Shown here: positions 1 to 64,000 of the stretch, piece by piece
Layout of the letters: every line of letters starts with the position of its first letter
Numbering within the stretch: the stretch's first letter is position 1
Source: Alteracholeplasma palmae J233
GTDB taxonomy: Bacteria; Bacillota_I; Bacilli_A; Acholeplasmatales; Acholeplasmataceae
Length of the DNA stretch: 64,000 bases
Assembly (NCBI RefSeq): GCF_000968055.1
Contig: NC_022538.1
Span: 779,499-843,498 of the forward strand
Reading direction: 5' to 3'
Notes under the pieces: generated by a model
Told to the model about the DNA's origin: nothing
Seen by the model: the letters and a program-made list of their open reading frames with translations, nothing else
Databases searched by the model: none
Translations under genes and position numbers: made by a program

Positions 1-2
1 GT

Positions 3-797
3 GTCTTTAATGTTTTAGATGAAAGTGATGAAACACCAGATACAAAAGACGCCATAACTCTTTTAAATCCAAAAGGAAATATTGAATTTAAGAATGTTTC
101 TTTTGGATACAACGCAAATAAAACAATTATTCATAACTTAAATTTCACTGCCAAAGAAGGTCAAAAAGTAGCAATCGTTGGACCAACAGGAGCTGGAAAA
201 ACAACTATTGTTAATTTACTAATGAGATATTACGATCTTTTATCTGGAAAGATATTATTAGATGGATATGATATTACACAACTTAAAAGAAATGAATACA
301 GAAAACTATATTCTATGGTCTTACAAGATACATGGATTTTTAGAGGCACTGTATTTGAAAATATTACATACGGTAATGAAAACAAGAATTTTAATGATGT
401 AGTAGAAGCGGCTAAAAAAGCTAGAATTCATCATTATATTATGAACTTGCCTAAAGGCTATGATACTATTTTATCTGATGATGGCATAAGTATTTCTAAA
501 GGACAAAGACAACTTTTAGTTATCGCTAGAGCAATTCTTTCAGACTCTAAAATATTAATTCTTGATGAAGCAACTTCTAATGTAGATACTCACACTGAAA
601 TAAAAATTCAAGAAGCAATGTCTAATTTAATGGAACATAGAACTTCATTTATCATTGCTCATAGACTTTCAACAATTATGAATGCAGACTTAATTTTAGT
701 ATTAAAAGATGGTGATGTCATAGAATCTGGTAATCACCAACAATTAATGCTTAAAAAAGGATTCTACTACGAACTATTTATGAGCCAGTTTAAATAA
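3..797 (+). CDS. ABC exporter, C-terminal ATP-binding part (5' end outside window)
   Basis: The frame is open from the first bases of the window, so the start and any membrane domain lie upstream. The visible part is a full nucleotide-binding domain: Walker A GPTGAGKT (nt 180-203), a Q-loop in MVLQDTWIF, a signature written ISKGQRQ instead of LSGGQ, Walker B ILILDEATSNVD and the switch histidine in IAHRLST. This layout is typical of MdlB/MsbA-type exporters with fused membrane and ATPase domains, which export lipids, drugs or peptides. The substrate cannot be told from this part. The non-canonical signature suggests it may be one half of a heterodimeric exporter with one degenerate site; this is inference. 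Confidence 0.93.
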   Translation, partial: VFNVLDESDETPDTKDAITLLNPKGNIEFKNVSFGYNANKTIIHNLNFTAKEGQKVAIVGPTGAGKTTIVNLLMRYYDLLSGKILLDGYDITQLKRNEYRKLYSMVLQDTWIFRGTVFENITYGNENKNFNDVVEAAKKARIHHYIMNLPKGYDTILSDDGISISKGQRQLLVIARAILSDSKILILDEATSNVDTHTEIKIQEAMSNLMEHRTSFIIAHRLSTIMNADLILVLKDGDVIESGNHQQLMLKKGFYYELFMSQFK

Positions 798-822
798 ATC
801 TAAGTCATTTATGATAAAATGC

Positions 823-850
823 TTGCATGTAACTTAAAATATGATAAAAT
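823..850 (+). promoter_or_regulatory. Promoter for alaS T-box transcript
   Basis: A -35 box TTGCAT (823-828) and a -10 box TAAAAT (845-850) are separated by 16 nt, just upstream of the T-box leader. Confidence 0.6.
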
Positions 851-856
851 ATCATT

Positions 857-1064
857 AGCAATGATTAAGAGGAGTAGTAATACTTTTATCTAAAGAGAGT
901 CTGTGGCAGGTGTAAACAGATGTTAAAAGATTATGAAGGCTACCTTAGGAGCTAAAAGTAAATCGGCTTTAACGATAAACATAAGGGCTATAACATCAGT
1001 TATAGAACTAAGGTGGTACCGCGAATTTTATTCGTCCTTAGATTAATTTCTAGGGACGTTTTTA
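857..1064 (+). promoter_or_regulatory. T-box leader controlling alaS
   Basis: The conserved T-box core AAGGTGGTACCGCG lies at 1010-1023. It is followed by an intrinsic terminator (arms 1033-1042 and 1049-1058, then a T-run), which competes with the antiterminator. Uncharged tRNA that pairs with the T-box normally stabilises the antiterminator and allows readthrough. A GCT at 939-941 in the upstream stem region is a candidate Ala specifier and agrees with the downstream gene. The exact specifier assignment is uncertain. Confidence 0.93.
1033..1064 (+). terminator. Terminator of the alaS T-box
   Basis: Ten-base arms (1033-1042 and 1049-1058, one G-T pair) with a 6-nt loop are followed by TTTTT. 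Confidence 0.85.
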
Positions 1065-1088
1065 TATTTTTACAAGGAGAATAACAAA

Positions 1089-3671
1089 ATGAAAAAAATG
1101 ACAGGACAACAAATCAGAGAAACATGGTTAAATTTCTTTAAATCTAAGGGACATAAAATTGAACCATCAGCATCACTTATCCCAGTATCAGATCCAACTT
1201 TACTATGGATTAATGCTGGTGTTGCGCCACTTAAAAAATATTTTGATGGAACAGAAAAAACAGACCATGCTAGAATTACGAATGTACAAAAATGTATTCG
1301 TACTAATGACATAGACAACGTAGGAAGAACAGCACGTCACCATACCTTTTTTGAAATGTTAGGTAATTTTTCAATTGGGGATTATTTTAAAGAAGACGCA
1401 ATCAAATACGGATTTGAAATACTAACAAGTGAAAAATGGTTTGGCTTTCCATTAGATAAACTGTATATGACTTATTATCCTGATGATACCCTTGCTTATG
1501 AAACATGGGTTTCGTGTGGTGTTGATCCGAGCCATTTAATTCCATTAGAAGGTAATTTCTGGGAAATTGGAGCTGGCCCATCAGGACCAGATACTGAAAT
1601 ATTCTTTGACCGTGGAGAAGCATATGACAAAAGAGGCAAAGAACTTATAGAACAAGATTTAGAAAATGAAAGATTTATTGAAATATGGAACATCGTATTT
1701 TCACAATATAATGCTGATCCTAGCATTCCAAGAAGCCAATATAAAGAATTACCAAACAAAAATATTGATACAGGAGCTGGGTTAGAAAGATTTGCTTGTG
1801 TACTACAAGGTACAAAAACAAACTTTGAAACAGACCTTTTCTACCCAATCATTCTTGAAACTGAAAAATTATCTCATGTTAAATACGAAGGGCAAATGGC
1901 TTATAAAGTGATTGCTGATCATATTAAAACATTGACATTTGCGATTAGTGATGGAGCTGTTTTATCTAACGAAGGGCGTGGCTATGTTTTACGTAGAGTT
2001 TTACGTCGTGCAGTTAAATACGGTAGAAGTATTGGATTAAATGAACCATTCTTATACCAATTAGTCGATACAGTTGTAGAAATGATGAAAGATTTTTATC
2101 CGAATTTAGTACAAACTAAAGAGATAGTTAAAAAGATAGTTAAAAAAGAAGAAGAAAAATTCTTTGAAACGATTAGTGATGGAGAAAAACACCTATTATC
2201 ATCTATTGAAAACAATCAATTATCAGGAGAGGCAGCATTTAAACTTTATGATACTTATGGTTTTCCTATTGAACTTACACTAGAATACGCAGAAGAAAAT
2301 CATATTACAGTTGATTTAGAAGGTTTTAAACAAGCATTAGAAGAACAAAAAATGCGTTCACGTAACGCAAGAACACAAAATGAAGGAATGAAGAGTCAAG
2401 AAGAAGCTTATATTAACTTTAAAGAAAAATCTAAATTTGTTGGATATAATACTTTAGAAGTTGAAACTAAAGTCATTAAAGTCTTTCCTTCTGGCATAGT
2501 TTTAGAAGAAACACCCTTTTATGCAACAATGGGTGGACAAGTATTTGATAAAGGTACCATTAATGGTTTAGTTGTGACAAATGTTACAAAACTACCAAAT
2601 GGACAATACCTACATGAAGTAGAAGGCGAATTTAATGAAAATGATGATGTTTTAGCAATTGTTTCAAAAGATACAAGAAACTTAGTTTCATCAAACCATA
2701 CAGCAACCCATCTGCTTCACCAAGCAATTAAAGATACTATTGGTAGCCACTCTCACCAACAAGGATCACAAGTAACTAAAGATTTATTAAGATTTGACGT
2801 GAATCATTTTGATAAGATTACAGAAGAAGATATTTTAGCAATTGAAAAAATTGTTAACAATCATATCAAACTAAAAGAAACTGTTATTACAAAAGAAATG
2901 AATATTAATGATGCTAAAAAATTAGGGGCACAAGCTCTATTTAGTGAAAAATATGGTGATGTAGTAAGAGTCGTTAATATCAATGGTTATTCAATTGAAT
3001 TATGTGGTGGAACACATGTTACTAACACTTCTGAAATTGAACAATTTGCGATTACATCAGTAGAATCTATTGGTTCAGGTATTTATCGTTTTGAAGGTGT
3101 TACTAAAAATGTTGAACCACTTATTTTAAATACATTAAAAAACACATTAGCTGATATTAATGAATTGATTCAAAAAGCTAAACGATTAGAAAGCCAAACT
3201 TATAAATTTAATGAAAAAACTTTACCAGAATTAATAGGCAGTTATAAAGATATTCTTAACTATAGAAATTATTTAGAAGAGCTTAAAAATGATGTTAAAA
3301 ACTTTGAAAAAGAAGTATCACTCAAAGAAACACAAAAAATATTAGAAAATGCTTCAGACTTTATTCCTAAAGATCCAAAAGCTAAAATGGTTATCAAAAT
3401 AACAAAATCTATGGATATGTCTACATTAAAACAATTAATTGATGTAATTTATGATAAAATAAAGGCAGATGTGCTATTTGTTGTTCATGTTGATTTAGAT
3501 AAAGCAACATTTATTGCCAAAAGTAATCAAAATAACGCAGGCACTCTCATTAAATTAGCAGCGTCATTAACAAATGGTTCTGGAGGTGGGAAACCTACTT
3601 TAGCCCAAGGTGGAACAAAAGACTTAACCAATTTAGAAAATGCCTTACTAGAAGTAGAAAAAGCTTTATGA
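1089..3671 (+). CDS. alaS: Alanyl-tRNA synthetase
   Basis: Charges tRNA-Ala in the cytoplasm. The 860-residue protein has the class II catalytic domain at its N-terminus, the editing-domain zinc motif HTATHLLH (about residues 537-544) and CGGTH (from C639), and a C-terminal dimerisation region ending in the Gly-rich NGSGGGKPTLAQGG stretch. The ATG at 1089 follows an AAGGAGA ribosome site 8 nt upstream. Regulation is by the T-box leader just upstream. The stop overlaps the ruvX start by 4 nt, so the two are cotranscribed. Length is typical of the family and no key motif is missing. Confidence 0.98.
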   Translation: MKKMTGQQIRETWLNFFKSKGHKIEPSASLIPVSDPTLLWINAGVAPLKKYFDGTEKTDHARITNVQKCIRTNDIDNVGRTARHHTFFEMLGNFSIGDYFKEDAIKYGFEILTSEKWFGFPLDKLYMTYYPDDTLAYETWVSCGVDPSHLIPLEGNFWEIGAGPSGPDTEIFFDRGEAYDKRGKELIEQDLENERFIEIWNIVFSQYNADPSIPRSQYKELPNKNIDTGAGLERFACVLQGTKTNFETDLFYPIILETEKLSHVKYEGQMAYKVIADHIKTLTFAISDGAVLSNEGRGYVLRRVLRRAVKYGRSIGLNEPFLYQLVDTVVEMMKDFYPNLVQTKEIVKKIVKKEEEKFFETISDGEKHLLSSIENNQLSGEAAFKLYDTYGFPIELTLEYAEENHITVDLEGFKQALEEQKMRSRNARTQNEGMKSQEEAYINFKEKSKFVGYNTLEVETKVIKVFPSGIVLEETPFYATMGGQVFDKGTINGLVVTNVTKLPNGQYLHEVEGEFNENDDVLAIVSKDTRNLVSSNHTATHLLHQAIKDTIGSHSHQQGSQVTKDLLRFDVNHFDKITEEDILAIEKIVNNHIKLKETVITKEMNINDAKKLGAQALFSEKYGDVVRVVNINGYSIELCGGTHVTNTSEIEQFAITSVESIGSGIYRFEGVTKNVEPLILNTLKNTLADINELIQKAKRLESQTYKFNEKTLPELIGSYKDILNYRNYLEELKNDVKNFEKEVSLKETQKILENASDFIPKDPKAKMVIKITKSMDMSTLKQLIDVIYDKIKADVLFVVHVDLDKATFIAKSNQNNAGTLIKLAASLTNGSGGGKPTLAQGGTKDLTNLENALLEVEKAL

Positions 3672-4087
3672 AAAAATATTTAGGACTAGATTTAGGAACT
3701 AAAACGTTAGGAGTTGCAATCTCTGAAACAGGAATTATTGCAAGTAACTTAACTACCTTAAGATTTTTAGAAGATGACTATGATGATGCAATTACACAAT
3801 TGATTTCTTTAATCAATGAAAGAAAAATAGATGTTATTGTATTAGGCTATCCTAAACATATGAACAATGATATCGGAGTTCGTGGTAAAATTAGTGAAGA
3901 ATTCAAAGAAAAACTAGTTTCTAGACATCCAATAGAAGTTGTTTTATGGGATGAAAGACTATCAACAAAAACAGCATTACGTATGCTAAGTGATAATAAA
4001 AAGAAAAAGGAAAAACAAAGAGCCTTAAAAGATGAAATGGCAGCCGCTGTGATCTTACAAGGATATCTCGATTTTAAAGGAGCTTAA
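3668..4087 (+). CDS. ruvX: Holliday junction resolvase-like RuvX/YqgF
   Basis: A 139-residue RNase H-fold protein of the YqgF family. In this family the roles described are pre-16S rRNA end processing and Holliday-junction cleavage. The N-terminal GLDLGTKTLGVAIS strand carries the first acidic residue, LWDERLST follows in the middle, and DEMAAAVILQGYL near the end carries the last conserved Asp. The start overlaps the alaS stop (ATGA), and the next gene begins 1 nt after its stop. The alaS-ruvX-yrzB order is the usual one in Firmicutes. Confidence 0.95.
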   Translation: MKKYLGLDLGTKTLGVAISETGIIASNLTTLRFLEDDYDDAITQLISLINERKIDVIVLGYPKHMNNDIGVRGKISEEFKEKLVSRHPIEVVLWDERLSTKTALRMLSDNKKKKEKQRALKDEMAAAVILQGYLDFKGA

Positions 4088-4088
4088 A

Positions 4089-4364
4089 ATGAAAGAAGAA
4101 AAATTAAGTATTATTAGAGATGATGAAGAAACATTAGCAACTATTTTATTCACATATAATAATGATGATAAAAACTATGTTGTATTTGAATTTGATGATA
4201 CAAAAGAAATTAGCGCTGCAATCTATGAAGAAAACGATAATGATGAAGGTATTTTAGTGGATATTGAAACGGATGAAGAATGGGATATGATCGATAAAGT
4301 ATTAGACAAATACTTTGATGAGTTAGAAGCAGAATTAGACGAAGAAGAGTTTGATGAAGAATAA
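4089..4364 (+). CDS. yrzB: DUF1292 family protein (YrzB-like)
   Basis: A 91-residue, very acidic protein (the last third is almost all Asp and Glu) of the DUF1292 family, which follows ruvX in many Firmicutes. Its function is unknown. No membrane segment or catalytic motif is visible. It starts at ATG directly after ruvX, and its 3' end overlaps the next start by 11 nt, so it is translated as part of the alaS operon. Confidence 0.88.
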   Translation: MKEEKLSIIRDDEETLATILFTYNNDDKNYVVFEFDDTKEISAAIYEENDNDEGILVDIETDEEWDMIDKVLDKYFDELEAELDEEEFDEE

Positions 4365-4938
4365 AATACAAGTTTTACAAGAAATGAAAAGCTACGCAGA
4401 AACAAATGATGTTCCTATCATTTGTGATGAGGGGCTTTCATTTTTGTTAAAGACGATAAAAGAAAATAATGTAAAAAGTATTCTAGAAATCGGAACTGCG
4501 ATTGGCTATAGTGCTCTTTTAATGAGTGAGCCTGATATTAAAGTAGATACCATTGAAAGAGACCTTAAACGATATCAGGAAGCAAGCCAATTTCTTAAAC
4601 CATTAGATTACCCTATACATCTAATTTACGCAGATGCCCTTTTATATGATGGGCCGCTTAATCAATACGACTTGATTTTTATTGATGCCGCAAAGGCCCA
4701 ATATGAAAAATTTTTCAATAAATACCAACACTATTTAAAACCTAATGGAATCATTGTGTGTGATAATTTAAACTTTCATAATTTAACACCAGAAATGGTT
4801 TCAAGAAATACAAGACAACTGTTAAGAAAAATTAATGGATTTAAAGATTTTTTAACAGAAAATAGTTTATATGAAACAACCTTTTATAATGTAGGTGATG
4901 GCATGAGTATTTCTAGGAGAAAAGAAGGACAACAATGA
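4354..4938 (+). CDS. trmR: tRNA 5-hydroxyuridine methyltransferase (O-methyltransferase)
   Basis: A class I SAM-dependent O-methyltransferase of the YrrM/TrmR type (194 residues). SAM motif I is ILEIGTAIGYS, followed by the acidic VDTIERD strand and IFIDAAKAQYEKF. In Bacillus, TrmR methylates ho5U34 of tRNAs to mo5U. The two genes that follow are the U32-family proteins that make ho5U, which strongly supports this role over a generic catechol-type methyltransferase. The start is taken as ATG 4354; a TTG at 4351 is also in frame. It overlaps the gene before and the gene after (ATGA). Confidence 0.87.
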   Translation: MKNKIQVLQEMKSYAETNDVPIICDEGLSFLLKTIKENNVKSILEIGTAIGYSALLMSEPDIKVDTIERDLKRYQEASQFLKPLDYPIHLIYADALLYDGPLNQYDLIFIDAAKAQYEKFFNKYQHYLKPNGIIVCDNLNFHNLTPEMVSRNTRQLLRKINGFKDFLTENSLYETTFYNVGDGMSISRRKEGQQ

Positions 4939-5807
4939 AAATTTTAACAACAATTTATAGTAAAGAAGCGCTCATTGAAAATAAAGACTACCTAGATGGT
5001 ATCATCACTGGAAATGAAGTATATGCCACTAGATTAACCCATAGTTTTGAGTTAGATGAAATACTTGAAATCATAGATATAGCTAATAGGCTTCATAAAG
5101 AATGTTTCATTACCCTTAATCAAATGTACACTAATGAACACTTAGAAGAAGTAAGTCAATTTATTGATAAACTACCAATTGATAAAATCACAGGCTATAT
5201 CATCGCTGATATAGGTGTTTATATGATATTAAAGGATAAGAACTTACACAATAAAGCTATTTATAATCCAGAAACATTACTTACTAATTATTTTGATTTT
5301 AACTACTTAGCAGAAACAGGTATTTTTGGAGGCTTTGTGGCAAAAGAAATTACATTAGAAGATATCAAAATTATTAATAAGAATAAAAAGACACATACCT
5401 TTATGGTAGGTCATGGGCATTTAAACATGTTTTATTCAAAAAGAAAACTGCTTAAAAACTACGCTGACTACTTAAATAGTAAAGAAGACTTTAAAGATAA
5501 ACAAGATTTACTGATTATAGAAGAAAAAAGAAAAGATGATCCATATCCAGTATTAGAAGATTATGCTGGAACACATGTTTTTAGAAGTAAAGTTTTTTCA
5601 AGTTTAGAAGAATTAAGTGAGATTAAAAAAGCAATTGATTATCTTGTGATAGACACAATCTTTAAAGATGATGCATACTTAAAACTCATATTACCAATGT
5701 ATTATGATAATCAAATAAATAAAGAAACGATTGACCAATTACAGTCTAAATACAATGAATCCTGGGATAAAGGATTCCTATTTAATAAGACTTTTTATAA
5801 GAGGTAA
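4935..5807 (+). CDS. trhP1: U32 family protein, tRNA hydroxylation subunit TrhP1-like
   Basis: A 290-residue member of the peptidase U32 superfamily in the short YrrN/TrhP1 form: a TIM-barrel-like N-terminal region without the Cys-rich cluster seen in its neighbour. In Bacillus the TrhP1/TrhP2 pair is needed for prephenate-dependent 5-hydroxylation of U34 in tRNA, the substrate step for TrmR. It overlaps trmR by 4 nt and is followed 4 nt later by the longer partner, the same order as in Bacillus. The specific role is inferred from context; the fold assignment is firmer. Confidence 0.82.
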   Translation: MKILTTIYSKEALIENKDYLDGIITGNEVYATRLTHSFELDEILEIIDIANRLHKECFITLNQMYTNEHLEEVSQFIDKLPIDKITGYIIADIGVYMILKDKNLHNKAIYNPETLLTNYFDFNYLAETGIFGGFVAKEITLEDIKIINKNKKTHTFMVGHGHLNMFYSKRKLLKNYADYLNSKEDFKDKQDLLIIEEKRKDDPYPVLEDYAGTHVFRSKVFSSLEELSEIKKAIDYLVIDTIFKDDAYLKLILPMYYDNQINKETIDQLQSKYNESWDKGFLFNKTFYKR

Positions 5808-5811
5808 GAAA

Positions 5812-6993
5812 ATGACGGAATTATTAGCCCCCGCTGGGGATTTAGAAAAATTAAAAATTGCTTTATTATATGGAGCTGACGCAGTATTTATAGGTGGACA
5901 ACAGTTTTCACTAAGAGCACGTGCCTCTAATTTTACTGTAGATGACATAAAAGAAGCTACTACTTTCGCCCACAATTTAAATAAAAAAGTATATGTAACA
6001 ACTAATATTATTCCTCATCATGAAGATATGCATGATTTAATTGAGTATTTACAAGCATTAGAAGAAGCTAAAGTAGATGCAATCATCGCAGCTTCTCCAT
6101 ATATTGTGGATACTGCATTAAAACATACAAACTTAGAAGTACATATATCTACTCAGCAATCAGCACTAAATACGCAAACAGTTCAATTTTGGACTGAAAA
6201 AAAGGCAAGCCGAGTTGTGTTAGGCCGTGAATTAACAGTAGAAGAAATCAAAGGTATTACAAGTAGTACCGATACTGAAATAGAAGTTTTCATTCATGGT
6301 GGTATGTGCATGTCTTATTCTGGAAGATGTAGTTTATCAGATAATATGACAGGTCGTGATGCTAATAGAGGTGGATGTGCCCACTCATGTCGCTGGAATT
6401 ATGATTTAAAAGAAAATAATGAAAGTTTTTCTGAAGAAGTGCCATTTTCTATGTCTTCTAAAGACTTAGAGGCAGTTCATCAAATTACAAAACTAATAGA
6501 CGCAAATGTATCTTCTTTAAAAATTGAAGGAAGAATGAAGAGTCTACATTATATCGCGACTGTTGTTTCTACTTATAGACAAATGATTGATGAGTATGTA
6601 CATACAAAAGAAATCAAAGACTACGAATATTATGTTAAAAGATTAAAAAAAGCTGAAAATAGATTAGCTTCATCAGGTTTCTTAGAAGGTGTACCAGGAG
6701 TTGAACAACAACTTTATCAAATGAGAAGTGAAAAACCTAGTCAAAACTTCATAGGGATAGTATTAGCTTACGATGAAAAAACTCAAACAGCTTTGGTAGA
6801 ACAAAGAAATTATTTTGAAGTTGGCACAGAAGTCGAAGTAATGAGCCATGAAGAACCTGAAAAATACTTTAAAATAGAAAAAATGACTGATTTAGATGGA
6901 AATGATCTTGATATTGCAAGAAGACCAAAGGAACAACTTTTAATTCATACAAATATTAAGTTACATCCATACGATCTTATAAGATGTCTATAA
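5812..6993 (+). CDS. trhP2: U32 family protein, tRNA hydroxylation subunit TrhP2-like
   Basis: A 393-residue U32 protein. The start begins MTELLAPAGDLEKLK, the standard U32 N-terminus, and the ATG at 5812 has GAGGTAAG upstream; the frame is open farther 5' but that part overlaps trhP1. The family signature is clear: HGGMCMSYSGRCSLS, then NRGGCAHSCRW, with four conserved Cys expected to bind an iron-sulfur cluster. With TrhP1 it should hydroxylate U34 of tRNA. Although named peptidase U32, most members act on RNA or cofactors. It overlaps the next gene by 10 nt. Confidence 0.9.
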   Translation: MTELLAPAGDLEKLKIALLYGADAVFIGGQQFSLRARASNFTVDDIKEATTFAHNLNKKVYVTTNIIPHHEDMHDLIEYLQALEEAKVDAIIAASPYIVDTALKHTNLEVHISTQQSALNTQTVQFWTEKKASRVVLGRELTVEEIKGITSSTDTEIEVFIHGGMCMSYSGRCSLSDNMTGRDANRGGCAHSCRWNYDLKENNESFSEEVPFSMSSKDLEAVHQITKLIDANVSSLKIEGRMKSLHYIATVVSTYRQMIDEYVHTKEIKDYEYYVKRLKKAENRLASSGFLEGVPGVEQQLYQMRSEKPSQNFIGIVLAYDEKTQTALVEQRNYFEVGTEVEVMSHEEPEKYFKIEKMTDLDGNDLDIARRPKEQLLIHTNIKLHPYDLIRCL

Positions 6994-7610
6994 CTAAGTA
7001 TTACTTAATTGATGGCGAGCACATTGAATGCCAAATTGAGTATAAGAAAATTAAAAACGCATATATTAGACTTAAAAATAACATTTTATATGTTAGTGCT
7101 AATAAGTATATTAAAATAGAAGATATTGATCGCTTTGTTATAGAAAAATATCCCTTACTTAAGAATAAAATGGACAAAAAAGTTCATACAGAAAAGTATC
7201 AACTTTGGGGTAAAGTTCTAAGCGAAGATGAATTTTACTTAAAAAACGGATTAAAAATATCAGATAAAAATTACTATCTCATATTAAAAAATGAAGTTAG
7301 GTTAAAAACAGAAGAAATATTTGAAAAAATAAGTTCTAATTTACAAAAACTTGGATTAAACAAAGTACCTTTTATCTACAAGAAATTAACTGCTAAATAC
7401 GGTAGTTGTCACATTGTAAAAAAAGAAATTACTTTAAACATATTCTTAGCTAAAATAGATCCTATCTATTTAGAATATGTGATATATCATGAGTATGCTC
7501 ATTTAATTGTTCCAAATCACTCACAAAAGTTTTATCATGTATTAGATCAATTAATGGCAAATCACAAGGAAATTGAAAAAGAATTAAAGAAGATACCAAT
7601 TATATTTTAA
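6984..7610 (+). CDS. YgjP/M48-like zinc metallopeptidase
   Basis: A 208-residue protein with the zinc motif HEYAHL in YVIYHEYAHLIVPNHSQKF, as in the YgjP-like metallopeptidase (DUF45) family. The N-terminal half is a beta-rich region (IKNAYIRLKNNILYVSA) typical of the same family. There is no signal peptide or membrane segment, so it is likely cytoplasmic. The substrate is unknown. It overlaps trhP2 by 10 nt and ends 41 nt before greA, which has its own promoter. Confidence 0.82.
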   Translation: MSITKYYLIDGEHIECQIEYKKIKNAYIRLKNNILYVSANKYIKIEDIDRFVIEKYPLLKNKMDKKVHTEKYQLWGKVLSEDEFYLKNGLKISDKNYYLILKNEVRLKTEEIFEKISSNLQKLGLNKVPFIYKKLTAKYGSCHIVKKEITLNIFLAKIDPIYLEYVIYHEYAHLIVPNHSQKFYHVLDQLMANHKEIEKELKKIPIIF

Positions 7611-7616
7611 AATTAT

Positions 7617-7624
7617 GTTATAAT
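7617..7624 (+). promoter_or_regulatory. Extended -10 promoter for greA
   Basis: TATAAT (7619-7624) is preceded by TG, with no clear -35. It lies 28 nt before the greA start, which has an AAGGAGG site at 7638-7644. Confidence 0.6.
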
Positions 7625-7651
7625 ATATAGGATATTTAAGGAGGCATTTTT

Positions 7652-8125
7652 ATGGCAGTGAAAAAAGTATACGAACTTACCCAAGCGGGTGTAGATAAGT
7701 TAAAAGAAGAATTAATAGAATTAAAAGATGTAAAAAGAAAAGAAAATCTTGAAGCTTTAAAGGAAGCTAGAGAACAAGGGGATTTATCAGAAAATGCTGA
7801 TTACGATGCTGCTAGAAATGAACAAGCACGTATTGAATCAAGAATTCTTGAAATTGATACAATCTTAAAAAATCTTAAAATTATCAAAACATCAGATGAT
7901 GCATCTGTAAATATTGGTAAAGTAGTTAAATTAAAATTTGTTGAAAAAAACCAAATTAAAGAATTTCATCTAGTAGGTACAATCGAAACTGATCCAATAA
8001 CTGGCAAAATTTCTATTGAATCACCACTAGGAAAAAGTATTAAAGGTCATGAAAAAGGCGAAACAGTTCTAGTTAAATCTGAAACTGGTAGAAACTTCCA
8101 CGTTGAAATATTAGAAGTAGCTTAA
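7652..8125 (+). CDS. greA: Transcription elongation factor GreA
   Basis: Rescues backtracked RNA polymerase by stimulating transcript cleavage. The 157-residue length is typical. The N-terminal coiled coil carries GDLSENADYDAARNEQ with the acidic tip residues, followed by a C-terminal FKBP-like domain (SIESPLGKSIKGHEKGE). It has a strong AAGGAGG ribosome site 7 nt before ATG and its own -10 element. In Bacillus greA also follows the trmR-trhP genes, so synteny supports the call. Confidence 0.97.
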   Translation: MAVKKVYELTQAGVDKLKEELIELKDVKRKENLEALKEAREQGDLSENADYDAARNEQARIESRILEIDTILKNLKIIKTSDDASVNIGKVVKLKFVEKNQIKEFHLVGTIETDPITGKISIESPLGKSIKGHEKGETVLVKSETGRNFHVEILEVA

Positions 8126-8127
8126 AC

Positions 8128-8673
8128 ATGGCGATATATAATAAATGCATTCCTTTAGCGTACTATGCATCAATATATGAAATTCCGTACCAAAGTTATA
8201 AACAACAAGGAATTAATGCCTTGTTTTTTGACTTGGATAATACAATTATTAGTTATGAAGAAACTGAACTAACTACTGAGCATGTAGAATTTTTACAAAA
8301 ATTAGAAAAAGATTTTAAAGTCGTTATTGTATCTAACGCAAGATCTTCTAGAGTTTTAACAGCTATTAAGGGACAGTTTTCATATGTCTATTTATCAAAA
8401 AAGCCTTTTAAAGGCGGCTATAAAAAGGCCTTAAAATTAGCTTCTGTCAATCCAGATGAAGTCCTCATGATAGGAGATCAACTCATGACAGATGTTTATG
8501 GGGCAAGTAGAATGAAGATAAAGGCTGTATTAGTAAAAGCTGTTAAAAGAAAAAGTGATCATTTCTTTACAAGGCTTAATAGAAAAATAGAAAAACTTGT
8601 TCTTAAGAAAATAAAAGCAAAAGAGCCTCTAATTTATAAAGAAAGGTTAGAAGACTATGTCAACGGAAACTAA
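8128..8673 (+). CDS. yqeG: YqeG family HAD IIIA phosphatase
   Basis: A 181-residue HAD-superfamily protein. The nucleophile motif is FFDLDNTI (about residues 31-38), motif II is VVIVSNARSS, and motif III/IV is EVLMIGDQLMTDVYGA. The physiological substrate is unknown. It is the first gene of the yqeG-yqeH-...-holA-rpsT block conserved in Firmicutes and overlaps yqeH by 17 nt. It begins 2 nt after the greA stop and probably shares that transcript. Confidence 0.92.
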   Translation: MAIYNKCIPLAYYASIYEIPYQSYKQQGINALFFDLDNTIISYEETELTTEHVEFLQKLEKDFKVVIVSNARSSRVLTAIKGQFSYVYLSKKPFKGGYKKALKLASVNPDEVLMIGDQLMTDVYGASRMKIKAVLVKAVKRKSDHFFTRLNRKIEKLVLKKIKAKEPLIYKERLEDYVNGN

Positions 8674-9687
8674 ATGTCTGGGTTGTGGCAGTATTTTACA
8701 AAATAGTGATAAAACAATGCCAGGCTATGTAGAAAACCTTGAAGCAACTTATTGCAAGTCATGTTATCAACTTAAAAATTACGGCATAGCAACCGATCAC
8801 TTTCACCCAGAAAGTCTACCAGAACTAAAAAGTAAGTCTCTAATTGTTATGGTAAGTTCAGTGATGCACTTAGATATGCTTTTTTCATATCGTGTGGATA
8901 GATATTACCCAAATGAAAAATATCTATACATTATCAATCAAATGGATTTGCTTCCAGAAAGTACTAATTTAGATTACTTAATGGATCAGATTGTTAGAAA
9001 AGCAAGAAAAAACAAAATACCATATGAAGATATCGTATTTATGTCAGCCCTTAAAAAAGAAGATATAAGCTCTCTAGAAGATTATTTATTAAGTTACAAA
9101 GAAAAAATATTTATTTACTAGGGGTACAAAACAGTGGTAAAACTACTATCTTTAAAGCTCTTACTCATAATACAACAGCTTTAAACATGAAAAAAGCTGC
9201 CTTGACTCAAACAGCTTTACAAGAAAAATTTCATGATAAAATTTTATGGGATATGCCAGGGTTATTTCAAATGGGTTATTTACATCAAATTATGCCCTAT
9301 GAAAAATATAAGACCATTTTACCAGAAAAAGTACTTAGACCTACTATTTATCAATTAAATGCGACTCAAGCGATCATTATTGATGGTTTGATAGCTATTA
9401 ATTATATCAAAGGTGAAAAACAATCATTTGTTTTCTATTTTAATCAAATAATTAAGTACCATAAGACAAATGTATTAAAAGTACCCATTTTATTTGACAA
9501 AAAAGAAATTAAGTTTAATCACTATGCAGATAGCTATGAAACGAAAATATTTAAATTAGATAAAGAGATTAAATACCAAGTGACATTTGCGGATATGGGG
9601 ATATTACATCTTTTAGGACCAGCTACAATTGAAGTAGTACATGCTAAAAATATGCATGTTACTCTAATGGAGGCAATGTTTAAATGA
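8657..9687 (+). CDS. yqeH: YqeH-type circularly permuted GTPase, frameshifted
   Basis: A ribosome-biogenesis GTPase (30S assembly) in two frames. The first segment (8657-9121) has the Cys zinc finger CLGCGSIL and CKSC, then the permuted G4 motif INQMDLLP and G5-like VFMSALK. It stops at a TAG right before the P-loop. The rest, with G1 motif GVQNSGKTT (from 9124), DMPG and the C-terminal domain, continues one frame back up to 9687. One extra A in the A6 run at 9102-9107 would join them into about 343 residues, near the family length. Both halves look well conserved, so a base-call error or slippage is more likely than decay. Confidence 0.88.
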
Positions 9688-10265
9688 TTTTAGAAATTAG
9701 AAAAGCAGTAGAAGAGAAACTAGAAAAACACCCAGAAAGACTTAAGCATGTTCTAGGAGTATATGAAATGGCGACAAAACTCGCAGAACATTACAATCAA
9801 GAAGTTGAGCCAATTCAGATTGCTGCTTTATTTCATGATTACTCTAAGTATGATGACTTAGTTGATCAAATTAGATATATAGATTTAAAATTAGTAAAAA
9901 AATATAGTGAAACACCTGTTATGTATCATGCACTAGCTGCTGCAGCATTACTAGAATATCGCTATGATATTAAAAACAAAGAAATCCTAAGCGCTATTAG
10001 AAAACACGTATGGGGCGATGAAAATATGTCTATGGCAGATAAAATTGTTCTTATCAGTGATAAAATAGAATTAGGCAGAACATACCCTAAAGTAGAACAC
10101 TTTAGAAACTTAGCATTTACAGATATTGACCAAGCAATTTATGAGTTTTTAGTAGATAATATTTCTTATAATAAACAACAAGGAAATAAAATACACGATG
10201 AGCAATATTTAGTAATTGAGAAAATAAAGGAGCAGTTAGATGACAAAACTAGAACAGACAATTAA
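9684..10265 (+). CDS. yqeK: HD-domain hydrolase YqeK
   Basis: A 193-residue HD-superfamily metal-dependent phosphohydrolase. The first metal ligand is in LKHVLGVYEMA, the HD pair is in ALFHDYSKYDD, and IVLISDKIELGR carries the late Asp. YqeK proteins have been reported to hydrolyse diadenosine tetraphosphate symmetrically. It starts at an ATGA overlap with yqeH and overlaps rsfS by 26 nt. In Bacillus, nadD and yqeI stand between yqeH and yqeK; they are missing here, as is aroE. Confidence 0.93.
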   Translation: MILEIRKAVEEKLEKHPERLKHVLGVYEMATKLAEHYNQEVEPIQIAALFHDYSKYDDLVDQIRYIDLKLVKKYSETPVMYHALAAAALLEYRYDIKNKEILSAIRKHVWGDENMSMADKIVLISDKIELGRTYPKVEHFRNLAFTDIDQAIYEFLVDNISYNKQQGNKIHDEQYLVIEKIKEQLDDKTRTDN

Positions 10266-10551
10266 AATTTTAGATGATTTAAATGTAAAAGAACTTGTAG
10301 CATATGATTTTGAAAAAACTTCACCTTTCTATGATTATTTTGTTATAGCTACTGTCAATGATAGACAGTCTATGGCAGCTTTTAGCCATTTTAAAAAAGA
10401 AATGACAGAAGATGTTAAAAATGTAGAAGGAAAAGATAGTGGTTGGGCATTAATTGACTTAGGAGATATTATTGTTCATTTATTTAAAGAAGAAGAAAGA
10501 AAATTCTATAATTTTGATACAAGATTATTAGGTGTGAAAAAAGTATACTAA
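10240..10551 (+). CDS. rsfS: Ribosome silencing factor RsfS
   Basis: A 103-residue RsfS/YbeB/Iojap protein that binds uL14 on the large subunit and blocks subunit joining in slow growth. Typical segments are present: DFEKTSPFYDYFVIAT, DSGWALIDLGDIIVHLF and EEERKFYNFDTRL. The ATG at 10240 has AAGGAGC upstream inside yqeK. The stop overlaps the next ATG by 1 nt. Confidence 0.95.
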   Translation: MTKLEQTIKILDDLNVKELVAYDFEKTSPFYDYFVIATVNDRQSMAAFSHFKKEMTEDVKNVEGKDSGWALIDLGDIIVHLFKEEERKFYNFDTRLLGVKKVY

Positions 10552-11186
10552 TGTTTGCATATTACTATGATCAACTGATGGAAGATATTGACTATGAAAG
10601 TATTTTAGAGCCAATTATTCCTTATTTAAATAAAGAAGATCTTATTTTAGATGCAGGATGCGGAACAGGACATATTTTAAATTACTTAAGAAACACAGGA
10701 TTTTTATATGCTAAGGGAATTGATAATGATGAAAATATGTTATCTGTTGCAGGCAAGAAAATAAACAAGGAAGATGTTTTATACTATCATGATTTAAATG
10801 AAGTACTTCCGATGCAGTTTGATAAAATACTGATGTTGTTTGATGTGACTAATTACTTTGAAGATATTGAGATTATTTTTTCTAATATTTATCAAGGACT
10901 TAAAGATAATGGGTTATTTATCTTTGATATTTATAAGATAGAGTATTTAGAAATTATGAAAAACTATCAAGAAGAAGATGAATATCCTTTTTCTTACAAG
11001 TGGCATACTCAGTCAAAAAACCACATTCTCTCACATGATTTTTCTACACACAATTATAAATTAGAATTTAAACAATATTTATATGAAACAAGTTATTACG
11101 AAAAGATATTAAAAAAACTAGGATTTAAATTTAAAAAAATTTCAGGGAATGACGAAAGAAAAGAATATTACATTTGTAATAAGTAA
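10551..11186 (+). CDS. yqeM: YqeM-type SAM-dependent methyltransferase
   Basis: A 211-residue class I methyltransferase. SAM motif I is LILDAGCGTGHIL (about residues 30-42), followed by GIDNDENML. The substrate is unknown. The start codon overlaps the rsfS stop. A terminator-like hairpin that includes the comEA ribosome site follows its stop, so expression of the upstream block may be partly cut off here. The position between rsfS and comEA is the standard Firmicute order. Confidence 0.9.
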   Translation: MFAYYYDQLMEDIDYESILEPIIPYLNKEDLILDAGCGTGHILNYLRNTGFLYAKGIDNDENMLSVAGKKINKEDVLYYHDLNEVLPMQFDKILMLFDVTNYFEDIEIIFSNIYQGLKDNGLFIFDIYKIEYLEIMKNYQEEDEYPFSYKWHTQSKNHILSHDFSTHNYKLEFKQYLYETSYYEKILKKLGFKFKKISGNDERKEYYICNK

Positions 11187-11190
11187 AATG

Positions 11191-11231
11191 CCTCTTTGAC
11201 TACTAGTATAGGTAGTGAAGGAGGTTTTTTT
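11191..11231 (+). terminator. Terminator-like hairpin enclosing the comEA ribosome site
   Basis: The arms 11191-11203 and 11212-11224 pair over 13 positions with one mismatch and one G-T pair. They are followed by T7 (11225-11231), and the comEA ATG is at 11233. The GGAGG of comEA is the end of the 3' arm, so the folded RNA would both terminate transcription and hide the ribosome site. Confidence 0.75.
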
Positions 11232-11232
11232 A

Positions 11233-11712
11233 ATGAAAAAGGCATCATTGATTTTATTATTATGTCTCATATTTTTTATTACTTTTAAAAAGGAAGAACA
11301 ACCCCAAAAAATTATTTTGCCGAATACAATAAAGGTTGAAATTACAGGTGGTGTAGTTATTCCTGGTATCTATGAACTTAAACAAACAGATACAATAGCT
11401 GTACTTATCAATTTAGCTCATGGGTTTATGCCTGATGCAGATATAAAAATGGTAGATTTAAACGAGATAATTAAAAATAAAAAATATCATATTCCGTTTA
11501 AGAAAAGTGAAGTAGAAAAAAATTATAAATATGATCTTAATTCAATTTCTTATGATGAATTACTTAGTTTGGGCATCAAAGAAAATAGAGCTTTAGAAAT
11601 TATTATATACAGAAAAAATAAGCCTTTTGAAACACTAGAAGAGTTGCTAAATATTAAAGGAATTGGTGAAAAAACTCTTGAAAAGATTAAAGACTATTTT
11701 TACATTAGATGA
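11233..11712 (+). CDS. comEA: Competence DNA-binding protein ComEA
   Basis: A membrane-anchored DNA receptor for uptake. The 159-residue protein has an N-terminal hydrophobic anchor (ASLILLLCLIFFITF), an SLBB domain (VEITGGVVIPGIYELKQ) and a C-terminal double helix-hairpin-helix (LEELLNIKGIGEKTLEKI) that binds DNA. The ATG at 11233 is preceded by AAGGAGG; an upstream GTG at 11215 lies inside the hairpin and is less likely. The downstream comEC frame overlaps its 3' end. No type IV pilus genes are in view, so natural transformation is possible but not shown. Confidence 0.92.
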   Translation: MKKASLILLLCLIFFITFKKEEQPQKIILPNTIKVEITGGVVIPGIYELKQTDTIAVLINLAHGFMPDADIKMVDLNEIIKNKKYHIPFKKSEVEKNYKYDLNSISYDELLSLGIKENRALEIIIYRKNKPFETLEELLNIKGIGEKTLEKIKDYFYIR

Positions 11713-13567
11713 TCTACACTTATATTTGTTATTTGTTACGATATTTATTTTAATGATACACTATTATTTATTTGTTTTTATCATGCTATGGACACTCATA
11801 AAAGTTAGAAAAAATAAAAACATCATAATAGCTTTTATTATTCTTTCATTTATTATCATAACTATTTATATCTTTATAGTAAAAATTAATTTCTTAAAAT
11901 ATGGAATGATCATCGAAATAAATAAAAATGAATATTACAATCAATATGCAGTAAAGCTGTTATTTAAAAAAATAGATGTAATGAGCAAAACTGAATTTGA
12001 TATCGGCGATGTAATTAAAGTAAGTGGCAAAATAATACAATATGAAAAAGAACTTAATCCTAGAGGGTTTAATCAGAAGTACTTTCATCTTGGCAATCAA
12101 GTGATTGGCTATATAAAGACAAATGAGATCATAAAAATAGGCAGTTTTAAACTTTTTAGAGTAAGGGAGTATACACAAGACTTTTCAAAAAATGAATATA
12201 TTTCATATATGTTATTATTTTATATTTATTATAAAGTAGTAGACAAGATTTGTTACTATTTTGATTTAGAGGAAAGATATCAAAATATCGTTTATTTAGT
12301 TTTGACCATTGTATTGATGATTCTTTTTAAAATGCATTATTATTTAGAATTTAAATTAATTTTACTTGGAATTAAAATAAAGTGTGGAAACATACTTTCT
12401 TACCATGAAAAAAATAATTTAGCTTTTATAATACTTATCTTATATCAACCCACATATATTTTAAATCAAGGGTTCATTGTTTATTTAATTATCAAAACAC
12501 TATTAGGATTGACTCAAAATAAAAAAATTATCATATTAACCCTAATCCCATTTATTTTATACTGGAATCAGTCTTTTAGTTTATATGACTTACTTAATTT
12601 AAGTTACAGAAATCTAAAGGCGATTTTATACCCTATTCAGTTTTTTTGGAAAGACTACTCAAATAGTCACATGCTTCATTATCTATCTATGACTAAACTT
12701 CAATTAGAATCTATTAGGTTCATCTATTTTAAACCTAATGAAGTCTATTTTATAGGTTATTTTAGTAGTCTTATTTTCATTTTTAAGCATAAAAAGATAA
12801 GAATAAGACAAATATATACACTTATCCTTTTACTGATGATAGTAATGATTAAATATATAATCATTGATCTTAATAATAATTGGGTTGTATTTTTAGATGT
12901 CGGACAAGGAGATACGGCAGTTATGAAAAAAAATCATCAGATTATTGTGGTAGATGCATTTGATCAAAGTATTGATTTTTTAAAGACTAATGGCATAAGT
13001 AAAGTAGATTATCTTATCTTAACGCACTCAGACTTAGACCATATTAAAAATGCCCAGAAAATGATAGATCAATTTAAAGTAGAAACACTTATTGTAAGTT
13101 TCTATGATAATGGATATGATATTCATCATAATAATGTGATAAAAATCAAAGATTATATGTATCATGAAAAAACAGAAATAACATTTTTTGGTCCTTTTGA
13201 AAAATTAGAAAGTAAAAACAATAATTCAGTTTGTTTTAAAATAAAGATTAATAATAAAACAATTCTATTTACAGGTGATATAGAAAAAGAAGCGGAAAAG
13301 AACTATATAAAAAGATATGGTAACAACTTAAAAGCTAATTTATTGAAAGTTGCCCACCATGGATCTAATACATCATCAACAATGGAATTTATAAACTACG
13401 TCAACCCTAGTCATGCAATTATCTCAGTAGGAAAAAATAATACTTATGGCTTACCGGATATCGATGTTATTAATAGCCTAAAGAAAAAAGGAATTAAAGT
13501 ATTTATCACATCAGAAAATCACGCGGTCACATATAATTATAAAATATTTAAAAATGATATAAATTGA
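11663..13567 (+). CDS. comEC: ComEC/Rec2 DNA uptake channel
   Basis: A polytopic membrane channel for single-stranded DNA import. It has an N-terminal hydrophobic pair, a DUF4131-like domain (ELNPRGFNQKYFH), several more membrane segments, and a C-terminal metallo-beta-lactamase-like domain: FLDVGQGDTAV, THSDLDH (metal ligands), LFTGDIEKEAE and KVAHHGSNTSS. At 634 residues or fewer it is shorter than the Bacillus protein, mainly in the membrane part. The start is unclear: the frame opens with TTG at 11663 and the first ATG is at 11753; neither has a good ribosome site. Translational coupling to comEA is likely. Confidence 0.9.
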   Translation: MVKKLLKRLKTIFTLDDLHLYLLFVTIFILMIHYYLFVFIMLWTLIKVRKNKNIIIAFIILSFIIITIYIFIVKINFLKYGMIIEINKNEYYNQYAVKLLFKKIDVMSKTEFDIGDVIKVSGKIIQYEKELNPRGFNQKYFHLGNQVIGYIKTNEIIKIGSFKLFRVREYTQDFSKNEYISYMLLFYIYYKVVDKICYYFDLEERYQNIVYLVLTIVLMILFKMHYYLEFKLILLGIKIKCGNILSYHEKNNLAFIILILYQPTYILNQGFIVYLIIKTLLGLTQNKKIIILTLIPFILYWNQSFSLYDLLNLSYRNLKAILYPIQFFWKDYSNSHMLHYLSMTKLQLESIRFIYFKPNEVYFIGYFSSLIFIFKHKKIRIRQIYTLILLLMIVMIKYIIIDLNNNWVVFLDVGQGDTAVMKKNHQIIVVDAFDQSIDFLKTNGISKVDYLILTHSDLDHIKNAQKMIDQFKVETLIVSFYDNGYDIHHNNVIKIKDYMYHEKTEITFFGPFEKLESKNNNSVCFKIKINNKTILFTGDIEKEAEKNYIKRYGNNLKANLLKVAHHGSNTSSTMEFINYVNPSHAIISVGKNNTYGLPDIDVINSLKKKGIKVFITSENHAVTYNYKIFKNDIN

Positions 13568-13637
13568 GAAAGACTCAAACAAGGCTATTAAATATGACAC
13601 AAATTTAGTATAATAACTTGTGAAAGGGAGTTGTGTT

Positions 13638-14584
13638 ATGAAAGAACGTATATATACTATTTTTGGTAAACAATTTTTCTTCGTAGAAAAAAAATTAGAA
13701 ACTATGTTAACTGAATATAAAAATAAAGAGGTAGATATTATTAAGTATGATCTTGATGATTCTCCAATAGAAGAGCTGATTCAAGAACTACAAACAATTT
13801 CCTTTTTTTCGGATGAAAAAATTATTATCGTGAAAAACTTTGAAAAAATAGATCAAAAAAAAGAAGTCAAATTAAAAAAGTTATTGACTATCTAAAAAAA
13901 CCAAGTGAAGATATTAAATTAATCTTTCTTTCATCTAATTTGGAAGATACCAATGATTTAATACTGGCTCTTAAAAAATACACATATATAGATACCGTTG
14001 AGACTTTAGAAAAAGAACAGTATCCTGAGTATATTAAAAGAGTTTTAAAAAATGAAGGGTTTATAATTGATGATATTGCCGCAAACGAACTATCTATTAG
14101 AGTCGATTATGATTTATATGCACTAGATTTGGAAATCAATAAGTTAAAACTATATAGCTATGATACTAAAAAAATAACAATTGAACTTATCAAAGAGCTA
14201 GTTAGTAAAAACTTAGAAGATAATATATATGAATTAACAAAATTAGTTTTAGAAGAAAAAATAGAAAAAGCACATGAAGTTTTTAAAGACTTAATGCAAA
14301 CCAATGAAGAGCCTTTAAGAATTATTAATCAATTAGGACAAAGGGTTCGTGAATTAATGTATGCTAAAGATTTATTAAATCAGCATTATAACCAAGAACA
14401 AATTGCACAATATTTTAATTATAAAAAAGGTAGAGCCTATTTTTTAATTAAAGACGCAAAAGTTGTTAAACAAGAAAAATTAGAATACTTATTATCAAGC
14501 TTATCACAATTAGATTTTAAAATAAAATCAGGAAATATTGACAAAAAAATAGGACTTGAATTACTAATACTAGGGAGTGTATAA
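13638..14584 (+). CDS. holA: DNA polymerase III delta subunit HolA, frameshifted
   Basis: Delta subunit of the clamp loader, normally essential. The first segment (13638 to TAA at 13893-13895) begins MKERIYTIFGKQFFFVEKKL after GGGAG and a -10 TATAAT at 13609-13614. The frame then shifts back by one, and IDYLKKPSEDIKLIFLSS continues through the AAA+ lid and C-terminal helices (GNIDKKIGLELLIL) to 14584. One extra A in the A8 run at 13855-13862, or in the A6 run at 13874-13879, restores about 315 residues. Position before rpsT matches the Firmicute order. A real null mutation is unlikely in a living cell. Confidence 0.86.
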
Positions 14585-14585
14585 A

Positions 14586-15239
14586 ATGTTAAAAAATAAC
14601 AAAGTACTTATATTCGATTTTGAAACAAGTGGGCTAAGCCCACAAGATAGCCAAGTAATAGAAATTGGTGCAGTATTACTAGAAGAAAAAAATAATACTT
14701 ATGTTGTCTCAAAAGAACTTAATCTATTAGTCACAGCAGACAAACCTTTACCAGCTAAAATAGTAGAAATCACAAATATCACAGATGAAATGTTACTAAG
14801 AGATGGTGTAGAACCAAAAGAAGCATTTAGACAATTATCATCAATGATTGATGAACAAACGCTTTTGGTGGCATATAACATTCAATTTGATTTAAGTTTC
14901 TTACAAAAAATGTATCAAGATTTTTATGAACCAAGTTATAAAATAAAAAATGACATCTTAGATGTCATGGTAGTTTATAAAGATAGAAACGAATTTCCTC
15001 ATAGATTAGAAAACGCAGTAGCAAAATATAAAGTCAGTGTTTTAAGCACGCATAGAGCATTAGATGATGTATACGCAACATACGAGGTTTTAAAAGCACT
15101 TAAAGCAGAAAAGCCAGTCATTAAACACTATGTAAATAAAATAGGCTATAATCCTAAATACGGTGTATCTGGTATCAAATTGCCACATGTTACTTATATT
15201 CCACAATACGGAAATAGATTAGAAGTAGAAAAAGCATAA
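14586..15239 (+). CDS. DEDDh 3'-5' exonuclease (DnaQ/PolC-exonuclease type)
   Basis: A 217-residue exonuclease. The DEDDh motifs are in order: FDFETSGLSPQ (Exo I, near residue 12), VAYNIQFDLSFL (Exo II) and HRALDDVYATYEV (Exo III with His and Asp). It may act as a proofreading or repair exonuclease; a specific polymerase partner cannot be shown. ATG 14586 has AGGGAG 8 nt upstream; a GTG at 14577 is in frame but overlaps the ribosome site. It starts 1 nt after the holA stop and is not part of the usual Bacillus block at this site. Confidence 0.9.
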   Translation: MLKNNKVLIFDFETSGLSPQDSQVIEIGAVLLEEKNNTYVVSKELNLLVTADKPLPAKIVEITNITDEMLLRDGVEPKEAFRQLSSMIDEQTLLVAYNIQFDLSFLQKMYQDFYEPSYKIKNDILDVMVVYKDRNEFPHRLENAVAKYKVSVLSTHRALDDVYATYEVLKALKAEKPVIKHYVNKIGYNPKYGVSGIKLPHVTYIPQYGNRLEVEKA

Positions 15240-15263
15240 AAAAAATACATCCTAGGATGTATC
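15238..15263 (-). terminator. Terminator of rpsT
   Basis: Eight-base arms 15245-15252 and 15255-15262 are followed on the minus strand by a run of T (plus-strand A-run from 15245 back to 15237). It lies between convergent genes and may also serve the exonuclease gene. Confidence 0.75.
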
Positions 15264-15524
15264 TTATAGGTTATTAACCAATTTTGTTAAACTAGATTTA
15301 TGTCTTGCAACAAAGTTTGTATGATAAATGCCTTTTGATTGCCCTTTATCTAATTTCTTATGAGCAACTGCTAAAGAAGATACTGCTTTATCTTTATCAG
15401 ATGCAGCTACTGCTAGATGAACTTCTTTAATAGCAGTCTTCACAGATGATTTGAAAGAAGCATTACTTAGACGACGTTTTTCATTTGTTTTGTTACGTTT
15501 GATTTGTTGTTTGATATTAGCCAC
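15264..15524 (-). CDS. rpsT: 30S ribosomal protein S20
   Basis: An 86-residue, basic, helical protein that binds 16S rRNA. It starts ANIKQQIKRNKTNEKRR after the initiator and carries the typical SSVKTAIKEV and KGIYHTNFVARHKSSL segments. The start is GTG (15524-15522), 7 nt after AGGAGG. It is the last member of the yqeG-rpsT block but is inverted relative to holA, as in Bacillus. It has its own promoter on the minus strand. Confidence 0.97.
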   Translation of the reverse strand: MANIKQQIKRNKTNEKRRLSNASFKSSVKTAIKEVHLAVAASDKDKAVSSLAVAHKKLDKGQSKGIYHTNFVARHKSSLTKLVNNL

Positions 15525-15550
15525 AACTTCACCTCCTAATTACCACAACT

Positions 15551-15579
15551 ATTGTATCAAACCGCATACAAAATTGCAA
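15551..15579 (-). promoter_or_regulatory. Promoter for rpsT
   Basis: Read on the minus strand, -35 TTGCAA (15579-15574) and -10 TACAAT (15556-15551) have a 17-nt spacer. Confidence 0.75.
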
Positions 15580-15630
15580 CAGTTTTCGCATTTTAATGGT
15601 AAAATAGTTATATTGATATGAGGTGTAGAG

Positions 15631-16200
15631 ATGACAACAGCAAATAAAATAACAATTTTTAGAGTATTTTTAATTCCAGTCATGTTAATTTTAATCTATA
15701 TTCCAGGATTAGAACAAGAAATTGGATTCTTAGATTTAAAATTAGCACGACTTTTATTTACAATAATTTTCATTATTGCATCATTAACAGACTTCCTAGA
15801 TGGATATATTGCTAGAAAGTATAAACAAATTACTACATTTGGAAAATTCTTAGATCCACTTGCAGATAAAGTGTTAGTATTAACAGCATTTTTATATTTA
15901 ATGATTTTAATGCCTGATAGAGTAACCGTATGGGCAGTAATGATTGTAATCATTAGAGAATTTATGGTAACAGGTATCAGACTACTTGCGGTAGAAAAAG
16001 GTGTAGTTATAGCTGCCTCTAAATACGGTAAGCTAAAAACAGCAACCACTATGGTAGCGTTAATTTGGTTATTATTTAATGATTTTGGGCTACCTGCAAT
16101 CATAGGTGATATTCTTTTCTATCTAGCAATTATATTAACAGTAGTTTCTGGATTAGAATATTTCTTTAAAAATAAAAAAGTTATCTTAGAGAGTGTATAA
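15631..16200 (+). CDS. pgsA: CDP-diacylglycerol-glycerol-3-phosphate phosphatidyltransferase
   Basis: Makes phosphatidylglycerol phosphate, the first step to phosphatidylglycerol, at the membrane. The CDP-alcohol phosphotransferase signature is complete in the order DG..AR, then G, D and D: LDGYIARKYKQ followed by FGKFLDPLADK (about residues 53-79). Several membrane helices are visible over 189 residues, and the protein starts TTANKITIFRVFLIPVM, typical of PgsA. It is followed 45 nt later by recA, as in many Firmicutes. Confidence 0.97.
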   Translation: MTTANKITIFRVFLIPVMLILIYIPGLEQEIGFLDLKLARLLFTIIFIIASLTDFLDGYIARKYKQITTFGKFLDPLADKVLVLTAFLYLMILMPDRVTVWAVMIVIIREFMVTGIRLLAVEKGVVIAASKYGKLKTATTMVALIWLLFNDFGLPAIIGDILFYLAIILTVVSGLEYFFKNKKVILESV

Positions 16201-16245
16201 AAGTAAAAACAATAATTTTCACTATAATAAAGTAGAGGTGTAAAA

Positions 16246-17238
16246 ATGGCAGACGAGAAAAAACAAAAAGCATTAGAAGCTGCAATGAAAGAAATTGAAA
16301 AACAATTTGGTAAGGGTTCAATTATGAAACTAGATTCAGGAGTTGACCATACAATTGAAGCAATTTCTACAGGATCATTATCATTGGATATTGCTATGGG
16401 AATAGGTGGATATCCAAAAGGAAGAATCATAGAAGTTTATGGACCAGAAAGTTCAGGAAAAACTACTTTAACACTTCATGCAATAGCAGAAGCACAAAAA
16501 GCGGGTGGATATGTTGCATTTATTGATGCAGAACATGCCTTAGATCCTAAATATGCTAAAGCATTAGGTGTTGATATAGATAATTTACTTTTATCTCAAC
16601 CTGATACAGGTGAACAAGCATTAGAAATCGCAGAAGCTCTAATTAGAAGCGGTAGCGTTGATTTAATTGTTATTGACTCTGTAGCGGCATTGGTTCCAGA
16701 AGCAGAAATCAATGGAGATATGGGAGACTCACATGTTGGGCTACATGCAAGAATGATGAGCCAAGCAATGAGAAAGCAATCAGGTATTATATCTAAATCA
16801 AATACAGTAGTCATTTATATTAACCAAATTAGAGAAAAAGTTGGCGTTATGTTTGGTTCACCTGAAACAACAACAGGTGGACGTGCCCTTAAATTCTTCT
16901 CATCAGTAAGATTAGAAATTAGAAGAGCAGAAGCAATCAAAGAAGGAACCGACATAGTTGGTATCAAATCTAATGTAAAAGTAGTTAAATCAAAAGTGGC
17001 ACCACCTTTAAAAGTAGCTTCAGTAGATATCATGTATGGTAAAGGTATTTCAAAAGTTGGTGAAGTTTTAGATCTAGCAACTGAATTAGAATTAATCCAA
17101 AAAAGCGGTGCATGGTATGCATATAACGAAGAAAAAATTGGACAAGGTAGAGAAAATGCTAAAACATACCTTTTAAATCATCCAGAAATATATGAATTAC
17201 TTGAAAAACAAATTAGAGAACATTATTTAGCTAAATAA
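16246..17238 (+). CDS. recA: Recombinase RecA
   Basis: An ATP-dependent strand exchange protein. Walker A is GPESSGKTT; the MAW region, the L1/L2 loops ([21 protein letters not shown]) and the C-terminal domain are all present. The 330 residues are slightly short because the acidic C-terminal tail is reduced. A TATAAT (16223-16228) lies 18 nt before the start, with no clear -35 and no clear LexA/DinR box. A terminator follows at once, so recA can be made as a single-gene message. Confidence 0.98.
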
Positions 17239-17263
17239 GATGGGATAAAACCCATCTTTTTTT
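17238..17263 (+). terminator. Terminator of recA
   Basis: Seven-base arms 17238-17244 and 17251-17257 with a 6-nt loop are followed by a T-run. Confidence 0.88.
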
Positions 17264-17280
17264 ATAAAAAAAACTAGTGA

Positions 17281-17937
17281 TTAACTAGCTTTAAAGGTTT
17301 TAATACTTATATTTTGTAAATCTGCTTTTAAGAAAAATGTTTGATTTTCAAAACTTGAATTCTTGTAAGTTAATGCAATATATAAATCAGGTCTTTTTAC
17401 ACTGATAAAGGCTAAAGTTGTTGTTGGATGCATAAAATTATAATCAATTGAAACACGTTTACTGTAAGAAGAAGAATTATTTTTTTCAACTAAATCTTTA
17501 TCTAAAAGGGAATTTTTATTATCTATCCATTGAGTTTGAAGCACAAACTGTGCTTTAAGATTAGTAACATCAGACTGTTTTTTATCAATGTAACTATTAA
17601 ATAAATAGTTACCGCCTACTAAAGTTTCTACTTCTTTTTCATCTTTTGTAGTAATAGACTTTTTAGGTGTTGTAATTCTATCTGGTTCAACAACAAAAGT
17701 GAAATCGCCTAAATCTACTTCAAATGTGTTAGAATCCTCGTGATAAGTTAGATTTCTAAAGTTAGAAGAAACTAACTCTTCATTAAAAGTTACTTTGTTA
17801 TACTTTAAATAATTTCCTAAATAAAGAAAAGTTAAAAAAACTACCGGAACAATAATGACAAAAAAAACAACGAAAATAATTAATCTATATTGATATAAGT
17901 TGTTTAAAAATTTGTTGCTTGAAATTTGTTTTCTCAT
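17281..17937 (-). CDS. Single-pass membrane protein of unknown function
   Basis: A 218-residue protein with one N-terminal membrane helix (IIFVVFFVIIVPVVFLTFLYL) after a basic, Asn-rich start. The rest is a beta-rich extracellular domain with no family motif I recognise. ATG 17937 is 7 nt after a GGGG stretch; a TTG farther upstream is in frame. It lies alone on the minus strand between recA and rny, with the rny promoter just behind it. It is probably a surface-anchored protein in a wall-less cell; this is inference. Confidence 0.7.
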   Translation of the reverse strand: MRKQISSNKFLNNLYQYRLIIFVVFFVIIVPVVFLTFLYLGNYLKYNKVTFNEELVSSNFRNLTYHEDSNTFEVDLGDFTFVVEPDRITTPKKSITTKDEKEVETLVGGNYLFNSYIDKKQSDVTNLKAQFVLQTQWIDNKNSLLDKDLVEKNNSSSYSKRVSIDYNFMHPTTTLAFISVKRPDLYIALTYKNSSFENQTFFLKADLQNISIKTFKAS

Positions 17938-18011
17938 AAAATACCCCAATCCTATATAAAACTATAATCTAATTATAACAAAAAAACAATAAAAAACCAA
18001 AGAAATATCAA

Positions 18012-18040
18012 TTGACTATTCTAACTTTACTATGTATAAT
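18012..18040 (+). promoter_or_regulatory. Promoter for rny
   Basis: TTGACT (18012-18017), a 17-nt spacer and TATAAT (18035-18040) form a near-consensus promoter. The start of transcription would be near 18047, which rules out any translation start upstream of that. Confidence 0.85.
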
Positions 18041-18118
18041 GAAATAGTAGTTAAAATTAATAATAATCATCAAACTAAAAATGATGAATATAATAAAAAA
18101 ATAATTGGAGGTGTACCT

Positions 18119-19705
18119 ATGGGTATGATATTTTTAGATACCGGTACTATTGTTATCTCCAGTTTGCTAGCAGTTATTGCTTTAGTCATCGGATTCTTTG
18201 TTGGTTACTTTATTCGTGTAGCTCATCATGAAAAAAGTTTAAGACAAAGCCGTGAATTGGCTAAACAAATCGTTGAAGATGGACAAAAAGAAGCTGAAAA
18301 GCTGAAACGTGAAATGGTTTTAGAAGCAAAACAAGAAATTTTCGCATCAAGAAAAGAATTTGATAATGACATGCGTGAAAGACGTCAAGTTGTTATTAAT
18401 TTAGAAGAAAAAGCTTCACAACGCGAAGATTCATTGAATAAGAGAACTGAATATCTTGATAAGAGAGAAGAAGGACTAGATTCTAAAGAACATAAACTTG
18501 ATGAAAGAAAAGAAAATCTTGAACAACTAAATAGCAAAGTGGAAGAATTGGTTAAGGAACAAGAAGAAAAATTACAAGAAATTGCCGAATTGAGTAAAGA
18601 GGCTGCCAAGGATATCATTATGGCGGAAGTAAAAGATTCTTTATCAAATGAAATTGCAGCATACATCAAAGATGAAGAAGATAAGGCAAAAGATCAAGTG
18701 CATAACAAAGCAAAAGAAATACTTGCTTTAGCAATGCAAAAATATGCTGGTGATTCTACAAGTGAAAAAACTGTCAGTGTGGTAAGTATTCCAAATGAAG
18801 AAATGAAGGGACGTATTATTGGTCGTGAAGGACGTAATATACGTACACTAGAAGCATTAACAGGGGTAGATTTAATTATTGATGATACACCGGATGCGGT
18901 TGTATTAAGTGGATTTGACCCAATAAGAAGAGAAATCGCAAAACGTGCATTAGAAACATTAGTTTCAGATGGAAGAATCCATCCAGGACGTATTGAAGAA
19001 GTAGTTGAAAAAGCAAGAACAGAAGTTGATATATTCATTCGTGAAACTGGAGAAGAAGCTGTATTTACTGCCGGTATTGGTAGAATGCATCCAGATTTAA
19101 TCAAACTTTTAGGTAGACTAAGTTTTAGAACTAGTTATGGGCAAAACGTATTAAAACATTCATTAGAAGTAGCGTTCTTAGCAGGTAAACTAGCGGCTGA
19201 GATTGGCGAAAATGAATTAATCGCTAAAAGAGCAGGGTTATTACATGATATCGGAAAAGCAGTAGACCACGAAATTGAAGGTAGTCACGTCGATATCGGT
19301 GTCGATATTGTAAAAAGATATAAAGAACCAAAAGAAGTAATAGATGCAATCGCATCTCACCATGGAGATAAAGAACCAGAAAGTATTATTGCGATTTTAG
19401 TAGCTGCGGCTGATGCCTTAAGTGCTGCACGCCCAGGTGCTAGAAGTGAATCAATGGATAATTATATTAAACGTTTATCACAATTAGAAGAAATATCTAA
19501 TGGTATCCCTGGTGTAGACAAATCATATGCAATTCAAGCAGGTAGAGAAGTAAGAGTTATTGTTAAACCTGATAAAATTGATGATTTATCAACATTTGCT
19601 GTTGCAAGACAAATTAAAGAAAAAATCGAAGCAACTATGGCCTATCCAGGAACAATTAAAGTTACTGTTATTAGAGAAACAAGAGCAACCGATACAGCAA
19701 AATAA
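18119..19705 (+). CDS. rny: Ribonuclease Y
   Basis: Endoribonuclease that starts mRNA decay at the membrane. The 528 residues contain an N-terminal membrane helix ([20 protein letters not shown]), a long coiled coil (about residues 40-190), a KH domain ([18 protein letters not shown]) and an HD domain ([12 protein letters not shown]). ATG 18119 follows GGAGGT and lies downstream of the predicted transcription start; in-frame codons from 18032 are leader. ymdB and a RicA-like gene follow, matching the Bacillus RNase Y neighbourhood. Confidence 0.97.
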
Positions 19706-19710
19706 AATTT

Positions 19711-19738
19711 AAAGAGGCCATAGTGCCTCTTTGTTTAT
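19711..19738 (+). terminator. Terminator of rny
   Basis: Eight-base arms 19711-19718 and 19725-19732 with a 6-nt loop are followed by a T-rich stretch. The next gene starts 17 nt later, so readthrough may be allowed. Confidence 0.7.
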
Positions 19739-19754
19739 TCAAAAGGAAGACTAT

Positions 19755-20387
19755 ATGAATAAAAATGAAATTCTAACGATAGTAGAAGATTATGTTAAAA
19801 AAGGTTCTATCCAAGATTTAAGTGCACATGATTTTTATCATATAAAAAGAGTGAAGGATACGGCACTTCTTATCAATCAGGAAGAAAAACAAGATGCATT
19901 TGTTATTACAATGATTGCGCTACTACACGATGTTTATGATCATAAATTTTATCCTGACTTAAATATTGAACAAGCATTGTTTCAATTATTAGAAAAATTA
20001 AAAGTAAAAGCATTTATTGAAAATGAAACAGCAAAAGAAATTTGTTATAATGCCGCAAATATTAGTTTTAAAAACGGTAAAAATAATGCAACTCTAAGTA
20101 TGAATGGAAAAATAGTTCAAGATGCTGATAGGCTAGATGCCATTGGAGCGATTGCTATTGCAAGAACGTTTGCCTATGGTGGAAGTAAAAACAGATTAAT
20201 ATATGATCCTGAAAATCAAGGATTAGATACCATTTCTCATTTTTATGAAAAATTACTGAAATTAAAAGATTTAATGAACACTGAAGTTGGTAAAAAAATT
20301 GCTCTTAAAAGACATGAATTTATGAAAAAAAATTTAGAACAATTCTTTGCTGAGTGGAACATAGAAGATTTACATGGAGAAAAAATA
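19755..20387 (+). CDS. HD-domain phosphohydrolase
   Basis: A 211-residue HD-superfamily protein of the YedJ-like type (the stop codon runs to 20390). Metal-binding signatures are HDFYHIKRVKDTA, ALLHDVYDH and the late Asp in VQDADRLDAIGAI. This group acts on nucleotides or related phosphate compounds, but the substrate is unknown. ATG 19755 has AAAAGGAAG upstream; a TTG at 19731 lies inside the rny terminator and is unlikely. It overlaps ymdB by 4 nt. Confidence 0.85.
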
Positions 20388-21151
20388 TGAAAATATTATT
20401 TATAGGAGATGTCTATGGTGATCCTGGAATAGACTATCTAACAGAAAAACTACCTGAATTAAAAAATGAATATAAACCTAATCTTATTATTGTTAATGCT
20501 GAAAATGCTTCAAATGGAAGAGGTATTAATAGAAAAATATATAAGCACTTTATGTCTTTAGGAATCAGTCTACTAACAATGGGAAATCATACTTGGAAAA
20601 ATCCTGAAATTAAAGAAATTATTGCAGACTCAAATATTATTAGACCGATTAACGATCACGAAAAGCTTGGTTCAGGATATAAAATAGTTAAATATAATGA
20701 TAAAAAAATTTTAGTCATCAATGCATTAGGAAGAATATTTATTGATGAAACTTTAGAGTCTCCTTTTACAATAATTGATGATTTGCTTATTTCATTAAAA
20801 GGTCAATATGATTATTCATTCCTAGACTTTCATGCAGAAGTAACAAGTGAAAAAGTTGCTATTGCGCATCACTTGGATGGAAAAATAGATGTTGTCGTTG
20901 GGACTCATACTCATGTTCAAACAAACGATAATAGAATCTTACCCCAAAAGACATTATATATATCAGATGTTGGAATGACAGGAGCTTTAAATGGTGTCAT
21001 TGGTGTAGATAAAGATGTCATTATTGATAGATTTATAAATGGTTATAGTAAACCAAACAAGATTGCTTTAGGAAAAAGACAATTAAATGGGGTCATTATA
21101 ACAATAGATTCTTTAAGAAGAACAATAGAAAAAATTCATTTGGAAGAGTGA
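20387..21151 (+). CDS. ymdB: YmdB-type metallophosphoesterase
   Basis: A 254-residue calcineurin-like phosphodiesterase. The motifs are in order: FIGDVYGDPG, VNAENASNGRG, GNHTWKN, FHAEVTSEK, VVGTHTHVQT. In Bacillus, YmdB hydrolyses 2',3'-cyclic nucleotides and affects RNase Y-linked RNA turnover and biofilm genes. The start MKILFIGD at 20387 overlaps the previous gene by 4 nt; an earlier in-frame ATG at 20354 lies inside it. The rny-ymdB link is conserved, here with an HD protein in between. Confidence 0.93.
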   Translation: MKILFIGDVYGDPGIDYLTEKLPELKNEYKPNLIIVNAENASNGRGINRKIYKHFMSLGISLLTMGNHTWKNPEIKEIIADSNIIRPINDHEKLGSGYKIVKYNDKKILVINALGRIFIDETLESPFTIIDDLLISLKGQYDYSFLDFHAEVTSEKVAIAHHLDGKIDVVVGTHTHVQTNDNRILPQKTLYISDVGMTGALNGVIGVDKDVIIDRFINGYSKPNKIALGKRQLNGVIITIDSLRRTIEKIHLEE

Positions 21152-21155
21152 TAAA

Positions 21156-21488
21156 ATGACTGAAAAAGATAATTTTATAACAATGCTTAAAGATGATCCT
21201 AAACTCAAAGAATATCATAGATTAGAAGCAATTATTAATCAAAATAAACAATTAAAAAGTAAACTTAATCAGTTAAAATCAATTCAAAAACAAATGATTA
21301 ATGCTGAAAAAATAGAAAAAGAAAATGCGCTTAAAAAAATCAAAAATGAGTATGATAACTTACTAGAAGAAATCCTTGAATACCCTTTAATGACTACATA
21401 TCTAGATTTACAGAACTACTTTAATGAGATTTTAAAACAAACAACTGAAATTATAGAAAATAGTATCAATAGTTCTCTAAAAATATAA
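21156..21488 (+). CDS. ricA: YmcA/YlbF family protein (RicA-like)
   Basis: A 110-residue all-helical protein of the YlbF/YmcA family with a central coiled coil and the family-like EYPLMTTYLDLQNYFNEIL end. In Bacillus, RicA with RicF and RicT forms the Y-complex, which guides RNase Y cleavage of operon mRNAs. Position between ymdB and mutS fits YmcA, which lies before mutS in Bacillus. Assignment to RicA instead of RicF is by context. Confidence 0.8.
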   Translation: MTEKDNFITMLKDDPKLKEYHRLEAIINQNKQLKSKLNQLKSIQKQMINAEKIEKENALKKIKNEYDNLLEEILEYPLMTTYLDLQNYFNEILKQTTEIIENSINSSLKI

Positions 21489-21524
21489 AATAATAGACAA
21501 AAAGCTATTTTAAAATTAAAAAAC

Positions 21525-21553
21525 TTGATAAAATTGCAAAAAAATTATATGAT
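21525..21553 (+). promoter_or_regulatory. Promoter for the 21592 gene
   Basis: TTGATA (21525-21530), 17 nt, TATGAT (21548-21553). It lies 39 nt before a start codon with a GGAGG site. Confidence 0.7.
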
Positions 21554-21591
21554 ATTAGTAAGATACTTTATCTAAGAATGGAGGCAGGAAA

Positions 21592-23466
21592 ATGGCTGCA
21601 TTTGACAAAAACGCACAAATTACTGTTAAAAATGAAACATATAGTGTAGATGATTTAGCTAAAAAGTTATCAAAAGTGCCTAGTGAAGCGATTGTAAGGA
21701 TTTTTAATGAGGTTCATATTAATTTTTCTAGAAAATTAAGAATGGGTATTTTAAGAAGTTTACTTAGACCTTATGTCATTCAGACAAAAAAGGAAAAAGA
21801 AAAAATTGCTGATGAATTCAGTTATCGCTTATCTCAATTTGAAAACTTCACTGATACGCAACTTGTAAATTTATTAGAAATTTATAAGAACGATACATTA
21901 GTAAAAGACTATTATTATAATCTTTGGTTAAATATTTTAACTCAACTAGTTGAACGTGGAATAGGCGAAAATGACTTTCAAAGACTAATTGATTTAACAG
22001 ACACTAACCAAACTATTCGTGATGAAGACTCCAAACAATTTAATGATAATTTTAATAGTGTTTTTTATGATGAAAAAGGCGAAATTGATGGTTTAACACC
22101 TGAACAATTTAGACCAGTTACATATAAGAGCACAACTCTTTTAGAATTAAGAAGTATAGGGGATAAATATAACGCTTCAGTTCCAAAAAGATTACGTAAA
22201 AAAGAATTATTAGAAATCATTATTAAAGAATTAAAAGATCGTAATGCATATGAAGAAAATCTAGATGAAAGATTGTCTAAAATGAGTATTTTAGTTTTAG
22301 AAAGATATGCTAAAGATAATAAAATAAAAGTTTCAACGGAATTAAGAAAAGAAGAAATTATTGAATATATTCTTTCTAACGCTAAAGAAACAAAAGAATC
22401 ATATTATGTTCCAACCTCTAGTGCTGTATATGAAACAGAGCAAGAAGAGATTGCAGTTTCTGATGATATTATACTTGAAGTTAATGAACCTGAGATGGTT
22501 GAAGTTATTTTCTTTGAAACTGAAAAAACAACAACTATTAAAGGCACAAGAGTTGAAGAACCTAATGTTGATTTAATTGAAGGTTATGACTTTAAAGGTT
22601 GGTATAGAGAAAAAACTTTTAATACACCTTGGGATTTTTCTAAGGATGTTGTTACAGAACCAATTACACTTTATCCTAAATTTGAAGAAAAAGAAGTAAC
22701 TAACTTTAATGTTACATATAAAAATATTAAAGATGAAATATACCGTCAATTAAATGTAGCTAAAAACTCAAAACTTGTAGAACCAGAATTAGAAGTAGAT
22801 GAAGCAGTTACATTTGAAGGTTGGTTTACTGATAAAGAATTTAGTAGAAAATGGGATTTTTCAACTGACACTGTTACACAAAATGTTACACTTTATGCTA
22901 AACTTGTAGAAACAATTAAGAATGAAGTTGTAGTAGTTGAAAAAGTTCTACCTCCAGCTCAAACTGAAACTGTAACGACACATACAGTTATTTCAAATCA
23001 AACAGCAATGGATGATAGTTCAGTTAATAAAATATTAGAAGAATTAGCGATTATTAAAAAAGAAGTTATTAAAAATAATAGAAGTAAAAAAGAAGCAATG
23101 ATTAGACAATTGCTAAACGATGAAGATGATGATTTAACTCAAGAAAAAGTTAATCCAAAAGAAAAATACTCTGAAGAAGTAGTAGAAACAAAAGAAAAGA
23201 AATCAAAAAAACAAACAAAAGAAACTCCAAAAAAACGTAGAAATTTCTTTGTTAGATTCTTAATAGATTTAGTTACAACAGTATTAATTATCTTAATTGT
23301 AGCAATACTACTTGTGTTAACAACAGGAACTATTTCAGCATTTGATCCAAACAACCAATTAGCTGCAGATATTAATAAAGTATTTGATTACATAAAAATA
23401 GGTGATACTGGACTTGCACTACACATCACATCATTTATGACATGGTTAAAAAATATATTTAGTTAA
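21592..23466 (+). CDS. Large tail-anchored protein with SAP-like and InlB B-type repeats
   Basis: A 624-residue protein with no N-terminal signal. Residues about 170-270 hold two helical repeats (LLELRSIGDKYNASVPKRLR, then VLERYAKDNKIKVSTELRK) that resemble SAP or Rho-N folds. Residues about 300-440 hold two Listeria-Bacteroides (InlB B-type) repeats with the GYDFKGWYREKTFNTPWDF and TFEGWFTDKEFSRKWDF cores. A charged Lys/Glu linker follows, then one membrane helix (TTVLIILIVAILLVLTTG) near residues 560-580 and a short tail. The function is unknown. Without a signal peptide the repeats would face the cytoplasm, which is odd for this repeat family. It has its own promoter and sits between ricA and mutS. 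Confidence 0.75.
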   Translation: MAAFDKNAQITVKNETYSVDDLAKKLSKVPSEAIVRIFNEVHINFSRKLRMGILRSLLRPYVIQTKKEKEKIADEFSYRLSQFENFTDTQLVNLLEIYKNDTLVKDYYYNLWLNILTQLVERGIGENDFQRLIDLTDTNQTIRDEDSKQFNDNFNSVFYDEKGEIDGLTPEQFRPVTYKSTTLLELRSIGDKYNASVPKRLRKKELLEIIIKELKDRNAYEENLDERLSKMSILVLERYAKDNKIKVSTELRKEEIIEYILSNAKETKESYYVPTSSAVYETEQEEIAVSDDIILEVNEPEMVEVIFFETEKTTTIKGTRVEEPNVDLIEGYDFKGWYREKTFNTPWDFSKDVVTEPITLYPKFEEKEVTNFNVTYKNIKDEIYRQLNVAKNSKLVEPELEVDEAVTFEGWFTDKEFSRKWDFSTDTVTQNVTLYAKLVETIKNEVVVVEKVLPPAQTETVTTHTVISNQTAMDDSSVNKILEELAIIKKEVIKNNRSKKEAMIRQLLNDEDDDLTQEKVNPKEKYSEEVVETKEKKSKKQTKETPKKRRNFFVRFLIDLVTTVLIILIVAILLVLTTGTISAFDPNNQLAADINKVFDYIKIGDTGLALHITSFMTWLKNIFS

Positions 23467-23493
23467 TAATTAAAAAAGATTTGGGGCGTTGTT

Positions 23494-26025
23494 ATGCCAA
23501 AAGATAAAAATGAATACACACCAATGATGCAACAATATTTAAAAATCAAAGAAGACTATGCTGATGCAATAGTCTTTTTTAGATTGGGCGATTTCTATGA
23601 GATGTTTTTCGATGATGCGCTATTAGCTTCAAAAACACTAGAAATAGTCCTAACATCTAGAGATGCTGGTCAAAAGGTTCCAATGTGTGGCGTACCGCAT
23701 CATTCATCTAGAATCTACATTCAAAAATTAGTTGAAAAAGGACTTAAAGTAGCAATTGTTGAACAAGTATCAGAACCAGGAAAAGGATTAGTAGAACGTA
23801 AAGTAGTTAAACTGATTACCCCAGGAATGATCATCGAAGATGGAATGTTAAATGAAAAAGAAAATAATTTTATCGCAAGCCTATCTTTGAAAGAACATGG
23901 CTATATTTTATCCTACGTTGATATTTCAACAGGCGAATCCTTTTTAACGGATGGATTAACAAAAGAACAAGCCTTTGATTTAATATTAAGTCTTAAGATT
24001 AAAGAAATCGTATTATCTAAAAATTACGACAAACAAATTGAACTTTTTATTAACAATAATAATTTATCAGTTACTTATTATGAATCGGGCAAAGATTTAT
24101 TTGAACATCACTTAATTAAAAACTTACAAACATTAGATCAAAAAAAGGCAGCAAGCGAACTTTTACAATATTTATCTCAAACACAAAATCAACCATTAAA
24201 ACATTTTATGGGATTTGAAATTATTAGAAAAAATGCACATATGCATATTGATCATAAGGTTCAAAAACATTTAGAAATTATTGATTCTAATACTAATAAT
24301 CCTAAAACAACCCTACTTTATTGGTTAGACCAAACACAAACTGCCATGGGATCAAGAAAACTAAAGTATTGGTTAAATAACCCACTAATTGATAAAGAAA
24401 TACTTAATCAAAGATATGATTATATCGATGGATTTAAACAATATGGGCCAAGAAATGAACTCAAAGAAATCTTAAGATATATTTATGATATTAACCGTAT
24501 TGTAGGAAGAATCTCATTTAATAATGCAAATGCTAAAGATCTGTATCAACTTAAACAAACATTATCACTTATTCCTAATTTAATTGAAATATTAAAAGCT
24601 TATGAAAATGATAAAGTAAAAGAATTAGCAACAGACATTAACCCACATACAGAATTATTTGAACTCCTTGATAAAAGTATTGTAGATAATCCACCTCTAT
24701 CGATTAAAGAAGGAGGCATTATTAAAGACCACTTTAATCCTTTATTAGATGAATTAAAAGAAATTAGTGAAAATGGAACAGCATGGTTAGAAGAATTTGA
24801 ACGCAATGAAAGAGAAAAAACAGGTATCAAAAATTTAAAAGTTGGATATAATCGTGTTTTTGGCTATTTCATTGAAATTTCAAGAGGCAATGCAGAATTA
24901 GTAGATCCATCTTTTGGGTATGAAAGAAAACAAACATTATCAAATAGTGAACGCTATGTGACACCTGTTTTAAAAGAAAAAGAAGATTTATTATTACACG
25001 CAAAAGAAAAATCTATCAATTTAGAATATGAAATTTTTTCTGAAATTAGACTTAAAGTATATGAATATATTTTTTCATTACAAGAGCTAGCAACACTGAT
25101 TGCACATATTGACGTGTACTTAACTTTAGCAATCGTCTCAGATCAATATAGATATGTTAGACCAGAATTGACAGATTCAAAAAGAGTAGTTGTTAAAAAC
25201 GGTAGACACCCAGTTGTCGAAAGATACGTTGATTTTATATCAAATGATGTTTATATGGAAAAAGAAGATATCTTTTTAATCACAGGACCTAATATGAGCG
25301 GTAAATCAACTTATATGAGAATGTATGCCTTAATTGTTTATATGGCTCAAATAGGATCATTTGTCCCTGCTAATAGAGCAACGTTACCTATTTATGATGC
25401 AATTTTTACAAGAATTGGTTCATCTGATGATATTGCAGGTGGTAAATCAACCTTCATGGTTGAAATGGTTGAAAGTAATGAGGCCTTAACTAAAGCAACT
25501 GAAAATAGTTTAATCTTATTTGATGAGATAGGAAGGGGAACTGCTACCTATGATGGTATGGCGCTTGCCCAAGGAATGATTGAATACATTCACCATAAGA
25601 TAAAAGCACAAACTTTCTTCTCAACACACTATCATGAATTAACAGAACTTGATCAAACTTTAAGCAATTTAAAAAACTTGCATGTAACTGCAAAAGAAGA
25701 AAATGATAAAATGCTTTTCTTACATCAAATAAAAGAAGGAGCAAGCGATCAATCATATGGTATTCAAGTTGCTAAACTTGCTCACTTACCAAAAGCTTTA
25801 ATAAAAAGAAGTCAAGAAATCCTTGTTAGTTTAGAAAAAGATAAGAATAAACCAAAAGTTGACTTATTTACATACACTGAAGAAAAAGAACCAATCATTG
25901 AACATTCATTTACTAAAGAAAATGAAGAAATACTTAATGAACTTAAAAATCTTGATCTAAACCAAATGACACCAATGGATGCTTTTTTACAATTAAAATA
26001 TTTACAAGAAAAATCAAAGAAATAA
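23494..26025 (+). CDS. mutS: DNA mismatch repair protein MutS
   Basis: Recognises mismatches. The 843-residue protein has the mismatch-binding Phe-x-Glu in GDFYEMFFDD, connector, lever and clamp domains, then the ABC-type ATPase: Walker A GPNMSGKSTYMR, the GKSTFMVEM signature, Walker B LILFDEIGRGT and FFSTHYHEL. ATG 23494 has a weak GGGGCG site. mutL follows 15 nt later, giving the standard mutS-mutL pair. Full length; nothing missing. Confidence 0.98.
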   Translation: MPKDKNEYTPMMQQYLKIKEDYADAIVFFRLGDFYEMFFDDALLASKTLEIVLTSRDAGQKVPMCGVPHHSSRIYIQKLVEKGLKVAIVEQVSEPGKGLVERKVVKLITPGMIIEDGMLNEKENNFIASLSLKEHGYILSYVDISTGESFLTDGLTKEQAFDLILSLKIKEIVLSKNYDKQIELFINNNNLSVTYYESGKDLFEHHLIKNLQTLDQKKAASELLQYLSQTQNQPLKHFMGFEIIRKNAHMHIDHKVQKHLEIIDSNTNNPKTTLLYWLDQTQTAMGSRKLKYWLNNPLIDKEILNQRYDYIDGFKQYGPRNELKEILRYIYDINRIVGRISFNNANAKDLYQLKQTLSLIPNLIEILKAYENDKVKELATDINPHTELFELLDKSIVDNPPLSIKEGGIIKDHFNPLLDELKEISENGTAWLEEFERNEREKTGIKNLKVGYNRVFGYFIEISRGNAELVDPSFGYERKQTLSNSERYVTPVLKEKEDLLLHAKEKSINLEYEIFSEIRLKVYEYIFSLQELATLIAHIDVYLTLAIVSDQYRYVRPELTDSKRVVVKNGRHPVVERYVDFISNDVYMEKEDIFLITGPNMSGKSTYMRMYALIVYMAQIGSFVPANRATLPIYDAIFTRIGSSDDIAGGKSTFMVEMVESNEALTKATENSLILFDEIGRGTATYDGMALAQGMIEYIHHKIKAQTFFSTHYHELTELDQTLSNLKNLHVTAKEENDKMLFLHQIKEGASDQSYGIQVAKLAHLPKALIKRSQEILVSLEKDKNKPKVDLFTYTEEKEPIIEHSFTKENEEILNELKNLDLNQMTPMDAFLQLKYLQEKSKK

Positions 26026-26040
26026 AGGATGTGAAGTCAT

Positions 26041-27822
26041 ATGCCCAAAATTAGTATATTAGATGCGACATTATCAAATATGATTGCTGCTGGGGAAGTG
26101 GTGGAGCGTCCTTCTTCTGTTATTAAAGAACTTGTTGAAAATGCCTTAGATGCATTTGCAAATCAAATTATTATTGAAGTACAAAATATGGGACTTCACA
26201 CAATTAAAGTAACAGATAACGGTATTGGAATGTCTAAAGAAGATGCAAAACTAGCTTTTTTAAGACATGCTACTAGTAAAATCAAAAATAAAAATGATTT
26301 ATCAATGATTAAAACTTTAGGGTTTAGAGGTGAAGCCTTGCCTTCAATCGCTTCTGTGGCTAAAGTAAAACTTGAAACTAAAACAGAAGACTCTGAAGGC
26401 TACTTTGTTGTATTTAATGGCAATGAACTCATAACAGAAGGAACAGCTGTTATTAATCAAGGAACAGCAGTCACAGTCAATGATTTATTTTATAATACAC
26501 CAGCACGCTTCAAGTATTTAAAATCTGAAATTGCAGAAAAAAACGCAATTATTGAATTATTTGATAAACTCGCACTGTCATATCCTTCTGTCCAATTTAT
26601 CTTAAAAATAGATGATAAAGAAGTTAAAAGAACTATCGGAAATGGGCATGTTTTAACAACCATGGAAACCATTTATGGAAACCAAGTTACTAAAAATAAT
26701 TTCACCTTTGAATTAGAATATCAAAAAATTAATGTTAAAGGATATCTAATGAACCCTTATAATAGTCGTTCTAGAAAAAAAGATATCAACCTTTTTATCA
26801 ATCAAAGATATGTTAAAAATTATGCTTTAACACAGGCTGTTGTAGATGGATACCATAGTTTTATGATGGTCAATAAATATCCTATAGCCTCTATTTATAT
26901 TACAATTGATCCTAGTTTAGTAGATGTTAATGTGCATCCACAAAAAACAGAAGTAAAATTAATCAATGAACAATTATTAAAATTTCAAATTGAACAAAAA
27001 ATTAAAGAAACTCTCATTAGTAAACCAGTTGAATTAAAAGAGATCAAAAGAGATAAAGAAGAAGTTTTTAGTTATAAAAAAGAAAATTTATTTACAGAAA
27101 AAGTTGTAGAACACCCTCAATATATCAAAGAAGAAAGCACCTTCTTTTTTAAACCTAAAGAAGAAGTGAAAAAAGAAGAACCATTCTTTTCTAAAAAAGA
27201 AACTCTTTCAAATCATCCTGAAGTTGAAATTCAAGAAGAAGCTATTAAAAGAACTAAACTACCAGATTTTGATTATATTGGTACTTTTAGTGGAACTTAC
27301 CTCATGTTTCAAAATCAAGATGGTCTTTATTTAATGGATCAACACGCGGCTGCTGAAAGAATTAGATATGAAAAGTACTATAAAAAACTAAGTGAACCTA
27401 GAAAAGAAGTAAAACAATTGCTTCTAGCTAGACCTGTTCTATTACCGGAAAATGATTTAGCTAAAATAGAACTATATGAAAAACAATTAAGTGAATACGG
27501 CTTTTTATTTTCAAATCAAAAAATAATAGGATTACCTATCTGGTTAGACGAAGATGCTATTGAAGAAACACTAGAAACCCTTTTAACAATGCTATCTGAA
27601 GATGGTAAAATAGAAATTATTAAACTAAGAGATCAATTAGCAAAAGATATGAGTTGTAAAGGCGCTATTAAAGCAAATCATCAATTAAGCATTCATGAAA
27701 TAAATGAGATTATGAAAAACTTAAAAGAATGCGATAATCCATATACATGTCCTCATGGTAGACCGGTATTTATTCACTTTACACACTATGAAATTGAAAA
27801 GATGTTTAAAAGAATCGTATGA
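26041..27822 (+). CDS. mutL: DNA mismatch repair protein MutL (endonuclease type)
   Basis: Couples MutS to strand incision. The N-terminal GHKL ATPase has ENALDAFANQI, TDNGIGM and GFRGEALPSI, then the NPYNSR and VHPQKTEVK region. An acidic linker (about residues 330-415) leads to the C-terminal domain with the metal site DQHAAAERIRYE, which fits the DQHA(x)2E(x)4E endonuclease motif, and TCPHGRPVF. This MutL can nick DNA itself, as in organisms without MutH. It overlaps miaA by 4 nt. Confidence 0.97.
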   Translation: MPKISILDATLSNMIAAGEVVERPSSVIKELVENALDAFANQIIIEVQNMGLHTIKVTDNGIGMSKEDAKLAFLRHATSKIKNKNDLSMIKTLGFRGEALPSIASVAKVKLETKTEDSEGYFVVFNGNELITEGTAVINQGTAVTVNDLFYNTPARFKYLKSEIAEKNAIIELFDKLALSYPSVQFILKIDDKEVKRTIGNGHVLTTMETIYGNQVTKNNFTFELEYQKINVKGYLMNPYNSRSRKKDINLFINQRYVKNYALTQAVVDGYHSFMMVNKYPIASIYITIDPSLVDVNVHPQKTEVKLINEQLLKFQIEQKIKETLISKPVELKEIKRDKEEVFSYKKENLFTEKVVEHPQYIKEESTFFFKPKEEVKKEEPFFSKKETLSNHPEVEIQEEAIKRTKLPDFDYIGTFSGTYLMFQNQDGLYLMDQHAAAERIRYEKYYKKLSEPRKEVKQLLLARPVLLPENDLAKIELYEKQLSEYGFLFSNQKIIGLPIWLDEDAIEETLETLLTMLSEDGKIEIIKLRDQLAKDMSCKGAIKANHQLSIHEINEIMKNLKECDNPYTCPHGRPVFIHFTHYEIEKMFKRIV

Positions 27823-28688
27823 AAAAAGTAATTGTTATTACAGGACCGACTGCCTCAGGGAAAACCAAATTATCTATTGATCTTGCTAAAAAATACCATG
27901 CAGAAATTATCAATGGAGATTCAGTTCAAGTATATAAAGAATTTAACATTGGCAGTGCTAAAATCACTGAAACTGAAAAAGAAGGCATTACACATCATTT
28001 ATTAGATTTAATTGAACCTGAAGATACTTATAGTATCTATCAATTTCAAACAGATGTTAGAAAATTAATTGATAGTATAAAACTTCCTATGATTGTAGGA
28101 GGAAGTGGCTTATATATTAAATCAGCTCTTTATCAATATGAACTAACAGATAACCAAATAGGGTCTGCTAAAGCAATGAGTGACCTTGATATTGAAGAAA
28201 CCTATTTAAAATTAAAAGAGCTAGATCCTAACACAACAGTTGATAAAAATAACCCACAACGTGTTTTAAGAGCATATAACGATGCTTTAACAGGAAAACT
28301 TAGATCAGAAAAGAATGGGAAAAATATACCATTGTATGACATATTAATTTTATACTTAAATATACCTAGAGATACTTTAAGACAACGTGTTACTTTAAGA
28401 CTAGATATGATGCTAGAAAATAACTTTATTGATGAAGTTAAAACAATCAAAGAAAAATATCCGAACGCTAATTTAAATGTTATTGGATATCGTGAAATCA
28501 ACGATTATTTAGAAAATAGAATAACACTAGAAACAGCAAGACAAACAATTATTACTAAAACCATGCAGTTTGCTAAAAGACAAAAAACATGGGTTAAAAA
28601 CCAAATGTCACCTATTATCTTAGAAGCACTAGATGAAAAATTACTAGAAAAAGCATCGGCGCATATAGATGATTTTTTAAGGAGTTAA
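27819..28688 (+). CDS. miaA: tRNA dimethylallyltransferase
   Basis: Adds dimethylallyl to A37 of tRNAs that read UNN codons (i6A). The P-loop is TGPTASGKTKLS; INGDSVQVYKEFNIGSAK carries the catalytic Asp, followed by IVGGSGLYIKS, RVLRAYN and VIGYREI. 289 residues, slightly short. It starts inside the mutL stop (ATGA), with the same mutL-miaA order as many bacteria. miaB is not in the window. Confidence 0.96.
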   Translation: MKKVIVITGPTASGKTKLSIDLAKKYHAEIINGDSVQVYKEFNIGSAKITETEKEGITHHLLDLIEPEDTYSIYQFQTDVRKLIDSIKLPMIVGGSGLYIKSALYQYELTDNQIGSAKAMSDLDIEETYLKLKELDPNTTVDKNNPQRVLRAYNDALTGKLRSEKNGKNIPLYDILILYLNIPRDTLRQRVTLRLDMMLENNFIDEVKTIKEKYPNANLNVIGYREINDYLENRITLETARQTIITKTMQFAKRQKTWVKNQMSPIILEALDEKLLEKASAHIDDFLRS

Positions 28689-28689
28689 A

Positions 28690-29187
28690 ATGAGGATTTA
28701 TATTATAGGAATGCCAGGATCTGGAAAATCAACAGTTAGTAAGCAGTTAGCTGAAAAAATCTCATATGAACTTTATGATTTAGATAGTGAAATTGAGAAA
28801 AACAGTCACATGTTTATTGACCAAATTTTCAGTGAATACGGAGAAGAGACCTTCAGAAATCTAGAAACTAAAGAATTAGAAAAAACAGTAGAGTTAAAAA
28901 ATGTTGTCGTTTCATGTGGAGGTGGCATTGTCACTCAAAAACGAAATAAAAGAACGACGCAAACAGGTTTAACCATTTATATAGATACCAATATTGATAT
29001 CATAAAAAAAAGATTAGAAAAAGATACAACAAGACCATTGTTAAAGTCTAATAATTTAGAAAACTTATATGAAAAAAGATTTTTAAAATATCAAAACTTT
29101 GCAGACTGGATCGTTTCTAATGATAAAGATAGCAGTCAAACAGTAGAAAAAATTGTAGAATATCTAAAAGGAAAAAATATCATATGA
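28690..29187 (+). CDS. aroK: Shikimate kinase
   Basis: Phosphorylates shikimate. The 165-residue NMP-kinase fold has P-loop GMPGSGKST, YDLDSEIEK, the substrate motif GEETFRNLETKEL, SCGGGIV and the lid Arg in TTRPLL. It lies 1 nt after miaA and overlaps aroQ by 4 nt. Only this gene and aroQ of the shikimate pathway are seen here, so whether a whole pathway exists must be judged from the rest of the genome. Confidence 0.92.
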   Translation: MRIYIIGMPGSGKSTVSKQLAEKISYELYDLDSEIEKNSHMFIDQIFSEYGEETFRNLETKELEKTVELKNVVVSCGGGIVTQKRNKRTTQTGLTIYIDTNIDIIKKRLEKDTTRPLLKSNNLENLYEKRFLKYQNFADWIVSNDKDSSQTVEKIVEYLKGKNII

Positions 29188-29609
29188 AAATATTATGTTT
29201 ACATGGACCTAATCTTAATATGTTAGGAAAAAGAGATCCACTTCATTACGGAAATATGACCCTTGAAATGCTCTGTAATAAAATTTCTAATACATTTGAA
29301 CAAGTAGATTTTACTTTCTATCAAAGTAATCATGAAGGAGATTTAATAGACCTTATTCAAAATGCTAATGAATACGATGCTTTATTAATTAATGCAGGTG
29401 CATATACACATACAAGCATCGCAATCAGAGATGCTCTAGAAATAGTTTTAATCCCTAAGGCAGAAGCACATTTAAGTGATATTCAAAACAGAGAAGAGTT
29501 TAGAAAGATAAATTACTTAAAAGATGTCTTAGATGGCAGTTTTTATGGAAAAAAAGAAGAAAGTTACTTTGAGGCAATACGTTTTTTATTGTCAAGATTA
29601 GAAAAATAA
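29184..29609 (+). CDS. aroQ: Type II 3-dehydroquinate dehydratase
   Basis: Converts 3-dehydroquinate to 3-dehydroshikimate. 141 residues with the family blocks LHGPNLNMLGKRDP, the catalytic Tyr in HYGNMTL, QSNHEGDLID, the catalytic His in INAGAYTHTSIAIRDAL, and HLSDIQNREEFR. The usual Gly-rich loop after that (G.G..GY) is changed to DGSFYGKKEESY, a small departure. It overlaps aroK, and efp follows with its own promoter inside the aroQ end. The aroQ-efp neighbourhood is also known from Bacillus. Confidence 0.92.
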   Translation: MKILCLHGPNLNMLGKRDPLHYGNMTLEMLCNKISNTFEQVDFTFYQSNHEGDLIDLIQNANEYDALLINAGAYTHTSIAIRDALEIVLIPKAEAHLSDIQNREEFRKINYLKDVLDGSFYGKKEESYFEAIRFLLSRLEK

Positions 29610-29617
29610 CGTATAAT
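29589..29617 (+). promoter_or_regulatory. Promoter for efp
   Basis: TTGTCA (29589-29594), 17 nt, TATAAT (29612-29617), overlapping the end of aroQ. Confidence 0.75.
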
Positions 29618-29649
29618 AAAAACGGATTTAAAAAAAGGAGAAACAAAAT

Positions 29650-30213
29650 ATGATTAGTACAAACGAATTTAAAACAGGACAAACAATTAACTTTGAAGGT
29701 AATTTATTCCAAGTTTTAGAATTTATGCATGTTAAACCAGGAAAAGGTGCTGCTTTTGTAAGAACAAAATTACGTAACCTTAGAACAGGAGCAGTCATTG
29801 ATTATACATTTAATGCTGGAACTAAAGTAGAACGTGCTCAAATTGATAAAACTCCAATGCAATACTTATATGCAGCAGGGGATAACTATGTTTTCATGAA
29901 CACTGAAAGCTATGAACAAATAGAAATTCCATACAAACAAATTGAAAATGAACTTAAGTTTATTTATGAAGGAATGACCGTAGATATTATGTTTTATAAT
30001 GAAACAGAAATACTTGGTGTTTTAGTCCCAGATAAAATCACTTTAAAAGTTGTTGATACACCAGATGGCGTTAAAGGTGATACAAAAACTAATGCTATGA
30101 AAGATGCAGTATTAGAAACTGGATTAGTAATTAAAGTACCATTGTTTATATCAAATGGAGAAAAAATTGTTGTAAATACTCAAGAATGCGCATACGTTTC
30201 AAGAGAAAAATAA
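29650..30213 (+). CDS. efp: Elongation factor P
   Basis: Relieves ribosome stalling at proline stretches. 187 residues with three beta-barrel domains: the KOW-like N-terminus with VKPGKGAAFVRTKLRNLRTG carrying the modified Lys, then FMNTESYEQIEIP, and the C-terminal GLVIKVPLFISNGEKIVVNT signature. AAAGGAG precedes the start. A terminator follows. No modifying enzyme gene lies next to it. Confidence 0.97.
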   Translation: MISTNEFKTGQTINFEGNLFQVLEFMHVKPGKGAAFVRTKLRNLRTGAVIDYTFNAGTKVERAQIDKTPMQYLYAAGDNYVFMNTESYEQIEIPYKQIENELKFIYEGMTVDIMFYNETEILGVLVPDKITLKVVDTPDGVKGDTKTNAMKDAVLETGLVIKVPLFISNGEKIVVNTQECAYVSREK

Positions 30214-30222
30214 TGATAAAAT

Positions 30223-30253
30223 AAAACCTAAAACAAATAGGTTTTTATTTTTT
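30223..30253 (+). terminator. Terminator of efp
   Basis: Eight-base arms 30223-30230 and 30238-30245 with a 7-nt loop, then a T-rich run. A second A/T-rich inverted repeat follows at about 30277-30321 without a T-run. Confidence 0.8.
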
Positions 30254-30347
30254 GCAAAAAAAGAATTAAATGAATGAAGAATGATAAAGCTAAAATAAAT
30301 GATATTTTTTAGCTTTTATTCTTTGTTTATAAGAATTCTTTAATCTA

Positions 30348-30356
30348 TGCTATAAT
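30348..30356 (+). promoter_or_regulatory. Extended -10 promoter for rluB
   Basis: TG-C-TATAAT with TATAAT at 30351-30356; no good -35. It lies 17 nt before the rluB start. Confidence 0.55.
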
Positions 30357-30372
30357 ATTTAAGGTGATATAT

Positions 30373-31092
30373 ATGGAAAGACTACAAAAAGTTCTAGCCC
30401 AAGCAAACGTTGCTTCTAGAAGAAAAGCTGAAGAACTTATTTTAGAAAAAAAAGTTAAAGTTAACGGAAAAATTGTTTCTGAATTAGGTTTTAAAGTATC
30501 AAGAAAAGATCAAATAGAAGTAGATGGAAAGCCTATAGAATTTGCTCCATTATGTTACTATTTACTAAACAAACCAACAGGATATCTATCTACAGTTTCT
30601 GATGATAAAAAAAGAAGAACAATTCTTGATTTATTTGAACCTGAAGATAAAGAAAATAGAATTTATCCAGTGGGAAGACTTGATTATGATACAGCAGGGT
30701 TATTATTAGTTACTAATGATGGGGAATTAACAAAAAAATTGACACACCCAACATCAGAAATTGCTAAACAATATCTTGTAAGAGTAAAAGGAATTGTTAT
30801 TAAAGATAAAATTAGAAAACTTAGAGAAGGCGTTATTATTGATGATAATTACTTAGCCGTTCCTAAGGAAGTTCAACTTATGGAACTTGATAAAAAAAAT
30901 CAATCTACTTTAATAAGAATTATCATTACTGAAGGAAAGAATAAACAAGTGCGAAAAATGATGGAAGCTATTGGACACCCAGTTAAAAACTTAACAAGAG
31001 ATCAATATGCATTTTTAAATTTAGAAGGTGTAAAAAGAGGAACTTACAGAAAACTTAAATTACACGAAGTAAAACAATTAAAAAACTTATAA
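30373..31092 (+). CDS. rluB: Ribosomal large subunit pseudouridine synthase (RluB type)
   Basis: A 239-residue RsuA/RluB-family enzyme. An N-terminal S4 RNA-binding domain (ERLQKVLAQANVASRRKAEEL) is followed by the catalytic domain with the Asp motif PVGRLDYDTAGLLLVTNDGEL and the late ITEGKNKQVRKM. It should make a pseudouridine in 23S rRNA. ATG 30373 lies 6 nt after AAGGTG; a GTG at 30364 overlaps that site. In Bacillus the related gene is also near cmk. Confidence 0.93.
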   Translation: MERLQKVLAQANVASRRKAEELILEKKVKVNGKIVSELGFKVSRKDQIEVDGKPIEFAPLCYYLLNKPTGYLSTVSDDKKRRTILDLFEPEDKENRIYPVGRLDYDTAGLLLVTNDGELTKKLTHPTSEIAKQYLVRVKGIVIKDKIRKLREGVIIDDNYLAVPKEVQLMELDKKNQSTLIRIIITEGKNKQVRKMMEAIGHPVKNLTRDQYAFLNLEGVKRGTYRKLKLHEVKQLKNL

Positions 31093-31101
31093 TGGACAAA
31101 A

Positions 31102-31130
31102 TTGTCATTAAATAATAAAAATGTTATAAT
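31102..31130 (+). promoter_or_regulatory. Promoter for cmk
   Basis: TTGTCA (31102-31107), 17 nt, TATAAT (31125-31130), also with TG ahead of the -10. A short inverted repeat GACAA/TTGTC overlaps the -35. Confidence 0.8.
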
Positions 31131-31153
31131 AAATAATAGATATGGAGGACTTT

Positions 31154-31810
31154 ATGGGAGGATTTAAACTTGCCATTGATGGACCAGCAGGTTCAGGAAA
31201 GAGTACAATTAGCTCATTATTAGCAAAAAAATTAGGATGGACGCATATTGACACAGGAGCAATGTATCGAGCAGTTACCCTATATGCGCTAAATAATAAA
31301 GTCAATTTGGAGGATGAAACCTCATATAAATTTCTAGAAAATATCAAAATTGAATATAAAAACAATCGTATTTATATTGATAATGTTGATGTAAGTGAAG
31401 ACATTAGAAATGAACAAATTAATAAATATGTATCATTAGTTTCTTCATTTTCATATGTTAGAAAAAAATTAGTAGAAATTCAAAAAGAAACTATCCAAAA
31501 TGGAAATATCATTATGGACGGAAGAGATATAGGAACAGTAGTTATCCCTGAGGCAGATTTAAAATTATTTTTAACAGCTCATGTTGAAGAAAGAGCTAAA
31601 AGACGTCACAAAGAACAAAAACAAAAAGGTGATGTCCACGAAATTAATCAAGTTATTGAAGAAATCAAACTACGTGATAGTAAAGATTCTACAAGAAAAG
31701 AATCCCCACTTAGAAAAGCAAGCGATGCTATAGAGTTTGACACCACTAATTACACAATTGACCAAGTCGTTGATAAAATAATAGAATTAATAAAATCGAA
31801 GGAGCAATAA
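31154..31810 (+). CDS. cmk: Cytidylate kinase
   Basis: Phosphorylates CMP and dCMP. 218 residues with P-loop IDGPAGSGKST, HIDTGAMYRAVTLYAL, MDGRDIGTVVIPEADLKLFL and the lid ERAKRRHKE. ATG 31154 is 5 nt after GGAGGA; an ATG at 31142 comes before that ribosome site and is unlikely. The S1-domain gene follows 1 nt after its stop, as in Bacillus (cmk-ypfD). Confidence 0.97.
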   Translation: MGGFKLAIDGPAGSGKSTISSLLAKKLGWTHIDTGAMYRAVTLYALNNKVNLEDETSYKFLENIKIEYKNNRIYIDNVDVSEDIRNEQINKYVSLVSSFSYVRKKLVEIQKETIQNGNIIMDGRDIGTVVIPEADLKLFLTAHVEERAKRRHKEQKQKGDVHEINQVIEEIKLRDSKDSTRKESPLRKASDAIEFDTTNYTIDQVVDKIIELIKSKEQ

Positions 31811-31811
31811 A

Positions 31812-33203
31812 ATGACTGATATTAAAACCCCTAAAAAAGGACAAATCATAGAAGCACCAGTAGTAAAGGTAGATAAAAATGTAATATATCTAGATGTTCA
31901 ATACATTACAGAAGGAACTATTTATTTAAATGAATATGACTTACCAGCACCAGAAACTTTTAAAGGATTAGTAAAAGTTGGAGATATCGTACGTGCTAAA
32001 ATTATGAAAATTTCAGAAGGTGATGATAGTACACAAATATTATTATCAAGATTACCTTTAATTAAAGAAGAAAAATTACAAACAATTGAAGAAGATTTTA
32101 AAAAACAAAACGTTATTTCAACTAAAGTAAAAGATGTTTTAGAAAAAGGCTTAGTTTTAAACTATCATGGATATGAACTCTTTTTACCATATTCATTAAT
32201 GGATTTTGACTTAACTGAGAAAAAAGATACACTTAAAAATACTAAATTAGATGTTGTGATTGCAGAATTCAAAGAAAAACCAAGATTAAAATTAATCGCA
32301 ACTAGAAAACCAATTTATGAACAAGCTAGACAAGAAGCATATGAAAAACGTCAAGAATTAAGACAAGAAGAATTAGATAAAATTCAAACAGGTGATGTTT
32401 TAACTGGAACAGTAGAAAAACTTGAATCACACGCAGCATCAATTAAATTTGATCATGTTATGGGAATGTTAAGAATTTCACAAATCAGTCATTTTAGAAT
32501 TGAAAATATTAATGAAGTTTTAAAAGTTGGACAAGAAGTAACTGTTAAAGTAATTAAAAAAGAAGGAAACAGACTAGATTTATCTATGAAAGCTCTGTTA
32601 AAAACACCATTTGAAAATTACGTTTTAGAAAACAAAAAAGGACAAACAGTTAAAGGAACTGTTGTTCAAAAATTACCTTTTGGTATTATTGTTGAAGTTG
32701 CAAAAGATGTTAAAGGATTACTTCACAAAAGTGAATATGCTTGGAATCCTGCTGATAACTTTGATAGTTATATTAAAATAGGTGATGAAATAGAAGTTGT
32801 TATTTTAAATGTAGATAAAAAACAAGAACGTTTACAACTATCTAAAAAAGCATTAGAAAATAACCCATGGAAAGATATTTCATTAAAACGTGGCGATGAA
32901 GTAGAAGTCATCGTAACAGAAATTACTAAAGATGGCTTAAAAGTTGGATATGAAGGAATAGATGGTTTAATTCCAACTAATGAATTAGCAATGGAAAAAG
33001 TAAATCCAGATGAAGCATTTAATGTAAATGATAGAGTAAAAGCTATTGTTACTGACTTTAATAAAAATCAATGGATCTTAACATTATCAATCAAAAAATT
33101 AGAAGAAGCACTAGAAAAAGCTTCATACGAAAAATACCTAAACGAAGATGAAGAATTAGAAAATATCACTTTAGGGGATTTGTTTGAAGACTTTAAAAAA
33201 TAA
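31812..33203 (+). CDS. S1-domain RNA-binding protein (ribosomal protein S1-like, YpfD type)
   Basis: 463 residues made of about five S1 (OB-fold) repeats: near 8-75, 95-160, 188-257, 275-345 and 357-430. The third and fourth are the most typical ([40 protein letters not shown]). It is likely to bind mRNA or ribosomes like the short S1 proteins of Firmicutes, though these are not always true S1 equivalents. It lies between cmk and der, in the standard order. Confidence 0.9.
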
Positions 33204-33217
33204 AAGAAGGTTTTAGA

Positions 33218-34522
33218 ATGCCATTTAAAGTAGCAATCGTAGGCCGACCAAATGTAGGGAAATCAAGTCTTTTTAACCGTATTATCGGTGAAAGACTTTC
33301 CATTACAGATGACAAGGCTGGAGTAACAAGAGATAGAATATACGCACAAGCTTTATGGCTTACTAAAAAGTTTAGCGTAATTGACACCGGGGGAATTGAT
33401 ATTGGTGATGCCCCTTTTTTAACACAAATAAAAGAACAAGCTCATGTCGCAATGGACGAAGCAGATGTAATTATATTTGTTGTTGATGGAAAAACAGGAC
33501 TAGTAGATAGCGATCGTTATATTGCAAAACTACTTTATAAAACTGAAAAACCAGTTATTTTAGTCGTTAATAAAATAGATGACTTAGCCTTAGTATCAAA
33601 TACGTATGAATTTTATTCATTAGGATTTGACGAACCAATTGCAGTAAGTACTAACCATGGTATTGGTATTGGGGACTTACTAGATAAAGTTATTTCATAT
33701 CAAACAGAAGATGAAGTAGATTATGATTTAAGCACGATTAAATTTAGTTTAATTGGAAGACCAAATGTAGGAAAATCAAGTTTAACTAACGCAATCTTAT
33801 CACAAGAAAGAGTTATTGTATCAGAAATATCAGGAACAACAACTGATGCTATTGATACTCCTTTTAGAAGACATAAACAAGACTATGTTGTTATTGATAC
33901 TGCAGGTATTAAAAAACGCGGTAAAGTTTATGAAAATACAGACAAATATAGCGTTTTAAGAGCTTTAAGTGCCTTAGAACGATCAGATGTGGCTTGTTTA
34001 GTTTTAGATGGCGAAGAAGGCATTGTCGAACAAGATAAAAATGTTGCAGGTTATATAGTAGAAAACCATAAAGCTTGTGTAATTGTTGTAAACAAATGGG
34101 ATGCTGTTTTAAAAGATGATAAGACAATGAAAAAATTCGAAGAAAAAATTCGAGATGAATTTAAATTCTTAGACTATGCACCTATTGTGTTTGTGTCAGC
34201 TAAAAATAAAGAAAGAATTCAAACTTTATTCCCATCACTAGAATTAGCTTATTCAAACTTTATTAAACAAATACCAACAAGTGTTATGAATGATGTTTTA
34301 CAAGATGCAGTAGCAATGAATCCAGCACCTCTTTTCAATAAGGGACGTGCTAAATTCAACTATATGACACAAGTTGCTATTAAACCACCGACATTTGTAT
34401 GTTTTGTTAATAATCCAGATTTTGTCCACTTTTCTTATGAAAGATACTTACATAATCAATTTAGAAAATCATTTGATTTAGAAGGCACTCCAATTAAACT
34501 TATTCTAAGAAAGAAGGAATAA
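33218..34522 (+). CDS. der: GTPase Der (EngA)
   Basis: A ribosome-assembly GTPase acting on the 50S subunit. It has two tandem G domains, each with GRPNVGKSS (near residues 9 and 184), DTGG or DTAGI, NKID/NKWD and VSA-type motifs, followed by the C-terminal KH-like domain ([18 protein letters not shown]). 434 residues, the normal size. gpsA follows 2 nt later. Confidence 0.98.
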
Positions 34523-34524
34523 AG

Positions 34525-35520
34525 ATGAATTTAAGTGTTATTGGTGGAGGCTCTTGGGGGTCTACTCTAGCACAAGTATTAACAGATAATGGACATAGTG
34601 TTTTAGTCTATGATATTAATCCAGTGTATGTTGATAAAATTAATCATCAAAAACATCCATTTTTTGATGAACCATTAAAAGATATAAAAGCTACAAATAA
34701 CTTAAAAGAAGCATTAGAATTTTCAGACTTAATACTTTTAAGTGTTCCTACTAAAGCAATGAGAGATGTACTAAAAGAAATAAACAGTTTAATCAATAGT
34801 AAAAAGTCTTTTGTTAATGTATCAAAAGGAATTGAACCTGAAACTTTAAAAAGAGTCAGTGAAATTGTAAAAGAAGAAATTAATCCTGAAAATTTAGAAA
34901 ATTATGCTGTATTAACAGGACCTTCTCATGCCGAAGAAGTTATCTTAAGAAAACTAACTTTATTGACATCAGCTTCTGATAACCCAGAATTTGCAAAACA
35001 AATTCAATGTATTTTTTCAAATGATACTTATTTAAGAGTCTACACATCAAGTGATCTTATTGGATGTGAAGTAGGTGGCGCTGTTAAAAACGCAATCGCA
35101 GTTGTTAGTGGCATCCTAAGTGGTCATGGTTTAGGAGAAAACGCCAGAGCTGCTTTAATCACAAGAGGAATTTTAGAAATTATTCGTGTAGTTAAAGTAA
35201 TGGGCGGTAAAACTGAAACTGCATTTGGACTCACTGGTATCGGAGATTTAATTGTAACAGCTTCAAGTGAAAACTCAAGAAACTTTACTGCTGGTAAAAA
35301 AATAGGCAGTGGTATCAACGCATCAAAAGCAGTAGAAGAATCTGTTCAAACAGTTGAAGGAATCAGAACTATCCAAGCGATGCACCTATTATCAATTGAA
35401 AAAAATATCGAATTACCTATCATTGATATAGCTTATGATGTTATCTTTAATAATTTAAGCGTTGAACAAGCAGTTGCTCATTTATTAACAAGAGATTTAA
35501 AGGAAGAAAAACTTGATTAA
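34525..35520 (+). CDS. gpsA: Glycerol-3-phosphate dehydrogenase [NAD(P)+]
   Basis: Makes sn-glycerol 3-phosphate from dihydroxyacetone phosphate for lipid synthesis. The N-terminal Rossmann motif is VIGGGSWGSTLAQ; NVSKGIEPET, LTGPSHAEEV, the catalytic Lys in GGAVKNAIAVVSGI and the C-terminal GLTGIGDLIVTASSENSRN block are all present. 331 residues. The der-gpsA-HU order matches Bacillus. Confidence 0.97.
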   Translation: MNLSVIGGGSWGSTLAQVLTDNGHSVLVYDINPVYVDKINHQKHPFFDEPLKDIKATNNLKEALEFSDLILLSVPTKAMRDVLKEINSLINSKKSFVNVSKGIEPETLKRVSEIVKEEINPENLENYAVLTGPSHAEEVILRKLTLLTSASDNPEFAKQIQCIFSNDTYLRVYTSSDLIGCEVGGAVKNAIAVVSGILSGHGLGENARAALITRGILEIIRVVKVMGGKTETAFGLTGIGDLIVTASSENSRNFTAGKKIGSGINASKAVEESVQTVEGIRTIQAMHLLSIEKNIELPIIDIAYDVIFNNLSVEQAVAHLLTRDLKEEKLD

Positions 35521-35527
35521 AGTCTTA

Positions 35528-35556
35528 TTGATAAAAAAAAATGTCTATGATATAAT
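35528..35556 (+). promoter_or_regulatory. Promoter for HU gene
   Basis: TTGATA (35528-35533), 17 nt, TATAAT (35551-35556) with TG ahead of the -10. Confidence 0.8.
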
Positions 35557-35584
35557 TAAAGAATAATAAATAGGAGGAAATACC

Positions 35585-35860
35585 ATGAATAAAACTGAAT
35601 TAATTGCTTTAGTTGCTGAAAGAGCTGAGATTACTCAAGTTTTGGCAGAAAATGTGGTTCAAGCTTTTATAGATATCGTTACAGAAACTCTAGCAGATAG
35701 AGAAGAAAAAGTTGTAGTAACTGGATTTGGTACTTTTGAGGTAAGAAACAGAGTAGGTCGCCGTGGAAAAAATCCAAGAACTGGTGAAGAAATTCATGTC
35801 CCAGCTCAAAAATCTCCTGCATTTAGAGCAGGTAAATTATTGAAAGATGCAGTAAAATAA
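35585..35860 (+). CDS. hup: DNA-binding protein HU
   Basis: A 91-residue nucleoid protein that bends DNA. It begins MNKTELIALVAERAEIT and has the family core GFGTFEVRNRVGRRGKNPRTGEEI split across its DNA-binding arm. The ribosome site is TAGGAGGA. It has its own promoter and terminator, fitting high single-gene expression. Confidence 0.97.
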   Translation: MNKTELIALVAERAEITQVLAENVVQAFIDIVTETLADREEKVVVTGFGTFEVRNRVGRRGKNPRTGEEIHVPAQKSPAFRAGKLLKDAVK

Positions 35861-35868
35861 AAAATGAT

Positions 35869-35897
35869 TGGTCTATTCTTTTATAGACCATTTTTTT
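35869..35897 (+). terminator. Terminator of HU gene
   Basis: Eight-base arms 35869-35876 and 35883-35890, then T7. Confidence 0.9.
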
Positions 35898-35915
35898 ATC
35901 AAAAAGGAGATAATT

Positions 35916-36865
35916 ATGGAATTATTTCAAAAAGCCATGCAAAATGATTTATCATACCTTCAACAAAATATTAATTTCATTAATGAAGTAGACAATAGAA
36001 AAAAAGTTTACTTCATTATGCAGTTTTAGGAAATGCTAATGATGTGATTGATTACCTACTCTTACAAGACATTAACATTAACCTTCAAGATATTTCTGGT
36101 GAAACAGCTGTATTTGATGCAGTAAGAAAAGGTAGAATAAATATTGTAAAAAAGTTTGTCATGAAATATGCCAATATTAACATTGCCAATGACAGGAATG
36201 AGACATTACTACATTTGGCTTGTGCTAAAGGCTCATATGATCTGGTTAAGTTACTTATCGAAAGTGGGGCAACCTCATCCAAAACAAACGAAGGCAAACT
36301 TCCAATTCATTATGCTATCTTAAGTGGTCATGACGATTTTATCATTCCTCTTTTAAGTGAGTTTTCTCTTAGTTGGGATTACTTAGATGAAAATCAAAAT
36401 ACCTTTTTACATTATGCAACTAGAACAACTAATTTAAAAATGGTTAAACTATTTTTAGAATATTGTTTGGACACAAATGCACTAAATGATCATTTTGAAA
36501 CGCCTTTATTTAATGCAGTTAAATATGGCACAGATCAAATAGTGGAACTCTTACTTAAAAATCATGCTTTAATTGAAATAAAAAATAGGCGCTATGAAAC
36601 ACCTAAAATGGTTGCTAAAATCTATCAAAAGTATCAAATTCATGAGATTCTTGAACAGTATGAAGAGTCTATTAAATATAAAAAAGAAAATAATGAACAA
36701 GTCTTAAGAAATGCAGTCTTAAACAGAGATCATGAATTATTAAGAAGACTTATTTCTAATCAGACGATACTTAAAAAAGATTATTTAGGGTACACAGCAT
36801 ACGATTATGCAGTAAAATATCATTTAACAGTTTGTATTAATATACTAAAGATAATAAAAAAATAG
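35916..36865 (+). CDS. Ankyrin-repeat protein, frameshifted near its start
   Basis: The reading frame begins at ATG 35916 after AAGGAG, runs as MELFQKAMQNDLSYLQQN, and stops at TAG 36027-36029. A second frame from before 36044 continues with ankyrin repeats. One extra A in the A7 run at 35999-36005 would join them, giving SLLHYAVLGNANDVIDYLL and about 316 residues. Repeats include GETAVFDAVRKGRINIVKKF, NETLLHLACAKGSYDLVKLL and FETPLFNAVKYGTDQIVELL. Ankyrin repeats bind proteins; no enzyme domain or signal is seen. It may be a real phase or decay event or a base-call error. Confidence 0.8.
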
Positions 36866-36881
36866 TCCTAGGACTATTTTT
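36858..36881. terminator. Bidirectional terminator between convergent genes
   Basis: A perfect 24-nt palindrome with A5 on one side and T5 on the other. It serves the ankyrin gene and the minus-strand CPBP gene. Confidence 0.8.
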
Positions 36882-36886
36882 AATAT

Positions 36887-38056
36887 CTAAGCAAAGAATA
36901 ACAGAAGAACAGACAATAAATTATATATCATATGTACAGCTGTTGAGACCCATATATTTTTATTACTTTTCATATAAATATACCCAAAAGCAACCCCACC
37001 ACCAGAATAAGAAATCAGACTGACAAAGAAATTAGAAAAATCGCCAGTAAGTAATTCAGTAGTAATATGAATTAAGGCAAAGACTAATGTGCTTACTATA
37101 AGTGCAGTTCTTTCATTCTTAATTAATCCAAAAATAGATTTTCTAAAAATTAATTCTTCTACAAAAGGACCAAATACTAAAATAGAAAATAAAGTAATAA
37201 CTGCTGGAACTTGGGCACTTAATAAATTATTAAGCGATAACTGATTAATAGAAGTTTGATTAGCATTACCAATCAATGTTCCTATTAAATTAGATAATAT
37301 ATTAAAAACTAATATGATAAGTAAAGCACTAGCAAATGAACTAGGGATAATTCTAGAAGCACTTTTAGACTTTTTAAGAGTATCAAAGTCATAAACGATT
37401 TGAGGCTTTAAAACAGTGAATAAAATACCAGCCATTGAGATATATGATAACGACAGAATTAAGGCATTTGCAAGAGGTCTCATTGTAATACCAGATCCTA
37501 CCTCAACTAAATTTATTGTATCATTTGTTTTAAAATCATTAACATGAATAGTAGATACGGCTAATTTTATTTTTAACTTGTTTTCCCACTCAGTAATTGT
37601 ACCATCAAGTATTTTATTAAAAGTGTCTTCTTTTAACATGATATGGTTATTTTCATCTAAAACACCATATCCTGCCTCGTCAGTAGTAATAACACCTTGG
37701 GCATTTCTATGAATTAAGAAAACATATTCATCTGATTTATAAACAGTCTTATATAAAATAGTTAACTCAGAGCTTGCGTTAATAAATTCACTTTCTTTTA
37801 AAATAGTAAGTGATTCAACACTTGTGCTTTGTTTATCTAATAAAGTATTTGGATAATCAGCTGTTCTAAAGAATGTTGTCCCTGGAAAAGCTCTGAAAAT
37901 TAATAATAAAATAATTTGAAGCAATTGTAATGAAAAAAGTGTTATATAACAAGCAATTGCTATCCAATATCTAACCCTATTTTTCTCATCATCGTGAAAA
38001 TTATCTAAAACCTCGGTTTTAAATTCTTCTTCAAAATCGATTTCTTTGTCATACAT
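36887..38056 (-). CDS. CPBP family intramembrane metalloprotease
   Basis: 389 residues. A cytoplasmic acidic N-terminus is followed by one membrane helix (CYITLFSLQLLQIILLLIF), an extracellular domain of about 110 residues, then the multi-helix CPBP (Abi/CAAX-like) domain. Catalytic motifs are EELIFRKS (EExxxR), ALIHITTE and HMIYNLLS near the C-terminus. Family members cleave within membranes; some process prenylated or bacteriocin-type substrates. The substrate here is unknown. ATG 38056 has GGGAG upstream, and its promoter region contains a palindrome shared with the divergent rdgB gene. Confidence 0.88.
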   Translation of the reverse strand: MYDKEIDFEEEFKTEVLDNFHDDEKNRVRYWIAIACYITLFSLQLLQIILLLIFRAFPGTTFFRTADYPNTLLDKQSTSVESLTILKESEFINASSELTILYKTVYKSDEYVFLIHRNAQGVITTDEAGYGVLDENNHIMLKEDTFNKILDGTITEWENKLKIKLAVSTIHVNDFKTNDTINLVEVGSGITMRPLANALILSLSYISMAGILFTVLKPQIVYDFDTLKKSKSASRIIPSSFASALLIILVFNILSNLIGTLIGNANQTSINQLSLNNLLSAQVPAVITLFSILVFGPFVEELIFRKSIFGLIKNERTALIVSTLVFALIHITTELLTGDFSNFFVSLISYSGGGVAFGYIYMKSNKNIWVSTAVHMIYNLLSVLLLFFA

Positions 38057-38074
38057 GAATTTACATCTCCCTTA

Positions 38075-38099
38075 AGTATAATAATATAACTATTATACT
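38075..38099. promoter_or_regulatory. Inverted repeat in divergent promoter region
   Basis: Nine-base arms AGTATAATA and TATTATACT with a 7-nt spacer. Each arm contains a TATAAT on its own strand, so it could be two back-to-back -10 boxes or an operator. Confidence 0.4.
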
Positions 38100-38156
38100 A
38101 TAAAGTAATTTTATTGTAAAATAGTTATATAGACTAAAAAAGGAGCGTATACAAAA

Positions 38157-38723
38157 TTGAAACTCATACTTGCAACTCATAATAAAGGAAAAGTCATGGA
38201 ATTAAAATCTCTTTTAAATAATCCTGAAATTGAAGTAATTTCATTAAGTGATTTAAACGACTATGAAGAAATAGAAGAAACAGGCACTACCTTCTTAGAA
38301 AATGCAAAATTAAAAGCATTAACCATCGCAAAAAAATATCACCTACCAACACTAGCAGATGATTCAGGCTTAGAAGTATATTCTCTAAATATGGAACCAG
38401 GCGTTTATTCAGCCAGATATTCAGGTAAAGGCGATTTAGAAAATTGTTTAAAACTCTTAGCAAATATGAAAGAAAAAAAAGATAGAAAAGCAAGATTTAT
38501 TTCAGTTATAGCATATATTGACAAAGATCTTAAATTTAAAAGCTTTGAAGGAACTTGGGAAGGCGAAATTTCTTTTAATATTAAAGGTGAAAATGGCTTT
38601 GGCTATGATTCAGTCTTTATCCCAGAAGGATATCATATCACAGCAGCCCAAATGGAAAGTAGTTTAAAAAATAGTATTTCTCATCGTGCTAAGGCACTAA
38701 AAAAATTAATTGAAGAATTGTGA
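38157..38723 (+). CDS. rdgB: XTP/dITP pyrophosphatase (RdgB/HAM1)
   Basis: Removes non-canonical purine triphosphates. 188 residues with ILATHNKGKVMEL, TGTTFLENAKLKA, LADDSGLEV, PGVYSARYSG, GENGFGYDSVF and the terminal SHRAKALKKL. The start is TTG at 38157, 11 nt after AAAGGAG; there is no ATG or GTG before the conserved N-terminus. A phosphoesterase gene follows, as in the Bacillus ysnA-ysnB pair. Confidence 0.95.
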   Translation: MKLILATHNKGKVMELKSLLNNPEIEVISLSDLNDYEEIEETGTTFLENAKLKALTIAKKYHLPTLADDSGLEVYSLNMEPGVYSARYSGKGDLENCLKLLANMKEKKDRKARFISVIAYIDKDLKFKSFEGTWEGEISFNIKGENGFGYDSVFIPEGYHITAAQMESSLKNSISHRAKALKKLIEEL

Positions 38724-38764
38724 TATAATAAGAATTATTTAGTATAATAGAAAGGGAACATGTC

Positions 38765-39175
38765 ATGAAAATATTGATCACTGGAGATATACACGGCAAG
38801 TTAGATTTATTAGAACAAGTAATTGAAAAACACCCTGATATTGATTATCACTTAAATACAGGAGATTTAAGCATTTCTATCAAAGATATTTCTCAAAATG
38901 ATATCATCGCAGTAAAAGGTAATGCAGATATATATGTCACTTTACCTGAAAGTCGCATTTTAAATATTGATAATGAAGTTATTTATTTGACACATGGGCA
39001 TATAGAAAATGTTAAATATGGGTTAAATAAATTAAGAGAGAAAGCAAAGTTACAAAAAGCAACTATTTGTATTTTTGGACATACGCATAAACCACTTATA
39101 GAACTATATGATGATATACTTTATTTAAACCCAGGATCACTTAAAGAAGCACAGCACCTTATACATATATTATAA
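38765..39175 (+). CDS. YfcE/MJ0936-type metallophosphoesterase (YsnB-like)
   Basis: A 136-residue small calcineurin-like phosphoesterase. Metal-site motifs are ITGDIHGKLD, NTGDLS, VKGNAD, LTHGH and FGHTHKP, in the usual order. Family enzymes hydrolyse phosphodiesters in vitro; the natural substrate is unknown. It starts 41 nt after rdgB. Confidence 0.9.
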   Translation: MKILITGDIHGKLDLLEQVIEKHPDIDYHLNTGDLSISIKDISQNDIIAVKGNADIYVTLPESRILNIDNEVIYLTHGHIENVKYGLNKLREKAKLQKATICIFGHTHKPLIELYDDILYLNPGSLKEAQHLIHIL

Positions 39176-39219
39176 TAGAAGATAAAAAAGCAACAATAAA
39201 AAATCTTTAGGAGTAAACA

Positions 39220-40074
39220 TTGGAACAAGCAATTATTAGACAAGCACAAGCTTTTTTTGGAAAAGAAGCTAATATAACAATCATAGGTAGACTACTAGGT
39301 GGAATGAGTAATTATACATACATTATTAATGTCCTAGATAAACTATATACTATTAGAATTTTAGGAAAAAATGCTCATCACTTTGTCGACAGAACAAAAG
39401 AAAAATATCATTTAGAACAAGCAGAAAAATTAGGATTAGTCCCTAAAACAGTTTACTTTAACATAGAAACAGGTGTTAAAATAGCAGAATATATTGAAGG
39501 CAATATTTTATCTGAAACAGATTATATGCCCTATCTTAATAAAATTGTCGATGTTCTAAAAAAAGTTCATCATACAACTGTAGATAAAAAGTATGATTAT
39601 GAACTTTTAAAACGATTAAATAACTATGAAAAAATAAATACTGGAATTAATCCAGAATATAAAATACTTAAGACTGAATGGATTAGTTTATACCAAGAAA
39701 AATATAATCAGTTTGAAAAAGTATTCTGTCATGGAGATGCACAAAGAACAAATCTTATTTTAAAAGATGACAAAATATATTTAATGGACTGGGAATTTTC
39801 TGGATGGAATGATCCATATTATGATTTAGCTTGTTTTGGCAATATGGAGTTTAAAGATGCCATTTTATTATTAGAAGCCTATATTGGTAAAAAAGCTAAT
39901 GATGAAGAGCTGAAACATTTAAAATTCTATAGAATGTATCAGGCATTACAATGGTACTTAGTTGCTTTATACAAAGATAGCATAGGACTTAGCCAAGAAC
40001 TTCATATAGACTTTAAATTATATGCAAATCATTACCTTGACCTAGCAAAAACACTTTATAACGAAATAAAATAG
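39220..40074 (+). CDS. Choline/aminoglycoside kinase family protein (LicA-like)
   Basis: 284 residues with a protein-kinase-like fold. The N-lobe has LLGGMSNYTYIINV, the Brenner motif is FCHGDAQRTNLIL, and the metal-binding DWEFSGWNDPYYDLA follows. It resembles LicA and choline or thiamine kinases more than resistance enzymes. It could supply phosphocholine or a related group for surface lipids; this is inference. The start is TTG 39220, 7 nt after TAGGAG. The next gene starts 12 nt after its stop. Confidence 0.82.
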   Translation: MEQAIIRQAQAFFGKEANITIIGRLLGGMSNYTYIINVLDKLYTIRILGKNAHHFVDRTKEKYHLEQAEKLGLVPKTVYFNIETGVKIAEYIEGNILSETDYMPYLNKIVDVLKKVHHTTVDKKYDYELLKRLNNYEKINTGINPEYKILKTEWISLYQEKYNQFEKVFCHGDAQRTNLILKDDKIYLMDWEFSGWNDPYYDLACFGNMEFKDAILLLEAYIGKKANDEELKHLKFYRMYQALQWYLVALYKDSIGLSQELHIDFKLYANHYLDLAKTLYNEIK

Positions 40075-40086
40075 AGGATGAAGAAA

Positions 40087-43000
40087 ATGGAAAAATTATT
40101 AAAACTTGAATCTAGTTTAGAAAATATTGACAAATTAAGTGAGATGTTAAATGAAAGCATGTCAACTTTTAATTATCAAGCAATAGTGATAAGAAAACTA
40201 GAAATGATGAAAGATTTAGGTTTATATGAGGCGGCCATTTTTTTTGTAAAACCATACCTTGTTCAAAAAGAAATTCAAAATAAATTAGAGACTGATGAAA
40301 AACTATATCATCTAATCTTTCAAATTGCCCTATTAAATAAAGATGAACATCTTATTTTAGAAGCCATTAAAAAAAGAGAAGAGGTTCTTAAAGTTTCTGA
40401 AAAATATCAAGCTATCATAGATATGATTGAATATAAAAAAGCATATCATTTAGAATATGAACAAGAAATTTTTTCTTTATTATCAGATACAATTAGTGAA
40501 TCTTTAAAAATAACTTATTTAGAAGACTTAATTAAAACTTACGAACTTGAAAAAAAATATCAAGAAATTTTAGATCTATGTTTAAAATATGAAAAAATAG
40601 ATTACAGTAAAATTTTATTTCCTTACCTTTTAAGTACTTTAATTCATTTAGAAAAATATCAAGAAGCTAAAGAAAAAGCACTATTAGTTTTTGACAACCC
40701 AGTATTAAAAAAGGATGCTCTTTTAGCATTAGTTGAAATTTATGCTAAAGAAAATGATCAACACAAACTAATGGTCTTAGAAACTGAAAATGAAGAGTAT
40801 GTTGAAAAACAAAAAGAAAGTTATCAATTAAGTATGTATGAAAAACTCTTATCATTTTATGAAACAATAGGAAATAAGCCTTCTATTACTCTTTATAAAC
40901 AAAAACTTACTAAAGTAAAAAAAGTCTTAGATAAAAATAAACTTATAAATAATAAAAACAATGAAGAGCCCTTAAAGATAGAAGAAGAAAAAAAGGTACT
41001 AGAAGTAGTAACTGAAAGTTCTAATGAACTAAAAGAACTTAATAGTAATGCAAACTCCACTAAAAAGAAAAATGGCCATTTTGTTTTTCAATTTGAAGCT
41101 TTACACGAAGTCTTAGTCTACAGTCATCAGTTAAGTGAAAAACTTAACTTAAGAGAATACTTAAGACTCCTATTTATTAAAATTAATGAATTTATTACTC
41201 CAATGGAATTTGTTTTATATCTGAAAGATTCAAAAGAATTATTTCAATATAAAAAAGAAAGACTTTATGATAAAAAAATTATTGACACATGGTTATATGA
41301 AACTGTAGTTGATCATGTACTAAAAGAAAAAGAAGAAATTATTTCTATTCCTGAAAATTTAAAATTTGATAAAAATATTATCACACAAAAGCCTTATGAA
41401 TTAGAAAAAGTAAAAATAGTATATGCTTTTCCAGTTCAAAATTTAGGTGTTTTTGTCGTTCATTTTGATGAAAATCTTTTAGATATCAGTATGTTTTATG
41501 ATTTCTTTAAAGCAGTTAGTGCAGTAATATATACTAAATTAATTGATGAACTTAAAGAAAATAGACTTAGAAGTGAAAATATATTTTTAAACAAAGTGAT
41601 TAATTCTCCTCTAATCGCAACGAGAATTATGATGAATGAAGTCACTCACTTCAACAAAGAAGCACAAGAACTATTATCAGTAGAGCCACATTTACCACTG
41701 GAACTATTCTTATTAGATATGGAATATCATCAAGTAAATAGCTATAAAAACATGATAGAAAAACTATATCAAAATAAAAATGAACAAGCTGAAATGATCT
41801 ACCTACATCAAAATAAGCAAATCAGAGAAAAATTGTTTAGTATTTATGATGAAGGAGAAATAAAAATTGTTAGTATTTTTGAAGATTTAACTAAAAATCA
41901 AGAAGAAAAAGATAAACTCCTTGAACAAGCAACAACCGATTATGAAACAAGAATTCTTAACTTAAACGCCCTTAATGCTCATATGAAAACTTATATAGAG
42001 GATAAAGCTAGTTTTATTTTAGTAGAACTACAAGGCGACTATAAAACAATATATGGCTATGAAAAGACGATTAATTTTTATAAAGAGTTTGCTCAAGTGA
42101 CTAAAAAGTTTTTTAAAGAAGGTATGGTTTATAGATACGATGATAAACAGTTATGTGTCTATATCCCACAAAATGATATTAGAGTGACAACTAAAATTAT
42201 TAAATCTTATCTTAAACACCTTTCTGAATATAGTCCACAAAGCCTACCTTATGAACAATTTACAACTATTGTTAGTGCCTTAAGATATCCGGTTGTCACA
42301 AGCGATAAAGATATTTTTAGACTATATAGATATTTAGAAGTAACATTAGATTTAGCAAAAAGATCCCAACAAGAACTATTATTCTTCGAATACCACATGT
42401 ATGAAGAAGAAGTATTTGAACAAAAAGTAATTGACTATTTAAATATAGCCCTTGAAAACAAACAGTTTACAATCCTATTTAATCAAATTATTGACTTAGA
42501 GCAAAACGTTGTTTGGCAATATGAAAGTGAAATTATGCTTTCAAATTTAACGATAGATAGTAAATATTTATATAAAATAGCTAAAAAAAGAAATAGAATG
42601 TTTGACTTAGAAAAATATCATTTAAAATTGATTTGTGAATTCTTAGTTGAATTAGAACAAAAAACAAATAAATTAATTAAATTAACTATTCCTCTTACAA
42701 AAGAAACTTTTTTACATCCGACTTTTAATGCTTATTTTATGGGGCTTTTTAAAAGTTATCAAATTCCAACAGAATTTATTCGTATCAAAGTCATAGGCTC
42801 AGATATTAAAGAAGCCCATCAAGCACGAATCAATGAACTCGTAGACTCATTTGTTGGACTTGACACAACAAACTTAGATGCAGTTCTTAATTATCCGTTT
42901 CATGCGCTTCATCTGAATTATACTGCTCGTGATGAAAAGGCAATTGCTTATTTAGGGACTTTAAACGCTCTTTTATCAAAATATCAAATTGCACTTATTA

Positions 43001-43137
43001 TTAGAGATGTTAAGACCAAAGAAGACAGAGAAATACTAAGAAAAAATGGTATTAGATATATTGAGGGAACAGTCTATAAAACCATTGATAAGAATCAACT
43101 AATAGAAAAAATTAAGGAGATTACAAATAATGACTAA
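40087..43137 (+). CDS. Large TPR-like protein with degenerate GGDEF and EAL domains
   Basis: About 1,016 residues with no signal or membrane helix. Residues 1-310 are helical repeats (TPR-like). A GAF-like region follows (about 335-500). Near residues 610-760 a GGDEF fold can be followed, but the signature loop reads YRYDDKQLCVY where RxGGDEF is expected. Near 770-1015 an EAL-like domain starts with YESEIML and ends GIRYIEGTVY, again without most catalytic residues. It therefore probably neither makes nor breaks c-di-GMP, but could sense it or act as a scaffold. ATG 40087 is preferred over 40078 because GAGG lies just upstream. It overlaps the next gene by 8 nt. Confidence 0.7.
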   Translation: MEKLLKLESSLENIDKLSEMLNESMSTFNYQAIVIRKLEMMKDLGLYEAAIFFVKPYLVQKEIQNKLETDEKLYHLIFQIALLNKDEHLILEAIKKREEVLKVSEKYQAIIDMIEYKKAYHLEYEQEIFSLLSDTISESLKITYLEDLIKTYELEKKYQEILDLCLKYEKIDYSKILFPYLLSTLIHLEKYQEAKEKALLVFDNPVLKKDALLALVEIYAKENDQHKLMVLETENEEYVEKQKESYQLSMYEKLLSFYETIGNKPSITLYKQKLTKVKKVLDKNKLINNKNNEEPLKIEEEKKVLEVVTESSNELKELNSNANSTKKKNGHFVFQFEALHEVLVYSHQLSEKLNLREYLRLLFIKINEFITPMEFVLYLKDSKELFQYKKERLYDKKIIDTWLYETVVDHVLKEKEEIISIPENLKFDKNIITQKPYELEKVKIVYAFPVQNLGVFVVHFDENLLDISMFYDFFKAVSAVIYTKLIDELKENRLRSENIFLNKVINSPLIATRIMMNEVTHFNKEAQELLSVEPHLPLELFLLDMEYHQVNSYKNMIEKLYQNKNEQAEMIYLHQNKQIREKLFSIYDEGEIKIVSIFEDLTKNQEEKDKLLEQATTDYETRILNLNALNAHMKTYIEDKASFILVELQGDYKTIYGYEKTINFYKEFAQVTKKFFKEGMVYRYDDKQLCVYIPQNDIRVTTKIIKSYLKHLSEYSPQSLPYEQFTTIVSALRYPVVTSDKDIFRLYRYLEVTLDLAKRSQQELLFFEYHMYEEEVFEQKVIDYLNIALENKQFTILFNQIIDLEQNVVWQYESEIMLSNLTIDSKYLYKIAKKRNRMFDLEKYHLKLICEFLVELEQKTNKLIKLTIPLTKETFLHPTFNAYFMGLFKSYQIPTEFIRIKVIGSDIKEAHQARINELVDSFVGLDTTNLDAVLNYPFHALHLNYTARDEKAIAYLGTLNALLSKYQIALIIRDVKTKEDREILRKNGIRYIEGTVYKTIDKNQLIEKIKEITNND

Positions 43138-44209
43138 TAAAATAGATTATGATCTTATTAAAAAAGCATGTAACCTCCAAGAAGACTCTTATAAGATTAA
43201 AGGGATTGTTGCCCTTTCAGTCTTAGAAGATGTTGATCAGATGATAGAACAATTCTTTTTAAGAAAAAGTTTAAATGAAGCAAGTATCATGTTAGATGTT
43301 TTTGGACTCCTACAAAGTTTTTTTGTAGGCATAGATGCCCTTTATGATTTATCTATAGGGACAACTAAGTACAAGTATAATATTAATATTAATCAAAATG
43401 AGACCTTAAAAGAGTTGAAGTTTATCAGAAATGATATTGTGGGTCATCCAACTCATAGAACCTATCAAAATGGGATGGTAGGTTTTTCCATGATTGAGGA
43501 AAAAAGTATTAAAAGAGATACTTTAAGCTATATCACATATGTCTTTGAAAAAGAAAAACAAACAATTAATAAAAAAACAATTTACTTTCATGAATTAAAA
43601 GAAGCTTACTTAAAGGAAAAAACAACCTTATTAGAAGAATTAACTTCTTTCTTATTAAATAAAAATGACTTATCAAAAATAGCACCTTTATTAGAAGAAA
43701 TGTTTCAAGATGCACTAAGAAGTACATATGATCTTAAAGATATAGATGAACTAACAAAATTATTTTTAGAAAATACTCAAATCAAACAGGATTCCAATCA
43801 CCGATTCTTATGGCGAACAAGAATTTTAAAAACACTTTATACATGGAAAGATAATGAATTCCAAGATACGATTGATTTTATCATTTTAAAACAAATTATA
43901 AAAATTAGTGATATTACTTATGATACTCTAAATCAGAAAAAAGAAAAATATCAAGTAAGACTCCCTAAAGCAATTAAACAATTTTATCTATTTATGAGAA
44001 AGAATGAAGACTCACTTAATTTACTAGATAATTTAAATGATAAAGATCACCCACTTCACTTAAGTGATATTAACGGACTTTTAGCATTAAATCCCCCTAT
44101 AAGAGCAAAAAAACTTTTAGAATGGTTAAAAACGATTAATCATGGACCTTATGTTTATGCATTAGGCTCAATCTTAAAAGAATATAAGAAAAATAATAAA
44201 ACTCAATGA
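43130..44209 (+). CDS. Helical protein with HEPN-like RNDIVGH motif
   Basis: 359 residues, nearly all helical, of no family I can name with confidence. Residues 100-106 read RNDIVGH, matching the R(x)4-6H catalytic motif of HEPN domains, in a helix-rich context (ETLKELKFIRNDIVGHPTH). HEPN proteins are often RNases in stress or defence systems, but many are inactive. It is translationally coupled to the degenerate GGDEF-EAL gene upstream (8-nt overlap), so the two products likely work together. The C-terminal half shows only helices. Confidence 0.6.
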   Translation: MTNKIDYDLIKKACNLQEDSYKIKGIVALSVLEDVDQMIEQFFLRKSLNEASIMLDVFGLLQSFFVGIDALYDLSIGTTKYKYNININQNETLKELKFIRNDIVGHPTHRTYQNGMVGFSMIEEKSIKRDTLSYITYVFEKEKQTINKKTIYFHELKEAYLKEKTTLLEELTSFLLNKNDLSKIAPLLEEMFQDALRSTYDLKDIDELTKLFLENTQIKQDSNHRFLWRTRILKTLYTWKDNEFQDTIDFIILKQIIKISDITYDTLNQKKEKYQVRLPKAIKQFYLFMRKNEDSLNLLDNLNDKDHPLHLSDINGLLALNPPIRAKKLLEWLKTINHGPYVYALGSILKEYKKNNKTQ

Positions 44210-44247
44210 AATATGATATAATATAAGTATATTAAGGAGATGATTCT

Positions 44248-44448
44248 ATGGCTTGGAGCAATGAGACTTACCTAATTGGTGAAAAAGTTAAAGTAGAAAA
44301 CGAACGTGATGCAGGTGTTGTAACACGTATAGATTTAAAAAGAGGTTTAATATATGTTATTTTCAAACGTATGAGAGAAGAAATGTATCCTTATCCTGAA
44401 GCGTTAGAAAAGAATATTATTATTCCATTGATTCAAAAGAAACAATAA
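44248..44448 (+). CDS. Small protein of unknown function
   Basis: 66 residues with a small beta-rich pattern (YLIGEKVKVENERDAGVVTR, then GLIYVIFK) that recalls KOW or SH3-type barrels, though I cannot name a family. An AAGGAG site precedes ATG, and TATAAT lies at 44217-44222. It is probably a single-gene transcript. Confidence 0.7.
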   Translation: MAWSNETYLIGEKVKVENERDAGVVTRIDLKRGLIYVIFKRMREEMYPYPEALEKNIIIPLIQKKQ

Positions 44449-44534
44449 ATATATAACATCAAATATAACTATCAATTACATTTATTATTTAAAACATGAA
44501 ATAAGATAAAATCTTTAATGAAGGTGGAAATAAT

Positions 44535-44894
44535 ATGGAAATATGTAAAAGAAATGGATTTTGTATATCAGTATCAGTGTTAAGCGATGATGCCATTGAA
44601 TTTAGCTACTATAGATTAGGTCAAAATGTGAGTGAAGAAGCATTTTACACTTCTGCAGCATCTAAATATGAAAGCAGTATAACTATTAATAAAGAAAATA
44701 GAGAAGCTTTTTTAGCAACATTAGTTGAACAAAGTGATTATTTGAATAAAAACAAATTTCAGGATAGAGAAGAAATTCTTAATATGATTCGATTAAGATT
44801 TGATTTAGTAGAAACATTTGATGAAATTAAACAATTTCTAGATGAACACAATATTCACTATGAAACTAAACAATGGGTTGAGTTTTATGATTAA
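44535..44894 (+). CDS. Hypothetical cytoplasmic protein
   Basis: 119 residues, mixed alpha/beta, ending in an acidic helix and DEHNIHYETKQWVEFYD. No signal, membrane helix or motif is recognised. ATG 44535 follows AAGGTGG. It lies between other small unknown genes. Confidence 0.65.
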   Translation: MEICKRNGFCISVSVLSDDAIEFSYYRLGQNVSEEAFYTSAASKYESSITINKENREAFLATLVEQSDYLNKNKFQDREEILNMIRLRFDLVETFDEIKQFLDEHNIHYETKQWVEFYD

Positions 44895-44927
44895 ATAATC
44901 ACTTTAAATGAAAATAAAAAAAGACCA

Positions 44928-44936
44928 TGTTATAAT
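44928..44936 (+). promoter_or_regulatory. Extended -10 promoter
   Basis: TG-T-TATAAT with TATAAT at 44931-44936, ahead of the 44967 start. Confidence 0.5.
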
Positions 44937-44966
44937 ACTCTTGTGCTAGCAAGGGAGCGGTTAAAA

Positions 44967-45305
44967 ATGACTGAAAAAGCCTGTAAAGACTGGATTCAAA
45001 CTGAATATTTGAAGAAAAAGAAAACAACTATTGAAGCTTTAAGAAGTCTTTCAGTAGAACAGTTAACGAAACACATTAAAAGCTATAAAGAGTTTATTGT
45101 AACATTTGTAGAAGAAAATGATGTTTATATTCAAAAAGCCCAAATTCAGGAACACGTAGAAAAACAATTATTAGAGATAACAGCTTTAGAAAAAATATTA
45201 GAGTTTGGAATTACAGATAGACTCGTTAATGTTATGCTAGAAGAAGAAGTAATTGTTCACGTGATTGAGAAAACAAAAAAAGGTTATAAAAAATTTGATT
45301 GCTAA
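44967..45305 (+). CDS. Small helical protein of unknown function
   Basis: 112 residues, predicted mostly helical and highly charged (TEKACKDWIQTEYLKKKK). No recognised domain. ATG 44967 follows AAGGGAG by 9 nt; a GTG at 44943 lies before that site. A strong terminator follows its stop. Confidence 0.65.
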   Translation: MTEKACKDWIQTEYLKKKKTTIEALRSLSVEQLTKHIKSYKEFIVTFVEENDVYIQKAQIQEHVEKQLLEITALEKILEFGITDRLVNVMLEEEVIVHVIEKTKKGYKKFDC

Positions 45306-45332
45306 GCACTTACAAAAGTGCTTTATTTTTTT
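45304..45332 (+). terminator. Terminator
   Basis: Eight-base arms 45304-45311 and 45316-45323 with a 4-nt loop, then a T-run. Confidence 0.88.
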
Positions 45333-45343
45333 AGGAGGAAACT

Positions 45344-46072
45344 ATGATTACATTAAACAGCAATAACAAAGTTATCACACATTTAATAGACAATAAAAAA
45401 AGAGATTTAGTATTAATTATTCCTGGTGGAGGATACAATCATACATCAGTTAGAGAAGCAGAACCTGTTTCAAATGCCTTTTTAGAATTAGGCTATCATA
45501 CTGCAATCTATGAATATAGACACACATTGTTAAAACACCCTGATGTCATAAATGAAGCAATAGAGGTTGTTGAAGGACTAAGAAATTTAGATAAGGTTAG
45601 AAAAATATTAATCATTGGTTTTTCAGCAGGTGGACACTTAGCACTTCATTTACTTGAAACTAAACCTAGATGGTTTAAAGCAGGTATTCTATGTTACCCT
45701 GTTGTAACATCAAATCAAAAGTATTCACACCAAGGATCTTTTGAAAAACTGTTAGTTGAACTTAACAAAGAATCACTAAGAGAAGTAAGTTTAGAAAAAA
45801 ATGTTAAAAAAAGCATGCCACCAATCTTCTTATGGCATACAATGACTGATCAAAGCGTTCCCGTAGAAAACAGTATCTTATTACTTGAAGCATTAAATAA
45901 AAAGAAGGTTTCAGTAGAAGCTCACTTCTACCCAAAAGGACGTCATGGTTTATCATTAGCAACTAAAGAAGTAGCTTTTGACAATGATGATAAAGAACAA
46001 TTTGCATTAGAAAATAAACATGTAGCAACATGGTTTGAAACATTAAAAAATTGGCTAGGAGAATTAAAGTGA
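45344..46072 (+). CDS. Alpha/beta hydrolase (esterase type)
   Basis: 242 residues. The oxyanion region is IPGGGYNHTSVREAEPVS, the nucleophile Ser is in IIGFSAGGHLALHL, the acid residue lies in HTMTDQSVPV, and the catalytic His in GRHGLSLA. It resembles Aes/acetyl-esterase-like and xylan-esterase-like hydrolases. There is no signal, so it is cytoplasmic. It overlaps the next gene by 4 nt (GTGA) and begins a four-gene run. Confidence 0.88.
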   Translation: MITLNSNNKVITHLIDNKKRDLVLIIPGGGYNHTSVREAEPVSNAFLELGYHTAIYEYRHTLLKHPDVINEAIEVVEGLRNLDKVRKILIIGFSAGGHLALHLLETKPRWFKAGILCYPVVTSNQKYSHQGSFEKLLVELNKESLREVSLEKNVKKSMPPIFLWHTMTDQSVPVENSILLLEALNKKKVSVEAHFYPKGRHGLSLATKEVAFDNDDKEQFALENKHVATWFETLKNWLGELK

Positions 46073-46824
46073 TCGAACAACTAAGACAAATGGGATTAAA
46101 GCCAACAGATACAGTTTTAATTCATAGTTCTATGAAAAAAATCAATCGTGATGTTAATGAAGTGATAGATGTATTGTCTTCATATTTCAAAGAAGGTTTA
46201 GTTTTAATGCCTACACATACTTGGAAACAAATGAATGCTGATTATAATTACTTTGATTCTAAAATAGAACCTTCATGTGTTGGCTTATTAACAGAAACAT
46301 TTAGAAAAAAAGAAGGTGTAGTAAGAAGCCTTCATCCAACTCATTCAATGGCAGGGCTTGGAAAAAATGCTAGCAAATATCTTTCAAATGAAGAATATTC
46401 ACAAACCCCAACACCTGCAAAAGGAGCATGGGGAAGACTAGGTAGCGCAGATGCTAAAATTTTATTAATAGGATGCGATTTTATTAGAAATACATTTATT
46501 CATGCAGTAGAAGAAATGATGGATGTTCCTAATAGATTTACTGCAATTCCTATTACCTTCAAAATTAAAACTGATCATGGCATACATGTTCAAAAAACAT
46601 ATAAACACTATAATGCACTCTATCCTCACTTATCAGAAAACTTTAAAAAATGCGAAGCCTATTTAATAGAAAAAGGAATTGTTAAAAAAGGTTTCTTTGG
46701 TGATGCAGAAGTTTTATATATGAACGCTAAAGAATTAGAAGAAGTAATTAAAAAATGGCTAAGAGAAGACATTGATTTATTCAGTGATGATCTACCATTA
46801 GAGACTCATAATATTGAACTTTAG
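46069..46824 (+). CDS. AAC(3)-family N-acetyltransferase (YokD-like)
   Basis: 251 residues of the aminoglycoside 3-N-acetyltransferase family, which uses acetyl-CoA. Blocks seen are TVLIHSSMKK, LVLMPTHTWKQMN, RSLHPTHSMAGLGKNA and PAKGAWGRLG. Chromosomal members such as YokD often do not confer resistance, so drug modification is not implied. The start is GTG 46069 with TAGGAG upstream, overlapping the esterase stop; a TTG at 46051 is less likely. Confidence 0.87.
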   Translation: MIEQLRQMGLKPTDTVLIHSSMKKINRDVNEVIDVLSSYFKEGLVLMPTHTWKQMNADYNYFDSKIEPSCVGLLTETFRKKEGVVRSLHPTHSMAGLGKNASKYLSNEEYSQTPTPAKGAWGRLGSADAKILLIGCDFIRNTFIHAVEEMMDVPNRFTAIPITFKIKTDHGIHVQKTYKHYNALYPHLSENFKKCEAYLIEKGIVKKGFFGDAEVLYMNAKELEEVIKKWLREDIDLFSDDLPLETHNIEL

Positions 46825-46832
46825 GAGAGTAT

Positions 46833-47519
46833 ATGACAAATATTTTATTAAGTAGAAAAAGCAAGTTATTAGAAGAAAATACTAAAAAAATAGTATCAAG
46901 TTATATTAAAAAAGATGATAAGGTTGTTATATTAGGCTTTTCATTTTTTGAAAAAGAGATTGATTCAAATGAAAAATGGCAAGAAACTTATGGCAAAAAC
47001 TCTAAATATTATAACGAAATGGAAACTATATTTATAAATCTAGGCGTTAAAAAAGAAAACATCTCATGGATTAACTACTATGATGAAAATATAGAACAAA
47101 TGAAAAAAACAATCAATGAATCTAACATATTATATTTACCTGGTGGAGCACCAGATGAAATGATGGAAAGAATTCATGAAAAAGAACTTACAACAGATTT
47201 AGAAAATTTTAAAGGGCTTGTGATTGGTTCAAGTGCAGGAGCAATGATCCAATTTAACTATTTCCATATTAGTAAGGATAATGATTATCAAGCATTTAAT
47301 ATATCTGATGGATTAGGTTATATTCATAACTTTAGTATTGAAGTTCACTTTAGAAGAAAAAAGAAACAAAAAAGTGGTATTAAAAAAGCAGTAAAATTAT
47401 TCAATAGAGATTTATATACATTACCAGACAGCGGAATGATTATTGTTTCAGAGTATGGAATAACATTATACGATGGAGCAGAACTATATTATCAAAGAGG
47501 TAAGAAAATAGGAAAATAG
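46833..47519 (+). CDS. Peptidase S51 family protein (peptidase E-like)
   Basis: 228 residues with the S51 fold. YLPGGAPDEMM is followed by the nucleophile Ser in VIGSSAGAMIQF, and IEVHFRRKKK holds a candidate His. Peptidase E cleaves Asp-X dipeptides; cyanophycinase is a relative. The late sequence is basic and varies from E. coli PepE, so specificity is open. It starts 8 nt after the AAC(3) gene. Confidence 0.82.
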   Translation: MTNILLSRKSKLLEENTKKIVSSYIKKDDKVVILGFSFFEKEIDSNEKWQETYGKNSKYYNEMETIFINLGVKKENISWINYYDENIEQMKKTINESNILYLPGGAPDEMMERIHEKELTTDLENFKGLVIGSSAGAMIQFNYFHISKDNDYQAFNISDGLGYIHNFSIEVHFRRKKKQKSGIKKAVKLFNRDLYTLPDSGMIIVSEYGITLYDGAELYYQRGKKIGK

Positions 47520-47527
47520 GTGTAAAA

Positions 47528-47983
47528 ATGATTAGAAAAATGAACGATAAAGATAAAAGTAAATATATTGAACTATCATTAGATTTTTATCAATCAGAAG
47601 CTGTCATTGAACATGTAGAAATGCCTATTTCTAATTTAGAACAAACATTTGATTTAATCATATCAGATAGCCCTTATCTTGAAGGATATGTTTATACTTA
47701 CTATAATAAGGTTGTTGCCTACTGCCTTTTATCTTTTACATACTCAAATGAATTAGGGGGCTTAATGGTTCTTTTAGAAGAACTGTATGTTGATCCAAAG
47801 TATCAAGGTTTAGGGATTGGTAAAAAGTTTTTAAACTACATTGAAAAAGTATATAAAGATAGCGCAATCGCTATTAGACTAGAAATAGATGATGAAAATG
47901 GTAGAGCAAAAAAACTTTATTTAAAACAAGGTTTTGAAGAAAGAGAATATAGCCAAATGGTTAAAATTATTGATGAAGAATAG
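47528..47983 (+). CDS. GNAT family acetyltransferase
   Basis: 151 residues. The acetyl-CoA site is LEELYVDPKYQGLGIGKKFLNYIE, with RxxGxG-like residues (QGLGIG), followed by IRLEIDDENGRAKKLYLKQGF. The substrate is unknown. It is the last gene of the esterase-AAC(3)-S51-GNAT run, 8 nt after S51. Confidence 0.88.
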   Translation: MIRKMNDKDKSKYIELSLDFYQSEAVIEHVEMPISNLEQTFDLIISDSPYLEGYVYTYYNKVVAYCLLSFTYSNELGGLMVLLEELYVDPKYQGLGIGKKFLNYIEKVYKDSAIAIRLEIDDENGRAKKLYLKQGFEEREYSQMVKIIDEE

Positions 47984-47996
47984 ATTACAATATACG

Positions 47997-48025
47997 TTGA
48001 CAAATTATTCTATTTAGCGTATCAT
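47997..48025 (+). promoter_or_regulatory. Promoter for the 48075 gene
   Basis: TTGACA (47997-48002), 17 nt, TATCAT (48020-48025). Confidence 0.78.
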
Positions 48026-48074
48026 AGAAGTGTAGATAACGATACAAGAAAAAATTTAATAAGGAGTGAATCGT

Positions 48075-48266
48075 ATGAACAAAGATGCAAAAAAACTAGC
48101 AGTTATTAAAGAAGCTCTTGATAAAAGATTAAGAGAATTATATAAAGAAGCTAGAACAGAAATTTGTAAGGAAGCTCAAACACTAGAATACATTATGTGT
48201 TTAGTAGAAGCAGATCCAGATAACGAAGAGTATGCAACAAGCTGTTTAATTAAGATGTATGGATAA
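48075..48266 (+). CDS. Small helical protein of unknown function
   Basis: 63 residues, charged and helical, with two Cys (EICKEAQTLEYIMCLVEAD) and a third near the end. No family recognised. ATG 48075 is 8 nt after AAGGAG; a GTG at 48066 overlaps the site. It has a strong promoter and a terminator, so it is a real, separately controlled gene. It is the last chromosomal gene before the integrated element. Confidence 0.75.
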   Translation: MNKDAKKLAVIKEALDKRLRELYKEARTEICKEAQTLEYIMCLVEADPDNEEYATSCLIKMYG

Positions 48267-48293
48267 GAACTTTAATTAGTTCTTATTTTTTTT
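48264..48293 (+). terminator. Terminator of the 48075 gene
   Basis: Seven-base arms 48264-48270 and 48279-48285, then T8. Confidence 0.85.
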
Positions 48294-48610
48294 ATAAATA
48301 GAAGTATGTAGATATAAAAATAGCCCATCAGTATACTGACAGACTTATCTTGGCTGTTGGACTTTTGGGGCTTCTTCCATATCTATTCCAGCACAAGTAA
48401 TATACAATATTTAATAGCTTTATACAATAAAAAAAGCCATAGATATATGACTTTTTTGCATTAAATAGAGATATCTATTTAACGAACTTTACAATGTAAA
48501 GGCTCGGGACTTTAACCCACGTGTAATTATTTCATAATAGAGAGAATAAAAAATCAATAAGTAAGAAGACTAAAAAAAATTAAATTTCATATTTCTACTT
48601 CATATTAAAT
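48294..48610. other. Gene-free chromosomal stretch with hairpins; possible small RNA
   Basis: No protein frame is supported. On the plus strand a structured part at about 48322-48375 can form a three-way junction (AGCCC/GGGCT closing, then TCAG/CTGA and ACAG/CTGT). A terminator-like stem with A-run and T-run flanks lies at 48429-48458, followed by two small hairpins (48463-48482 and 48487-48501). It could encode an RNA on either strand. It does not show the conserved parts of tmRNA, RNase P RNA or SRP RNA. Confidence 0.35.
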
Positions 48611-48638
48611 AAAAACCCCTTTGAATTATCAAAAGGGT
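48611..48638 (-). terminator. Original terminator of tRNA-Lys (left copy)
   Basis: Arms 48615-48624 and 48629-48638 with a minus-strand T-run. It lies just beyond the left partial tRNA copy, where the native tRNA-Lys transcript would have ended before integration. Confidence 0.7.
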
Positions 48639-48654
48639 ACTTCTAAACTAATTT

Positions 48655-48700
48655 TGGTACACCCTCACGGGCTCGAACCGTGGACCCAATGATTAAGAGT
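48655..48700 (-). repeat. Left attachment site: 3' half of tRNA-Lys
   Basis: A partial tRNA-Lys copy from CCA (48655-48657) through the T arm to the anticodon loop. It matches the complete tRNA at 58456-58531 with a 21-nt identical core (48680-48700 versus 58481-58501). Three differences occur in the acceptor and T stems, two of which compensate each other. Sequence identity ends after the core. Confidence 0.92.
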
Positions 48701-48722
48701 GAGTGCATCTAAATAAACTATT

Positions 48723-48750
48723 AAAGCCTAATAAAATGGGCTTTTTATTT
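48723..48750 (+). terminator. Terminator-like hairpin at the element's left end
   Basis: Six-base arms 48723-48728 and 48739-48744 are followed by a T-rich run. It would lie just inside the attachment site in the circular form, before the first gene. Confidence 0.6.
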
Positions 48751-48767
48751 TAAAAAGGAGTGATACA

Positions 48768-49004
48768 TTGCAGTATGAAAGACTAGATAGCATCATCCAA
48801 GCGCATCTTGAAACATTAAAGCGCCCTGGCTTAGTCTCAATAGTGAAAGAAGCTTATTATTGTTTAGACAATGATGCTAAGGCAACCTTGCAATATCTTG
48901 AGTATCTTAATTGGAAAGATTATGAAATAAAAGAAGCAATCCGACTTTTAGCAAGATATGAAAACAATCGAATAAAATATCCTGAACTGATAAATAGTAA
49001 TTAG
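48768..49004 (+). CDS. Small element protein of unknown function
   Basis: 78 residues, helical (RPGLVSIVKEAYYCLDNDAK), with no named family. The start is TTG 48768, chosen because AAAGGAG lies 7 nt upstream and the nearest ATG is out of frame. It is the first gene of the element's left end. A strongly structured 200-nt region follows it. Confidence 0.65.
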   Translation: MQYERLDSIIQAHLETLKRPGLVSIVKEAYYCLDNDAKATLQYLEYLNWKDYEIKEAIRLLARYENNRIKYPELINSN

Positions 49005-49200
49005 AGAGTCTACCGTAGTTCAGGACGCTAGGCTCTCTAATTGCTATTTTTTATAGCAAGGGCTTCATACTTCTCCTGGGGAGTTATCCCACTCCCCTAC
49101 TTATCCTTTCTAATTTAATCAATCGAATTATATTTATACTTTTTTACTACTTAAGTTCCCTTTAATAATTCGATTGATTAAGTCAAAAAGGGACTTAAGA
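49001..49200. other. Multi-hairpin intergenic region with pseudoknot topology
   Basis: Five stems lie in 200 nt: 49001-49012/49029-49040 (12 bp, one G-T), 49041-49047/49053-49059 (7 bp, T5 loop), 49078-49083/49092-49097 (6 bp, G/C-rich), a perfect 17-bp pair 49115-49131/49165-49181, and 49151-49163/49188-49199 (one bulge). The last two interleave as in an H-type pseudoknot. It could be a single-strand origin, packaging signal or regulatory RNA. Confidence 0.7.
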
Positions 49201-49214
49201 AAGAAGTGAATAAA

Positions 49215-49541
49215 ATGGAATATGATGTATCAGAAATTAGACAAGAAATAGAACTTGTCAAAAAAGGACTTGAAGACTTAGTGTGTTATTATAGTCTGAA
49301 AACTAAAAAGTTTAGAGTATACGTATCAAAATCAATTACAGCTGAAGTTGAAAGTTCTTTAGATGTTGAGTTCGAAACTGCACGTGAAGTTGACATTTAT
49401 TATAAAAAATTAAATAAAGATTTATCTTATGCATTTTGGGAGTTATTCAAAGATAACTACTTTGATGATTATATGTGGGATATGCGTCAATCAATAAAAA
49501 GATATTTAAAAAAGGTCAAACAATGGGAAAAAAATGAATGA
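49215..49541 (+). CDS. Element protein of unknown function
   Basis: 108 residues with no recognised domain. The N-terminus is helical, the middle beta-like (KKFRVYVSKSITAEVESS), and the C-terminus helical and basic (SIKRYLKKVKQWEKNE). ATG 49215 has a weak AAGAAG site; a GTG at 49206 is also in frame. It overlaps the DUF2786 gene by 8 nt. Confidence 0.65.
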   Translation: MEYDVSEIRQEIELVKKGLEDLVCYYSLKTKKFRVYVSKSITAEVESSLDVEFETAREVDIYYKKLNKDLSYAFWELFKDNYFDDYMWDMRQSIKRYLKKVKQWEKNE

Positions 49542-50064
49542 TAAAAAGATAGAACTATTAAAAAAACTAAAAGAATTATCAGAGCGCGGAGTAGGTGGCG
49601 AAAAAGAAAATGCCACTAAAATGTTAACAAGACTACAACGTAAATATGACGTCAGCGATATAGAAATAGAAACAACTGAAGAAAAGTATAGAGAATTTAC
49701 AGTACCACGTTTTAAACTCTATAATAGATTGTTTTGGCAAATTATAGGAACGTATGGAATTAGCAAATATAAAAAAACTAGAAAAAGAGACGTCATACTA
49801 ATTAATTGTACTGCATCATTACAATTAGAAATATTGGCTAAGTTCCAATTTTTCTATACGTACTTTCAAAAAGATATAGAAACGTTTTTCTTAGCGTTCA
49901 TCTCTAAAAATGAACTATGGAGTAAAACGTCTAAAGAACCCACTGAAGTTACAGCTGAAGAGCTATTGGAACACCTAAAAGCAAGACAACTAGCACAGAA
50001 GTTACAAAAGTATGAATACGATACAGATAAATTAAAAAATGAGCAATTACAGCTAGATATATGA
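49534..50064 (+). CDS. DUF2786-type protein
   Basis: 176 residues. The N-terminal 40 residues (LLKKLKELSERGVGGEKENATKML, split by the usual AxxAL-like helix and KYDVSD) match the DUF2786 domain, which is common in phages and plasmids and usually followed by a second unknown domain, as here. Function is unknown; association with DNA metabolism is often assumed. It overlaps both neighbours' translation signals, giving a tight operon with the next gene. Confidence 0.75.
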   Translation: MNDKKIELLKKLKELSERGVGGEKENATKMLTRLQRKYDVSDIEIETTEEKYREFTVPRFKLYNRLFWQIIGTYGISKYKKTRKRDVILINCTASLQLEILAKFQFFYTYFQKDIETFFLAFISKNELWSKTSKEPTEVTAEELLEHLKARQLAQKLQKYEYDTDKLKNEQLQLDI

Positions 50065-50078
50065 AAGGAGACAAGCAC

Positions 50079-50873
50079 ATGAGAAAAAAGGCAAACACAC
50101 AGACAAAACAACAACTAAGCCATAAGTTTAAGCCTAGCTATCGTGGGCTTGTTTCTATCTTAGATAGTAAACTAATTGAAGAAGATATACTAGATTCGTC
50201 TAAGCTTGTTTATGCTGGTTTATACGCATCTATTCCAAGAACACAACGACTAGAAAATATTAGTAAAGAAGTTAATCATAAATATTATGGCCGTAAGAAA
50301 AAACTGATAGATCAATTAGGGATTGCTGAAAGTACATACTATACTGCAATCAATGAGCTAGAAGAAAAAGGATATATAAAAACAGTCGTTAACCCAGATA
50401 AAACGGGTTATGTTTTCTATTATTTATTGAAAGAAATTGATATGGCCAACGCTGTATCTTTTGTCACCTCAGAAATGCTACAAAGAAAATATATCAAAAC
50501 AAAACGACGTCTTAAAACGTTAAGCCCTAAAGCTAAAATTACATTAGGCCGATTACATAACTTAGCCACAAGCGATTATAATAGAAACATTGAAGTAGAT
50601 ACTGAAAGCCTAATCAAAGAGTTAAAATTGGCACGTAGCACAACTTTTTACATGATAACAAAACTCTTAAGCTGTGGAGCAATGAAACGCAAGGAAAAGC
50701 AACATGGCCTATATAAATTATTGTTATTAGATGAGTATACACAATATCAAATTATAGTTAATCAGTCAGGTGATGCGAGCTATAAGCAATCGAACTATAA
50801 GAATATGAACAACTACCCAGATGATGCGCTAGATCTAATTGGTGATGCATTTGGACTAAAGAAATATAACTAA
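50079..50873 (+). CDS. Double winged-helix protein, putative replication initiator
   Basis: 264 residues with two copies of a winged-helix pattern: GRKKKLIDQLGIAESTYYTA then INELEEKGYIKTV (about residues 70-105), and SLIKELKLARSTTFYMITKL then LSCGAMKRKE (about 185-215). Such pairs occur in plasmid and phage initiators that bind iterons. Three 31-bp-spaced repeats and two terminators follow its stop, which supports that role. No HUH or rolling-circle motif is visible. The start is ATG 50079 after AAAGGAG; an ATG at 50061 precedes the ribosome site. It could also be a transcription regulator. Confidence 0.62.
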   Translation: MRKKANTQTKQQLSHKFKPSYRGLVSILDSKLIEEDILDSSKLVYAGLYASIPRTQRLENISKEVNHKYYGRKKKLIDQLGIAESTYYTAINELEEKGYIKTVVNPDKTGYVFYYLLKEIDMANAVSFVTSEMLQRKYIKTKRRLKTLSPKAKITLGRLHNLATSDYNRNIEVDTESLIKELKLARSTTFYMITKLLSCGAMKRKEKQHGLYKLLLLDEYTQYQIIVNQSGDASYKQSNYKNMNNYPDDALDLIGDAFGLKKYN

Positions 50874-50876
50874 AAT

Positions 50877-50898
50877 AACTGCTTAGAAATAAGCGGTT
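50877..50898 (+). terminator. First terminator after the putative initiator
   Basis: Eight-base arms with one G-T pair right after the stop codon, then a T-rich but not pure T stretch. Confidence 0.5.
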
Positions 50899-50991
50899 GT
50901 TTAGGTTTAATCTATCACATGATAACTTGTTAGAACATAGAAAACAAAGGCTTTAAACGCCAAAATAAGCACTATAAATAAAAGAAAAATG

Positions 50992-51030
50992 AAGTATCAG
51001 AGCATATAAACTCTAGATACTTTTTATTTT
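50992..51030 (+). terminator. Second terminator after the putative initiator
   Basis: Arms 50992-51002 and 51011-51022 (11 paired bases, one bulge), then a T-run. Confidence 0.8.
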
Positions 51031-51038
51031 AGTTGCAT

Positions 51039-51131
51039 AGTCTAAAAAACGGAATTGAAAGATATAAAAAGTCTAATAAATGGAATTAAAAAGGTAATTT
51101 AGTCTAAGTTTCGGAGAGAAAGTATAAGTTT
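51039..51131 (+). repeat. Three iteron-like direct repeats, 31-bp period
   Basis: AGTCTAA begins at 51039, 51070 and 51101, exactly 31 bp apart. Each is followed by a GGA-containing, A-rich tail. Three helical turns per unit would place bound proteins on the same face. It lies between terminators and the structural genes, a likely origin or operator. Confidence 0.75.
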
Positions 51132-51580
51132 TTAAAAAGTGTTTATTATATAAAGAATTAAAGAAGGAACCGATTAGATGCAGTTAAAAATTGAAATAAT
51201 AGTCCGCTTAACTATTTAAAAACTGAAAGATTAGATATGAGCATTTTATTTTTAATAACTTCAATCATTTTAAGAGTTAAGTTCAAAACATTTAAACATT
51301 TTTTAAATGGGGGGGTATTGTGAAAGTTCTATGACGTCAGCATCTAAGAAGTGACTACTATTATAATTTTATGATTTAAAAACTTCTAAACGTTAGTTTC
51401 TATGACGTCATAAAGTTATATAGTTAACATATACTAAACTTATAAAATTATATGTTGTCTAGTTCTAAAAAGACTTTTTATTTTTAATCAAGAAAAGTTC
51501 GACTTTTTTAAATTATCAAAATTAACGAAGTTAAACTGAGTGCAAGAGATTTAATCTCAATATAAAACGGAGGATTAAGA
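51132..51580. other. Gene-poor origin-like region of the element
   Basis: It holds a G7 run (51309-51315), two TGACGTCA palindromes (51332-51339 and 51403-51410) each preceded by TTCTA or TTTCTA, a small terminator-like hairpin at 51493-51510, and a GAGATT/AATCTC hairpin at 51546-51558. A 28-codon frame from ATG 51237 could encode a hydrophobic peptide but has no good ribosome site. No larger gene is supported. Confidence 0.55.
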
Positions 51581-53206
51581 ATGAAAAAAATATTATATAT
51601 TTTCTTAGCGGTATTAAGCACGCTAGGAATTACTGCGATGTTTGCATCTAAGACGTTTGCAGCTGAAATGAATGCTGATATACCATTTACAACAACAAGT
51701 GATGGATACTTAAGATTTTTAGCATTAACTGATGCGACAGAAAATAGGTTTAAACAAAAGCCGTTATATGATGCTATTGGTTCTGGTAATAGTTTTACAC
51801 TATATGTGCAAGATGGAACTGAAACTACATTTTCACTACATGTTGGGGCAGAAAAACAAGTCTATAAAACTAAGGCTAAAGAGATTGTATTAACCCAAGT
51901 TGCTGATTTTCAAGCTTTAGAAGTTACTACAGATGGAACAAAATGGAATGCTTTAAATGCGCCTTTAAAAATGTCTGTTATGAACCCTATGACTGAAATT
52001 AGCGTACATAATCCTATGGGATTTGATTCCCAAGGTGGTAACGACACTGGTGGAGGCAATCAAGGTGGAGCGTCTAAATTACTATTAGACGGTATGGCAG
52101 TTGTCAATGATATCAATTTTCCATACAGCATAAATGATATCGCAAGAATTGCTAAACTTAGAGCAATAGATCCTAAGGATGGAGATATTACAAATAAAGT
52201 TGTAATTACTAATGAAAACTTTAGTGGGAATGAAAATAAATTAGGTACATATTACGTTGAATATTCCGTAACTAATTCTAGTCAAAATACAACAACTAAA
52301 AAGATATCTATTTCTAATCATGATTTAACAGGACCTGATATTGATGGACCAAGCCAATATAAAGTAAGATATACTGATTCGTTAAATGTTACTGAGTTTT
52401 TAAAGAATTATAGTGCAACCGATAAAATTGATGGTGATACTGCAGTTTATATCGAAAAAAATGATTATAAAAATAGAACATTTGGCAAGTTTAGTATTGT
52501 AATAGCTTCAAAAGATAAAGCAGGTAATATATCTAGAAAAAACGTAGTAATTGACTCGTACGATAATCTAGCACCTAGTTTTGAAGATAAAACTGTTGGT
52601 CCAATCGTGCTTGATTTGAATGCTGAAATTACAGATAAAATATTATTAGAAGGATTAACTGCAACAGATGAAATTGACGGAGATGTGACATCATTAATAA
52701 CTGTTGTAACTCACAATATCGTTTCTGGAAGCAAGGGAGTATATGAAGTTGAATATCTAGCTGTAGATAAGTCTGGTAATGGCAGAACTCATTACAGAAC
52801 ATATAGATTGGAATCTAACATATATACAGCATTTTGGGTTGACAGAAATATTGTTTCATTAGACGCATTAAAAACACTTACAATAGACCAAATTGCAAGA
52901 ATATATGCAACTTATGAAGGAATTGAAATGAAAAGTTATAAAGTTATAACTGATAAGTATAGTGAAAATGCATCAGTAGAAGGACATTATTTAGTATCAA
53001 TGTTGATTACTGATAAAGAAGGGAAAGAACATAAAGTTTCTAGAACATTATCAGTTGCAGGCCTAAAAAAAGATGAAGATGTCAAATTAGGTTTTTGGGC
53101 AACTATCTGGAGAGCGATTAAAAACTTCTTTATTGACGTAATTAATTCTATTCTAAACTTTTTAAATAAGTTAGGCTTAAATACAAAATTGATTGAAAAA
53201 AAATAA
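51581..53206 (+). CDS. Secreted element protein with Ig-like repeats (adsorption-type)
   Basis: 541 residues. A clear signal peptide (KILYIFLAVLSTLGITAMF, cleavage after TFAA region near residue 28) leads to an N-terminal domain, a Gly/Asn-rich linker near residue 155 (GGNDTGGGNQGG), then three Ig-like repeats with the DGDITNKVVITN and DGDVTSLITVV hallmark of DUF5011-type domains. The C-terminus is amphipathic and partly hydrophobic (FWATIWRAIKNFFIDVINSI). The layout of linker and domains recalls the pIII adsorption proteins of filamentous phages. Host binding is inference. GGAGG precedes ATG. Confidence 0.7.
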   Translation: MKKILYIFLAVLSTLGITAMFASKTFAAEMNADIPFTTTSDGYLRFLALTDATENRFKQKPLYDAIGSGNSFTLYVQDGTETTFSLHVGAEKQVYKTKAKEIVLTQVADFQALEVTTDGTKWNALNAPLKMSVMNPMTEISVHNPMGFDSQGGNDTGGGNQGGASKLLLDGMAVVNDINFPYSINDIARIAKLRAIDPKDGDITNKVVITNENFSGNENKLGTYYVEYSVTNSSQNTTTKKISISNHDLTGPDIDGPSQYKVRYTDSLNVTEFLKNYSATDKIDGDTAVYIEKNDYKNRTFGKFSIVIASKDKAGNISRKNVVIDSYDNLAPSFEDKTVGPIVLDLNAEITDKILLEGLTATDEIDGDVTSLITVVTHNIVSGSKGVYEVEYLAVDKSGNGRTHYRTYRLESNIYTAFWVDRNIVSLDALKTLTIDQIARIYATYEGIEMKSYKVITDKYSENASVEGHYLVSMLITDKEGKEHKVSRTLSVAGLKKDEDVKLGFWATIWRAIKNFFIDVINSILNFLNKLGLNTKLIEKK

Positions 53207-53225
53207 GTAGTGGAGTGATGCATTA

Positions 53226-54341
53226 ATGAAAAAGATAGTAATGATCATGTTGTTGATAGTAAGCACATTAGTGCTCACTATCACACCTGCTTATGCTAAA
53301 GAAACAGATATAAACGACGAGCGCATAGATGTTGAAATTATTAGAGATAATACGGTTGTTGAAATTAAACATATGAAAGACTGGAGAATATCACATGCGG
53401 TTGTTGAGTATGCATTCTTAGAAGACGGAATAAATGTGGCCCAATTAGGCACAATTTCTGTTAAAGATAATAAGTTTACAGTGGATTCAAAATGGACGGC
53501 CATTAAAGTGCACCAGGTTAAAAGATTAGTTGGCCAAGTTTATTATACGCATATGGCCCAAGGTAAAAATACTATTGGAAGTTTTGCAAATGTAAAAAGA
53601 CAGAACATTGTAGAAATACAAACAGTTGCAGTTAAAACGATTAAAACAAAAATATTAACGGGAATGTCTCCGACGTCACCACTGCATAAATATTATGAAT
53701 TTTATTTTAAATTTGATAAAAAACACGATAAATTAGCAGCAATCGATGCTAGTTACGTTATAGAAAAAAAGTGGTGGTTTATTGGAACAGGAAAAGAAAA
53801 CATTGAAAAGGAAATATCTATATATGATGGCGTATTTATGAGCGGTTATGTTAGTAATTCTATAGGAACAACCTTTCTACCAACTCCAGCAACAGAGTCA
53901 GTTAAAGGCTTAGAAAAAAATACTGACAAAAATATTGATGCTAATTATGTAGCTAGAGTCAGTGGTGATATTGGTACCTGGGGAAATAATTACACAATTT
54001 CTAATTTTGTTATCTTACGCGTTAAATACTATCTGGATGGCGAGTTCATTATTGATGACGTCATTAATAACCCTACCAGTCCACAAGATGACTTGAACTA
54101 TTTACAATCATTAGTTGAGCAAATTAAAAAACTAATTGAATATATTCAGGGGTTAAATTGGTCTAATATTCTCTTATGGATTGTTGCTATATTATGTATC
54201 CCTGTTGTTATAGGTTTAATTTTAATTATATGGTTCTTTATTAAAATAGTTATATCAAGTATTAAACTTGTTTTTAAAACGATTAAAAGCATACTTAAGT
54301 TCATTAAATGGGTACTTATTCCAAACAAGAAAAGGAGATAA
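53226..54341 (+). CDS. Signal-peptide protein with C-terminal membrane anchor
   Basis: 371 residues with signal peptide MKKIVMIMLLIVSTLVLT and probable cleavage at AYA/KE. A beta-rich outside domain of about 270 residues follows. The end carries a long hydrophobic stretch (ILLWIVAILCIPVVIGLILI) and further amphipathic basic helices. No family recognised. Position between the Ig-like protein and the ATPase resembles minor coat proteins of filamentous phages (pVI or pIII position). It starts 19 nt after the previous stop. Confidence 0.68.
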   Translation: MKKIVMIMLLIVSTLVLTITPAYAKETDINDERIDVEIIRDNTVVEIKHMKDWRISHAVVEYAFLEDGINVAQLGTISVKDNKFTVDSKWTAIKVHQVKRLVGQVYYTHMAQGKNTIGSFANVKRQNIVEIQTVAVKTIKTKILTGMSPTSPLHKYYEFYFKFDKKHDKLAAIDASYVIEKKWWFIGTGKENIEKEISIYDGVFMSGYVSNSIGTTFLPTPATESVKGLEKNTDKNIDANYVARVSGDIGTWGNNYTISNFVILRVKYYLDGEFIIDDVINNPTSPQDDLNYLQSLVEQIKKLIEYIQGLNWSNILLWIVAILCIPVVIGLILIIWFFIKIVISSIKLVFKTIKSILKFIKWVLIPNKKRR

Positions 54342-54347
54342 ATAGAT

Positions 54348-54527
54348 ATGCAAGCATTAATAATTATTATAGTTGTACTAATTGTACTGTTTACGCTCAG
54401 TTATCTAGATTATAAATTATATGATAGTAAAAAAGTTCCTAAAGGAACACCTGACATTGTCCAGGATATTAAAAACGGAGTGAAAAAGAAAAGAGAAAAT
54501 AAGGCATTTAAGGAGGCAAGAAAATGA
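54348..54527 (+). CDS. 59-residue single-helix membrane protein
   Basis: It starts at ATG 54348 after AAGGAGATAAAT. The N-terminus is a membrane helix (ALIIIIVVLIVLFTLSYL), followed by a charged tail rich in Lys. The size fits a small coat or assembly protein, but the helix is at the very start, unlike a standard major coat protein. It overlaps the next start by 4 nt. Confidence 0.7.
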   Translation: MQALIIIIVVLIVLFTLSYLDYKLYDSKKVPKGTPDIVQDIKNGVKKKRENKAFKEARK

Positions 54528-54703
54528 TTATCACAGCAATAGCATTAATTTATAACATTATTCGTAAGTCTTTAAAGTTCATTTTATACACATTCCCAAA
54601 ACGAGTATATCTCGGCTTAAAAGTTTTATATAAATGGACTAAAATTATTTTTATTAAGTTGTTTATTCCAAAAAGAAAGATAGTAAAAATAAGTAAAAGA
54701 TGA
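54524..54703 (+). CDS. 59-residue basic membrane-associated protein
   Basis: ATG 54524 lies inside the previous stop (ATGA), with AAGGAGG upstream. The sequence has a hydrophobic start (IITAIALIYNII), then amphipathic helices with many Lys and Arg (KRVYLGLKVLYKWTKIIFIK). It could be a coat protein whose basic residues face DNA. It overlaps the ATPase start by 4 nt. Confidence 0.68.
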   Translation: MIITAIALIYNIIRKSLKFILYTFPKRVYLGLKVLYKWTKIIFIKLFIPKRKIVKISKR

Positions 54704-55623
54704 GCCTAGAAAGTACAGCCTTTAAACTAGATAAAATAGGCGATTGGAATGTTAGCTTAAATAGAAAACTTGCTAGGTTTATTTCTAAAAAACTCATTAG
54801 ATACACTGATTGGGTTATGGATGAACGCATATACAAACGCATGCGAGATATGACAGCGCCACTTCACTGGGCTTGGATAAATGGTTGGCTTGCATCTTTA
54901 AAAAAGGCATATGATGAGTTCCCGTTCAAAAAAGAAGGTTTGTACATTGTCACAGGCCTTCCTGGTGCTGGTAAGTCTAGTGTAGCTGCAGAGATTATGC
55001 ATCGTATGTTTTTAGCAACAGGAAAAGGATCATATATAAATACTGCAATCGAAGTACCAAGAGTAGATGAAAATAATTTTAGAAAATATACATTACATCC
55101 AAGATATGAGATAACAGATTTTTTTGATGAAGGTAAAATTGTAGCTTATCCTAATCACTATCTATTTGCAGCACTTCATATTGATGAAGCACATAGAATA
55201 TGGCAATACCGAGTAAACAATTCTAATGAATATATGAACTCATTTAAAGGGTTCATGGAGTATGCTGTCGGAGTCAGACAATACATTGGCCATATTTTTG
55301 CTTATACGCAAATGGATAAGGTTGACGTCCAAATGATGACATTAGCAGAAGCCATTGTTGATGTTCAAGTTAAAAAAGGATTTGATTACGAATATTGGAG
55401 AGAAACAGGAGAATTTAGAATCACAATTCTAGGTTGGGATTTAGTATTTCATAAAGTGGTAACAAATGGTTCAGGTGGATATACAAAAGCTGAATATAAA
55501 CGCGTATTTTTAAAACGCACAATGGATTTAAAATACTTTGATAGTTACAACTTAAGACAAGAGTTAAAAGGCGAGAAAATGGATAATAGATATCAAAATA
55601 GCATTAAAGAGGTGAGAGCATGA
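54700..55623 (+). CDS. Zot/pI-like assembly ATPase
   Basis: 307 residues. Walker A GLPGAGKS lies at 86-93 and Walker B ALHIDEAHRIW near 158-168, matching the zonular occludens toxin/pI family that powers filamentous phage extrusion. A later SerGly-rich turn and the KAEYKRVFLKRTMD end follow. Typical members carry a membrane helix after the ATPase domain; here none is seen, but the next gene encodes one. It is coupled to the upstream small genes and overlaps the next start by 4 nt. This is the strongest marker that the element is a virus. Confidence 0.75.
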   Translation: MSLESTAFKLDKIGDWNVSLNRKLARFISKKLIRYTDWVMDERIYKRMRDMTAPLHWAWINGWLASLKKAYDEFPFKKEGLYIVTGLPGAGKSSVAAEIMHRMFLATGKGSYINTAIEVPRVDENNFRKYTLHPRYEITDFFDEGKIVAYPNHYLFAALHIDEAHRIWQYRVNNSNEYMNSFKGFMEYAVGVRQYIGHIFAYTQMDKVDVQMMTLAEAIVDVQVKKGFDYEYWRETGEFRITILGWDLVFHKVVTNGSGGYTKAEYKRVFLKRTMDLKYFDSYNLRQELKGEKMDNRYQNSIKEVRA

Positions 55624-56000
55624 CATGGAGTGAAATACTTAACATATCTGGGCAAGTTATATTTTGGATTGCTCTAGTAGCGTTATCTGTATTACTTCTA
55701 AAACTAGTGTTTTTAGTGGCTGTGTTTTTGTTTGCAACAGCAATCTATATAATTCCCTGGAAACAAACAAAAATTGATTTAAGGGCAATATCTGAGACGA
55801 AAATAGAACAGCGCATATATCTGGATGAATACCAGTTCACAATAGCAAGTGAACAGCACAGAAAAGAATTAGAAGAAAAAGTAAAAGTAATAAAAGACGT
55901 CGAAAGTAAGATAAGAAAAAGAGCTGCAGAACTTAAGAGTATTACAGCTCAGATTGAACGAGTTGAAAATGGTGACAAAAAAAGTAAGAAAAAAGCGTGA
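55620..56000 (+). CDS. Membrane protein with coiled coil, putative ATPase partner
   Basis: 126 residues. Two close hydrophobic helices (VIFWIALVALSVLLLKLVFL, then VAVFLFATAIYIIPW) precede a charged coiled coil (about 75-120). It overlaps the ATPase gene by 4 nt, and may provide the membrane anchor that the ATPase lacks. This is inference from position. Confidence 0.68.
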   Translation: MTWSEILNISGQVIFWIALVALSVLLLKLVFLVAVFLFATAIYIIPWKQTKIDLRAISETKIEQRIYLDEYQFTIASEQHRKELEEKVKVIKDVESKIRKRAAELKSITAQIERVENGDKKSKKKA

Positions 56001-56043
56001 TTTTATATATACTTTAGTATATATATTTAAAATAATATATTTG

Positions 56044-56057
56044 GGCGCGCCGTTAAC
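56044..56057. other. Adjacent palindromes GGCGCGCC and GTTAAC
   Basis: An 8-bp all-G/C palindrome followed directly by a 6-bp palindrome in an otherwise very A/T-rich intergenic gap; just upstream is a 10-bp A/T hairpin (about 56005-56026). Confidence 0.5.
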
Positions 56058-56075
56058 AACTAGGAGGACATAAAA

Positions 56076-56552
56076 TTGATTACAAAAGTTGTTATATTAA
56101 TGATTAGAATTCCATTTCTATTGTTGGTTAGATTATTTGTTCCGTCAAAGTTAAAACAGAAAAAAAAGAATCACATCGGAAAAATATATGCCGTTAATCC
56201 TAAACATATTGTAAAAAAAAGAGATTGGGAATCATACGAAAAGATTAAAGGAAAGAATGCAAATAATGATAGACTAGTTATGGTCGGAGTTCAAAAGAAA
56301 AATAAAAAAGTTCAAGTATCTAATTTAACGACTAAAGCAACATCTGATCAAATTGATAAGAAACACAAAGTTAGATTATATGAAACTTATAAAAATAAAA
56401 AAAGTTATGTAGATACTAATACAATTGGTAAAAGTAGATTAACAGGTAAAAATTTTAAAGTAGGGCAATCGCCTTTAAATAAACCTATTAAAAAGGCAAA
56501 GGATAAAGACATACAAGATTATCAAAATGCACGAAAAGTAAGAGGTAGATAA
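56076..56552 (+). CDS. Basic membrane-anchored element protein
   Basis: 158 residues. An N-terminal hydrophobic segment (VVILMIRIPFLLLVRLFV) is followed by a highly basic, low-complexity domain rich in Lys and Asn; the net charge suggests contact with DNA or membrane lipid. The start is TTG 56076, with TAGGAGG 9 nt upstream. No family recognised. It ends the structural block and is followed by a hairpin. Confidence 0.65.
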   Translation: MITKVVILMIRIPFLLLVRLFVPSKLKQKKKNHIGKIYAVNPKHIVKKRDWESYEKIKGKNANNDRLVMVGVQKKNKKVQVSNLTTKATSDQIDKKHKVRLYETYKNKKSYVDTNTIGKSRLTGKNFKVGQSPLNKPIKKAKDKDIQDYQNARKVRGR

Positions 56553-56559
56553 AAAAAGA

Positions 56560-56584
56560 GTCCCTTTAATTAAAAAGGGACTTA
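56560..56584 (+). terminator. Hairpin after the structural block
   Basis: Nearly perfect stem from 56560 to 56584 without a following T-run. Its arms repeat sequences found at 49157-49166 and 49185-49197 at the other end of the block. Confidence 0.55.
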
Positions 56585-56725
56585 GTTGTATGTGGCAGTA
56601 GCTAAGACTACCAACCCGGCATGTACGCCTCGTTATTATCTTATAATAATAATTTAAAAATGTCAATTTATCCACATATTTTATGGGAAATTATATGTTG
56701 ACATTGTAATATAATAGTATATGCA

Positions 56726-56737
56726 GGTTGCGCAACC
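56726..56737. promoter_or_regulatory. Perfect 12-bp palindrome upstream of the recombinase gene
   Basis: GGTTGCGCAACC lies 35 nt before the recombinase ATG, just after A/T-rich promoter-like sequence (TTGACA at 56698 and TATAAT at 56710, wrongly spaced for each other). It is a candidate operator. Confidence 0.5.
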
Positions 56738-56771
56738 CTTTTAAAAATACAAACATTGAAAGGGAAACATC

Positions 56772-57647
56772 ATGACAATAGAAGAATTAATAACTAGATA
56801 TATTAACGAAACAAAAAATAGAAAAAGAAGCGATACTCTTATTAACGAACCATCAGCATTTAGACCTATACTAAAATGCTTAAAAGCATTAAATATTGAA
56901 GATGCAAACGACTTAAGATATGAAGATGGAGAAAGAGTTATAGAGTGGTTGAAAAATAATACACGTTCAAAAAATACTACAATTAATAAACGGATAGGAT
57001 ATATCAAAACAGCTCTAAGACATTCAAAACTAATGAGCAATACATTTCTTTTAGTTCCTAAGTTGCCAAACGATACTGAACCATTTGTACCTATGCAACA
57101 TGAAGTATTAAAAGCGGCCATAAAATTATCTGAAATAGAAGTGAATAAAAATTCCTGGGTATACAATGCAATATTTATACTACTATATGATACCGGCTGC
57201 CGAATTAATGAACTTTTGAATATCCAGAAACATAATGTATTAATTGACGTCAATACAATAGTATTAGAAACACAAACAACAAAAGGTAGACAACAAAGAT
57301 ATGTTTACTTTACCAGTGTTAATGTAGATCTAATTAAAAAATTGATAAGGTCTACACCTGGAACGTATATATTTTGGAATTATATAAAAAATAGAAAAAT
57401 GAGTAGGGATGATTTTAAAAATTACACAAGAAAAATGAAAGAAAAATTAAATGTAGATAGATTTCATGCTCACCAAATAAGAAAAAAATTTGCAACAGAT
57501 ATGGTAGTAGATGGTGCTAATCTAAAGACTGTACAAACAATACTTGGTCATAAAGATTACAAAACTACAGAGAACTATGTTAAATATGATGCAATAATTG
57601 CGCGTAAAGAGTATGAAAAAATTATGAATAAGAAAAAAAGCCGATAA
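56772..57647 (+). CDS. Tyrosine recombinase (integrase)
   Basis: 291 residues with an N-terminal SAM-like DNA-binding domain and a C-terminal catalytic domain. The catalytic set is R144 (DTGCRINELL), K171, H234 and R237 (FHAHQIRKKFA), H260 (LGHKDYKT) and Y269 (ENYVKYD), all present. It should integrate and excise the element at tRNA-Lys. It lies about 0.8 kb inside the right attachment site, with the regulator pair between. GAAAGGG precedes ATG. Confidence 0.93.
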   Translation: MTIEELITRYINETKNRKRSDTLINEPSAFRPILKCLKALNIEDANDLRYEDGERVIEWLKNNTRSKNTTINKRIGYIKTALRHSKLMSNTFLLVPKLPNDTEPFVPMQHEVLKAAIKLSEIEVNKNSWVYNAIFILLYDTGCRINELLNIQKHNVLIDVNTIVLETQTTKGRQQRYVYFTSVNVDLIKKLIRSTPGTYIFWNYIKNRKMSRDDFKNYTRKMKEKLNVDRFHAHQIRKKFATDMVVDGANLKTVQTILGHKDYKTTENYVKYDAIIARKEYEKIMNKKKSR

Positions 57648-57654
57648 AGGCTTT

Positions 57655-58056
57655 TTATTTTCTTACTCCTGATACTAATTCAACATAAAATTTTGAAAAT
57701 TTTAAGGTTTCAAAAATCCCGTTAGTAAATTCAATTGTATATGTTTGATTTTTATATAGTCCGTATTCAATTTTAGTTTCTCTTTTGAGTATAGAACCGT
57801 TATTATCTGTATAGTTGACTCTTAATACGATTTCTTTTATATCTCTTTTTGGAATAACTGTAGCAATCACTTTGGTCCAACCGTTGTGAGTATAAGATAA
57901 ATCAAAATCATTGCGGCTTAATTCTTTTGATTCAATTAAAGGAGTAGAACTGTCAGTTAACCCTTCTTTATTGAAAACTAGTTTATCGAAAGCTATAAAA
58001 GCTGCAATAACAATAACTAGAACAAATAATGTTTTTAATGTACTTGATTTTTTCAT
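57655..58056 (-). CDS. Small membrane-anchored or secreted protein
   Basis: 133 residues. The N-terminal hydrophobic segment (TLKTLFVLVIVIAAFIAF) lacks a lipobox, so it is an uncleaved anchor or signal. The rest is beta-rich (KVIATVIPKRDIKEIVLRVN), similar to FxLYD or lipoprotein-like domains without a firm match. It follows the XRE gene by 20 nt with AAAGGGG upstream, so it is cotranscribed with the repressor and may alter the lysogen surface or exclude related phages; this is inference. Confidence 0.7.
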   Translation of the reverse strand: MKKSSTLKTLFVLVIVIAAFIAFDKLVFNKEGLTDSSTPLIESKELSRNDFDLSYTHNGWTKVIATVIPKRDIKEIVLRVNYTDNNGSILKRETKIEYGLYKNQTYTIEFTNGIFETLKFSKFYVELVSGVRK

Positions 58057-58076
58057 TTAGATATATCCCCTTTAGT

Positions 58077-58298
58077 TTATCTGATTTTTTTACTTAACTT
58101 TTCTTGAATAGATTTGAAATCTATCAATTCTTCAATAGTTATATCCATTTTTTGACATATTAAAACTAGTGTTTCAATATTTGGTTCTCTCGTACCACGT
58201 TCATATTGAGATATGGCAATTTGTGAGACACCTAATAGTGTAGCTAAATCTTGTTGTGATAGTTTTTTTCTCTTTCTAATAGCTCTTAAGTTTAACAT
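58077..58298 (-). CDS. XRE-family transcription regulator (phage-type repressor)
   Basis: 73 residues. The helix-turn-helix covers LSQQDLATLLGVSQIAISQY, followed by ERGTREPNIETLVLICQ, a standard Cro/C1-type domain, with a short C-terminal helix and no protease or sensor domain. AAGGAGG precedes ATG (58298). Two near-identical palindromes upstream (58312-58326 and 58344-58358) are likely binding sites. Position next to the recombinase and att site fits a lysogeny repressor. Confidence 0.88.
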   Translation of the reverse strand: MLNLRAIRKRKKLSQQDLATLLGVSQIAISQYERGTREPNIETLVLICQKMDITIEELIDFKSIQEKLSKKIR

Positions 58299-58311
58299 AA
58301 ACCCTCCTTTT

Positions 58312-58358
58312 AATTCAAAATGAAGTAAAAAACATTGACATTCAATTCAATATGAATT
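58312..58358. promoter_or_regulatory. Two operator-like palindromes of the XRE regulator
   Basis: AATTCA-N3-TGAATT at 58344-58358 is perfect; AATTCA-N3-TGAAGT at 58312-58326 has one mismatch. The centres are 32 bp apart. Confidence 0.65.
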
Positions 58359-58363
58359 ATTAT
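58335..58363 (+). promoter_or_regulatory. Outward promoter overlapping the operator
   Basis: TTGACA (58335-58340), 17 nt, TATTAT (58358-58363) on the plus strand. The perfect palindrome sits inside the spacer. It points at the right attachment site, and in the circular form would read into the left-end genes. Confidence 0.7.
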
Positions 58364-58418
58364 TAGTGTAAGCAGTTGTCGAGACGGCTTATTAATCAAA
58401 GGGTTATTTAATAAATTA

Positions 58419-58442
58419 AGCCCTTTGATTCCTCAAAAGGCT
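58419..58442 (-). terminator. Element-borne terminator of tRNA-Lys
   Basis: Arms 58419-58428 and 58433-58442 (one mismatch) end in a minus-strand T-rich run. It closely resembles the left-side terminator at 48611-48638. A competing inverted repeat uses 58394-58403 and 58421-58430. Confidence 0.6.
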
Positions 58443-58455
58443 ATTACAGTTATTT

Positions 58456-58531
58456 TGGTGCACCCTCACAGGCTCGAACTGTGGACCCAATGATTAAGAG
58501 TCATTTGCTCTACCAACTGAGCTAAGGGTGC
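58456..58531 (-). tRNA. tRNA-Lys (anticodon CTT)
   Basis: A complete cloverleaf on the minus strand: acceptor GCACCCT/AGGGTGC with encoded CCA, D arm GCTC/GAGC, anticodon stem AATGA/TCATT with loop CTCTTAA (anticodon CTT), and T stem CACAG/CTGTG. Its 3' half is supplied by the element; the displaced 3' half remains at 48655-48700. Confidence 0.96.
58481..58501. repeat. Right attachment core
   Basis: 21 nt identical to 48680-48700, running from the anticodon loop into the variable region of tRNA-Lys. Strand exchange should have taken place here. Confidence 0.88.
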
Positions 58532-58551
58532 ATGTAACGACATAAAAAACA

Positions 58552-58580
58552 AGACGCTTATTATACAAGGGCGTTTTTTT
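58552..58580 (+). terminator. Weak terminator upstream of tRNA-Lys
   Basis: A short ACGC/GCGT stem followed on the plus strand by T7. It would stop rightward transcripts leaving the element. Confidence 0.4.
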
Positions 58581-58606
58581 GTTTATATAAAATTGGTCGC
58601 AGGAAT

Positions 58607-58635
58607 ATTGTATAACAAATAGATAACCTTGTCAA
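58607..58635 (-). promoter_or_regulatory. Promoter for tRNA-Lys
   Basis: On the minus strand: TTGACA (58635-58630), 17 nt, TACAAT (58612-58607). Confidence 0.8.
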
Positions 58636-58708
58636 TAAAAAAAGGGTATTTTAACTACGTTAAATATAATTTATTTAAAATAATTTTGATATTCAAAGTA
58701 AAAAAGTA

Positions 58709-58717
58709 TGCTATAAT
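58709..58717 (+). promoter_or_regulatory. Extended -10 promoter for the 58746 gene
   Basis: TG-C-TATAAT, TATAAT at 58712-58717, with a poorly spaced TTGATA at 58686. Confidence 0.5.
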
Positions 58718-58745
58718 AATATCACTATAATTATAAGGAGCATTT

Positions 58746-59390
58746 ATGAAAACAGGACAAACAATACATAAAATAAGAACAAATAATTTAACAAGATACA
58801 TCATTGTAGGTACGATATTATTCTTTGCGGCACTAGGCGTATTACTATCACTTATTGACTCTATTACTCATAATAAGCCATTAGATATGATTGCTTATTT
58901 CACAAACCAAAGTAATATTTTAGTAGTAGTTGTATTATCACTTTATTTTTTTAATAAACAAGATGAAAAATGGTATAGGATTTTATCCATTGTTGCATTA
59001 GTTGATATTCTTATGACAGGATTAATCTACCATTTTGTTATTAATGGTATAGCTAATATAGGAAATATGAGTTTTAATGGACAATTAGTACATACGATTA
59101 CTCCTTTATTATTCCCAGTATTTTATTACCTACTAGTAAAAGGAGTAGTAACATTTAAACAACTAAGTTTTGCGTTAGTTCATCCACTCATCTATTTTTC
59201 ATTTTTTATGATTTTTGGAGGATTAATAAAGTGGTATCCATATGATTTTTTAAACCCGACATTACCAAATAAATCATTAGGATCGGTTGCTGCATTCTCA
59301 TTAGGAATACTTTTACCAATCATATTAGTATTCACACTTGTCTTAGCGACACTTAAAAATCTAATTGAAAAGAGACAAACAAACTTATAA
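58746..59390 (+). CDS. Pr6Pr-like integral membrane protein
   Basis: 214 residues with about six membrane helices. The motif YFTNQSNILVVVV between helices 1 and 2, and later HTITPLLFPVFYYLL and HPLIYFSFFMIF, match the Pr6Pr family (FAR-17a/AIG1-related) found in Firmicutes. The function is unknown; eukaryotic relatives are fatty-acid-ester hydrolases. It is flanked by its own promoter and terminator. Confidence 0.7.
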   Translation: MKTGQTIHKIRTNNLTRYIIVGTILFFAALGVLLSLIDSITHNKPLDMIAYFTNQSNILVVVVLSLYFFNKQDEKWYRILSIVALVDILMTGLIYHFVINGIANIGNMSFNGQLVHTITPLLFPVFYYLLVKGVVTFKQLSFALVHPLIYFSFFMIFGGLIKWYPYDFLNPTLPNKSLGSVAAFSLGILLPIILVFTLVLATLKNLIEKRQTNL

Positions 59391-59398
59391 TTTTTAAT

Positions 59399-59427
59399 GA
59401 AGGTCATAATCTGACCTTTATTTTTTT
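59399..59427 (+). terminator. Terminator of the 58746 gene
   Basis: Seven-base arms 59400-59406 and 59412-59418, then T7. Confidence 0.85.
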
Positions 59428-59480
59428 ACATATTTCTTTAAATATGTTAAAATAAATAGAGTTAGATTGGAAGGTGCTTT

Positions 59481-59963
59481 ATGGGACATATACTTATTTG
59501 GTCTTTATTAGGACTACTTATTATCTTGATGTATATTTTTTATAAAGTATATTCAATGAAAATAGAGAATAAACAAAAGAAAAGAAAAAAGATAATAGAC
59601 ATATTAGAAAAAAATGGTAAAGTAAAAGAATGTATTAATAATGACTTTATTATATTTGAATATAGAAATGAAGTTTATGAAATCTTTCTTTGGAATGTAC
59701 CAAATAACTGTGAAATTACATTTAACAGTAAAAAAATATGGGAAATTAGAAAAGGCTCAAGCATAGTTTTAAAAGATATGAGCAGTTTTGTAATTAAACC
59801 AGGAAAAAAGATTGTCTTAATTTCACCTAAACAACAAGTACTAAAAAGATATGAGAATGAAAATGAGATGAAGTTTATATATCCTAACGAACCTTTCTGG
59901 AATATGAATGCTATCTTTCTAGAAGATTTAGAAGAAACATTAATGAATGGATTGAGTAAATAA
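59481..59963 (+). CDS. Single-pass membrane protein of unknown function
   Basis: 160 residues: an N-terminal membrane helix (ILIWSLLGLLIILMYIFY), a basic stretch, then a soluble domain with mixed strands (FIIFEYRNEVYEIFLWNV). The soluble part should face the cytoplasm given the Lys-rich stretch after the helix. No family recognised. It is translationally coupled to the ABC-F gene (1-nt overlap). Confidence 0.68.
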   Translation: MGHILIWSLLGLLIILMYIFYKVYSMKIENKQKKRKKIIDILEKNGKVKECINNDFIIFEYRNEVYEIFLWNVPNNCEITFNSKKIWEIRKGSSIVLKDMSSFVIKPGKKIVLISPKQQVLKRYENENEMKFIYPNEPFWNMNAIFLEDLEETLMNGLSK

Positions 59964-61513
59964 TGAGTTTATTAGAAGTAACAAATTTAAATTTTAAATA
60001 TCAATTAGAAGAATTGTATAAAGAGGCAGAAATGCGTCTTTTTTTAGGTGATCATGCAGTCTTAGTTGGACCTAATGGTGCAGGAAAATCTACACTACTT
60101 AAACTTATTAATAAAGATTTATCACCTGATAAAGGAAAAGTAGAATGGCAAGCACATATCAAAGTAGGGTATTTAGATCAATATGCTACAATTGATCCTC
60201 AAATACAAGTTAAAACATATTTATATGATGTATTTTTACCTTTATTTGAAAAAGAACTTGAGCAACAAAAAGTATATGAAAAAATTGCTTTAATCCAAGA
60301 TGAAAAAGAACAAGATAGATTATTACACTATGCAATGTCAATTACTGAAGAACTAGAGAATAAAAACTTTTATTCGATTGCTTCTCAAATAGGAAATGTC
60401 ATTAATGGTTTAGGACTAAGCCAAGAAATACTTGAATATAAAATTAAAGAATTATCAGGCGGGATGAGAGCAAAAGTTATTTTAGGAAAACTCTTATTAG
60501 GTGAATCTGATGTATTATTACTAGATGAACCAACAAACTTCTTAGATGTTAAACATATCGAATGGTTAGAAAAATTTTTAAATAATTACGAAAAAACATT
60601 TTTAGTAGTTTCTCATGATGAAGGTTTTCTAGCGAATATTGCAAAAACAGTTTATGCAGTAGAAAATGGTAAAATTAGCCGCTATAAAGGTGATTATTAC
60701 TATTACTTAGAAGAACGCGAATTAAGAATGAGCCAGCAACAAAAAGCTTTTGAATCACAAAATAAATTTATCGAAAAAACAGAAGATTTTATCAAGAAAA
60801 ATATTACTCGTGCTTCAACAACTAAAAGAGCACAAAGTAGAAGAAAAATGCTAGAAAAAATCCCACGTTTAACAAAACCTAAAGTAAATAAGAAACTACA
60901 CTTTAAATTTGATTTCTCTGTTCCTACTGGGCAAGAAGTATTAAAAATAACAGACTTAGAAATTGGATATAATAGCGAAGCGTTATTAGCACCGATTAAT
61001 TTTGAAGTAAGAAAAAACGATAAAGTAGTTATTACTGGTAAAAACGGAATAGGAAAATCTACTTTACTTAAAACAGTTCTAAATATTATTCCTAAAATTA
61101 GTGGGACATACCATTTTATAGATACTGCTAATATTGTTTATTTTGAACAAGATAGTCATTTAGATGAAAAATATACAGCTTTTGAGCATATCCATTATCA
61201 ATATCCTGATTATAATAAGACTCAAGTGATGGGACTTTTGGCTCATTATGGGATTGATTATGAATTAGCAACAAGACATATTTCTACTCTTTCAGGTGGG
61301 GAAAAAACAAAATTAAGATTTGCCTTATTACAAGATACTAAAAGCAATGTTTTAATATTAGATGAACCCACTAACCATTTGGATGTAGATGCTAAAGAGG
61401 CATTAAAAGAAGCTCTTTTAAATTATGAAGGAACACTCATTTTAGTTTCGCATGAGAAAGAATTTTACCAAGAAATATGTGATTATGAAATATCGTTGTA
61501 TGAAACTGCATAA
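59963..61513 (+). CDS. ABC-F family ATPase
   Basis: 516 residues with two ABC domains and no membrane segment. Domain 1: GPNGAGKST, LSGGMRAKV, LLLDEPTNFLD. Domain 2: GKNGIGKST, LSGGEKTKL, LILDEPTNHLD. The linker between them (about 235-305) is charged and helical, as in ABC-F proteins that act on the ribosome. Some members give antibiotic protection and others, such as the YbiT/EttA types, are translation factors; the subgroup cannot be fixed by eye. Confidence 0.93.
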   Translation: MSLLEVTNLNFKYQLEELYKEAEMRLFLGDHAVLVGPNGAGKSTLLKLINKDLSPDKGKVEWQAHIKVGYLDQYATIDPQIQVKTYLYDVFLPLFEKELEQQKVYEKIALIQDEKEQDRLLHYAMSITEELENKNFYSIASQIGNVINGLGLSQEILEYKIKELSGGMRAKVILGKLLLGESDVLLLDEPTNFLDVKHIEWLEKFLNNYEKTFLVVSHDEGFLANIAKTVYAVENGKISRYKGDYYYYLEERELRMSQQQKAFESQNKFIEKTEDFIKKNITRASTTKRAQSRRKMLEKIPRLTKPKVNKKLHFKFDFSVPTGQEVLKITDLEIGYNSEALLAPINFEVRKNDKVVITGKNGIGKSTLLKTVLNIIPKISGTYHFIDTANIVYFEQDSHLDEKYTAFEHIHYQYPDYNKTQVMGLLAHYGIDYELATRHISTLSGGEKTKLRFALLQDTKSNVLILDEPTNHLDVDAKEALKEALLNYEGTLILVSHEKEFYQEICDYEISLYETA

Positions 61514-61518
61514 AATAT

Positions 61519-61547
61519 TTGATATTTCTAAAACAATTTGATATAAT
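61519..61547 (+). promoter_or_regulatory. Promoter for rpmG
   Basis: TTGATA (61519-61524), 17 nt, TATAAT (61542-61547). Confidence 0.8.
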
Positions 61548-61574
61548 TATAAAGTAAGTCTGGAGGGATACACG

Positions 61575-61724
61575 ATGCGCGAATTAGTAAAATTAGTATG
61601 CACAGAATGTGGCGATGAAAATTATTATACAACTAAGAATAAAAAAACGACACCAGATCGTTTAGAAATGAAAAAATATTGCCCACGCTTGCGCAAATAT
61701 ACCATTCATAGAGAAAAAAAATAA
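61575..61724 (+). CDS. rpmG: 50S ribosomal protein L33
   Basis: 49 residues: a zinc-ribbon type L33 with [16 protein letters not shown] and the third Cys in [11 protein letters not shown], ending HREKK. GGAGGG lies 9 nt before ATG. It is flanked by its own promoter and terminator. The Cys pattern is the usual one for this form of L33. Confidence 0.96.
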
Positions 61725-61725
61725 G

Positions 61726-61748
61726 CTATTCTAAGAATAGTTTTTTTT
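61726..61748 (+). terminator. Terminator of rpmG
   Basis: Five-base stem CTATT/AATAG with a 5-nt loop, then T8. Confidence 0.8.
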
Positions 61749-61767
61749 CTATAAAAAGGACGATAGT

Positions 61768-62385
61768 ATGAAACAGTTTATTAGTAAAAATGACCAAGCT
61801 CATAGTTATATTATTTGTAGGTTTGATCAATGTATTTTAATTGATCCTTCTGATAATATAGATGAGATAAAAGAATATTTAGAAGATAAAAAATTAATCG
61901 CAATAGCTATTACTCATGGCCATAGTGACCATGTTAACTTAATTCATAAATTTAAAGTTCCTATTTATATATCAGAACATGATGCTCATTTATTATTTGA
62001 AGATGATTATAATGGTTATGATAAAAAAAATAAAAGACCTTTTCAAAGAAAAGAACTTGATATACACTTGATTAAAAATGAAAGTAGTATTGCCTTAGCA
62101 GATAAGGAAGTAAAAGTAATTGAGACTCCTGGTCATACTAAAGGAGGATTAAGTTTTCTTTATGGTAAACATCTATTTACAGGCGATACCCTTTTTAAAA
62201 ATGATGTTGGAAGACATGATTTATATTCAGGAAATTTATCAGAACTTAAACAAAGTGTTGTAAAATTAATTGATGAAATGCCTGAAAATACTATTATTTG
62301 TCCAGGACATGATGAGTTAAGTCTAGTTAAAAACGAACGCAAAAGTAACCCATATTATATTAAATGGCAAAAACAAAAGAGATAA
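61768..62385 (+). CDS. MBL-fold metallohydrolase (glyoxalase II-like)
   Basis: 205 residues. The zinc motif is THGHSDHVN (about residues 49-57), then ETPGHTKGGLSFL, LFTGDTLFKNDVGRHD and CPGHDEL. This matches the YcbL/glyoxalase II-like group, hydrolases of thioesters. The substrate is not known. It may be read from the rpmG promoter past the terminator or from a weak promoter of its own. Confidence 0.9.
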   Translation: MKQFISKNDQAHSYIICRFDQCILIDPSDNIDEIKEYLEDKKLIAIAITHGHSDHVNLIHKFKVPIYISEHDAHLLFEDDYNGYDKKNKRPFQRKELDIHLIKNESSIALADKEVKVIETPGHTKGGLSFLYGKHLFTGDTLFKNDVGRHDLYSGNLSELKQSVVKLIDEMPENTIICPGHDELSLVKNERKSNPYYIKWQKQKR

Positions 62386-62388
62386 TAC

Positions 62389-62418
62389 TTCACAAATGAC
62401 TATTTATTATAGTATAAT
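62389..62418 (+). promoter_or_regulatory. Promoter for the S-component gene and coaX
   Basis: TTCACA (62389-62394), 18 nt, TATAAT (62413-62418), followed by a short leader of about 40 nt with no riboswitch I recognise. Confidence 0.65.
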
Positions 62419-62463
62419 ATACCTACTTATGGGACCCTTAGTGGCCTAAAAAGGAGAGAAAAA

Positions 62464-63360
62464 ATGAAAAGAAATAAAATGTATCAAATGGTACTAACGT
62501 CTGCCTTTGCGGCAATTATTCTTGTTTTATCGTTAGTTCCACAAATAGGTTATATCACAATATTACCTGGTGTGAGTATCACGCTAGTCCATATTGTAGT
62601 TTTAGTAGGAGTGTTCTCACTTGGCTTAAAAGGTGGGGTTATCTTAGGGTTATTCTTTGGTATCGGAGGCACATTAGCGGCTTTAATGAGAGGTAATACC
62701 CCTTTTGACCAAGCTTTTGTCTATCCTTGGGTTTCTGTGATACCAAGAATGTTGTTTGCGGCAGCTGCTTATTATTTTTCAGTAGGATTCAAGAAAATCT
62801 TAAAAGTTAAATATGGCAAAGTAATTGTTATAACTTTAGTTTCAATGATATCGGGGTTAGCACTCTTTTTTGGAACAAACTCTATTGTTAAAAATGCAAC
62901 CAAAGACCCGTATAATAAATTAGTGATGCAAATTGCAGAACTTAAGAAAAATGAAACAGAAAATAAAGAGAAAATAGATCAATTAAATCTAGAACTTCCA
63001 GTATTAGATGAAAAAACAAATAATGACTATAAAAAGATAACAAATATTACACAACCAATCGTGATAGTAATTACAGTTTTAGTTATAGGCATCTATGTCT
63101 TCTATACTTTTAAAAATAAAAAATATGATATATCTGTGCCATCTGTTATGATCCTTGGCACACTAGCACATACGGTTTTAGTATTATTAAGCGTTTATAT
63201 TTTTAGCCCACAAGCATTTACCCAAACATTTGGTGATAGCCAAAGTACGATATCAATTATTTATGGTGTAGCAATGGCCAATGGTTTAGTTGAAGCGCTT
63301 GCTGCAGTTGTTATTGGAACACCTATTGTTTATGCATTAGAACAAGTAAAGGAAAAGTAA
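62464..63360 (+). CDS. panT: ECF transporter S-component, probably pantothenate (PanT-like)
   Basis: 298 residues. The N-terminal ECF S-component pattern is clear: KMYQMVLTSAFAAIILVLSL, then LPGVSITLVHIVVLVGVFSL and GGVILGLFFGIGGTLAAL. Six membrane helices are expected. An unusual charged insert (about 142-195, helical, Glu/Lys-rich) separates the two halves. Pantothenate specificity is inferred from the gene 1 nt downstream, coaX. It would use shared EcfA/EcfT modules encoded elsewhere. Confidence 0.78.
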   Translation: MKRNKMYQMVLTSAFAAIILVLSLVPQIGYITILPGVSITLVHIVVLVGVFSLGLKGGVILGLFFGIGGTLAALMRGNTPFDQAFVYPWVSVIPRMLFAAAAYYFSVGFKKILKVKYGKVIVITLVSMISGLALFFGTNSIVKNATKDPYNKLVMQIAELKKNETENKEKIDQLNLELPVLDEKTNNDYKKITNITQPIVIVITVLVIGIYVFYTFKNKKYDISVPSVMILGTLAHTVLVLLSVYIFSPQAFTQTFGDSQSTISIIYGVAMANGLVEALAAVVIGTPIVYALEQVKEK

Positions 63361-63361
63361 A

Positions 63362-64000
63362 ATGATTTTATTATTAGACGTTGGAAATACAAGTGTATAT
63401 ATGGGATTATCAGATGGTAAAGAGCTAGTTGAAACATACCGAATGTTAACAGAATCAGTGAAAACACCAGATGAATATTATGTAACATTAAAAAGTATTT
63501 TAGATGTGGACTTAATTACAGATATAGCCTTATCAAGTGTTGTACCTAGAGTAACAGAAACACTTAGAAGAATGTGTGTTAAATACTTAAAAAAAGAACC
63601 TTTGATTGTAGGCCCTGGCATTAAAACAGGATTGAAAATTAAAACAGACAATCCAAGAGAAGTAGGATCTGATCTTATTTGTGATGCAGCTGCAGTGGCT
63701 GATAACAAAAAACCAGTTTTAGTTATTGATTTAGGAACAGCTAATAAGTTTATATATATTAAAGATAGAGCAATTACAGGGGCAATTATTTCAACAGGCA
63801 TTCAAGTATCTAGACAAGCTTTAATTGGTAACACTGCACTTTTACCAGATGTTGATGTTACAGTTCCAGCAAAAGTACTAGGAACAAATACGGTTACTTG
63901 TATGCAATCAGGACTTACTTACGGGACAGCCGCAATGATTGATGGTTTAATTGAAAGAATTCAAGAAGAAGTGAAAGAAGAATTTGATATTATTTTAACA
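63362..64000 (+). CDS. coaX: Type III pantothenate kinase (3' end outside window)
   Basis: First step of coenzyme A synthesis. The visible 213 residues include the phosphate loop MILLLDVGNTSVYMGL, LSSVVPRVTE, VGPGIKTGLKIKTDNPREVG, the second nucleotide motif IDLGTANKF and SGLTYGTAAMIDGLIERI. The gene continues past the window end. It is tightly linked to the S-component gene, giving an uptake-plus-trapping unit for vitamin B5. Confidence 0.95.
   Translation, partial: MILLLDVGNTSVYMGLSDGKELVETYRMLTESVKTPDEYYVTLKSILDVDLITDIALSSVVPRVTETLRRMCVKYLKKEPLIVGPGIKTGLKIKTDNPREVGSDLICDAAAVADNKKPVLVIDLGTANKFIYIKDRAITGAIISTGIQVSRQALIGNTALLPDVDVTVPAKVLGTNTVTCMQSGLTYGTAAMIDGLIERIQEEVKEEFDIILT

What the first reader, a model, noticed from the sequence alone, without database searches (positions are those of the whole stretch)
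40087..44209. Coupled pair: degenerate GGDEF-EAL scaffold and HEPN-like protein
A 1,016-residue TPR/GAF-like/GGDEF/EAL protein without recognisable catalytic residues overlaps by 8 nt a helical protein with an Rx5H motif (R100, H106). c-di-GMP signalling is not expected in mollicutes. A nucleotide-sensing scaffold controlling a possible RNase is an attractive, undescribed arrangement.
Basis: partly seen in the sequence, partly recalled or inferred. Interest (0 to 1): 0.6.

Follow-up and report, generated by a model that had tools for sequence, protein, structure and literature searches.

The report
Dead GGDEF-EAL scaffold with HEPN-like partner
Nearly all Acholeplasma-like bacteria carry a large sensor-like protein whose two cyclic-di-GMP domains have lost their catalytic residues, together with a smaller protein that has an invariant RNase-type motif, and some species keep the pair although no cyclic-di-GMP-making enzyme was detected in them, which suggests the old signalling fold was reused, probably to control RNA cutting.

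Summary
Gene A (40087-43137, 1016 aa) has TPR, GAF-like, PAS, GGDEF and EAL parts; the GGDEF-EAL fold is confirmed (VIA Z 26.8) and both domains are degenerate across the family. No aligned member keeps GGDEF, DDFG or the arginine of ExLxR, so catalysis and probably c-di-GMP binding are lost. Gene B (43130-44209, 359 aa) overlaps A by 8 nt. Its RNDxxGHP motif (R100, H106) is invariant in 77 homologues, and its confident model (pLDDT 93.5) has the HEPN layout. No database search identified it as HEPN, so that step is inference.

Yet six relatives (90-99% complete) keep A and B with no intact GGDEF domain and no EAL outside A. The pair is a vertically inherited core module of Acholeplasmatales, not a mobile toxin-antitoxin cassette. 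It has different neighbours in two families, co-evolves strongly (partial r 0.81), and B was never found without A (58 of 58), while A survives clean loss of B.

Best reading: A is a c-di-GMP-independent scaffold that restrains or directs an RNase, B. It works like CsrD with RNase E, but is not a CsrD.

The parts
40087..43137 (+). Gene A: 1016-aa TPR / GAF-like / PAS / pseudo-GGDEF / pseudo-EAL scaffold
40087..40956 (+). A residues 1-290: helical TPR-like repeats
   Evidence: AF2 all-helical; family profile hits consensus TPR proteins at 149-277, E 1.1e-7
40948..41073 (+). A residues 288-329: predicted disordered linker
   Evidence: pLDDT below 50
41134..41511 (+). A residues 350-475: GAF-like alpha/beta domain with conserved K389, R392, Y394, K396
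   Evidence: secondary structure of the model and conservation only; no HMM hit
41602..41886 (+). A residues 506-600: PAS domain
   Evidence: PAS-GGDEF-EAL structures of PA0861 and DosP align from about residue 504-506; PAS_3 in 2 members
41890..42384 (+). A residues 602-766: degenerate GGDEF (DDKQL at 685-689; conserved N696, D697, R699)
42409..43128 (+). A residues 775-1014: degenerate EAL
   Evidence: Pfam E 8.5e-11; VIA Z 25-26, rmsd 2.3-2.6 over about 235 residues; motif tables
43114..43119 (+). Shine-Dalgarno AAGGAG of gene B, inside the 3' end of A
   Evidence: sequence read directly
43130..43137 (+). 8-nt A/B overlap (ATGACTAA)
   Evidence: across homologues the usual overlap is 4 nt (35 of 51 pairs)
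43130..44209 (+). Gene B: 359-aa HEPN-like protein
43184..43657 (+). B residues 19-176: HEPN-like four-helix layout with beta-hairpin insert (117-152) after the motif
   Evidence: AF2 pLDDT 93.5, pTM 0.90, compared with the HEPN description in PMC3710099
43427..43447 (+). B R100-N-D-I-V-G-H106, the Rx5H motif
   Evidence: RND[IV]VGH in 77 of 77 aligned homologues and in the second family's copies checked
43679..44200 (+). B residues 184-357: C-terminal helical domain of unassigned fold (invariant R225)
39220..40074 (+). Conserved upstream gene: choline-kinase/APH-like phosphotransferase
   Evidence: Pfam E 1.4e-16; synteny
38765..39175 (+). Conserved upstream gene: YfcE-type metallophosphoesterase
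38157..38747 (+). Conserved upstream gene: Ham1/RdgB (XTP/dITP) pyrophosphatase (exact start codon uncertain)
   Evidence: cluster c2, Pfam Ham1p_like in a homologue
44248..44448 (+). Conserved downstream 66-aa protein, no known family
   Evidence: cluster c8, 27 members

Best explanation
A and B form one regulatory module. A is a soluble scaffold: TPR repeats for protein contacts, GAF-like and PAS parts for sensing something other than c-di-GMP, and a GGDEF-EAL pair that has become structural. B is a HEPN-type, metal-independent endoribonuclease with R100, N101 and H106 as active site and D69 as the supporting acidic residue. A binds B and restrains it, or directs it to its RNA, and a signal read by the GAF-like/PAS part changes that. 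Shown: degenerate GGDEF-EAL fold, invariant motif, conserved gene pair with overlapping junctions, co-evolution, B never found without A, retention where no intact GGDEF domain was detected. Inferred: that B is an RNase, that A and B touch, and the direction of control.
For: GGDEF-EAL fold of A: Foldseek E 2e-22, VIA Z 26.8. Family-wide loss of catalytic and ExLxR residues. B motif RND[IV]VGH in 77/77 and in the second family; the model places it at the end of helix 3 with invariant D69 in helix 2 and a beta-hairpin after the motif, as described for HEPN and Csx1. Pair side by side in families with different neighbours: rdgB-yfcE-kinase-A-B in Acholeplasmataceae and apt-relA-dtd-A-B in family f19; both retained though unlinked in f3. 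49 of 51 measured junctions overlap, 35 of them by 4 nt. Tree-distance correlation A-B 0.90, partial 0.81 given rdgB. B in 58 genomes, all with A; A without B in 8 relatives, five with B missing from its usual place. Six genomes keep A+B without an intact GGDEF or another EAL.
Against: No HEPN family hit by Pfam, NCBIfam, PADLOC, PHROGs or PDB profile searches; no HEPN chain among the Foldseek/VIA rows shown; hhalign to HepT-like not significant, though its best short alignment pairs the R-N positions. Physical interaction was neither modelled nor tested. A surviving without B shows A also has, or can acquire, a B-independent role.
Confidence: 0.5

Rival explanations
1. B is a HEPN-fold RNA- or nucleotide-binding protein without nuclease activity, and A-B is a sensor-adaptor pair, for example acting on ribosomes or translation.
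For: HEPN domains can be non-catalytic binders (PMC3710099). In f3 and allied genomes B lies beside typA/bipA or pyruvate kinase, and A-B lies beside relA-dtd in f19.
Against: Full invariance of R, N and H in the motif, including the second family, is typical of catalytic HEPN domains. The neighbours are ordinary housekeeping genes and may mean nothing.
Confidence: 0.2
2. A is a c-di-GMP receptor (FimX/LapD-like) that controls B in response to c-di-GMP.
For: This genome has intact GGDEF and EAL enzymes; dead EAL domains are often receptors (PMC10333796).
Against: ExLxR is absent in all aligned homologues; six relatives keep A and B with no intact GGDEF domain detected.
Confidence: 0.08
3. A-B is a toxin-antitoxin or phage-defence cassette.
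For: HEPN toxins are common in such systems; B is never found without A.
Against: Single-copy, near-universal in the order, co-evolving with a core gene, stable synteny, no consistent PADLOC match.
Confidence: 0.06
4. B is an unrelated helical protein and the Rx5H motif is a structural or ligand site that only resembles HEPN.
For: No significant database or fold match; conserved residues extend beyond the HEPN set (N86, N88, N90, P107, R110, Y134, R225).
Against: Motif spacing, polar residue after R, position at the end of helix 3, acidic residue in helix 2 and the beta-hairpin insert all fit the published HEPN description.
Confidence: 0.16

Closest known systems
CsrD (GAPES4-HAMP - dead GGDEF - dead EAL), E. 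coli
   Same: Catalytically dead GGDEF-EAL protein, c-di-GMP independent in E. coli (ExMxR, no binding), linked to RNA degradation by an endoRNase (PMC10333796).
   Different: CsrD carries GAPES4-HAMP parts and acts with RNase E on the CsrB/CsrC RNAs; A has TPR/GAF-like/PAS parts and sits beside its own putative RNase. There is no evidence for Csr RNAs here.
FimX and LapD degenerate GGDEF-EAL receptors
   Same: Dead GGDEF-EAL pair used for protein control; FimX and LapD are among the closest folds.
   Different: They keep ExLxR and bind c-di-GMP; A does not keep it.
HEPN ribonucleases (HepT, RNase LS, Csx1/Csm6)
   Same: Rx4-6H motif at the end of helix 3, polar residue after R, acidic residue in helix 2; beta-hairpin after the motif as in Csx1.
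   Different: No detectable sequence similarity; extra C-terminal helical domain; core-genome gene rather than a mobile toxin; partner is a GGDEF-EAL scaffold instead of MNT or CARF.
DosP and PA0861 (PAS-GGDEF-EAL)
   Same: Same domain order in the C-terminal half; best sequence-profile and Foldseek matches.
   Different: Those are c-di-GMP enzymes or carry the enzyme motifs; A lacks the catalytic residues and has TPR and GAF-like parts.

Membership tests
GGDEF/EAL domain superfamily (fold) | GGDEF-EAL tandem fold | tested here: met
   VIA Z 26.8 to 5m3c over 395 residues; EAL alone Z 25-26; Pfam EAL in 40/45, GGDEF in 21/45
Active diguanylate cyclase / EAL phosphodiesterase | GG(D/E)EF motif; EAL metal ligands and catalytic K/E | tested here: not met
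   Motif tables over 45 homologues; alignment to intact enzymes of the same genome
Degenerate EAL c-di-GMP receptor (FimX/LapD type) | ExLxR motif retained | tested here: not met
   No R at that column in either 45-row alignment and no ExLxR near the site; requirement from PMC10333796
CsrD | HAMP-dGGDEF-dEAL protein promoting CsrB/C decay by RNase E | tested here: not met
   A has TPR/GAF-like/PAS parts and no Pfam HAMP hit; action on RNA untested
HEPN superfamily | Rx4-6H motif with polar residue after R | tested here: met
   RND[IV]VGH in 77/77
HEPN superfamily | Motif at the end of helix 3 of a four-helix core, acidic residue in helix 2 | tested here: met
   AF2 secondary structure against PMC3710099; coordinates could not be superposed
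HEPN superfamily | Sequence-profile or structural match to a known HEPN member | tested here: inconclusive
   None listed by Foldseek/VIA; hhalign to HepT-like not significant; other HEPN families not compared
HEPN superfamily | Endoribonuclease activity | not testable with these tools
   needs biochemistry
Type II toxin-antitoxin / anti-phage defence | Mobile, patchy distribution or match to a known defence model | tested here: not met
   Near-universal single-copy core gene in the order; no consistent PADLOC match

The most novel reading that the evidence does not exclude
A lineage-wide regulatory switch in Acholeplasmatales in which a former c-di-GMP enzyme, now unable to make, break or probably bind c-di-GMP, serves as the dedicated scaffold and sensor of a new HEPN ribonuclease family, so that core RNA turnover is controlled by the remains of a second-messenger system and persists after the messenger is gone.
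Probability: 0.35. Interest if true: 0.75.

Novelty: new variant of a known kind. Interest (0 to 1): 0.57.

Why it matters
It would be a conserved, testable case of a second-messenger fold reused as a scaffold after loss of its messenger, with the putative RNase encoded by the next gene, in bacteria with small genomes where every conserved gene carries weight. It would extend the CsrD principle (dead GGDEF-EAL protein controlling RNA decay) to an unrelated lineage and add a core-genome, non-toxin member to the HEPN-like proteins. No paper in the searched library combines the terms 'degenerate GGDEF', 'EAL' and 'HEPN' or 'Acholeplasma' and 'HEPN'.

Tried and rejected
Reading the genes with code 4: not needed, both fit code 11. 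Searching B in Pfam, NCBIfam, PADLOC, PHROGs and PDB sequences: only scattered weak hits to a few members. Foldseek against PDB and viral models for B: nothing at E below 0.001; VIA rows cover mainly the bundle 178-270 and are of the size expected for common helical bundles; no HEPN chain is listed, which does not exclude the fold. hhalign of B residues 1-180 to a HepT-like alignment: probability 0.2%, the same as the negative controls. The HEPN_RiboL-PSP family in the phylum gave too few members to build a comparison. I expected the single remaining GGDEF protein in genomes poor in GGDEF to be GdpP; those read (about 500-530 aa) have no DHH motif and are a separate degenerate family. Toxin-antitoxin reading: rejected for distribution. 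Promoter scan: no more sites than in shuffled sequence.
Full report
WHAT IS THERE. The window lies in a single-contig genome of 1,554,229 bases. From memory that size matches Acholeplasma palmae J233; relatives by locus title are Acholeplasma and allied Acholeplasmataceae. Upstream, in the same direction and with short gaps, lie a Ham1/RdgB pyrophosphatase, a YfcE-type phosphoesterase and a choline-kinase-like protein.

GENE A. Pfam finds EAL in A (E 8.5e-11) and in 40 of 45 homologues, and GGDEF in 21 of 45. The AlphaFold2 model (mean pLDDT 87; pTM only 0.46, so the relative placement of domains is uncertain) matches GGDEF-EAL structures strongly: PA0575 Z 26.8, many EAL domains Z 25-26, and PAS-GGDEF-EAL proteins from about residue 505. 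The family profile also matches consensus TPR proteins at residues 149-277. The GAF label for residues 350-475 rests only on the predicted strand/helix pattern. Compared with the intact EAL enzyme of the same genome, A has lost the Mg-binding N and E, the second D, the K, the loop-6 E and the Q; GGDEF reads DDKQL, and DFNQL is the commonest form in the family. Review authors name ExLxR as determining c-di-GMP binding in dead EAL domains (PMC10333796); no row of two 45-row alignments has the R, an ExLxR near the site, a GGDEF-like motif or DDFG. These losses are family-wide, so they are old.

GENE B. No family library recognises it. Among 77 sequences (homologues 23-59% identical to the window protein) Q62, F65, V66, D69, Y72, N86, N88, N90, R100, N101, D102, V104, G105, H106, P107, R110, Y134 and R225 are invariant. 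The copies in a second family (f19) keep RND[IV]VGHP too. The model is very confident (pLDDT 93.5, pTM 0.90): helices 19-44, 50-79 and 91-105, a beta-hairpin region 117-152, helix 153-176, then a C-terminal helical part. A published survey of HEPN domains places the Rx4-6H motif at the end of helix 3, a polar residue (N, D or H) after the R, a conserved acidic residue in helix 2, and, in Csx1, a beta-hairpin just after the motif (PMC3710099). B fits each point (R100-N101 ... H106; D69). But fold searches list no HEPN structure and a profile comparison with HepT-like proteins is not significant. I therefore call B HEPN-like; membership is not proven.

DISTRIBUTION. In 61 relatives A occurs in 56 and B in 48. 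In larger samples of the class and phylum B is confined to the order and to one further family, f19. All 58 genomes with B also have A. The reverse fails: eight relatives have A but no B, and in five of them the locus is readable with B simply missing (L089, L095, L099, L102, L128), as in an f19 subgroup (L254, L256-L258). Most of these genomes are incomplete drafts, but L102's is rated 100% complete; its A is itself damaged by a stop. Both genes are absent from genus g8 (0.7-0.9 Mb genomes, presumably phytoplasmas).

CONTEXT AND CO-EVOLUTION. In Acholeplasmataceae and family f5 the order is rdgB - yfcE - kinase-like - A - B; in f19 it is apt - relA - dtd - A - B - unknown - nusB - xseA; in f3 A stays by rdgB-yfcE while B lies elsewhere, often next to typA/bipA or pyruvate kinase. 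Of 51 measured A/B junctions 49 overlap (35 by 4 nt) and two have gaps of 2-3 nt. Tree distances of A and B correlate at 0.90 over 38 genomes, ten of them with the genes unlinked; the partial correlation given rdgB is 0.81. One reference gene does not fully remove shared phylogeny, so this is supporting evidence only.

c-di-GMP. Fourteen GGDEF/EAL proteins were noted in A. laidlawii in 2008 (PMC2408644). The useful test is the reverse one. Six relatives (G006, G007, G020, G042, G049, G053; 90-99% complete) keep both A and B, yet their only GGDEF matches are A itself or a degenerate protein without a GGDEF motif, and their only EAL match, if any, is A. HD-GYP enzymes and unconventional cyclases were not searched. 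Together with the loss of ExLxR this makes c-di-GMP an unlikely ligand.

MECHANISM. I infer that A is a protein scaffold and sensor, and that B is an RNase held or steered by A. This is what CsrD does with RNase E in E. coli, by function and not by membership. The one-sided dependence (B never without A) fits a potentially harmful B that needs A, but the independent losses of B are few. Interaction, RNase activity and ligand are all untested.

Noticed in passing
L296:424-1995 (also L297, L298, L299, L300, L301, L303): A second conserved family of about 500-530 aa: N-terminal hydrophobic segment, PAS domains, degenerate GGDEF (e.g. RLTGSTF in place of RYGGDEF), present in relatives with no intact GGDEF domain.
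   Followed up: partly
L005:1318-2646 (own genome, about G000:C1:755965-757293): A 442-aa protein with a hydrophobic N-terminus and both a degenerate GGDEF and a degenerate EAL domain, separate from gene A.
   Followed up: no
window 44248-44448: A 66-aa protein directly downstream of B, conserved in about 27 loci, no known family; in two genomes lacking B it follows A directly (L089, L128).
   Followed up: partly
L245, L246, L247, L248: In family f19 the A-B pair sits directly behind apt-relA-dtd and ahead of an unknown 295-382-aa gene and nusB-xseA; the placement next to the (p)ppGpp synthetase is unexplained.
   Followed up: partly
window 41251-41274 (A residues 389-396): Basic motif K389-x2-R392-x-Y394-x-K396 in the GAF-like part of A, nearly invariant in the family; could bind a ligand or RNA.
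   Followed up: no
window 36044-36865: Ankyrin-repeat protein conserved upstream of the rdgB-yfcE-A-B run in many relatives (cluster c6, 30 members).
   Followed up: no

What the first reader, a model, noticed from the sequence alone, without database searches (positions are those of the whole stretch)
48680..58501. A 9.8-kb temperate element with filamentous-phage-type morphogenesis genes in a mollicute-like genome
The sequence shows tRNA-Lys direct repeats, a complete tyrosine recombinase, an XRE repressor, an iteron-type origin region, and a coupled block of two signal-peptide proteins, two 59-residue membrane proteins, a Zot/pI-like ATPase and a membrane partner. Known filamentous mollicute phages are smaller. 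The known temperate mollicute plasmavirus L2 integrates but is enveloped. This element mixes traits of both, and of a plasmid. Virus identity is inference.
Basis: partly seen in the sequence, partly recalled or inferred. Interest (0 to 1): 0.9.

Follow-up and report, generated by a model that had tools for sequence, protein, structure and literature searches.

The report
Plasmavirus provirus with filamentous-phage assembly motor
This stretch is a dormant virus in a wall-less bacterium, related to the enveloped virus L2, and its DNA-pumping motor looks related to the one filamentous phages use, a tie that the literature we could search does not report.

Summary
The element is real: a 9,801-bp unit in tRNA-Lys(CTT) with att repeats, a tyrosine integrase, a reverse XRE repressor and a coupled morphogenesis block. 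It is not a filamentous phage but a provirus of the plasmavirus kind. Four of its proteins (Ig-like envelope protein, ATPase, integrase, repressor) have homologues in Acholeplasma phage L2 in the same order. Strong ATPase relatives occur in 13 of 160 genomes of the host's order, mostly beside a tRNA gene. Such proviruses are known in outline (ICTV profile PMC12662186), so the element is a new member of a known kind.

The surprise is the ATPase. Profile comparison ties the plasmavirus ATPases (L2 ORF3) to the Zot/pI assembly ATPases of filamentous phages: 98.4% over 142 columns, against 19-47 columns for P-loop controls, with matching invariant residues beyond the P-loop. Published statements say plasmaviruses share only the integrase with other viruses. 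The evidence is sequence only and uneven: some filamentous-phage pI proteins show no tie, PDB profile searches missed Zot, and a structure prediction failed. The 'iteron origin' is not supported; a perfect DnaA box sits where L2 has ori1. Particles, excision and function are untested.

The parts
48655..48700 (-). att repeat, far copy: 3' 46 nt of a tRNA-Lys gene
   Evidence: 93% identical to the right copy, with a compensatory T-stem pair change
48768..49004 (+). 78-aa first gene; possibly the counterpart of L2 ORF6 (weak)
   Evidence: hhalign against family F5 only 17.5% probability over 63 columns
49206..49541 (+). 111-aa protein, unknown
   Evidence: no Pfam match over cut-off
49534..50064 (+). 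176-aa protein shared with the G004 element
   Evidence: 45.6% identity over 160 aa; phrog_421, unknown function
50061..50873 (+). 270-aa tandem winged-helix protein, probable replication initiator
   Evidence: phrog_270 replication initiation E 6.5e-9; winged-helix matches at 81-112 and 161-212; 31% to the A. hippikon element
50874..51580 (.). intergenic region before the envelope gene; corresponds in position to L2 ori2; no significant iterons
51581..53206 (+). 541-aa signal-peptide surface protein with Ig-like repeats, homologue of L2 ORF13 envelope protein
   Evidence: L2 30.8% identity, E 2e-21; PF16403 41.6 bits
53226..54341 (+). 371-aa signal-peptide protein with C-terminal membrane segments; shared with G004; sits where L2 has ORF14 and ORF1
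   Evidence: 36% over 341 aa to G004; no match in the phage collection; L2 ORF14 no significant match
54348..54527 (+). 59-aa protein with one membrane span
54524..54703 (+). 59-aa basic protein, no clear membrane span by the hydropathy cut
54700..55623 (+). 307-aa Zot/pI-like ATPase, homologue of L2 ORF3
55620..56000 (+). 126-aa membrane partner of the ATPase (L2 ORF4 position)
   Evidence: a 111-161 aa protein with a membrane span follows the ATPase in 18 of 19 maps
56076..56552 (+). 158-aa basic protein
   Evidence: 46.9% over 130 aa to the G048 element
56668..56676 (+). perfect DnaA box TTATCCACA, same position as the box in L2 ori1
   Evidence: mean 0.1 exact matches in 100 shuffles of the element
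56772..57647 (+). 291-aa tyrosine recombinase (integrase), homologue of L2 ORF5
   Evidence: 32.8% over 253 aa to L2; PF00589
57655..58056 (-). 133-aa membrane-anchored protein in the integrase-repressor interval
   Evidence: no family over cut-off; weak PF11044 (plectrovirus membrane protein) 13.5 bits, E 0.081, cut-off 25
58077..58298 (-). 73-aa XRE repressor, homologue of an unannotated reverse gene in L2
   Evidence: 39.7% to the L2 ORF 5015-5431 reverse, from its residue 57 on
58456..58531 (-). tRNA-Lys(CTT), with att copy 58456-58501

Best explanation
It is an apparently intact provirus of the plasmavirus kind, integrated at the 3' end of tRNA-Lys(CTT) of an Acholeplasmataceae chromosome (A. 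palmae J233 by exact genome size). Shown by sequence: an L2-like core gene set and order, tRNA att repeats, repressor, integrase. Inferred: the XRE protein keeps it silent; on induction the integrase excises a 9.8-kb dsDNA circle, which replicates on the host replisome with help of a self-encoded initiator and a DnaA box; the Ig-like and the second signal-peptide protein stud the cell membrane; a Zot/pI-like ATPase, working with its small membrane partner, drives the DNA into virions that leave without lysis. The plasmavirus ATPase is a divergent member of the filamentous-phage pI/Zot family.
For: L2 homologues: ATPase E 2e-18, envelope protein E 2e-21, integrase E 4e-45 and repressor E 1e-12. 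Collinear cassettes; strong ATPase relatives (E below 1e-80) in 13 of 160 genomes of the order. A tRNA gene in 14 of 19 maps, within 0.8 kb of the repressor in 13; L2's circle carries 44 of 45 nt of a tRNA-Val 3' end. The A. hippikon provirus has a matching separate contig with a joined att. ATPase to Zot: hhalign 98.4%, score 105, 142 columns; controls by score: ABC 37.7, guanylate-kinase-like 53.6, PM2 P9 39.2, PRD1 P9 22.0, FtsK 33.3, IstB/DnaC 41.4, best of 40 column shuffles 28.7. M13/IKe pI 94.4% over 129 columns, plectrovirus pI 85.3% over 144. With the P-loop part removed three Zots are still the top hits. Invariant residues correspond: Walker-B E to R +8, R to Q +11, Q to D +5/+6.
Against: No read mapping, particles or induction data for this element. 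L2 ORF1, ORF2, ORF4 and ORF6-12 had no BLAST match in the window, nor had ORF14. PF05707 hits only 2 of 12 ATPases and weak PF05707 hits fall on other proteins, one of them a plain AAA ATPase. Under the plasmavirus profile the other Zot/pI proteins rank low, down to 86th (B5), and Pf1 is not found. With a mixed Zot+pI profile the window ATPase ranks 34th with 16.6 bits, below many weak partial matches. hhalign gave no support with Pf1 (0.3%), Pf3 (27%) or B5 (3%) pI. PDB searches with the plasmavirus ATPases gave generic P-loops, not the Zot structure 2r2a. The AlphaFold model is useless, pLDDT 37.
Confidence: 0.8

Rival explanations
1. A provirus of a filamentous phage (plectrovirus/inovirus) that acquired an integrase and repressor; virions would be ssDNA filaments.
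For: Zot/pI-like ATPase next to small ORFs and signal-peptide proteins; a weak match of the 133-aa protein to a plectrovirus membrane protein family (E 0.081, under cut-off); a 10.2-kb inovirus is on record (bajarodino virus 74).
Against: Best viral relative of the ATPase and of the envelope protein is L2; the integrase and repressor also match L2 (they were not searched in the phage collection). No rolling-circle Rep or pIV match in Pfam, PHROGs or NCBIfam for the proteins scanned; the 59-aa and 78-aa proteins were not scanned there.
Confidence: 0.05
2. An integrative plasmid or satellite that moves by excision and vesicle release, without making virions of its own.
For: Initiator-like tandem winged-helix protein; the A. 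hippikon relative is deposited as a plasmid; no capsid protein known, but that is also true of L2.
Against: Envelope and ATPase block in the order of an infectious virus. No relaxase, and transfer-type matches (TrbD, TrbH, TrbA) all far under their cut-offs.
Confidence: 0.08
3. Plasmavirus provirus, yes, but the Zot resemblance is only what any P-loop ATPase of the wider FtsK-HerA group would show; no special tie to filamentous phages.
For: Weak direct Pfam scores and generic PDB hits; no support from Pf1, Pf3 and B5 pI; the Zot profile also reaches PM2 P9 (21.7 bits; hhalign 95.5% over 141 columns).
Against: 142 aligned columns against 19-47 for controls; the plasmavirus ATPases align with PM2 P9 over 34 columns only and with FtsK over 22; signal survives removal of the P-loop; shared invariant residues.
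Confidence: 0.15

Closest known systems
Acholeplasma virus L2 (Plasmaviridae, NC_001447)
   Same: Ig-like envelope protein, ATPase, membrane-partner position, integrase and reverse XRE repressor in the same order; a tRNA 3' end on the circle; DnaA box about 105 bp before the integrase
   Different: 9.8 kb instead of 12 kb; tRNA-Lys here, a tRNA-Val fragment in L2; no detectable ORF1/ORF14 homologue, a 371-aa protein in their place; different early genes with a tandem winged-helix initiator; 28-40% identity for the four shared proteins
Acholeplasma hippikon NCTC10172 provirus and 'plasmid 2' (NZ_LR215051)
   Same: Same cassette, homologous initiator-like protein (31%), tRNA-Trp att; joined att in a separate contig
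   Different: 10.7 kb between att copies; a different second envelope-type protein; an extra gene annotated as serine protease
Zot/pI morphogenesis ATPases of Tubulavirales (M13/IKe pI, plectrovirus R8A2B/SVTS2, gut inovirus Zot)
   Same: ATPase domain aligned over 129-144 columns; signal-peptide surface protein and small ORFs upstream of the ATPase, as in M13 III-VI-I
   Different: No rolling-circle Rep or pIV match; stretch before the P-loop less hydrophobic (best 17-mer under 2.0 in all 17, against 2.7-2.8 in two plectrovirus pI); the isolated relative L2 is an enveloped dsDNA virus

Membership tests
Plasmaviridae | Homologues of L2 proteins beyond the integrase | tested here: met
   ATPase, envelope ORF13, repressor
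Plasmaviridae | L2-like gene order | tested here: met
   envelope - ATPase - membrane partner - integrase, repressor reversed
Plasmaviridae | Site-specific integration into a tRNA gene | tested here: met
   tRNA-Lys att repeats 9,801 bp apart, tyrosine recombinase
Plasmaviridae | Acholeplasma host | tested here: met
   G000 is 1,554,229 bp, the size printed for A. palmae J233; same family as the A. hippikon genome. By size, not by name
Plasmaviridae | Homologues of L2 ORF1 and ORF14 (my own stricter yardstick; not in the ICTV definition) | tested here: inconclusive
   no significant BLAST match; a 371-aa signal-peptide protein sits there; profile-level comparison not made
Plasmaviridae | Circular supercoiled dsDNA of about 12 kb | tested here: inconclusive
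   predicted circle 9.8 kb; not observed for this element
Plasmaviridae | Enveloped pleomorphic virions released by budding | not testable with these tools
   needs induction and electron microscopy
Tubulavirales (filamentous phages) | pI/Zot morphogenesis ATPase | tested here: met
   at family level; direct Pfam hit borderline; some pI proteins show no tie
Tubulavirales (filamentous phages) | Rolling-circle replication initiator | tested here: not met
   none in Pfam, PHROGs or NCBIfam for the proteins scanned
Tubulavirales (filamentous phages) | Short membrane coat proteins next to pI | tested here: inconclusive
   two 59-aa ORFs, one with a membrane span; not scanned against families
Tubulavirales (filamentous phages) | Filamentous ssDNA virion | not testable with these tools
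   needs particles

The most novel reading that the evidence does not exclude
Plasmaviruses and filamentous phages share a common virion-export machine: the enveloped dsDNA plasmavirus particle is made by a pI/Zot-type motor with its membrane partner, so budding in L2 would be a wall-less host's version of filament extrusion, and Plasmaviridae would not be an isolated realm.
Probability: 0.5. Interest if true: 0.8.

Novelty: new member of a known kind. Interest (0 to 1): 0.6.

Why it matters
Plasmaviridae is a one-species family whose way of making virions is unknown. The ICTV profile says that, integrase aside, it shares no proteins with other viruses (PMC12662186, read whole), and a 2024 review suggests its own realm (PMC10848233, passages). 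A pI/Zot-type motor conserved across the elements found would give a first evolutionary anchor, names the gene to delete, and links two non-lytic exit routes, budding and extrusion. The set of proviruses with tRNA sites, repressors and cargo genes also turns a single-isolate family into something that can be compared.

Tried and rejected
Tried without result: AlphaFold2 on a three-row alignment (window, UBA4853, L2) gave pLDDT 37, so no fold search was made. Seven viral-contig scans (window ATPase, alignments A2, A3, A4, L2 ORF3 and two single relatives) found only L2 itself. The genome-contig scan found one locus. PDB profile searches with plasmavirus ATPases gave generic P-loops only. No direct repeat above shuffles in the proposed iteron region. 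A tRNA-Lys consensus pattern found nothing in 61 genomes, not even the own gene, so the pattern was badly written. The family of L2 ORF11 (7291-7947) against the window's initiator: hhalign 72.5% over 39 columns, one winged helix only, not used.

Considered and rejected: weak ATPase hits in five further genomes. G130, G145 and G146 were read by eye as other P-loop proteins; the G101 frame has stops; the G148 frame was not shown. Similarity of the 371-aa protein's C-terminus to proteins in three family-f3 genomes (E 3.5e-6 to 8.3e-4): membrane segments may cause it; not used as evidence.

Because of the last, and because the statement joins provirus and motor, confidence went from 0.85 to 0.8.
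Full report
What is there. Direct repeats 9,801 bp apart flank it, giving a unit 48701-58501. The right copy is the 3' part of an intact tRNA-Lys(CTT) at 58456-58531; the left copy is a 46-nt fragment, 93% identical. The differences include a compensatory base-pair change in the T-stem, so both halves look like functional tRNA ends of two alleles, as if the element brought its own tRNA 3' half and restored the gene. In five of the six relatives fetched for this (G003, G005, G009, G011, G012) a tRNA-Lys(CTT) lies within 5 kb of the same right-hand ABC-type gene; in the sixth (G001) none was found and the contig begins close by. Four of those five genomes have no match to the ATPase, and in G012 the match lies elsewhere. 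That is what empty sites would look like; the 3' flanks themselves were not compared. The genome is one contig of 1,554,229 bp, the size printed for A. palmae J233 in PMC4221730 (passages); the naming rests on that size.

Gene content. Left to right: 78 aa, 111 aa, 176 aa, a 270-aa tandem winged-helix protein (phrog_270 replication initiation, E 6.5e-9), a 541-aa signal-peptide protein with Ig-like repeats, a 371-aa signal-peptide protein with C-terminal membrane segments, two 59-aa ORFs, a 307-aa ATPase, a 126-aa membrane protein, a 158-aa basic protein, a 291-aa tyrosine recombinase, and on the other strand a 133-aa membrane protein and a 73-aa XRE repressor. The 59/59/ATPase/126 ORFs overlap by ATGA. 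Signal peptides were read by eye.

It is a plasmavirus-type provirus. Among 50,697 phage records the ATPase has one clear relative, plasmavirus L2 ORF3 (28%, E 2e-18); the other listed records have E of 3 or more (20 of 48 rows listed). The Ig-like protein hits L2 ORF13 (E 2e-21) and, at E 3e-4 to 5e-3, four Listeria phage records. Integrase and repressor also match L2 (E 4e-45, 1e-12). L2 ORF1, ORF2, ORF4, ORF6-12 and ORF14 have no significant match in the window. The order envelope - small ORF - ATPase - membrane partner - integrase - reversed repressor is that of L2. With an ATPase profile, 18 of 160 genomes of the order match at E 0.001, 13 of them at E below 1e-80; I reject the 5 weak ones. 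I mapped 19 places, including L2, near-duplicates and one excised form. A 111-161 aa protein with a membrane span follows the ATPase in 18 of 19. A tRNA gene (Lys, Arg, Glu, Trp, Val or Thr) is in 14 of 19, within 0.8 kb of the repressor in 13. The ICTV profile (read whole) already says that related proviruses sit in tRNA genes of several Acholeplasma species, and the A. oculi genome paper reports L2-like clusters (PMC4221730, passages). So the element is a new member of a known kind.

Excision in a relative. The A. hippikon record 'plasmid 2' (9,492 bp, identical to contig 2 of G025) matches the integrated element of the same genome at 99.9%, and its stretch 4481-4540 matches both att ends. 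The att spacing is 10,748 bp; about 1,255 bp are missing at the record ends. A circle, or a tandem array, therefore existed in that culture. This is not shown for the window.

Origins. A perfect DnaA box lies at 56668, 104 bp before the integrase; L2 has one at 3774, 107 bp before its integrase and inside annotated ori1. Of 17 maps with a full integrase, 9 have a perfect box within 400 bp upstream of, or at, the integrase start, 1 has a one-mismatch box, and 7 have none. The region 50874-51580 corresponds in position to L2 ori2, but I found no direct repeat above block-shuffled sequence, so the iteron claim fails.

The ATPase. Direct evidence for Zot is thin: PF05707 scores 21.6 bits against a cut-off of 20.3, hits 2 of 12 members and both of two further members tested, one over the cut-off. 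PF05707 also gives hits at E 0.001 in 31 of 295 genomes of the phylum, mostly partial; one of them is a plain AAA ATPase. I therefore compared families. A profile of 17 plasmavirus ATPases against a panel of 658 ORFs ranked a genuine Zot first among outsiders (30.7 bits), then IKe pI 21.4 and two gut Zots 18.8 and 18.4, then a control at 18.2. Other Zot/pI proteins ranked lower (16.5 bits down to 1.5, rank 86 for B5), and Pf1 was not found. The panel is not neutral: several P-loop controls were in it because earlier searches had picked them up. In reverse, a profile of nine gut Zots ranked plasmavirus ATPases as the best non-inovirus hits (31.9, 29.8, 25.0 for the window, 22.8), above PM2 P9 (21.7), but not all members scored. 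A mixed profile of Zots and pI proteins gave 26.7 for the best plasmavirus ATPase and only 16.6 (rank 34) for the window, below many weak partial matches. With the part before residue 100 removed, three Zots remained on top, at only 17.5-18.6 bits; with the P-loop removed from the Zot profile, two plasmavirus ATPases (20.0 and, for L2, 18.5) still led the non-inovirus hits, the rest mixed with controls.

Profile to profile: 98.4%, score 105, 142 columns. Controls: ABC 37.7 over 28 columns, guanylate-kinase-like 53.6 over 47, PM2 P9 39.2 over 34, PRD1 P9 22.0 over 19, FtsK 33.3 over 22, IstB/DnaC 41.4 over 25, best of 40 column-shuffled Zots 28.7. M13/IKe pI gave 94.4% over 129 columns and plectrovirus pI 85.3% over 144, equal to what the gut Zots give with plectrovirus pI (85.3%). 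Against: Pf1, Pf3 and B5 pI gave 0.3%, 27% and 3%, where the gut Zots gave 96.7%, 97.8% and 44.4%. Invariant residues line up beyond the P-loop: Walker-B E then R at +8; R then Q at +11; Q then D at +5 (plasmavirus) or +6 (Zot). PDB searches with the plasmavirus profile found generic P-loops, not Zot structure 2r2a, which the Zot profile finds at 9.7e-16. A structure model failed. I put homology to Zot/pI at about 0.85.

How it works. Shown: gene set, order, att site, homology. Inferred: repression by XRE, excision by integrase, replication by the host replisome with a self-encoded initiator, envelope proteins in the membrane, and an ATPase/membrane-partner motor that moves DNA into the particle or drives its release. 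The role of pI in filamentous-phage assembly is established knowledge (M13 record note; Roux et al. PMC6813254, passages). No experiment here shows that L2 ORF3 does the same.

What is new. Searches of the open library: none of the listings or passages I read described a Zot/pI-like ATPase in a plasmavirus. [quoted passage not shown] PMC10848233 (passages) suggests a separate realm. Most subscription papers are not in that library; the 1994 L2 sequence paper did not appear in the listings and I did not try to open it. So priority cannot be settled.

L2 corrections. L2 has a conserved reverse-strand XRE gene (about 5015-5263) that its record does not annotate, and its circle holds 44 of 45 nt of a tRNA-Val(GAC) 3' end at 5387-5431; the record's putative attP (5029-5053) lies inside the repressor gene.

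Noticed in passing
L023 (NC_001447) 5015-5263 reverse and 5387-5431: L2 carries an unannotated reverse XRE repressor; its likely attP is a tRNA-Val(GAC) 3' end, not the annotated 5029-5053.
   Followed up: yes
L030 / NZ_LR215051, L029: A. hippikon 'plasmid 2' is the excised (or tandem) form of a provirus in the same genome, with a joined att.
   Followed up: yes
L082 604-4101; L026 5074-7870; L031 7337-8356: Cargo near the integrase and repressor of relatives: GmrSD-type restriction enzyme plus D12 methyltransferase; RnlA/RnlB-like toxin-antitoxin genes with an RNase H domain beside a split integrase; a trypsin-like protein.
   Followed up: partly
L027/L028 (G004) and L034/L035 (G015): Repeated elements: G004 has near-identical copies (99.8-99.9%) side by side, one with a broken ATPase frame, and another at the other contig end that may be the same locus; G015 has two copies 12.9 kb apart with identical ATPases.
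   Followed up: partly
L077, L078, L079 (family f3 genomes): Possible new filamentous-type elements: a protein whose C-terminus resembles the window's 371-aa protein; in L077 and L078 it lies next to a protein with a P-loop-like motif and an N-terminal hydrophobic stretch (motif by eye); no Pfam match for the one tested.
   Followed up: partly
window 58077-58298 and 57655-58056: Weak filamentous-phage echoes under cut-off: the repressor's best NCBIfam match is RstR (52.4 against 80 bits), and the 133-aa protein touches a plectrovirus membrane family (13.5 against 25 bits).
   Followed up: no
G000:C1, five other places: Five further tyrosine recombinase genes in this genome; whether any marks another element was not examined.
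   Followed up: no
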